From: a virus
Reading direction: 5' to 3' (one strand)
IMG/VR virus record: IMGVR_UViG_3300042731_000038
Coordinates: 1-23,781 of that record
Length of the DNA: 23,781 nt
How positions within the stretch are numbered: position 1 is the stretch's first letter; every line of letters starts with the position of its first letter. Below are positions 1 to 23,781 of this stretch, piece after piece. The notes under the pieces are model-generated. The model did no database searches. It worked only from the letters and a program-made list of their open reading frames with translations, and was not told the DNA's origin. The position numbers and the translations under genes are program-made.

Positions 1-65
1 GTTGGTGGAGGACCCATACCAGGTAGAGAAATAGCAGGAGAACAGGCAATAAGAAACTCAATCAT
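1..65 (-). CDS. Start of an unidentified ORF, cut by the window edge
   Basis: An ATG at 65-63 overlaps the gp44 stop codon (ATGA) and opens a frame that runs off the window edge. It begins MIEFLIACSPAISLPGMG and is rich in T-ending codons, as in the neighbouring genes. In T4 the gene after gp44 is clamp loader subunit gp62, but I do not recognise this N-terminus as gp62. The same DNA also reads without stops on the plus strand until position 69, so the direction is not certain. The ATGA coupling favours the minus strand. Confidence 0.45.
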   Translation of the reverse strand, partial: MIEFLIACSPAISLPGMGPPP

Positions 66-1003
66 TTGAAATTACACTCCAGCATTAGTTGAGTAAGACA
101 AGCGAGTAGATTGATTTCCTGGTCTACAACAAATGCAGACTTGTATTGATACTCAGCAATAATCAGAACAGCAGCAGCGACACTAGGACCATCCATTACA
201 CCAGTCAAGTTATCATACAGTTTACGCATGATTGATGTAGGATCAGAATCAAGGTTCTGTGTCACCCACTTCTTCACATCGTTGAACCTCTTGTTCTTCA
301 ATGCTTCTACAAGACTGTCTACATTAGCATCACCTAACGTCGCCAGAATGCCAGTATCAATAGACCCTGTGCTCGCATATCGTTGGAGTTCATTGAGGGT
401 TCTTCGGAAGTCGGGGAAGTATTTCTGAACGACTTCTGCCACAACTCTAGGTTGGAAGGAGACCTCTTCGCGTTGGAGGATATCTCGGCAACGATTGAAG
501 AAAGCGCCTGCCAACTCTTGCTTAGTTTGTCCACGAACATTGAACTCAACAACGGTTGTTCTACTATGTAGAGGTTCGATTATCTTGTTCTTGAAGTTAC
601 AGGTAAAGATAAAACGACAGTTTTTCTGAAACTCTTCGATCGATGCCCTAAGGAGTAGTTGTACGTCGGGCGTCGTATTGTCTGCCTCATCAATGATAAG
701 AACCTTGTGCTTAGCATTAGCAGTGAGAGACACAGTAGAAGCAAAGGATTTTGCCTGATTGCGTACAGTGTCCAAGAATCGACCTTCATCGGACCCATTG
801 ATAACATAGTAATCTGCTCCTAGTTCATGACATAGTGCTTTCGCAATAGTCGTCTTACCTACACCAGCAGTTCCAGACAGGAGAAGATTAGGAATCTCGC
901 CCTGGTCAATGAAACTCTGGAAGGTTTGTTTCACACTGGCAGGAAGTATGCAGTCCTCAACTTTCTGAGGACGATACTTCTCAACCCATAAAAAATCATT
1001 CAT
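62..1003 (-). CDS. 44: Sliding clamp loader large subunit gp44 (AAA+ ATPase)
   Basis: This is the ATPase subunit of the T4-type clamp loader, which with gp62 opens the gp45 ring and places it on primer-template DNA for gp43 polymerase. The 313-aa protein has the clamp-loader N-terminus (WVEKYRPQ, residues 6-12), Walker A GTAGVGKT (44-51), Walker B VLIIDEAD (101-108), a sensor-1 TCN (134-136) and an SRT at 147-149 where clamp loaders usually have the SRC arginine finger. The length is close to T4 gp44 (319 aa). Its ATG overlaps the gp45 stop as TAATG, so the two genes are translationally coupled, matching the T4 order 45-44. Assignment is from motifs and order. Confidence 0.95.
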   Translation of the reverse strand: MNDFLWVEKYRPQKVEDCILPASVKQTFQSFIDQGEIPNLLLSGTAGVGKTTIAKALCHELGADYYVINGSDEGRFLDTVRNQAKSFASTVSLTANAKHKVLIIDEADNTTPDVQLLLRASIEEFQKNCRFIFTCNFKNKIIEPLHSRTTVVEFNVRGQTKQELAGAFFNRCRDILQREEVSFQPRVVAEVVQKYFPDFRRTLNELQRYASTGSIDTGILATLGDANVDSLVEALKNKRFNDVKKWVTQNLDSDPTSIMRKLYDNLTGVMDGPSVAAAVLIIAEYQYKSAFVVDQEINLLACLTQLMLECNFK

Positions 1004-1671
1004 CAGTTGTTAGGTTCGAGTGCAATGAAGTATTTGATACCGTCGCCACGGAACTCGGCAACGTTTTGCTTACTGATCATAACGTGATAACTGCCTGGCA
1101 GCAACTTCAGGTTCTCAACCTTGAAGCAGAAGCAGAACTCTTCATCACCGATCACAGCATCAGGAAGTTCAACAGAGTAACTGTTAGAAGTATCATTCTT
1201 CTTGTCTGTCACCATGATTTGTGCAGCACCTTCGTGACCATACAGACACAGATCAGGAAGTTGATACACAGCAGCAGCACGTTGAAGTTGCTGCAGAATA
1301 TCAGCACTCAGAGCAAAATCAACATCAATAGAAGGAAGAGTGATTGATTTCTCAGGAGGTTGAACAATGACATCGGGATCTGCATAGAAGAAACGAGTCT
1401 TAGAACGACCACGCTCATCACTTACAGTGACGTAATTGGACTGGGAAGTATCGATCTTTGGCGAATCAAAGAGAGACAGACCGCCAAGGAATACACCCAG
1501 ATCGTAAATAGAAATCTGCGAATCAAAGGACTCTTCAACGTCAGCGATAGCAAGAATGTTCTTATTGATGCTGAGAGTAGCAACTTGATTGCCAGGTTTG
1601 ATAACGATCGATTTGTTGATTGAACAAAAGTTCTTAAGGACTTCAACGGTGGACTTGGAAATTACTGTCAT
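1003..1671 (-). CDS. 45: Sliding clamp gp45 (DNA polymerase processivity factor)
   Basis: A 222-aa protein matching the length (T4: 228 aa) and position of the trimeric PCNA-like clamp gp45. It tethers gp43 polymerase to DNA and, in T4, also activates gp55-dependent late transcription. It has no catalytic motif. The sequence is the expected run of beta-rich repeats, and the C-terminal segment (GSYHVMISKQNVAEF...GIKYFIALEPNN) resembles gp45 C-termini. The ATG overlaps the stop of the DUF3310 gene (ATGA) and its own stop overlaps gp44. Identity rests on gene order, length and general sequence character; the gp44 neighbour makes it secure. Confidence 0.92.
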   Translation of the reverse strand: MTVISKSTVEVLKNFCSINKSIVIKPGNQVATLSINKNILAIADVEESFDSQISIYDLGVFLGGLSLFDSPKIDTSQSNYVTVSDERGRSKTRFFYADPDVIVQPPEKSITLPSIDVDFALSADILQQLQRAAAVYQLPDLCLYGHEGAAQIMVTDKKNDTSNSYSVELPDAVIGDEEFCFCFKVENLKLLPGSYHVMISKQNVAEFRGDGIKYFIALEPNN

Positions 1672-1943
1672 TGAGGATACTCTTCACGGTTTGAACTTTG
1701 GTCGCTGAAGTAAAGCAGCAACAATCCATAATGTAGGATCTTAATAATGTCACGACGGGCAGTGCCCTTCTTATCGTAACGAGAGGCATACTTCAGAATG
1801 TTTGATCTGCAGAACGCCTCAGCATCGCCACAGGCATCAATCAGGTCTAGCGTCTGAATCTTATCAGTTGCATAGTGCTGATTGTATGTGCCCGCGATGT
1901 AATCTTTCAACTCCTTCAGGAGTGCCTCTTCATTGTATTTCAT
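1668..1943 (-). CDS. DUF3310 family protein (T7 gp1.7 / SaV-like nucleotide kinase family)
   Basis: A 91-aa protein. The central block IQTLDLIDACGDAEAFCRSN followed by ILKYASRYDKKGTARRDIIKI and a C-terminal tyrosine/leucine helix matches the DUF3310 pattern: an 'I..ID..' stretch, a residue run ending in K-Y-x-x-R, then KG-x-x-x-D-I-x-K. In T7 a family member (gp1.7) has been linked to nucleotide monophosphate phosphorylation; whether this copy has that activity is unknown. The frame also opens at a TTG (1949-1947) overlapping the cobS stop as TTGA, adding two residues; I chose the ATG at 1943-1941. It is coupled to gp45 by ATGA and so sits in the clamp operon. Confidence 0.78.
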   Translation of the reverse strand: MKYNEEALLKELKDYIAGTYNQHYATDKIQTLDLIDACGDAEAFCRSNILKYASRYDKKGTARRDIIKILHYGLLLLYFSDQSSNREEYPQ

Positions 1944-1945
1944 AA

Positions 1946-3019
1946 TCAAAAGGGTTCATCCCCATTATTGTACTCTGAATCGTCTCCTGCGTCAACCTTA
2001 GTGTAGAGGTCAAGGAAGGATTGTTTGGTGTCATCATCGAAACGATTGACACACTTGGTGATAGCGTCAATACGATCACCGAAGATTTGATATGCCTGAA
2101 CGATGTGAACCAGACGACGAGTGGTGATGACCTCATCAACTCCACCGTCAAAGAAAGTCTTACGGATCACACCTGCCCACTTGACAAGGTTATCAGCAAA
2201 CTCTTGATCACATCCTACATTCATGAGAATCTTAGTCTCAACAGTAGCAGCAGGATAATCTTGCTCGAAGGTTACAGGGAAACGCTCAAGGAACGCTTCG
2301 TTGAGAATATTGGTTCCAACAAAGCGACCGTCATCGCTGCCTTTACCTTTAGTATTTGCAGTTGCAATAACATTGAATCCATCCGTGGGGCGAATATATT
2401 TACCAATCTTCTTAAGGAATACTCCCTTGCCTTCAAGTACGGATTGCAGACACAGAATCTTGTTAGAAGCAAGGTCGATCTCATCTAGAAGAAGTACAGC
2501 TCCCCTCTCCAAAGCTTCGATGACAGGACCATTGTGCCACACAGTATCACCATCAACAAGACGGAACCCGCCAATAAGATCATCTTCGTCTGTTTCGATG
2601 GTGATGTTGACACGGATCAATTCTCGCTTACTTGCTGCACACGCTTGTTCGACAGAGAGCGTTTTACCATTGCCCGAGAGACCCGTGATAAATGCAGGGT
2701 AGAATTTACGGGAAGCAATAATCTTTTTAACAGACTGAAAGTTACCAAACTGGACGAAGGAATCATCTTTTTCTGGGATGTAATTTACAGCGGATGTTGC
2801 AGAAGGTGCTTCGTATGCCTGCTGAATTTCTTGAGCAGTAAGGTTCCAGACACCTGTACCTGATTTATAAGACTTAAGACGCTTGCATGCAGTAGCGTAA
2901 GATACGTTCAACTGCATCGCTGCTTCACGGATGTTGGCACAACCCACCTCAGATCCAACGTGCTCAGTCAGATACTGAACAAGATCTTCGGTTGTCACGG
3001 GGTTTGGAGCAAAAGGCAT
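1946..3019 (-). CDS. cobS: CobS-like MoxR-type AAA+ ATPase
   Basis: A 357-aa AAA+ ATPase of the kind annotated in cyanophages as the cobaltochelatase subunit CobS. Residues 1-60 hold a helix-turn-helix-like segment (IREAAMQLNVSYATACKRLK, 30-49). Walker A is GLSGNGKT (113-120) and Walker B is LLLDE (176-180). In the aerobic B12 pathway CobS and CobT power cobalt insertion by CobN. MoxR-type ATPases more generally work with VWA-domain partners, and a VWA protein (CobT-like) lies just upstream here, separated only by a 47-aa ORF. It has its own promoter, and its A-rich leader has no Shine-Dalgarno sequence. The family is clear; actual cobaltochelatase activity is not shown. Confidence 0.85.
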   Translation of the reverse strand: MPFAPNPVTTEDLVQYLTEHVGSEVGCANIREAAMQLNVSYATACKRLKSYKSGTGVWNLTAQEIQQAYEAPSATSAVNYIPEKDDSFVQFGNFQSVKKIIASRKFYPAFITGLSGNGKTLSVEQACAASKRELIRVNITIETDEDDLIGGFRLVDGDTVWHNGPVIEALERGAVLLLDEIDLASNKILCLQSVLEGKGVFLKKIGKYIRPTDGFNVIATANTKGKGSDDGRFVGTNILNEAFLERFPVTFEQDYPAATVETKILMNVGCDQEFADNLVKWAGVIRKTFFDGGVDEVITTRRLVHIVQAYQIFGDRIDAITKCVNRFDDDTKQSFLDLYTKVDAGDDSEYNNGDEPF

Positions 3020-3044
3020 TGGTTTGTTTGTTTTGTATACAGTT

Positions 3045-3053
3045 ATTATAGCA
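3045..3053 (-). promoter_or_regulatory. Extended -10 promoter for the cobS-gp45-gp44 operon
   Basis: The minus strand reads TGCTATAAT, a perfect extended -10 element, about 25 bases before the cobS ATG. No good -35 box sits at the right distance (best is about 3 of 6 matches), as is common for extended -10 promoters. The same nine bases occur upstream of cobT. Confidence 0.65.
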
Positions 3054-3057
3054 GAAA

Positions 3058-3078
3058 GACCCAGCGATGTGCCAGGTC
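3058..3078 (-). terminator. Possible weak terminator or attenuator upstream of cobS
   Basis: On the minus strand GACCTGGC and GCTGGGTC can pair across the loop ACATC as an 8-bp stem with two G-U pairs, followed by TTTCT. It lies 13 bases after the stop of the 47-aa gene and just before the cobS -10 box. The T-tract is short, so strength would be low. Confidence 0.4.
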
Positions 3079-3090
3079 TAGGACAGTTAT

Positions 3091-3234
3091 TTAATCGAAC
3101 ACTGCTGTCACACCCATAAGGGTTGCCCCAGGGTTTCGTGCTAGAGCAATTTCCCTAGCGTGTTCGTAGTCTCTAGCAATTACAATCTCATCAAAGACTG
3201 TGCCAGCGATGTAGAGTTGAACTTTACACTTCAT
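3091..3234 (-). CDS. Small conserved phage protein, 47 aa, unknown function
   Basis: A 47-aa ORF starting MKCKVQLYIAGTVFDEIVIA and ending GVTAVFD. Its ATG overlaps the cobT stop codon (ATGA), so it is probably translated by coupling. The mix of short beta-like segments with a central alanine/arginine helix (ARDYEHAREIALARNP) suggests a compact alpha/beta fold. I recall similar short proteins in other T4-like cyanophages but cannot name a family. It fills the interval between cobT and the cobS promoter. No signal peptide or membrane segment is seen. Confidence 0.75.
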   Translation of the reverse strand: MKCKVQLYIAGTVFDEIVIARDYEHAREIALARNPGATLMGVTAVFD

Positions 3235-5372
3235 GCGATTTGCTCAATGAATGCATTGAGGATAGTTTTGTTTGTCATCTTAGAACCCATATGTTTCTTG
3301 AATGCCCTGGTAAGTTCTGCTCTGGTTGCAACTTCATTCTTCTGTTTGACATTAAGATTTTGAGTTCCAGCACCAGTGCCTTGATTTGGCATATAGAAAG
3401 ACTGAGTAAATCCAACTTTGTTTTTGATAGAAGCGAAGCGTTCTTTTCTCCACTGCTTATCAATAGATTCGATTTCATCGAATGCAAACTCACGAACAAG
3501 ACGAGTCAGTTCTGCTTTGCTGCAAATACGAATACCTACCCAATTGTAATCAGTGATTTCGCGATAGAAGGATACGATCTCCTTTGTAGTTTCATAAGCA
3601 CTGCTTGAGATTTTACGAGTGTATCCAGTCTTAGGATCGCGAAGGAAGAATACTTTACCACGAGCATGGCAAAGGTAGGTATATTTATATTCACTACCAT
3701 AATAACGACGATCTTCAGAAAGATGTTCGACGTAACTGATAGGATTTGCTTCACCGTCTGTGAGACAAATAACATTCACTTTGCTGACTCGCTCAACCTT
3801 CTTCATCTGTGCGACAATCTGACGAGTGCAATAGACTGCTTCAGCAAGAGGAGTGCCACCGAGAGCATACCTTGTGCAGGAACGCAAACGATATCCGTTC
3901 ATAGCAAACACCTGAAGATACACAAGTTGCATAGACTTCTCTAGAGATTGCTTGTTCTGCCTTGAAGAGAAGAACTCAAACAAAGTAAAGTCATCGAAGA
4001 CACCAAGTTCATTTTCTTTCTGGGTAATATCATCACCCTCACGCCTGCGATCCATACCATAACCAGACTGGAAAGCAAACACCCTGAACGGAATACCAAC
4101 TTTTTTACAGAACCAGATTAGATTGTAGGTTTGCTTCAGAGTGTCTAGGAGTTGATTACCCATAGAACCAGACCAGTCAAGATGCATCACAAGACCGTGA
4201 TTCTTACCTTCAGGAACAACAGTAGTCTTCTTGAAGATGTCATCATTGTACTTGTAAGTGTGCAGTTTGTTAGTGTCAAGAACACCAGTCCTAGCAGTTG
4301 CAGCACGACGATATTCGTCTGCAGACTTCTTCATTTCAAACTGCTTACACAGATAGTTGACAGTCTTCTGAGTGTCTTTCTTGAAACTCTCGTAGTGAGA
4401 GACTCCATATTGAATGTTCTTCTCCCAATACTCTTTGTCTGCATCATCATGATGAGCACCTTCATAGAAGAATTGTTGGAGATCGGTTTGAACTTCTTTG
4501 TATGGAACGATAATGTTATCGATATCAGGAGTAGGAACAGTAAGATACACCCACTCTTTAGCATTGTCATCAATTAGAGTTTCCAATGCTTGAGCAAGTG
4601 CTTCATCAGTCACACACTCAGTTTCATCAGTCTCTCCTCCTCCTTGATAGGAAGGCACATCAAGTTGTGCGTCATCAGAATCAGAATCAGATTCAGTTTG
4701 CTGCTCAGATTCTCCGTCATCGGTGCTTTCAGTTTCAGACTCTTTCTCATCAGTAACAGGATCAACTTCCTCTTGCTCATCAGGAGTCTGAGTTCCATCA
4801 GGTGATGGCATAGCAGGCATAGGTTCAGATTCTTTCTGCTCCTGTTGCTCAGCACAGTAATCGTAGAGTTCCTTTGCGAGTTGCTTGACCTCAGCAAAGG
4901 TCTTGGTGTTAGCGACACGATCAACCCACTCCATTTCAACGTCAGAGAAAGGAAGATTGGGGTTGCCTTTGAAGTAAAGGTTGATACGGTCGATGAATGA
5001 TAGGTCTGCAGGATCTTCGTCCTTCACACCGAAGAAGTCTTGATCCCACAGTTCACTGTACCCATCAAAGAAAGAACGGCGAAGACCAGGATAAGTGACC
5101 TTCATCATACGCTCAATGCGTGCATCCTCCAGAACATTCACAAATGACCTAGGTGCATCACCAAAGGATTCGTTAGGAGTATACAGAGCGTGCCCAACTT
5201 CATGTCCCACTAGGAGATCGTAGACAGTGTTGGAAGCAGTCTTCCAGATGGGCAGGATGAGGAGTCGCTTCTCCACGTCGAAGCAGGCAGTGCTCACTTT
5301 CCGATGCTCCACAGTAAGATTCTCAGTTGCGAGCAGTTTAGCGAGGGTGCCTTTGACTTCTTGTGTGTTCAT
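3231..5372 (-). CDS. cobT: CobT-like protein with HExxH metalloprotease-like motif and VWA domain
   Basis: A 713-aa protein with three regions. Residues about 30-110 contain HEVGH (57-61) followed by NVLEDARIER (79-88), an HExxH plus downstream acidic pattern typical of zinc peptidases. Residues about 175-255 are a low-complexity acidic Glu/Asp/Ser/Gln linker. The C-terminal half is a von Willebrand A domain with MIDAS motif DWSGS (399-403) and a later LTDGEA segment. The acidic linker plus VWA layout is that of the cobaltochelatase subunit CobT, which forms a complex with CobS; a CobS-like ATPase follows downstream. The HExxH motif is not something I associate with classical CobT, so a MoxR/VWA-type chaperone or peptidase role is a real alternative. 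Confidence 0.82.
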   Translation of the reverse strand: MNTQEVKGTLAKLLATENLTVEHRKVSTACFDVEKRLLILPIWKTASNTVYDLLVGHEVGHALYTPNESFGDAPRSFVNVLEDARIERMMKVTYPGLRRSFFDGYSELWDQDFFGVKDEDPADLSFIDRINLYFKGNPNLPFSDVEMEWVDRVANTKTFAEVKQLAKELYDYCAEQQEQKESEPMPAMPSPDGTQTPDEQEEVDPVTDEKESETESTDDGESEQQTESDSDSDDAQLDVPSYQGGGETDETECVTDEALAQALETLIDDNAKEWVYLTVPTPDIDNIIVPYKEVQTDLQQFFYEGAHHDDADKEYWEKNIQYGVSHYESFKKDTQKTVNYLCKQFEMKKSADEYRRAATARTGVLDTNKLHTYKYNDDIFKKTTVVPEGKNHGLVMHLDWSGSMGNQLLDTLKQTYNLIWFCKKVGIPFRVFAFQSGYGMDRRREGDDITQKENELGVFDDFTLFEFFSSRQNKQSLEKSMQLVYLQVFAMNGYRLRSCTRYALGGTPLAEAVYCTRQIVAQMKKVERVSKVNVICLTDGEANPISYVEHLSEDRRYYGSEYKYTYLCHARGKVFFLRDPKTGYTRKISSSAYETTKEIVSFYREITDYNWVGIRICSKAELTRLVREFAFDEIESIDKQWRKERFASIKNKVGFTQSFYMPNQGTGAGTQNLNVKQKNEVATRAELTRAFKKHMGSKMTNKTILNAFIEQIA

Positions 5373-5391
5373 CCGTTTTTCTTGAGTACCC

Positions 5392-5610
5392 TTATATTAT
5401 AGCAGACTTTTCCAGGTGACAAGGTGACGGGGTGACAGTTTTGTTACTGTCCCAATGCCTCACCACTCCAGATATGATGAAAGCGTTAGTGACCATGTAA
5501 CTAATAAAAATACTGGTGCGTATGAGAGCAACGTAATTATCATAAGGAGCTGTCTTGTCGTCACTGAAACTACCTAAACTATACTTCCATATGTCCCAAA
5601 TCTTTTTCAC
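5392..5610 (-). CDS. Small probable membrane protein, 72 aa, cyanophage-conserved
   Basis: The ORF begins at GTG (5610-5608), overlapping the stop of the glutaredoxin-like gene as GTGA, and encodes MKKIWDIWKYSLGSFSDDKT. Residues about 27-47 (YVALIRTSIFISYMVTNAFIISGVV) form one hydrophobic segment, suggesting a single membrane span with a short tail. I recall similar proteins, also starting with a KIW..WKYSLGSFSDDKT-like motif, in other T4-like cyanophages; the function is unknown. The last residues (about 56-72) are encoded by DNA that also carries the GTCACC repeats and the cobT promoter, so the C-terminus may be shaped by regulatory DNA. Confidence 0.75.
   Translation of the reverse strand: MKKIWDIWKYSLGSFSDDKTAPYDNYVALIRTSIFISYMVTNAFIISGVVRHWDSNKTVTPSPCHLEKSAII
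5396..5404 (-). promoter_or_regulatory. Extended -10 promoter for cobT
   Basis: The minus strand reads TGCTATAAT, a perfect extended -10, about 25 bases before the cobT ATG. A TTGTCA lies 15 bases upstream of the TATAAT as a possible -35. The element lies in the last codons of the upstream 72-aa gene. Confidence 0.65.
5415..5436 (-). repeat. Three tandem GTCACC units at 8-base spacing upstream of the cobT promoter
   Basis: On the plus strand GGTGAC occurs at 5415-5420, 5423-5428 and 5431-5436, an exact 8-base period. The array overlaps the possible -35 of the cobT promoter and the 3' end of the 72-aa ORF. It could be an operator, but 8 bases is less than one helical turn. Confidence 0.6.
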
Positions 5611-5843
5611 ACAAACATTCCTTTCTGATTCATATAGTTTAGGGTTTCTTTCAGTCCACCAATATGCCTTGGACCCATTGCAATCTGAGGGTAGTGTGCA
5701 TCACCACCAAACTCCATTTCAAACTCGTGCTTTTCAAAATGCTTTCCGAGATGATAGACAATAACATTACTGTGAACTGCTCTCATCAAATTAACAGCTC
5801 GCTCACATTCCTGATTGCCGTTACTGTAAATAATTGCTTCCAT
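5607..5843 (-). CDS. Glutaredoxin-like protein lacking the first active-site cysteine
   Basis: A 78-aa thioredoxin-fold protein of glutaredoxin size. The N-terminal strand plus active-site region reads IIYSNGNQECERAV (4-17), and the later YPQIAMGPRHIGG corresponds to the cis-proline and GG-turn segment of glutaredoxins. Where glutaredoxins carry CPYC, this protein has NQEC, so only the second cysteine (C13) remains. Classical dithiol or monothiol catalysis needs the first cysteine, so it may be a binding protein or use different chemistry. Cyanophages usually annotate this as glutaredoxin (T4 NrdC role: electrons for ribonucleotide reductase). The ATG overlaps the preceding stop as TAATG. Confidence 0.8.
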   Translation of the reverse strand: MEAIIYSNGNQECERAVNLMRAVHSNVIVYHLGKHFEKHEFEMEFGGDAHYPQIAMGPRHIGGLKETLNYMNQKGMFV

Positions 5844-5965
5844 TAGTCACGTTGTCTCCAATCGTCGATTTCTTCTTGTGTAGGAACTTTAATTCGGAAA
5901 GGAAGACCTTCCTCCTCAAACTCCTCATTCATCTTTTCGTATGTTTCAGGAGTAATCTCAATCAC
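5843..5965 (-). CDS. Very small ORF, 40 aa, sharing its C-terminal DDWRQRD with its neighbour
   Basis: The frame runs from a GTG (5965-5963) to a TAA overlapping the glutaredoxin-like ATG (TAATG). It encodes MIEITPETYEKMNEEFEEEG, then LPFRIKVPTQEEIDDWRQRD. The start overlaps the stop of the upstream 105-aa gene by 8 bases, so the three genes are tightly coupled. The last seven residues, DDWRQRD, are identical to the end of the upstream protein, and the DNA under them is a 20-base exact repeat. The product is acidic and probably helical. The function is unknown. Support is coupling, sensible codon use and the absence of any other gene in this gap. Confidence 0.6.
   Translation of the reverse strand: MIEITPETYEKMNEEFEEEGLPFRIKVPTQEEIDDWRQRD
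5847..5866. repeat. 20-bp direct repeat, copy 1
   Basis: Plus-strand tcacgttgtctccaatcgtc recurs exactly at 5962-5981, 115 bases away. On the minus strand it encodes the DDWRQRD C-terminus of the 40-aa gene. Confidence 0.9.
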
Positions 5966-6275
5966 GTTGTCTCCAATCGTCAGGTTTATCGCGTTGGAAC
6001 CAATCTACAATTTCATCAGCTCCAGTGAACCCCGTTCTGTGATTGGATGGGTCGGGGTCACCTAGTCCCATCCTATTCATAAAATCATCCATACTACCCT
6101 CTCTCATATCAGGGTTTGCGGCTTGGCGTCTTGCCTTGTTCAACCAATCTCTAGCAAGCGTATGGGACTTTGCTAGTTTTTCTGCCCAGATCATGTCCTC
6201 TAGGGGGACTTCTTCGTTCTTAGCGATACACGCACAGATGGACTCCAAACGGAGTCGATACGCAGTCGAGAGCAT
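5958..6275 (-). CDS. Conserved cyanophage protein, 105 aa, unknown function
   Basis: A 105-aa protein. The N-terminal half (MLSTAYRLRLESICACIAKN through RDWLNKARRQAANPD) looks alpha-helical and basic, followed by a Gly/Asp/Pro-rich stretch (MGLGDPDPSNHRTGF) and a terminal EIVDWFQRDKPDDWRQRD. I recall related proteins in many T4-like cyanophages, always without an assigned function. The two cysteines (C14, C16) are close together but no metal site is evident. It precedes the 40-aa gene, whose GTG start lies within its last codons. The upstream gap of 21 bases follows a CTAAATAA sequence formed by the stop codon of the 65-aa gene. Confidence 0.8.
   Translation of the reverse strand: MLSTAYRLRLESICACIAKNEEVPLEDMIWAEKLAKSHTLARDWLNKARRQAANPDMREGSMDDFMNRMGLGDPDPSNHRTGFTGADEIVDWFQRDKPDDWRQRD
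5962..5981. repeat. 20-bp direct repeat, copy 2
   Basis: An exact second copy of the repeat at 5847-5866. Here it encodes the DDWRQRD C-terminus of the 105-aa gene and also contains the GTG start of the 40-aa gene. Confidence 0.9.
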
Positions 6276-6296
6276 AAACCTACACCAGATACAGTG

Positions 6297-6494
6297 TTAT
6301 TTAGATTCTAACATCGATGTCAACTCCTCAGTTTTGTTCCAGTCAGCATATGCTGAATCAGAACGTGCTTCGAGAATATCTAAAATGTCATCACGAATCA
6401 CTTCATTAGACACATAGTCATCGAGGTACATATCAAGTGCTTCCTTGAGATACCTTTTACGGTGCCACTCAGGCGAATATGGTTTGTAATCCAT
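6297..6494 (-). CDS. Conserved cyanophage protein, 65 aa, unknown function
   Basis: A 65-aa acidic, helical protein beginning MDYKPYSPEWHRKRYLKEAL. I recall this N-terminal block (YKPYS.EWHRKRYLKEALD) from other cyanomyoviruses, but no function is known to me. The rest (DDYVSNEVIRDDILDILEAR) looks like two amphipathic helices. It follows gp46 with a 24-base gap containing CTAAATAAAA on the minus strand, which could be a weak late-type box, and it starts the small-gene cluster that leads to the glutaredoxin-like gene. Confidence 0.8.
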   Translation of the reverse strand: MDYKPYSPEWHRKRYLKEALDMYLDDYVSNEVIRDDILDILEARSDSAYADWNKTEELTSMLESK

Positions 6495-6518
6495 GATGTA
6501 AGGTTTGAGTAATTTTAT

Positions 6519-8237
6519 TTAGGACTCATCAGACATCTTAGAAAAGTCATTGACTTTTTCAAACTTGATGGTCCTGAGGAACTTGTCTACTAGAATATCC
6601 CCTTTGTGAGATATAACAAAGACATTAGTACCGTTGCCGAGACTGCGAAGAATTTGCAGAAGTTCAGCAGTGCCTGACGAGTCCAAAGATGAATCAAATA
6701 CCTCGTCAAGTATGAGTAAGTTGGTGGCAACACTGTTCTTCATCCTAGCGACTTCGCGCCAAGTAAACAGCAATGCGAGGTCAATCTTTTGTTTCTCTCC
6801 CTCAGAGAAAGATGCATATGAAAATTCATCCCTAAAACGACTTTTAATAACCTCTCCAAACTCTTCGTCTAGCGTGAAGTTAACAAAGAAGTCCATCGAT
6901 TGAAGGTATTTATTAATCAGTTGATTAAAGACAGGTACATATTTTTTGATAATCTGACGTTTGATGCCAGAGTCTTTCAGCAGAGTAGACACAACCTGAT
7001 ACTCATCAAGTTGCTGACTAACTGCAGCACAGTCTTTTTCAGTCTTTTGATGTTCCTTCGTTAGTGTTTCAAGGATCTTTTCATGTTCAATGATACTAGG
7101 TCTGTCTTGCAGTTCTAGAATCTGTTTGTTGATCTCAAGGTTCTCCATCTCCAGACGAACAACCTCTCGTTCAGCCGCAGTTGCATCACTACGAGTCTCA
7201 TACAGTTTAGCAGAGACTTCTTCCATTTTAGTGATGACTTCTACTGCTTCAGCAATATCTTCAGAATATCCTTCGATTTCAGTAGCAAGATTCTTACCCC
7301 ACTTAGTCAAGGTCTTGACCTGATCTTCTTTGAAGTTTTTACTGATCTCCTGAGTACAGGTAGGACAACTGTGATTATCTTTGAAGAACTTCAGATCTTT
7401 AGAGATCAACTTGAGTTCAGACTTTTTATCTGCCTGACCTTGACGAAGTTTACGAACAAACTTCCTCTGAGATTCTGTGTCGCCAATCTGTTCTTCTAGG
7501 ATGACAATATCATCCTTGAGTTTCTGGTGACGGAGTGACGCATCTTCAATCTTCTGTTCATTAGTTTGAATCCTCTGTCGTCTTTCTTCCTGACGATTCT
7601 CATTTACTTCTTGTAGAGATGAGATCAATCTATTTTGAGAAGTCAACTTCTCTGAAGACAGACGAAGCATATGTCCACAATCATTTTGTTGCTGTTGGGT
7701 AGAACGAACTCTATCCTTCAACAATGCATTCATGTTTGAGAAGATGTTGATATCAAGTAGATCTTCAATAACTTCTCGTCGGTGAGATGCTTGGAGTTGC
7801 ATGAAGGGGACAAAAGTTGATGATCCCAGTATGACAACTTGAGTAAAACTTTTGAAATTGAGTTTGAGGATTGACTGCTCCAAGTATTTCTGCGTGTCCT
7901 TGACGGCAGCGTCCTGGTCAACCAGTTTATGATTCTTATAAAGTTCAAATACATTGGGTTTGATTCCCCTGAATACACGATACTCATCTTTGCCAATAGA
8001 GAAACACACTTCTACTTTCGTGCCCTTCTCATTGATACTGTTTACCAGTTGACTTTTGTTGATCTTTCTGAACGGTTTGTTGAACAAAGCAAAACACAGG
8101 GCGTCCAACATAGTGGACTTCCCTGCGCCATTGTCTCCAACAATCAATGTTGATGGTGATTCGCAAAAATCAATCTCTGTCCACTGGTCACCTGTAGATA
8201 AAAAATTCTTCCAGCGGATAGTCTCAAATGTAATCAT
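6519..8237 (-). CDS. 46: Recombination endonuclease subunit gp46 (Rad50/SbcC-like ATPase)
   Basis: The 572-aa ATPase subunit of the gp46/gp47 complex, which resects DNA ends for recombination-dependent replication and degrades host DNA in T4. Walker A is GDNGAGKS (34-41). Long heptad-rich coiled-coil regions (about 170-285 and 300-415) flank a zinc-hook CPTC (291-294). The ABC signature is SFSEGE (477-482) and Walker B is NLLILDE (506-512). The length matches T4 gp46 (560 aa). Its ATG shares one base with the stop of the DUF3110-like gene, so gp47, DUF3110-like and gp46 form one operon. All catalytic landmarks are intact. Confidence 0.96.
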   Translation of the reverse strand: MITFETIRWKNFLSTGDQWTEIDFCESPSTLIVGDNGAGKSTMLDALCFALFNKPFRKINKSQLVNSINEKGTKVEVCFSIGKDEYRVFRGIKPNVFELYKNHKLVDQDAAVKDTQKYLEQSILKLNFKSFTQVVILGSSTFVPFMQLQASHRREVIEDLLDINIFSNMNALLKDRVRSTQQQQNDCGHMLRLSSEKLTSQNRLISSLQEVNENRQEERRQRIQTNEQKIEDASLRHQKLKDDIVILEEQIGDTESQRKFVRKLRQGQADKKSELKLISKDLKFFKDNHSCPTCTQEISKNFKEDQVKTLTKWGKNLATEIEGYSEDIAEAVEVITKMEEVSAKLYETRSDATAAEREVVRLEMENLEINKQILELQDRPSIIEHEKILETLTKEHQKTEKDCAAVSQQLDEYQVVSTLLKDSGIKRQIIKKYVPVFNQLINKYLQSMDFFVNFTLDEEFGEVIKSRFRDEFSYASFSEGEKQKIDLALLFTWREVARMKNSVATNLLILDEVFDSSLDSSGTAELLQILRSLGNGTNVFVISHKGDILVDKFLRTIKFEKVNDFSKMSDES

Positions 8238-8485
8238 TACGGGGGAACAATAAGATCGTCTTTTTTAACAACAGAATAAGTGTAACCGTAGGTATTGCAA
8301 TTGATAGCAATAACTTCTTGGTCCACTTCCATAACTTCTAATTCTTCATCATAATCATCTGCTTGCAATAGTCCAACATATCTTTCGGCGTCGTCAGAAT
8401 CTTCAAAGACTGTGACTGTCTTTGATAAATCTTTGCTGTTGACTGCATAAATGCCACCTGTTTTCTTGTCGGTTAATACAAACAT
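8237..8485 (-). CDS. DUF3110-like protein between gp47 and gp46
   Basis: An 82-aa acidic protein. The pattern VFEDSDDAERYVGLLQADDY, then a valine/glutamate-rich stretch (LEVMEVDQEVIAINCNTYGY) and a C-terminal VPP resembles DUF3110, a domain of unknown function found mainly in cyanobacteria and plastid-bearing lineages (typical features: FED.DDAERYA.LL.A.DF, EEI..FC...GY, VPP). The call is from memory of that pattern. The gene shares one base with both neighbours (gp47 stop side and gp46 start), so it is co-translated with the Mre11/Rad50-like pair. No catalytic motif is visible. A role as an accessory or host-interaction factor for that complex is inference only. Confidence 0.75.
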   Translation of the reverse strand: MFVLTDKKTGGIYAVNSKDLSKTVTVFEDSDDAERYVGLLQADDYDEELEVMEVDQEVIAINCNTYGYTYSVVKKDDLIVPP

Positions 8486-9516
8486 TAGAGTTCGGATGCT
8501 TCCATGTACAGTGATCTCATTACAGATTTGACGTTTGACTTATCAACTTTTAGATCTATTTCATCTATGTAGTTGTCTAAGAGAGTCATTGTATCTTCGG
8601 ATTCCAGAACCGAATCTGATGAGGATTCAACGCTGAGATCTTCTACAATCTTAAGATCACCAAGAGACATATCTTGAAGTTGCTTGACTGCATAGTCAAA
8701 CTTTGCATAGTCGCCCTTCTCTTCTACGATTAGTTTGACAAATGCTCCTTTGAGTTCGGTCTCATCTGGTAATACAACTCCATTATTATAATAGAGCTTA
8801 TGAAAAATGTCAAAAGGGTTCCTGTAAAAAGTTGTCCTAAGACTTTCAGTATCGAAGATGTGGAATCCTCTTTTACATCCATAGTCATTCCAATACAACT
8901 GATAGGGGTTACCCAGATAATTAATGTTGCCCTTAGAGGACTTCATATGATAGTGTCCTGAGAACACTTTCTTGAACTTAGAGAAATGACTAGGATCCAT
9001 ACCACGATCCATTACATGACCAGGGTGAGCTTCAAACCCATTAAGCTCAAGATGCCCCATACAGACAGTAGCATCACTTTCTGATACAGTTCTGAGGGTA
9101 TGTTCGTAGTTCTCGTCACATATCCAAGGAAGAAGAAGTACAGAAACACCACCGATAGTAATGGTAGTAGGTTCAGTATAGAGACTGATGTTTCTGTATC
9201 CCTCAAGTAACTCACCTGGGGCGTTAACTCGTAAAGTGTTCTTGTAGTAGATATCATGGTTGCCTACTAACATATGCATTTGGACACCTAACTTAGCGAG
9301 AGGATCAAACCACATATCTTTCGCTGCTTCCAGCGACATAAAATTGATTGATCTTCGCTTATCAAAAGTATCTCCCAAGCATATGACGTGCTCGATACCA
9401 TACTTCTTGATATAAGGTAGAACTACATCACCGTAAAATTTACGATAATGATCTAAGAAATGTACGTTGTCGTTTCGGACACCAAAGTGCTGATCAGTTA
9501 TCAGTAGGATCTTCAT
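8485..9516 (-). CDS. 47: Recombination endonuclease subunit gp47 (Mre11/SbcD-like nuclease)
   Basis: A 343-aa calcineurin-like metallophosphoesterase, the nuclease partner of gp46. The metal-binding motifs occur in order: DQH (8-10), GDTFDKR (48-54), GNHD (85-88), GHLELNG (154-160) and SGHYH (186-190). The length matches T4 gp47 (339 aa). It heads the gp47, DUF3110-like, gp46 group. Its start lies 22 bases inside the end of the 47-aa ORF, so it is probably coupled to the gp55 transcript. The complex processes double-strand ends to feed UvsX/UvsY recombination, and UvsY and UvsW are encoded a few kilobases upstream. Confidence 0.95.
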   Translation of the reverse strand: MKILLITDQHFGVRNDNVHFLDHYRKFYGDVVLPYIKKYGIEHVICLGDTFDKRRSINFMSLEAAKDMWFDPLAKLGVQMHMLVGNHDIYYKNTLRVNAPGELLEGYRNISLYTEPTTITIGGVSVLLLPWICDENYEHTLRTVSESDATVCMGHLELNGFEAHPGHVMDRGMDPSHFSKFKKVFSGHYHMKSSKGNINYLGNPYQLYWNDYGCKRGFHIFDTESLRTTFYRNPFDIFHKLYYNNGVVLPDETELKGAFVKLIVEEKGDYAKFDYAVKQLQDMSLGDLKIVEDLSVESSSDSVLESEDTMTLLDNYIDEIDLKVDKSNVKSVMRSLYMEASEL

Positions 9517-9637
9517 TCTTACCTTGTTCTAAATCACGAAGTCGTTTGCGCCAGTAACCGCGCTCATTGTCGTCTCTGCAAGCATTGTCTCTTTCGATTG
9601 CTTCTTGCAGTCTTTCTCGGTCTGTTTTTTGGGTCAT
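9494..9637 (-). CDS. Small charged protein, 47 aa, between gp55 and gp47
   Basis: The ATG (9637-9635) overlaps the gp55 stop codon (ATGA), and the frame ends inside gp47, overlapping its start by 23 bases. It encodes MTQKTDRERLQEAIERDNAC, then RDDNERGYWRKRLRDLEQ and a short tail. Almost all of it is charged helix, possibly a short coiled coil or nucleic-acid-binding peptide. It fills what would otherwise be a gap of about 115 bases between gp55 and gp47. I do not recognise a family. Confidence comes from the stop/start coupling and the coherent helical composition. Confidence 0.65.
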   Translation of the reverse strand: MTQKTDRERLQEAIERDNACRDDNERGYWRKRLRDLEQGKNEDPTDN

Positions 9638-10167
9638 CGTTTGGAGTTCATCTCTACGCGGGACTTGATCTGATTATATCCTGAATCCGTGTCACCGTCA
9701 ACTGTGAAGACGTGATCGTATCCAGACTTCTCCAAAATCTTATCCTTGATCTCCATTTGCCTTTTCTCTTTTTGAATCCTTCTAAGGAAGGCATAGTACA
9801 CAATCTGTGTAAAGTATGCAAAAGGGTTCTTAGATTTTGCTGGATCGAAGTTATCAATGTATTGAATGCAGTTCTCTATGCCATCACATACCATGTCATC
9901 CTTGTACATATAGTTAATGAAGTTAGGACGATATGAAAGGTGAGTAGCAATCTTCAAGAAGCAACTTCCAATGTAGTTATTTACCCTCGGTTTATTAGGG
10001 GACTCCCAGTTCTTTAAAATATTAAATTGCTCATCTCTATCCATTTCTGCGAGACCGTCAATTTCCTTGCAGGCAGCAATAAAGACTTTCTCTTTATACT
10101 TGACGATAGCAGCAAGAAACTCTTGGTTATCAACGTAATGTTGTTTTTGTTTTTTGACAGTTCTCAT
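9634..10167 (-). CDS. 55: Late-transcription sigma factor gp55
   Basis: The T4-type sigma factor that directs host RNA polymerase to late promoters of the TATAAATA type. From the chosen ATG (10167-10165) the protein is 177 aa, close to T4 gp55 (185 aa). The core (NNYIGSCFLKIATHLSYRPN, residues 63-82, then DGIENCIQYIDNFDPAKS and FAYFTQIVYYAFLRRIQKEK) is the sigma region 2 pattern. The frame stays open to an ATG at 10200, but that would lie upstream of a strong promoter -10 at 10194-10189, so the downstream start is preferred. It is followed by ATGA-coupled small gene and gp47. Its targets, the late boxes near gp18, gp19, gp20 and gp22, are in this window. Confidence 0.92.
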   Translation of the reverse strand: MRTVKKQKQHYVDNQEFLAAIVKYKEKVFIAACKEIDGLAEMDRDEQFNILKNWESPNKPRVNNYIGSCFLKIATHLSYRPNFINYMYKDDMVCDGIENCIQYIDNFDPAKSKNPFAYFTQIVYYAFLRRIQKEKRQMEIKDKILEKSGYDHVFTVDGDTDSGYNQIKSRVEMNSKR

Positions 10168-10188
10168 TTCGCGTCTCGCTTTATGTAC

Positions 10189-10216
10189 ATTATAACACAC
10201 TTGACAAGAACGTCAA
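10189..10216 (-). promoter_or_regulatory. Sigma70-type promoter of gp55
   Basis: The minus strand has TTGACG (10216-10211), a 16-base spacer, then TATAAT (10194-10189), and the gp55 ATG begins 22 bases downstream. This is the best -35/-10 pair in the window. It implies that host RNA polymerase starts gp55 transcription independently of uvsW readthrough. Confidence 0.75.
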
Positions 10217-10218
10217 GT
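10199..10218. repeat. Inverted repeat over the gp55 -35 box
   Basis: Plus-strand acttgac (10199-10205) and gtcaagt (10212-10218) are perfect 7-bp inverted arms around a 6-base centre. The right arm contains most of the -35 box. There is no T-tract, so a protein-binding dyad is more likely than a terminator. Confidence 0.6.
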
Positions 10219-10262
10219 ACCTGTAGAATAACCTTGTGAGAGGTTCAGAAATACTATATCTA

Positions 10263-10700
10263 TTACTTAGTAATATCTGGTGAAGACTTATAGATCTTTT
10301 CTAACAGGGAGCGTGCATCTTTTGTTGTACCCAAATGACCCATCTCTTTTTGTAGGTCAATACGGGTACTATTCTTTTTTCCAACATCTTCTCCCATAAT
10401 AAATGCTTGATACATGTATGAAACTTCTTTGCTCATAGAAGTGACAGTAATGATATCTTTCTCAGGAAGAATAAAGAAGTCTTCATCAGAAAATTGCATC
10501 CACTTTGCAAACCCCATTCCTCTGACGGTGCGACCGTCTTCGGTTTCCTTATGGATGATCTGAGTACACACAGGATCTTGGATGAAGACAAGAGTCTGTC
10601 CATCATCTTCTGTCAGCACTGCTTTACCTAGGACTTCATCCCCACTAACGAGTTTAAATATCCCGTAAAATTCTTCGTCGTGTCTTGCGTAGTTAATCAT
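10263..10700 (-). CDS. Conserved phage protein, 145 aa, unknown (possible Sm-like N-terminus)
   Basis: A 145-aa protein between uvsW and gp55. The first about 70 residues (FYGIFKLVSGDEVLGKAVLT, then a charged turn, TLVFIQDPVCTQIIHKE) read like an Sm/SH3-type small beta-barrel, with the 'LxSGxExxGKxxxxD...xxIxDP' layout common in such folds. That is inference from pattern. The C-terminal part (VSYMYQAFIMGEDVGKKNST...SLLEKIYKSS) is helical. The ATG overlaps the end of uvsW by 8 bases. I recall homologues in cyanomyoviruses at this place, unnamed. A role in RNA binding would fit its fold and its gp55 neighbour, but nothing in the sequence proves it. Confidence 0.75.
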   Translation of the reverse strand: MINYARHDEEFYGIFKLVSGDEVLGKAVLTEDDGQTLVFIQDPVCTQIIHKETEDGRTVRGMGFAKWMQFSDEDFFILPEKDIITVTSMSKEVSYMYQAFIMGEDVGKKNSTRIDLQKEMGHLGTTKDARSLLEKIYKSSPDITK

Positions 10701-12165
10701 AAGCTTTTAGTTTTACATCTATGATTTCATACTGAAATTTTTCTTCGTTATATACCTTGACTCTTTCCATCAAATGATTGAGGGTATAGTTATTACCTCT
10801 GTCTGTGGAGATGTCATCCGCAATATCATATAATGTTGCTTGTGATTTGTTTTCGCCTTTCCTCAGAACACGACCAATAGATTGAAGGTTCCTCACTCGG
10901 GACTTAGAAGGACTAGCGAAAATAACGTTATGTAATCTTTTAATATTGATACCAGTAGAGAAAGTACCATATGAAGCAACGATAATGGCATTGTCCGACT
11001 GCTCAGTAAGTAATCGGATGTCTTCACGGTCATCAACATCGACACCACCATGTACAAAATGTACTGGTCTGTCCGTGTGACTATTTATCATCTCGTAAAG
11101 AGGGACACCGTGCCTTTCTACATAGTTAAAGAGCACTAACGTATTTCCTTTGAGATCGCACGCTAAGTTGCGAATGAATTTATTTCTACCCGTGTGATCT
11201 ACTAGATATCCGATCTCATCTTGATAACCTTCAAACAGTTGTTCCTCGTGCTTGAGCAGCACTATCTTTACTTTCAACTTGGCAACGTGACCCGCTGCCA
11301 TCAATTGATTAGTTCTTGTAACCTGAGAGCATCTACCGAATACACCTTCCAGAACCAACTGGTTGACGTTTGCACCATCTAATGTACCAGTGAAACCAAT
11401 GCGATACTTACAGGCATGAAGTTTGCCCATCAAAGAAGTCAAAGATTTAGCTTTGAAAAGGTGTGCCTCGTCACCGATAATTACGTCGAACCTATCAAAC
11501 CACTTACGCGGTTCTTTATAGATCGATTGCCAAGTGGTAATTACTACCTGATGGTCCGTGTATTTGTCTGCCCCCGCATATATTTTGTGGCAATTTTCGG
11601 CACACATCCATCCATATTCTGTAAAATCTTTATGCATCTGCTCGACGAGAGACGTAGTTGGAACTACAATTAGAACGCTCCTATCAACGTTTGTGTGGAA
11701 TCTAACCAGTGCATAGATCATCAGAGATTTCCCTGATGCTGTTGGGGATAATAGTAATCGTCTGTTGTATTTCAGGGCTTCGTATATTGCCTTATATTGA
11801 TAGTCGCGTACCTTTAACTCAGGTGGAAGTCCTAAGGATTTTACGAAACCAACTACCGACTGAGGAGTGATGAATTCATTCTGCTCAAGAGGATGACCAA
11901 AATACTTACAGTCTTCCATTCGATACTTATATCCTTTCTCATCCGCCCAGTCCATGAGATAGTCTAAGAGACCGCAATAAATCTCTCCTGTCGCTGGGGA
12001 GAAAAGGCGGATTTTTCCATCCCATCCTTTCCAGCGACGTTGCTTCTGCATATACTTTGCTTGCTCTACCTCAAAGGTAAAGAAGTCTGCTAACTCATAA
12101 TTAATGTGAGGTTCTGCTTCAACTTTAAGATAAACTTCATTCTTCTTACGAATAAGGAGGTCCAT
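10693..12165 (-). CDS. uvsW: UvsW-like DNA/RNA helicase (SF2)
   Basis: A 490-aa superfamily 2 helicase. T4 UvsW unwinds R-loops and branched DNA and drives branch migration, switching replication from origin-dependent to recombination-dependent mode. After an N-terminal DNA-binding region (RRWKGWDGKIRLFSP, 43-57) come a Q-motif-like RDYQ (120-123), Walker A PTASGKS (141-147), DEAH (232-235), motif III-like GFTGTLDG (257-264) and motif VI QSIGRVLRKG (428-437). Both RecA-like domains are complete. The length is near T4 UvsW (502 aa). The start overlaps the end of the 2OG oxygenase gene by 20 bases, and the gene is followed by the 145-aa unknown. Confidence 0.95.
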   Translation of the reverse strand: MDLLIRKKNEVYLKVEAEPHINYELADFFTFEVEQAKYMQKQRRWKGWDGKIRLFSPATGEIYCGLLDYLMDWADEKGYKYRMEDCKYFGHPLEQNEFITPQSVVGFVKSLGLPPELKVRDYQYKAIYEALKYNRRLLLSPTASGKSLMIYALVRFHTNVDRSVLIVVPTTSLVEQMHKDFTEYGWMCAENCHKIYAGADKYTDHQVVITTWQSIYKEPRKWFDRFDVIIGDEAHLFKAKSLTSLMGKLHACKYRIGFTGTLDGANVNQLVLEGVFGRCSQVTRTNQLMAAGHVAKLKVKIVLLKHEEQLFEGYQDEIGYLVDHTGRNKFIRNLACDLKGNTLVLFNYVERHGVPLYEMINSHTDRPVHFVHGGVDVDDREDIRLLTEQSDNAIIVASYGTFSTGINIKRLHNVIFASPSKSRVRNLQSIGRVLRKGENKSQATLYDIADDISTDRGNNYTLNHLMERVKVYNEEKFQYEIIDVKLKAYD

Positions 12166-12691
12166 AAAACCATGCTACCAACGATTTTCTCACTCCAGAA
12201 GTGACAGGGCGAACCCTATGCCATTGATCTCCTTGGAAAAAAATAGCAGACCAAGGTTTTAACTTAAAAGTTTTGTACCTTGGGTCTGCATCTGGTCTAT
12301 ATATCTCCAAATCAAACTCGCCTCCTTCGTAGTCGTCGTTCAAGAAGAGAGTCATACTAATCTTTCTGATGAATCCGTTAACTGGTCTTGGGTGCTGGTC
12401 AACGTGCCAATCATAGAAGTCTCCCTCACCATATACACCAAACTGTACAGGTTCTATACCCGAAAGGTTTAGGTTCCAGTGAGCAGATCTGTTGATCTGT
12501 TTAGACATACGCATAAGCATGGATAAGAGTTCTATGTCTCTCACCCACGCTACTTCTGAACTTCTAGTCGATCTGTGACTACTGTGTAACTCTCCTTTCT
12601 TCCAATCCAGATCTTTTGAAATTGCTTTTCTGACAGTGGCAATTGATTGCCTATTGAAATCAACTTCTTTGTAATACAGTCCGTAGTTCAT
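12146..12691 (-). CDS. 2-oxoglutarate/Fe(II)-dependent oxygenase, 181 aa
   Basis: A prolyl-4-hydroxylase-like dioxygenase that would couple 2-oxoglutarate decarboxylation to hydroxylation of an unknown substrate. From the ATG at 12691-12689 (TAATG overlap with the uvsY stop) the facial triad is H96-x-D98 (in DWHVDQ) and H158 (in QWHRV), with R168 (GVRKS) as the 2OG-binding arginine. The core strands (ISMTLFLNDDYEGGEFDLEI) fit the double-stranded beta-helix. The frame extends nine residues further upstream to 12718, but coupling to uvsY supports the shorter start. It lies between uvsY and uvsW, suggesting co-expression with recombination genes. The substrate could be protein, DNA base or free amino acid. 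Confidence 0.88.
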   Translation of the reverse strand: MNYGLYYKEVDFNRQSIATVRKAISKDLDWKKGELHSSHRSTRSSEVAWVRDIELLSMLMRMSKQINRSAHWNLNLSGIEPVQFGVYGEGDFYDWHVDQHPRPVNGFIRKISMTLFLNDDYEGGEFDLEIYRPDADPRYKTFKLKPWSAIFFQGDQWHRVRPVTSGVRKSLVAWFYGPPYS

Positions 12692-13119
12692 TAGAATCCA
12701 TTCTGAAACCTCTTCCACTCAATAGCGTTCTTGATATGATATGTGCGACTGTTGATCATTCTCAGTACGCCATCAAGAAAGAAGAGAACTTGATCTATGT
12801 AGTCTATCTTGTATTGTAGTTTTCGCACGTCATCGTCTGCATCGATGAACATAGTGATCTCTTCTTTGGTTGTCAGTTTCAGATCAAACGGCATTTCTTT
12901 GTACACCGTAGCAGGTGCTTTGCCTTTGTAGTACAACCATTTTTCTTTCAGCATTCCACGCATCTCACTCTGCCTCTCTTTCTTCATCAGAGAGTAGGTG
13001 TTGTAGAACTCCATGTATTTCATATGGAGTTGAGGGATTGCCAGAGAATCATTATCGTGAAGATCGTCATCCAGTTTGGAATCAGTCTTCCACATTGTCT
13101 GAAGTTGTTCTAGGTTCAT
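12691..13119 (-). CDS. uvsY: UvsY-like recombination mediator
   Basis: A 142-aa protein matching T4 UvsY in length (137 aa) and position. UvsY helps load the UvsX recombinase on gp32-coated single-stranded DNA. Recognisable segments are MNLEQLQTMWKTDSKLDDDL at the N-terminus, WLYYKGKAPATVYKE in the middle and the C-terminal NSRTYHIKNAIEWKRFQNGF, all familiar from cyanophage UvsY proteins. It is helical and basic, with no catalytic motif, as expected. It overlaps the end of the 63-aa ORF upstream and is TAATG-coupled to the oxygenase downstream. UvsX is not in this window. Confidence 0.88.
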   Translation of the reverse strand: MNLEQLQTMWKTDSKLDDDLHDNDSLAIPQLHMKYMEFYNTYSLMKKERQSEMRGMLKEKWLYYKGKAPATVYKEMPFDLKLTTKEEITMFIDADDDVRKLQYKIDYIDQVLFFLDGVLRMINSRTYHIKNAIEWKRFQNGF

Positions 13120-13273
13120 TACTAAGAGAATACTTAAATTTCATTGCTTGAAGAAACCAAGCATCTGTGAGACACTTCGGTCCTTCCATTATAATACGTG
13201 CTTGCTTATATTTCACTGATGGGTCTGCAAGGGCACGTCTTTTCCATTCTGGTAAATTATCTTCGTGTTGCAC
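13082..13273 (-). CDS. Small protein, 63 aa, upstream of uvsY, unknown function
   Basis: A GTG-started frame (13273-13271) that overlaps the end of the tail-tube-like gene by 17 bases and the start of uvsY by 38 bases. It covers a gap of about 137 bases that would otherwise be empty. The protein (MQHEDNLPEWKRRALADPSV, then KYKQARIIMEGPKCLTDAWF) has ordered helix-like segments and plausible codon use. An alternative GTG or ATG start is possible, as no close Shine-Dalgarno is seen before the GTG (a GAGGTAAG lies about 14 bases upstream). The family is not recognised. The C-terminal 13 residues, which lie within uvsY DNA, are less certain to be conserved. Confidence 0.62.
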   Translation of the reverse strand: MQHEDNLPEWKRRALADPSVKYKQARIIMEGPKCLTDAWFLQAMKFKYSLSNEPRTTSDNVED

Positions 13274-13805
13274 TGTTAACGTTTCTTACCTCGTAAGTAG
13301 TGTACTTGAAAGTTGCGGTTGCTGTAAAGTAATCGTTGTCACTTCCTGTAACATCAAAATTCAATGTGCTTAGATTTGTAGGGAATAAATCTTTGAACAC
13401 AATATCAAAGTTTGCTCTGTTATTATTGTTCAAAACTTGTAGAGTAGCATCAGAAACTTTTACATCTTGTTTCGGATTCTTTTCATTTGCTGCTTTCCAA
13501 ACAGTTCTTTCAAACAGTTCTTGGGGTGTACCTAAGGCACGCATCCAATTATGCAACTGCATATAGTTCTCTAAGTTTTCATCAACAATAAACTCCACAC
13601 TGAAGTCTGCATATTGCATATTCCCGTCGATAGGAATACGAACCAAACCTCTAGTTGGAATGTCTACTGTGCCAAGACTAATCTCAGGAATCTCCGCTTT
13701 CTGACATAGGAACGAAACTTTCCTTGCCTTATCGAGAATGAAGACGAACCCGATAGGAGACAGAAAATTTCTGTTTGTTAGTTGTTCTTCGTACCAGTTT
13801 GCCAT
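13257..13805 (-). CDS. Virion protein with tail-tube fold, paralogue of gp19
   Basis: A 182-aa structural protein. Residues 34-91 (CQKAEIPEISLGTVDIPTRG...NYMQLHNWMRALG) line up with residues 48-104 of the gp19 tail tube protein in this window (RAANLPSSQIGVIEVPFRGR...AFEKW): shared 'A.[LI]P...[IL]G.[IV][ED][VI]P.RG' followed by an aromatic-strand and an acidic helix. It is therefore a member of the tail-tube family. It may be a tube initiator of the gp54/gp48 kind. Some cyanophage maps place a tail completion protein, gp3, at this position between gp23 and uvsY, so I give no symbol. It starts one base after the oxygenase stop and is expressed with it. Confidence 0.72.
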   Translation of the reverse strand: MANWYEEQLTNRNFLSPIGFVFILDKARKVSFLCQKAEIPEISLGTVDIPTRGLVRIPIDGNMQYADFSVEFIVDENLENYMQLHNWMRALGTPQELFERTVWKAANEKNPKQDVKVSDATLQVLNNNNRANFDIVFKDLFPTNLSTLNFDVTGSDNDYFTATATFKYTTYEVRNVNSATRR

Positions 13806-13806
13806 G

Positions 13807-14400
13807 TTATGCGTTGATATTTTCTAACCAGGATGTTGCGATAAACTTTTCGCCAGAGAGAGGGGGGTTACCTCTATGGACGTGTGTAAAACCTGCTGGC
13901 CAGATAAGAACACGACCCTTTACTGGTTTGTACCGTTTTGCTTGATACAAGAACTCAGTTTCACCACCGTCTTCCACATCGTTTAGATACATCATTGTCG
14001 CAGCAATCCTGCGATTACAACCGAAGTTACCCTTCTCATCGTGCCAAGCGTGATACCCCTGTTGAGGGAGTGTTCTCTGCACGTTCAGATATACTTGCTG
14101 ATATCTATAGTGAAGGAGTTGTTCGTATTTGTCAATGTAGTGTTCTAAACAACTACCGATAATCTCATTATATACTTTCATATATTCGTAACCGCAAGAG
14201 TGGTCAAGCATGAACTCTTCAGTAACTAAACTACTGTCAATCCTTGCGTGTGCCTTTCTCTCCTGACCGAACAATCCTTTTCTATCGAACGTAGCACCAC
14301 ATTTGTTTTGGTAGTGCCAATACTCAATAAAATCAGATGTATCGTAGTTGGTATCAAAAATTCCAATGAAGTCTTCAAACTGAATATCAGTAATCTTCAT
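13807..14400 (-). CDS. 2-oxoglutarate/Fe(II)-dependent oxygenase, 197 aa
   Basis: A second prolyl-4-hydroxylase-type dioxygenase. The iron triad is H120-x-E122 (in YHAWHDEKG) and H175 (in THVHRGNPP; H173 is the other candidate), with K185 in GEKFIATSW in the 2OG-binding position, where lysine or arginine is normal. AATMMYLNDVEDGGETEF is the family core strand and turn. It differs from the 181-aa oxygenase in its HxE rather than HxD motif and its longer N-terminal part, so the two are not recent duplicates. It is preceded by a terminator and a CTAAATAT late-type box, and followed after one base by the tail-tube-like gene, so it is likely made late with virion proteins. The substrate is unknown. 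Confidence 0.88.
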   Translation of the reverse strand: MKITDIQFEDFIGIFDTNYDTSDFIEYWHYQNKCGATFDRKGLFGQERKAHARIDSSLVTEEFMLDHSCGYEYMKVYNEIIGSCLEHYIDKYEQLLHYRYQQVYLNVQRTLPQQGYHAWHDEKGNFGCNRRIAATMMYLNDVEDGGETEFLYQAKRYKPVKGRVLIWPAGFTHVHRGNPPLSGEKFIATSWLENINA

Positions 14401-14420
14401 AACGATTCATAGTGTGTACA

Positions 14421-14430
14421 GATATTTAGG
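14421..14430 (-). promoter_or_regulatory. Late-type promoter box before the 197-aa oxygenase
   Basis: The minus strand reads CCTAAATATC, ending 20 bases before the ATG at 14400. It resembles the T4 late box with CTAAATA in place of TATAAATA, the same variant seen at a similar distance before gp19 and the gp67-like gene. Confidence 0.5.
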
Positions 14431-14433
14431 CAT

Positions 14434-14458
14434 AAAAAAAGAGGGCATTTCTGCCCTC
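14434..14458 (-). terminator. Rho-independent terminator upstream of the 197-aa oxygenase
   Basis: On the minus strand GAGGGC pairs with GCCCTC (stem 14458-14441, extendable across AGAAAT by an A-U pair), followed directly by seven T (14440-14434). It would end transcripts coming from the mini-ORFs or from the TATAAATA box at 14491-14484. Confidence 0.85.
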
Positions 14459-14483
14459 AAAGACTTCCTTCACACGGTAAAGT

Positions 14484-14491
14484 TATTTATA
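14484..14491 (-). promoter_or_regulatory. T4-type late promoter box TATAAATA
   Basis: A perfect TATAAATA on the minus strand, 11 bases after the stop of the 57-aa ORF. Any transcript it starts would meet the terminator at 14458-14434 within about 20-45 bases. Confidence 0.65.
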
Positions 14492-14502
14492 GGGGTTTGA
14501 GT

Positions 14503-14676
14503 TCATAGGAGTAACCTTTTGCAAATACGTTTACATTGTGATTGGTTTGTGAGATCGCATTCAATTAGACACTCATAGTAGTCATTCAGTTTCTGGTTTT
14601 CGACTTCGCATTCATCGAGTGTTTGTTCAAAATGACGCCATTCGTCTAGTTGGTTGCGAGACATTAAATTGTGCAT
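14503..14676 (-). CDS. Small cysteine-containing protein, 57 aa, unknown function
   Basis: The chosen ATG (14676-14674) is preceded by a good Shine-Dalgarno GGAGG at 14689-14685 with 8-base spacing. The frame is open to 14703 but the extension has no such site. The protein starts MHNLMSRNQLDEWRHFEQTL and ends with a cysteine-bearing helix (ECLIECDLTNQSQCKRICKR); five cysteines in about 30 residues could form disulfides or bind metal. It overlaps the 33-aa ORF by 50 bases in another frame. It lies between the gp23 terminator and the next late-promoter array. Family not recognised. Confidence 0.6.
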   Translation of the reverse strand: MHNLMSRNQLDEWRHFEQTLDECEVENQKLNDYYECLIECDLTNQSQCKRICKRLLL

Positions 14677-14728
14677 AGTCTTCACCTCCATAACTGGGAA
14701 CAATAATATAGATTGAGTCAGGGATCAT
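14627..14728 (-). CDS. Mini-ORF, 33 aa, overlapping the 57-aa gene
   Basis: The ATG (14728-14726) has GAGGTG six bases upstream (14739-14734), and the frame encodes MIPDSIYIIVPSYGGEDYAQ plus 13 more residues. It contains the ribosome binding site of the 57-aa gene within its coding sequence and ends 50 bases inside that gene. It may be a real small protein or a leader peptide whose translation controls the next start. I recognise no homologue. The strong initiation signals are the main support. Confidence 0.42.
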   Translation of the reverse strand: MIPDSIYIIVPSYGGEDYAQFNVSQPTRRMASF

Positions 14729-14795
14729 TTTTCCACCTCGCTTAATTCTGTTACTATCTATACTAATTGTCAGCAAATTCTGACCATTTGATTTA

Positions 14796-14818
14796 ACTCT
14801 TATTTTTTGTATAAGAGT
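14796..14818. repeat. Perfect 8-bp inverted repeat in the gp23 downstream spacer
   Basis: Plus-strand actcttat (14796-14803) and ataagagt (14811-14818) flank tttttgt. It sits 16 bases after the T-run of the gp23 terminator and before the mini-ORFs. It lacks a following T-tract on either strand. The spacer 14729-14847 holds nothing else I can name. Confidence 0.6.
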
Positions 14819-14840
14819 CTTCACGAAGTATTGTAAGCAT

Positions 14841-14865
14841 AAAAAAAGAGACCCCGTAGGGTCTC
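14841..14865 (-). terminator. Rho-independent terminator after gp23 (UACG loop)
   Basis: On the minus strand GAGACCC-TACG-GGGTCTC (14865-14848) is followed by seven T (14847-14841), 22 bases after the gp23 stop. The C(UACG)G loop is an exceptionally stable UNCG-type tetraloop. The hairpin is nearly the same as the one after gp18. Confidence 0.92.
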
Positions 14866-14886
14866 TGTGAAGTATGTGAACCAATA

Positions 14887-16263
14887 TCACATGAGGTTTG
14901 CAACCTGGACTCTTCTGTAGTAGCGGTTGCTGTTTGCAGTCAGAGCGCCAGAACCTTGGGTCAGACCTTGTGCGAAGGGGTTCGAGACCATGCCGTAGCG
15001 AGTCTTGAAGCCGATCTTGGGCTGGAAGGTGTTGGGGTTGATTGCACGAACCTGCTGGAGAGGAACGTAAGGGCAATAGAACAGACCTGCGTCATAAGCA
15101 GAAGTACCCTTGTAACCTGCAACGTAGAAGTGCTTGTCAGCAACGTTGGAGGAATAAGGATCAACGTAGACCTTGATGCGACCGTTCAGAGTACCAACCA
15201 GGGTGCTGGAGGTGTCATCAGGGATCAGACCGTTGTTACCAGACAGAGCAGGAGCGTAATCCAGAACGCCTGCCATTGCCAGTGCCGAAGCGACATCAGC
15301 GGAGCAGATCAGGATGTTGCCCTTCCCGCGACGAGTTTGCTGACCGATTGCGTTAGCATCTCTTTCGATCTGGAACAGGAGACCTTTGAACTTCTCAACA
15401 GACCAGCGACCGTTGGAGTCAACGTCGAGGTCGAAGATACCTGCGTTAGCAGTATTGTTCTGAGCACCAGCAACAGCGTTGGTGTAGATGGTACGAACAA
15501 CTTCTCTGTTGATTTCAGCGAGGATCTCAGTAGAGAGGATGTTGCTCAGTTCCTGCTCAGCGTCCAGACCATGGATCGCCTTGAGGTCCTGTGCCAGTTC
15601 GATGCTGTACTCAGCTTTCAGAGCACGTGCTCTTGCTGTTACAGTAACTTTCTCGATCGAGAAACCCATCTCACGGAACTCGGATCCGCTAGTAGCGTCA
15701 TCGAGACCTTCAACGGTTGCGGTGGTCATGCCAGTTGCATCACCAGTCTGCTCGTAAGTACCAGCAGGGGAATCGTTGAGGAGAGCAGGGTTGTTACCTT
15801 CTGCATCGTTGTTCGCAGAGCTAGAAGCGCCAGGATCATAGGAGGTGCCTGCACCACCAGAGAAACCTGCGTTAGGCTCATTGAAGAATGCTTCGTCGTA
15901 ACCAGACTGAGCAGGACGACGCTCGGAACCGTAGTTCGTACGCATCGCGAAGATCAGACCAGTAGGACCAGTCATGGGTTGAACGCCTGCGATGTCATAG
16001 GCGATCAGTTGAGGCATAGAGCGTCTGATCAGGGAGATCAGAACGGGGTCGAAACCAGCAGTTGCACCAGTAGCGGTGTCAGAGCCAGTGTAACCTGTTG
16101 TTTGCAGTGTTTCAGTCAGGATCTGACCTTCTTCTGCTTGTGCTTTTTCTTGGTTTTCGAGGAGTTGTGCAACGACGCCACGCTTATGGGAATCTGCAAT
16201 CTCGGGAAGAGCTTCGTGATTCAGTACGGGTGCCCACTTCTCCTGGAGTTGACGTAAAGACAT
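14887..16263 (-). CDS. 23: Major capsid protein gp23
   Basis: The 458-aa major head protein of T4-like phages (HK97 fold), which forms the hexamers of the capsid. The N-terminal about 50 residues (MSLRQLQEKWAPVLNHEALP...) are the delta-like propeptide region; LTE at 49-51 fits the gp21 cleavage rule (L/I-x-E) and is a candidate processing site (inference). Conserved core segments include RRSMPQLIAYDIAGVQPMTG and IFAMRTNYGSE (about 79-115). It is shorter than T4 gp23 (521 aa), as usual in cyanophages. GGAG lies six bases before the ATG. No gp24 vertex paralogue follows, consistent with cyanophages in general. Confidence 0.97.
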   Translation of the reverse strand: MSLRQLQEKWAPVLNHEALPEIADSHKRGVVAQLLENQEKAQAEEGQILTETLQTTGYTGSDTATGATAGFDPVLISLIRRSMPQLIAYDIAGVQPMTGPTGLIFAMRTNYGSERRPAQSGYDEAFFNEPNAGFSGGAGTSYDPGASSSANNDAEGNNPALLNDSPAGTYEQTGDATGMTTATVEGLDDATSGSEFREMGFSIEKVTVTARARALKAEYSIELAQDLKAIHGLDAEQELSNILSTEILAEINREVVRTIYTNAVAGAQNNTANAGIFDLDVDSNGRWSVEKFKGLLFQIERDANAIGQQTRRGKGNILICSADVASALAMAGVLDYAPALSGNNGLIPDDTSSTLVGTLNGRIKVYVDPYSSNVADKHFYVAGYKGTSAYDAGLFYCPYVPLQQVRAINPNTFQPKIGFKTRYGMVSNPFAQGLTQGSGALTANSNRYYRRVQVANLM

Positions 16264-16299
16264 TTGATTCTCCGAAAAGTAAGTAGTTAGGGTTTACAA

Positions 16300-17322
16300 T
16301 TATTTGGACCAACGTGCAAGTGCATCCACGTACTTCGACATGGTGCTGCTCGTGGTATCTTCGACAAGGGGTTCCGATGCTTCTTCGGTGGGTTCGCTTA
16401 CAGACTCTGCAAGTTCAGCCTTTCTAGTGAAGTAGGATTCCTTAATCGTATTGACTTTATTTCTAAAGTCTTCTTCAGTTTCAAACTCAACACCCTCTGC
16501 GAGAGAAGCGAGCTTCTCTTTCTGGGTCTCAGCGAGTCCCGTAGCGCATTCGTTCACAATCTCCATTTTAACAAACTCACCAATGCGCTTGTTCAAAGCA
16601 ACATTAGTGTCGATTTGCTCGTTGAGTTTAGCTTCCATTTCATCAATTTCTTCAACCATGCCATCAAGCAGGTTGAATTTTTCCTCGGGCACACTAAAGT
16701 TGTGCTCAAGGAAAAGACCTTTAAGACCGTTGAAGAACGACTCTGCCATCTCGGACTTGATGCCATGCTCGATCTGAAGGGCGTTTTCCTTCATCCATTG
16801 CTCGGCGGCATAAGTGAGATAGTCGTCTACCTTCTCGGCCAAATCTGTTTGGATCTTTTCGACTTCTTCAGTCAAGGCAGATTCAAAAGCCTCTTGCAAC
16901 GCTGCAACCTCAGTGTTGACTTTAGCAGTAACTGCTGCTTCAAAGATGGTTGCTGCCTTCAGGCGGAACTCTTCTGAGAGTTCTTCACCAGCGACAAGAG
17001 CGTCAACATCCTCAGTAAAGTCGTACTTGGTTTCAGCGATTGTTTCTTCTTCGCCATCCTCAGTATCCTCCATTTTTGCGGATGCAGCACTGGGTTTGGT
17101 GCTAGGAACGGGTGCTTTACCTACTGCAGCTGCAGCAGAAGCGCCAGCGTTCTTGGTGCCCTTTGCACCTTCCAAGGAATCCGAGGTGACATCAATTACC
17201 TTCTTTGCTCCACCCTTAGAAGTATCAATCTTCTCACCAGGTTTTGCATCTTTGGTAACGACATTGGAACCTTCGGCCACTTGCTCCATGTTATCTAACT
17301 CTTTGTCGAGGGTCTCAGCCAT
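16300..17322 (-). CDS. 22: Prohead core scaffold protein gp22
   Basis: A 340-aa scaffold protein placed between protease gp21 and capsid gp23 as in T4. It is very acidic, with an Ala/Lys/Glu-rich disordered N-terminus (about 1-95), a long helical/coiled-coil centre (EEFRLKAATIFEAAVTAKVN, about residues 119-300) and a short C-terminal tail ending SKYVDALARWSK. Such proteins form the prohead core and are degraded by gp21 during maturation. A perfect late box TATAAATA lies 39 bases before the ATG, with GGAG nine bases before it. T4 gp22 is 269 aa, so this is a longer version, mostly in the disordered N-terminus. Confidence 0.88.
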   Translation of the reverse strand: MAETLDKELDNMEQVAEGSNVVTKDAKPGEKIDTSKGGAKKVIDVTSDSLEGAKGTKNAGASAAAAVGKAPVPSTKPSAASAKMEDTEDGEEETIAETKYDFTEDVDALVAGEELSEEFRLKAATIFEAAVTAKVNTEVAALQEAFESALTEEVEKIQTDLAEKVDDYLTYAAEQWMKENALQIEHGIKSEMAESFFNGLKGLFLEHNFSVPEEKFNLLDGMVEEIDEMEAKLNEQIDTNVALNKRIGEFVKMEIVNECATGLAETQKEKLASLAEGVEFETEEDFRNKVNTIKESYFTRKAELAESVSEPTEEASEPLVEDTTSSTMSKYVDALARWSK

Positions 17323-17360
17323 TTGTTTGAACTCCGTTATGCTTTAGCGTTGTCTATGTT

Positions 17361-17368
17361 TATTTATA
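17361..17368 (-). promoter_or_regulatory. T4-type late promoter box TATAAATA before gp22
   Basis: A perfect minus-strand TATAAATA two bases after the gp21 stop codon and 39 bases before the gp22 ATG. It would give separate late transcription of scaffold gp22 and capsid gp23. Confidence 0.82.
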
Positions 17369-17370
17369 AA

Positions 17371-18018
17371 TCACAAACTCTTTAGAAATGCTGCGAACGC
17401 GGAAACCTTACGCTCCTGCAGATTAATAAGAGTTGCTTGGTCGATTTCGTCCTTAATTGCTGCAATTGCAGACTCTTTAAGGATTCCATTGTCCCAAACC
17501 CATTCCTTACCTTCCATAATGCCATCAACAAATGCGTCGGGGGCAGAAGGATCTGCTACAATATCAGCAGCAGTGGCAAGCATAAAATCATCACAAACAA
17601 CGTTGCACTTTTCTTCTTTGCGGATGGAACCCATACCTCTAGAAGAAACGCCAAGTTTTACACCTTCGTCAAGAAGGTTCTTAGCAATCTTGCCCATGGG
17701 AGTGTCAAGAATCTTCGCCCTTCCGATGAAGTTGTTGCCATCTTCCTTCAGGGATTGGATCTTGTGGGATACTCTATCTAGGTTGATAGAGGGTCCGTCA
17801 GGGTGACCGAGTTCACCCAGAGCACGACCAGACTTAATATAAGACTCATCGTATTTAGCAACTTCGCGCTGCAGAACTGACAAAGGATACTTACGACCGT
17901 TACGGTTCTGTAATTCCGCTTGTAAAAAGACGCCTTCAATGAAGTAGTTCTTCTTACCATCTTCGGTTGCTTCCGTCAGAAAGTCAACGGCGGTGATTTC
18001 TTCAGCTATCAGTTTCAT
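17371..18018 (-). CDS. 21: Prohead maturation protease gp21
   Basis: The 215-aa prohead core protease (T4 gp21 family, Peptidase S77; assemblin-like fold). It cleaves scaffold, core and capsid propeptides. Likely catalytic residues are H72 in GELGHP and S125/S126 in GVSSRG; the substrate-strand segment YFIEGVFLQAELQNRNGRKY (25-44) is typical of the family. The frame is open to 18087, but the MKLIAEEITA start at 18018, overlapping the gp67-like stop by 17 bases, matches usual family length (T4: 212 aa). The upstream extension lacks conserved features and lies within the gp67-like gene. Confidence 0.9.
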   Translation of the reverse strand: MKLIAEEITAVDFLTEATEDGKKNYFIEGVFLQAELQNRNGRKYPLSVLQREVAKYDESYIKSGRALGELGHPDGPSINLDRVSHKIQSLKEDGNNFIGRAKILDTPMGKIAKNLLDEGVKLGVSSRGMGSIRKEEKCNVVCDDFMLATAADIVADPSAPDAFVDGIMEGKEWVWDNGILKESAIAAIKDEIDQATLINLQERKVSAFAAFLKSL

Positions 18019-18325
18019 CGGTTTCTGTTTCGGTAGGTTCGTCAGCAGTTGCTTCGGGAGCGGGAGGATCTTCAGGTTTGCGACCATCGACCTCTACAGT
18101 TTCAGGTTCGGCAGTTCCGTCAGGTAATTCGGCAGATACTTTATCTGCTACATCCTGACCAGTATCATCCAGACTAAAACCCATCTGTTTAGCAAATTCA
18201 ATTTTTTGCTGTTGGATGGCATCATATGTAGCAGAACCAAGCGCATCGTTCATAGAATCGATTGCTGCTGCTTTATCATCACTAAAGATCTGTTGGACGA
18301 TCTGTTTTGCAATATCACTAGGCAT
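18002..18325 (-). CDS. 67: gp67-like prohead core protein
   Basis: A 107-aa protein between portal gp20 and protease gp21, the place of T4 gp67. The N-terminal helical block (AIDSMNDALGSATYDAIQQQ, then KIEFAKQMGF) resembles the 'AARKLFAEAM...IDLIKEEKIAIARNFL' region of T4 gp67, and the second half is an acidic, proline/threonine-rich tail (about 65-107), as in gp67. T4 gp67 is 80 aa. The protein would be part of the prohead core and be cut by gp21. A CTAAATAAT box lies about 19 bases before the ATG. The call rests on order plus this weak similarity. Confidence 0.72.
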   Translation of the reverse strand: MPSDIAKQIVQQIFSDDKAAAIDSMNDALGSATYDAIQQQKIEFAKQMGFSLDDTGQDVADKVSAELPDGTAEPETVEVDGRKPEDPPAPEATADEPTETETDETDS

Positions 18326-18343
18326 AATATGTTCCCACTGTGT

Positions 18344-18353
18344 TATTATTTAG
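18344..18353 (-). promoter_or_regulatory. Late-type box (CTAAATAATA) before the gp67-like gene
   Basis: The minus strand reads CTAAATAATA five bases after the gp20 stop and 19 bases before the gp67-like ATG. It is a variant of the late box. Position between genes supports it; sequence match alone is modest. Confidence 0.5.
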
Positions 18354-18358
18354 ACAAG

Positions 18359-19966
18359 TTAAATTTCACCCCTGCGGGCATCAGCAGGATCTACTGCGGA
18401 TTCGTTGGGTGCTACCTCTGCTGCTGGTGCTCCTCCACCTTCATCGCCAGCAGCCATAGCGGGATCCATTTCCGCTGCAGGATCAGCAATAACACCTGAT
18501 TCCATCTCATCAGCGATTTGGTCATCAATCTCCTTAATCTCTTGTTCGGTTTGCTTAAGAACTTGACGGCGAATATAATCAACCGAGAAGTATTTGCCAA
18601 CGTAAGGATCCATGGTATTCACCTGGTTCATTCTTTCGTTGCGGATTTCGATCTCTTTCAGTTCGGTGAAGTAGTTATCAGCGATGAAGTCAAACTGAAC
18701 ATGAGTTCTCATATCCTCCCACTCTTCAAGAGTTACAATACCCTTGAGAATGACTTGAGTTTTGAGAAGATCGATGAACAGTTCAGAGAAACGCTTACGA
18801 AGTCTAGCAACAAACTTCTGGAATTTCACTTCATCACGAGTGATCTCTGCTGCGCGACCGATGTTAAACGTAGTTTCAGTTTCTAATCTAGAACCTGGTA
18901 CGTTCAGTGCTTTATAGAGTTTCTTTTGGAAGTATTTGACATCCTCAAGTTCTCCAAGATTTTGTCCACCTGGGAGCGTAGAGATTTCAGTTCCTCTACC
19001 GCCTTCCCTTCTGGGTAACCAGAAGTCTTCAAGCATCGACATGAATTTTTTGTCGTCCTTGATCTCGCCTGTGTTTGCGTCATATACAAGTTTATTTCTA
19101 TAGCGTCCCATAACTTCACGGAGATATTGCTCCGCTTTGTTCTTAGGAAGATTACCAACATCAATGTAGAAGATTCTACGCTCAGGTGCTCTACTCAAAC
19201 GGTAGATAACCAGAGAGTCTTCAATCATTCTCAGTTGGTTGACTGCCTTAATCGCCTTATGCAGGTGACTAAGTGTCATATTTTTGTTCAGGTCTTGAAT
19301 ACCTGAGTGACAATATGTGATAGAATCAGTGGTAATTTTCATACCCTGATTCGTAGAATTTTTTAGACCCTTGGGATTGTACAGAAAATACTCCGCTGCT
19401 TTCTGCGTCAGTTGAGTATTGAGATCCTGAGTTCTGAGTTGCTCAGGTTTCTTCTGTTCGTATTCGGTTACCTTGCGAATCTTGCGAGGATCGATATAAC
19501 GCAATTCTGCAAGTCCACCACTGGGATTGTTAGGGTCAATTACTTTGTGATAAAAGAGTCTTCCGTCAACATACCATCTACGGAAGATCTCATATGCACG
19601 ATTTTCAAAGTCCAAGAGACGGAGAATCTCGTCGAACTCCTCCCTCATGAGTTTCTTAATTTTATCCGACACCTTTAAGTTGGAGAGTTCCAACTCAACT
19701 GGTACATCATCAAAGTTACCGCAAATTGTTTCATTTACGATATCATCAACTGCACTGTCACACTCGGGTTGCAAAACCATCTCCCTATAACGGGTGATAA
19801 GTTCATACTCATTGCGGATAGTACCGTCAAAATCAACGGAATATCCATAGTATCCGCCACCTACAATAGGTTGCGAACCATCCATATTGTCTTTTTGAAC
19901 AAAAGAAGGCCCCTTGGGGACCTTCTTCGCTCTTTCAAGTGAAAATCCGAAGAGCTGATTTGCCAT
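18359..19966 (-). CDS. 20: Portal protein gp20
   Basis: The 535-aa portal vertex protein, a dodecameric ring at one capsid vertex through which DNA is packaged and to which the neck attaches. Recognisable family segments are SVDFDGTIRNEYELITRYRE, ECDSAVDDIVNETICG, RRWYVDGRLFYHKVID, DPRKIRKVTE and NVPGSRLETETTFNIGRAAE, all familiar from cyanophage g20 sequences used as diversity markers. The length matches T4 gp20 (524 aa). The C-terminus is Ala/Glu/Asp-rich and probably disordered. A late box AATAAATA precedes it by 28 bases. There is no frameshift or truncation. Confidence 0.97.
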   Translation of the reverse strand: MANQLFGFSLERAKKVPKGPSFVQKDNMDGSQPIVGGGYYGYSVDFDGTIRNEYELITRYREMVLQPECDSAVDDIVNETICGNFDDVPVELELSNLKVSDKIKKLMREEFDEILRLLDFENRAYEIFRRWYVDGRLFYHKVIDPNNPSGGLAELRYIDPRKIRKVTEYEQKKPEQLRTQDLNTQLTQKAAEYFLYNPKGLKNSTNQGMKITTDSITYCHSGIQDLNKNMTLSHLHKAIKAVNQLRMIEDSLVIYRLSRAPERRIFYIDVGNLPKNKAEQYLREVMGRYRNKLVYDANTGEIKDDKKFMSMLEDFWLPRREGGRGTEISTLPGGQNLGELEDVKYFQKKLYKALNVPGSRLETETTFNIGRAAEITRDEVKFQKFVARLRKRFSELFIDLLKTQVILKGIVTLEEWEDMRTHVQFDFIADNYFTELKEIEIRNERMNQVNTMDPYVGKYFSVDYIRRQVLKQTEQEIKEIDDQIADEMESGVIADPAAEMDPAMAAGDEGGGAPAAEVAPNESAVDPADARRGEI

Positions 19967-19993
19967 TATGTTCTACTAGATTGGTCCTGGATC

Positions 19994-20001
19994 TATTTAT
20001 T
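19994..20001 (-). promoter_or_regulatory. Late-type promoter box before gp20
   Basis: Minus-strand AATAAATA (seven of eight to TATAAATA) just after the gp19 stop and 28 bases before the gp20 ATG. It is embedded in the perfect inverted repeat GATCTA-N5-TAGATC (19990-20006). Confidence 0.6.
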
Positions 20002-20004
20002 AGA

Positions 20005-20586
20005 TCAGTCACCCGCCTGGAATGGAGTCCAGTATTGGGTCTGCAGTTCAACTGTGAACTCTTCGATCGCATCGTTGTTGCTGAAGTCCAGATCAATCGC
20101 AGCAATGTTGCTGGGGAAGACGTTATAGAACTTGTAGGACTTGAGGATCTTAGGTGCCTCGCTGTCCTTAGCGTCACGTGCTAACTGGTGAACAACCATG
20201 TCAGCGAAGTAACCAGTTGCGTCATCAGCATCGCCAAGACCTGCTGCAGCAGTAAAGTTCTCGTTATATGCTTGGATTGAAGATGCCCACTTTTCAAATG
20301 CGGTTCTAAGGATGAACTTAGAATCGTTCTGAATAGTGATTGTCCAAGGTTCAAAGGTTCTGTCACCTGCAATTTTCAGAACACGACCTCTGAAGGGTAC
20401 TTCGATAACGCCGATCTGGGAAGAAGGCAGGTTCGCTGCGCGAACTGTAAACTTACCGAGATCTACGAGCGAAGCATCGTTGTTCAGAACTTGAGGGAAA
20501 GCAAGATCTACTTGGAATAAATTGGGACGCGCAAAGTCGCCAGCGACATTTGCTTTAAAATCGTCAAGTGTTCCTCTTTTTGCCAT
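20005..20586 (-). CDS. 19: Tail tube protein gp19
   Basis: The 193-aa tail tube protein, which stacks as hexamers to form the inner tube surrounded by gp18. The N-terminus MAKRGTLDDFKANVAGDFAR and the central VRAANLPSSQIGVIEVPFRG (48-67) followed by KIAGDRTFEPWTITIQND (71-88) are typical of T4-like tube proteins. The C-terminal SNIAAIDLDFSNNDAIEEFT and TVELQTQYWTP match the family end. T4 gp19 is 163 aa. It follows gp18, with a terminator and two late-type boxes in the 98-base gap, which suggests that tube and sheath levels are set separately. Confidence 0.95.
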   Translation of the reverse strand: MAKRGTLDDFKANVAGDFARPNLFQVDLAFPQVLNNDASLVDLGKFTVRAANLPSSQIGVIEVPFRGRVLKIAGDRTFEPWTITIQNDSKFILRTAFEKWASSIQAYNENFTAAAGLGDADDATGYFADMVVHQLARDAKDSEAPKILKSYKFYNVFPSNIAAIDLDFSNNDAIEEFTVELQTQYWTPFQAGD

Positions 20587-20609
20587 TGTTTTTAGTTGTC
20601 TCCGTCGTT

Positions 20610-20618
20610 AATATTTAG
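20610..20618 (-). promoter_or_regulatory. Late-type promoter box before gp19
   Basis: Minus-strand CTAAATATT between the terminator and the gp19 ATG, 24 bases before the ATG. It corresponds in sequence and spacing to the CCTAAATATC box before the 197-aa oxygenase. Confidence 0.5.
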
Positions 20619-20638
20619 TACAAATGATATTTTCAGAC

Positions 20639-20664
20639 AAAAAAAGAGTCCCCGTAGGGACTCT
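20639..20664 (-). terminator. Rho-independent terminator after gp18 (UACG loop)
   Basis: On the minus strand GAGTCCC-TACG-GGGACTC (20663-20646) is followed by seven T (20645-20639). It has a C(UACG)G tetraloop, as in the gp23 terminator, with only a changed base pair in the stem. It lies 21 bases after the gp18 stop. Confidence 0.92.
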
Positions 20665-20676
20665 CACGGTTAAGTG

Positions 20677-20684
20677 TATTTATA
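20677..20684 (-). promoter_or_regulatory. T4-type late promoter box TATAAATA directly after gp18
   Basis: A perfect minus-strand TATAAATA beginning at the base after the gp18 TGA. The terminator hairpin starts only 13 bases downstream of the box, so its product would be very short unless the terminator is bypassed. Confidence 0.6.
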
Positions 20685-22934
20685 TCAGGAAGCGACTTCA
20701 GCGAAGCTAACGCCTGTGCGAGTAGCAGTGAAGGTCAGAGTGATGTAGTTGATTGTGCGTGTGGGCTTGACGAAGATCTCTGCGGCAAACTCACCACGGT
20801 CAACTGCTTCAGGTGGGTTGTTAGAAGCATCACACTTGACCAGGAAGTCAGTAACACCTCTACGACCTTGAACGTCTCTCATATAAGGTTCAACAATGTT
20901 GAGGAAGAGGGAACGTTGTGACTCATCGTTTTGCTCGAAGAGTTGTGCTTTAGCAGCACCGCCGATAACACGCTCGATGGTGAGGAACAGACGGCGGACG
21001 TTGATTCTGTCGAATGCAGAAGCGAATCCTTGTGCAGTTTTGTCACCGAAGAGGACTGTGCCTTGACCAGGGAACGAAACGATTGGGTTGATACGTGCAG
21101 CATACAGTCTGTCACGCTGGGTCTTATTGGGGGAGTATGCAAGTTTGATGGAGTTTCTAACTTGACCGCGTGCGAAACCTGCAGGAGAGAACCAAGGTTC
21201 TGCAACTTCAGTAGTTTGCAGGCAAAGACCAGCAACGTCACCGTTACAAGGAACGTAACGATAGACATCATTGTACTTATCGTAGATGTACTTGTAACCA
21301 GAGTCAAAGACCATGTAGTTGCTGCTAGGAAGCAGATCAAAGAACTTGATCAGGTTATCAGTTGCAGTAGTTGCATTGCTGATGCCGATGACGTTTGCTC
21401 TACGAGGAGAAACGAACAGCATGCAGTCACGACGCTCTTCGATAAGACTTACGAGAGAAGTGATCTTAGCAAGTGCAGATGCATCATCAGGACCAGAAGG
21501 ACCAGTCAAGATGAAGTCAATGGTTTGAGACTCAGGATCTTCTACCAGTTCGTATGCAGTAGCAACATCAGTGTTGCTTACAGTATATACGCCACCAACC
21601 GTGGTGTAGTCTGCACCAGAAGCAAGACGATAGTAGTAAGTAGCGTTGCCGATAGAACCAATAACGTTACGACCTTCGGGATAGGACTGAGAACCAGCAG
21701 TAGAACGGAGCAGGTTGAACTGACGAGCAGAACTCAGACCCCAGTTACCATCAGCAGGAGTAGCAGTTGCGTTGAATACGCCAGTCTCGTGCTCACCCCA
21801 GAAGAGGTATTGAGATCTCTGCTTCAGAACTTCGACGTAGTAGTTAGTTTCACCAACGGAAGTCTTAGCATCAGATGCCTTAGAAACACCGATGAAACGC
21901 TCAAGCAGAGCACCAGTTGTACCAGTGATCTTACCGTCAACGTCAATCACCAGGATGTGCAGTTCGTCACGATGACCACCTACATTGTTCGCAAACAAGG
22001 AAGTGCCAGGACGAGGAGCAACGTTAATCCACTTCTCACCAGGGAGATACTCGCGCTCAGCATACTCGAAGCGAGCGGAAGAAACAGTGACGTTAGTGCT
22101 GTTTGTATCTTGTACAACATCGTTAGCAGCAAACTCAATACTGTCTTTGTTCAGAGCAACATAGAGTTTACGCTCAACACCACTAGCTGCGATATCGCAA
22201 GTGTTAGTGCCCTGAGTTACAGTCTGACCAGCAGCGATGATACCAGTAACACCACCAGAAGGAAGTGCGATTTCCAGTTTCTTGTTAGCGGGATCCCATG
22301 CTTCAACAGTAACTGCTTCGTTAGAACCAGAAATAGCAATGGTTGTCGAAGTACCAGGAGTGAAGTCGCCAACAACAGACTCAACAGTCAGAACCAAGGA
22401 ATACTTGAAGACTTTACCAGCAGCGCCAGATGCAGCAGTCAGTGCAGCGTCGTCTACGAACTCGTGCTCGTTACCAGAGCCAGGAGCGGGACAAATCAGA
22501 ACTTGGTCAGCACCAGAGTCGGTCATAAAGATGCCGATGGAGTTGCCCTTAGTGCCAGGAGTTTTAGCAGCCCACTTAAAGTTATTTGCAGCGTTCAGGT
22601 ATGATGTTTCGTAATCCTGTGTATTTTTGATCAGAGGTGCAGTACCACTGTCAACTGCGTTTTTGAGGTTTGTAGAGGTAACACGAATGGTTTTCAGAAC
22701 ACCACCGTATGCGAGGAACTGGGATGCAGTAAACCAGTACTCATAGTTCAGATCATTGGGTTTGCCAAAACGATCGGCAAGTTCCCTCTCAGATGCAATT
22801 TCAACAATTTCTTCTACAGGACCTGATTCAAAAGGTGCCGCAAGCACGCCAATATTTGCGGTAGATAAAGTAGTGATCGTAGTTAGGTCTCTTTCCTGAA
22901 TTACGACACCTGGCGAGGATTGATTAGCTGCCAT
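20685..22934 (-). CDS. 18: Tail sheath protein gp18
   Basis: The 749-aa contractile sheath protein. The N-terminus SSPGVVIQERDLTTITTLST (6-25), the FGKPNDLNYEYWFTASQFLAYG segment (56-77) and the C-terminal domain (NPIVSFPGQGTVLFGDKTAQ, then NVRRLFLTIERVIG) are standard sheath motifs; the conserved C-terminal domain makes the intersubunit mesh that drives contraction. It is longer than T4 gp18 (659 aa). The extra length may include a Gly/Thr/Ala-rich beta segment at about 178-255 that probably forms a surface-exposed domain. A perfect late box and AGGAG ten bases before the ATG precede it. Confidence 0.96.
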   Translation of the reverse strand: MAANQSSPGVVIQERDLTTITTLSTANIGVLAAPFESGPVEEIVEIASERELADRFGKPNDLNYEYWFTASQFLAYGGVLKTIRVTSTNLKNAVDSGTAPLIKNTQDYETSYLNAANNFKWAAKTPGTKGNSIGIFMTDSGADQVLICPAPGSGNEHEFVDDAALTAASGAAGKVFKYSLVLTVESVVGDFTPGTSTTIAISGSNEAVTVEAWDPANKKLEIALPSGGVTGIIAAGQTVTQGTNTCDIAASGVERKLYVALNKDSIEFAANDVVQDTNSTNVTVSSARFEYAEREYLPGEKWINVAPRPGTSLFANNVGGHRDELHILVIDVDGKITGTTGALLERFIGVSKASDAKTSVGETNYYVEVLKQRSQYLFWGEHETGVFNATATPADGNWGLSSARQFNLLRSTAGSQSYPEGRNVIGSIGNATYYYRLASGADYTTVGGVYTVSNTDVATAYELVEDPESQTIDFILTGPSGPDDASALAKITSLVSLIEERRDCMLFVSPRRANVIGISNATTATDNLIKFFDLLPSSNYMVFDSGYKYIYDKYNDVYRYVPCNGDVAGLCLQTTEVAEPWFSPAGFARGQVRNSIKLAYSPNKTQRDRLYAARINPIVSFPGQGTVLFGDKTAQGFASAFDRINVRRLFLTIERVIGGAAKAQLFEQNDESQRSLFLNIVEPYMRDVQGRRGVTDFLVKCDASNNPPEAVDRGEFAAEIFVKPTRTINYITLTFTATRTGVSFAEVAS

Positions 22935-22977
22935 GTTTAAAAGTCTCCTAGTGATTCCAACATCGGTTGTCTAGGAT

Positions 22978-22985
22978 TATTTATA
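22978..22985 (-). promoter_or_regulatory. T4-type late promoter box TATAAATA before gp18
   Basis: A perfect minus-strand TATAAATA 12 bases after the gp17 stop and 44 bases before the gp18 ATG. It separates low-level terminase from high-level sheath expression. Confidence 0.85.
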
Positions 22986-22996
22986 TTTTTGAAAAC

Positions 22997-23781
22997 TTAC
23001 CTGAACTCCCACATATAGCTACGATCTCCATATTCCGCGACTTGCCAAACATCTCCCTGAGCATCTGCGAAGTATTCATCCTCAAGTCCGTCATTGATGA
23101 ATCCAAATGGTGCCATATCTTGCTCGATATTTTCTCTTTGATCATCGTAGATGCGCTGCCTGACATCATTGTCATGCATCTGTTTGAAGTATTCTTGCAT
23201 TGCCATCCAAGCAAAGATGACAAGACACATAGCAAGGTCATCATTACACCCGTCTTCTGCGGCAAATGACTGACCCTTGACAATGAATGTAGTTAGTTCA
23301 GCAATCGTATCGTAATCTGGAATGATTAGTTTATCTTCTTCGATAAGTGCTTTGAGGTTAGAGCATCCAACTTGCTTAACAGCGGTGGACATCTTAACAC
23401 CCAGTTGAGTTTTCTTACCAGAGAAACCTTGTCCCAACTGCTGCCCTGCACGTCCGCGCATTGCTGCCATCAATAAATTTTCGTACTCTAGATCAAATTG
23501 AATGATATCTGCAACCTGACCACCAATATCATTTACTTCACATAGAATGTAAGCATTATTATAATTCTTTGCTACGTCTACAATAATATTGGGGAAAACA
23601 ATCGGTTTGATTTCATTGTTTCTATATCTAGCAACCATTTCGTATGGCACTGTAGTAGTGTCCATAACGCAGAATGCAGAATAATCTTGACTCGTACCAC
23701 GCGCAACGTCAACAGTTATGATATAGTTGTGCTCTGGTTCTACACGTTTGTATACAGCCAAACCTTTATTCTGTGCAATAG
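22997..23781 (-). CDS. 17: Terminase large subunit gp17, C-terminal (nuclease) part, cut by window edge
   Basis: The frame is open to the window edge; upstream codons read IAQNKG before LAVYKRVEPEHNY, so the TTG at 23761 is not the true start. What is visible is the RNase H-like nuclease domain that cuts the DNA concatemer at packaging: ITVDVARGTSQDYSAF carries the first catalytic aspartate, ILCEVNDIGGQVAD the glutamate, and EDGCNDDLAMCLVIF the last aspartate(s). These correspond to the T4 gp17 triad D401/E458/D542. The ATPase domain lies outside. The C-terminal tail (about 60 residues, acidic and ending SYMWEFR) would contact the portal. Confidence 0.95.
   Translation of the reverse strand, partial: IAQNKGLAVYKRVEPEHNYIITVDVARGTSQDYSAFCVMDTTTVPYEMVARYRNNEIKPIVFPNIIVDVAKNYNNAYILCEVNDIGGQVADIIQFDLEYENLLMAAMRGRAGQQLGQGFSGKKTQLGVKMSTAVKQVGCSNLKALIEEDKLIIPDYDTIAELTTFIVKGQSFAAEDGCNDDLAMCLVIFAWMAMQEYFKQMHDNDVRQRIYDDQRENIEQDMAPFGFINDGLEDEYFADAQGDVWQVAEYGDRSYMWEFR

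Follow-up and report, generated by a model that had tools for sequence, protein, structure and literature searches.

The locus examined here raises the question of whether the cobS- and cobT-like genes of T4-like cyanophages encode cobaltochelatase subunits or a machine of another kind. The pair is present in nearly all T4-like marine cyanophages and has long been catalogued with the vitamin-B12 genes; cobS is counted as a core auxiliary metabolic gene of these phages and is cited as evidence that viruses raise ocean B12. Two published views of the pair conflict, one taking it for a misannotated peptidase that aids CobN and the other for a metallopeptidase pair for virion assembly. We analyzed a stretch of 23,781 nt (IMG/VR record IMGVR_UViG_3300042731_000038, hereafter the window) and favor, with a probability of about 0.6, the reading that the pair consists of a MoxR-family, CobS-like AAA+ protein and a VWA co-protein with an intact gluzincin-type metallopeptidase domain, which would be driven by the AAA+ protein and would probably serve replication/recombination.

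The gene pair and its sequence features

The window was a T4-like cyanophage contig with gp44, gp45, DUF3310, cobS, cobT, a glutaredoxin-like ORF, gp46 and gp47, followed by structural genes; gp46 and gp47 were named by similarity to S-PM2. The cobT-like and cobS-like ORFs were adjacent and both lay on the minus strand, with the following features.

3231..5372 (-), CobT-like protein, 713 aa, with zincin domain, acidic linker and VWA domain (ORF; phrog_459 'peptidase', E=0 over residues 1-713; no Pfam CobT match)
4803..5372 (-), N-terminal gluzincin-like domain, residues 1-190 of the CobT-like protein (AlphaFold2 pLDDT 90.7, pTM 0.84; best PDB Foldseek matches are zincins)
5190..5204 (-), HEVGH, residues 57-61, with predicted zinc ligands H57 and H61 and predicted general base E58 (all three invariant in 163 homologues; in the middle of helix 48-64)
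5112..5129 (-), EDARIE, residues 82-87, with E82 as predicted third zinc ligand (E82, D83 and R85 invariant; on helix 75-93)
4518..4856 (-), acidic linker, residues about 173-285 of the CobT-like protein (33% D+E)
3393..4205 (-), limits approximate, VWA domain with complete MIDAS, D399, S401, S403, T507 and D539 (motifs and CobT VWA profile match, hhalign probability 98.0, E 3e-13)
1946..3019 (-), CobS-like MoxR-family AAA+ ATPase, 357 aa (AAA_5 4.6e-17; CbbQ_C 24.1 bits against a cut-off of 20.6; phrog_249 2.4e-146; PDB relatives CobS, NorQ, CbbQ and Midasin)
2840..3019 (-), tentative HTH-like domain of three helices at the N-terminus of the AAA+ protein, residues 1-60 (AlphaFold2 helices and weak Foldseek matches)
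5395..5405 (-), promoter-like CTGCTATAATA preceding cobT (perfect copy; the window has just two)
3044..3054 (-), promoter-like CTGCTATAATA preceding cobS (the other perfect copy)

The ORFs and motif positions placed HEVGH, EDARIE, the acidic linker, the MIDAS VWA domain and the neighboring MoxR AAA+ protein where an earlier sequence-only reading of this DNA had put them. The MIDAS of the CobT-like protein comprised DWSGS at residues 399-403, completed by T507 and D539, and the AAA+ protein had a Walker A motif (GNGKT, from residue 116) and a Walker B motif (LLLDEID, from residue 176). As in MoxR AAA+/VWA pairs, a Walker A/B protein thus adjoined a VWA protein with a full MIDAS, and the two genes were linked in cyanophages. 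The family of the AAA+ partner, phrog_249, carries the label porphyrin biosynthesis. A PADLOC search returned no defence-system match, and a PDB sequence search with the cyanophage protein or its domain profile gave no relevant match.

The two copies of CTGCTATAATA lay 22 and 24 nt ahead of the two start codons. The motif YTATAAT was present within 120 nt upstream of 53 of 156 cobT genes and 86 of 144 cobS genes in relatives, against a background of 4.7%. The proposal of matching promoters therefore stood for the window and was in keeping with the enrichment in relatives, but such elements were not universal.

Conservation of the protease-like site

Since chance alone produced HExxH in 1.7% of shuffles that preserved the composition of the CobT-like protein (0.7% when E[DE] 15-60 residues downstream was also required), conservation was the real test of the motif. 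The alignment contained 163 phage homologues from cyanophages, pelagiphages and Ochrobactrum phages. The first 80 IMG/VR homologues were fetched by peptide patterns lying outside the HExxH motif and are therefore unbiased for it, while a second 80 were fetched by patterns containing the motif, so that they are biased and count less. In the first 80 together with S-PM2, HTVC008M and Ochrobactrum phage OC, HEVGH was found in 82 of 83 sequences, and phage OC had HESAH. Only 39 of the 713 columns were fully invariant across the 163 homologues, and these included H57, E58, H61, N79, E82, D83, R85, G96 and the MIDAS residues D399, S401, S403 and D539. H57, E58, H61 and E82, the four residues singled out beforehand for this alignment, were thus all invariant, which ruled out a chance motif as the source of HExxH.

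Predicted fold of the N-terminal domain

AlphaFold2 gave a confident model of residues 1-192 from 67 alignment rows (pLDDT 90.7, pTM 0.84). The model had three strands, a helix at 48-64 carrying HEVGH, a helix at 75-93 carrying E82, D83 and E87, and further helices. For the comparison with zinc peptidases that the sequence-only reading had proposed, a Foldseek search against the PDB gave zincins (ArdC, selecase, PprI and abylysin) as all of its top nine matches, with probabilities of 0.54-0.97 but weak E-values of 0.036-0.57. Against viral models, Foldseek returned phage VWFA/'CobT' proteins, HHTV-2 gene 2, SprT and IrrE proteins. The arrangement expected of a zincin, HExxH in a helix and a downstream Glu on the following helix, was present, with both elements invariant. 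We regard the AAA+/zincin-VWA architecture of the pair as highly probable, and the CobT-like protein is predicted, with good likelihood, to be a catalytically active peptidase.

Comparison with true CobT and CobS

HExxH was found in none of the CobT proteins from 80 alphaproteobacterial loci, nor in S. meliloti and Rhizobium CobT; the aligned site was a degenerate segment. The sequence-only reading had named a chelatase-only bacterial CobT with the same motif as a refuting finding, and the motif was missing from all 80, although the N-domain is homologous. True CobT retained Glu106 (73/74) and Arg109 (74/74), which correspond to E82 and R85. In hhalign comparisons, the cyanophage domain matched the mobile-element domain with a probability of 97.8, and the mobile-element domain matched true CobT with a probability of 96.8; aligned directly, the cyanophage domain and true CobT gave a weak match (27.6), and homology of these two was therefore drawn through the mobile-element relatives. 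The VWA halves of the cyanophage protein and CobT matched directly with a probability of 98.0. The SSU5 protein, which has HEVAH, matched PF06213 at 2e-37.

The window CobT-like protein matched neither the PF06213 N-domain nor the PF11775 VWA domain at E<=1, whereas its relatives in SSU5 and CRP-810 did. It also gave no match to TIGR01651 (CobT equivalog cut-off 759 bits), for which S. meliloti CobT scored 1166. The window AAA+ protein reached only 64.5 bits with TIGR01650 (CobS equivalog cut-off 558.55 bits), and it had no PF12556 N-domain. With the CobT profiles unmatched, and with an HExxH that true CobT lacks, the window protein is most probably not a cobaltochelatase CobT.

In a rough tree with midpoint rooting, true CobT formed one clade beside Roseophage CRP-810, inside the mobile-element proteins, with deep branches that were poorly supported. 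Judged from these sequences, loss of the protease site in CobT would be the likelier direction of change. If the phage pair is indeed a protease, cobaltochelatase CobT would then descend from an inactivated one.

Relatives and gene neighborhoods

By tblastn, 463 phage records contained cobT, and 459 contained cobS with 80% or more of its length covered. The record counts of the two genes were identical in cyanophages (Synechococcus 365, Cyanophage 61, Prochlorococcus 24), and therefore the genes travel together. Outside these phages, the HExxH...ED site was kept in SSU5, a Cronobacter phage-plasmid, Rhizobium phage X66, Roseophage CRP-810, a P. aeruginosa plasmid and an IncC plasmid. It was also kept in the archaeal virus HHTV-2, with the zincin and VWA parts on separate ORFs. 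ICP2 had HECYH with Asp replacing Glu, and an IncHI2 plasmid had HEAGH. Stenotrophomonas phage ANB28 retained the pair yet had lost the site (DREVS), and therefore some family members function without it. Staphylococcus Kayvirus has a CobS-like AAA+ protein, but no HExxH was present in the two neighboring ORFs examined, and it was left out.

The cyanophage gene order gp47-142-gp46-(507-grx)-cobT-cobS-DUF3310-gp45-gp44 was kept across diverse loci. Because replication/recombination genes are clustered there, this neighborhood was taken as one observation repeated by descent. Other neighborhoods also contained genes linked to DNA: the pair adjoined DNA polymerase III alpha (dnaE) in SSU5, the Cronobacter element, X66 and ANB28; it had primase, helicase and polymerase neighbors in ICP2; ssb-bet-exo lay between the two genes on the IncC plasmid; and a Toprim primase was near the pair on the IncHI2 plasmid.

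We also analyzed the N-terminus of the AAA+ partner. In the cyanophage protein, AlphaFold2 predicted helices at 10-20, 27-36 and 41-49 with moderate confidence (core pLDDT about 80, overall 70). Foldseek with this domain gave weak matches, many of them to DNA-binding HTH/homeodomains, and a PDB profile search with it gave no relevant match. The HHTV-2 partner had an N-terminal HTH (HTH_20, 4e-6), and those of SSU5 and X66 had weak zinc-finger-like N-termini. Because DNA-linked neighbors and AAA+ N-termini of this kind recur, a role in phage replication/recombination is proposed; neighborhood evidence being correlative, we hold it tentatively, at somewhat less than even odds.

Proposed mechanism and alternative functions

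We infer zinc binding, proteolysis, formation of a complex, a link to DNA and a client protein. The AAA+ ring would dock onto the VWA/MIDAS half of its CobT-like partner and spend ATP to pull or remodel the client, which would be handed to a zinc site whose ligands are H57, H61 and E82 and where E58 acts as general base. A DNA-bound or replisome/recombination protein, of host or phage, would probably be the client, and the AAA+ protein may help bring the complex to DNA through its N-terminal domain. A broader and rather doubtful extension is that a single, widespread zinc protease, driven by AAA+ and tethered to DNA, underlies all the CobST-like pairs of tailed phages, phage-plasmids, conjugative plasmids and archaeal viruses. 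It would clear or process proteins at replication/recombination sites, and CobT would be a domesticated member that has lost the protease site.

The sequence-only reading had left a choice between a chelatase helper and an AAA+-driven protease or chaperone, and the data favored the second. CobN had not been seen in the window by that reading, and no CobN/ChlH-type protein was found in 11 complete phage/plasmid records holding such a pair, in a search for which the PF02514 control was positive in Synechococcus elongatus. This absence gives the chelatase option no support, and the host could supply CobN. The NrdA/NrdB class of ribonucleotide reductase needs no B12, and we know of no use of CobNST in E. 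coli, Klebsiella, Salmonella or Vibrio cholerae. In the chelatase-helper model, association of phage CobST with host CobN makes more cobalamin available (Liu et al., 2021, PMC8651126). Both subunits are indeed homologous to CobS and CobT, and cyanobacterial hosts have CobN/ChlH-type proteins (PF02514, Synechococcus elongatus). However, both equivalog cut-offs were failed, the protease site missing from true CobT is intact here, none of the 11 complete records has CobN, hosts whose phages and plasmids have the pair include Enterobacteriaceae (E. coli, Klebsiella, Salmonella) and Vibrio cholerae, and cyanophages carry nrdA/nrdB (PMC5082946). We therefore consider this model very improbable, and a role as cobaltochelatase subunits is disfavored. 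According to the same study, cyanophage proteins were labelled 'peptidase' in error (Liu et al., 2021, PMC8651126); the invariant predicted catalytic residues argue, at the level of sequence, that the label fits the domain, contradicting that claim. Should the pair prove to be a protease, the reading of cobS as a viral B12 booster would have to go.

A metal-insertion or remodelling chaperone for some other host or phage metalloprotein, as with NorQ/NorD and CbbQ/CbbO, would use the zinc site for binding or structure instead of proteolysis. MoxR/VWA pairs elsewhere have such action, the AAA+ protein is closest to CobS, NorQ and CbbQ, and true CobT and ANB28 show that the architecture is workable without the site. 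This is distinctly unlikely in view of E58, which is the zincin catalytic base rather than a metal ligand and is invariant in the 163 homologues. Unlikely as well, though not to the same degree, is a virion assembly or maturation machine, in which a MoxR-vWA chaperone and a peptidase would process structural proteins (Iyer et al., 2021, PMC7824862; by analogy, Acidianus two-tailed virus). A matching architecture is named in that study, and phages commonly need maturation proteases; a literature search on expression time or virion proteomes found nothing specific to the pair. However, the cyanophage pair lies between gp46 and gp45, away from the structural genes, and related pairs are present on conjugative plasmids, which form no virions. 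The plasmid-borne members and the neighborhood in the window therefore favor an intracellular role over virion assembly.

Comparison with known systems

The CbbQ/CbbO, NorQ/NorD, RavA/ViaA and Midasin systems resemble the phage pair in that a MoxR-type AAA+ protein works with a VWA protein, and we know of no such HExxH domain in their VWA partners. The minigluzincins and their relatives (selecase, abylysin, PprI/IrrE and ArdC) share a helix-borne HExxH with an acidic residue in the helix that follows; unlike the phage protein, they have no VWA domain or AAA+ partner, and overall similarity is low. Cobaltochelatase CobS/CobT (PDB 9uka and others) shares an AAA+ protein with a VWA partner, the acidic linker, a homologous N-domain and the conserved Glu-x-x-Arg. 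In contrast to the phage protein, its CobT lacks HExxH and acts together with CobN, and the N-terminus of true CobS is PF12556, whereas that of the phage CobS-like protein is an unrelated helical domain. The pair in group 2.2 jumbo phages, likened here by its described architecture, is a MoxR AAA+ protein adjoining a vWA protein that begins with a metallopeptidase domain, and cyanophage P-SSM2 was assigned to group 2.1 (Iyer et al., 2021, PMC7824862). Virion assembly was proposed for that pair, whereas the window pair lies in a replication/recombination cluster and its relation to CobT has been traced. The families were already known and their function is contested; what is added here is the relation to CobT and the DNA context.

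Variation of the CobST-like pair among relatives

Four further loci are of note:
L256:792-8785, IncC plasmid, pair and recombination module
L255:416-1483, 1703-2989 and 5983-7365, haloarchaeal virus HHTV-2, zincin, VWA and AAA+ ORFs
L092:2846-4831, Stenotrophomonas phage ANB28, CobST-like pair
L084:4737-6712, Staphylococcus Kayvirus, CobS-like AAA+

The recombination module of the IncC plasmid was enclosed between the AAA+ and VWA genes, in the order AAA+, hypothetical, ssb, bet, exonuclease, DUF3150 and VWA protein, the last carrying HEAAH...LEDCRIE. In HHTV-2 the system was spread over three ORFs; the zincin ORF contained HEVQH...VLEDNHID, and the AAA+ ORF had an N-terminal HTH. Phage ANB28 retained the pair and had lost the protease site (DREVS in its place), and is, judged by its sequence, a natural inactive member. 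The gene following the Kayvirus AAA+ contained neither MIDAS nor HExxH.

Two ORFs flank the pair in the window:
1668-1949, DUF3310 protein, with cobS on one side and gp45 on the other
5607-5843, short thioredoxin/glutaredoxin-like ORF, phrog_22

The position of the former was kept across relatives, and PHROGs matches showed DUF3310 often joined to or co-occurring with phage nucleotide kinases. The latter lay directly upstream of cobT in some relatives, not all.

Comparison with cellular CobT

Among 40 alphaproteobacterial genomes, some incomplete, with true CobT, which lacks HExxH (L174-L250), 24 gave no PF02514 (CobN/ChlH-type) match, including SAR11 single cells (~1 Mb). The Caulobacter vibrioides control was CobT-positive and CobN-negative by PF02514. 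BolA and DnaJ genes adjoin cobST in S. meliloti and Rhizobium. Cellular CobST may have a role beyond B12.
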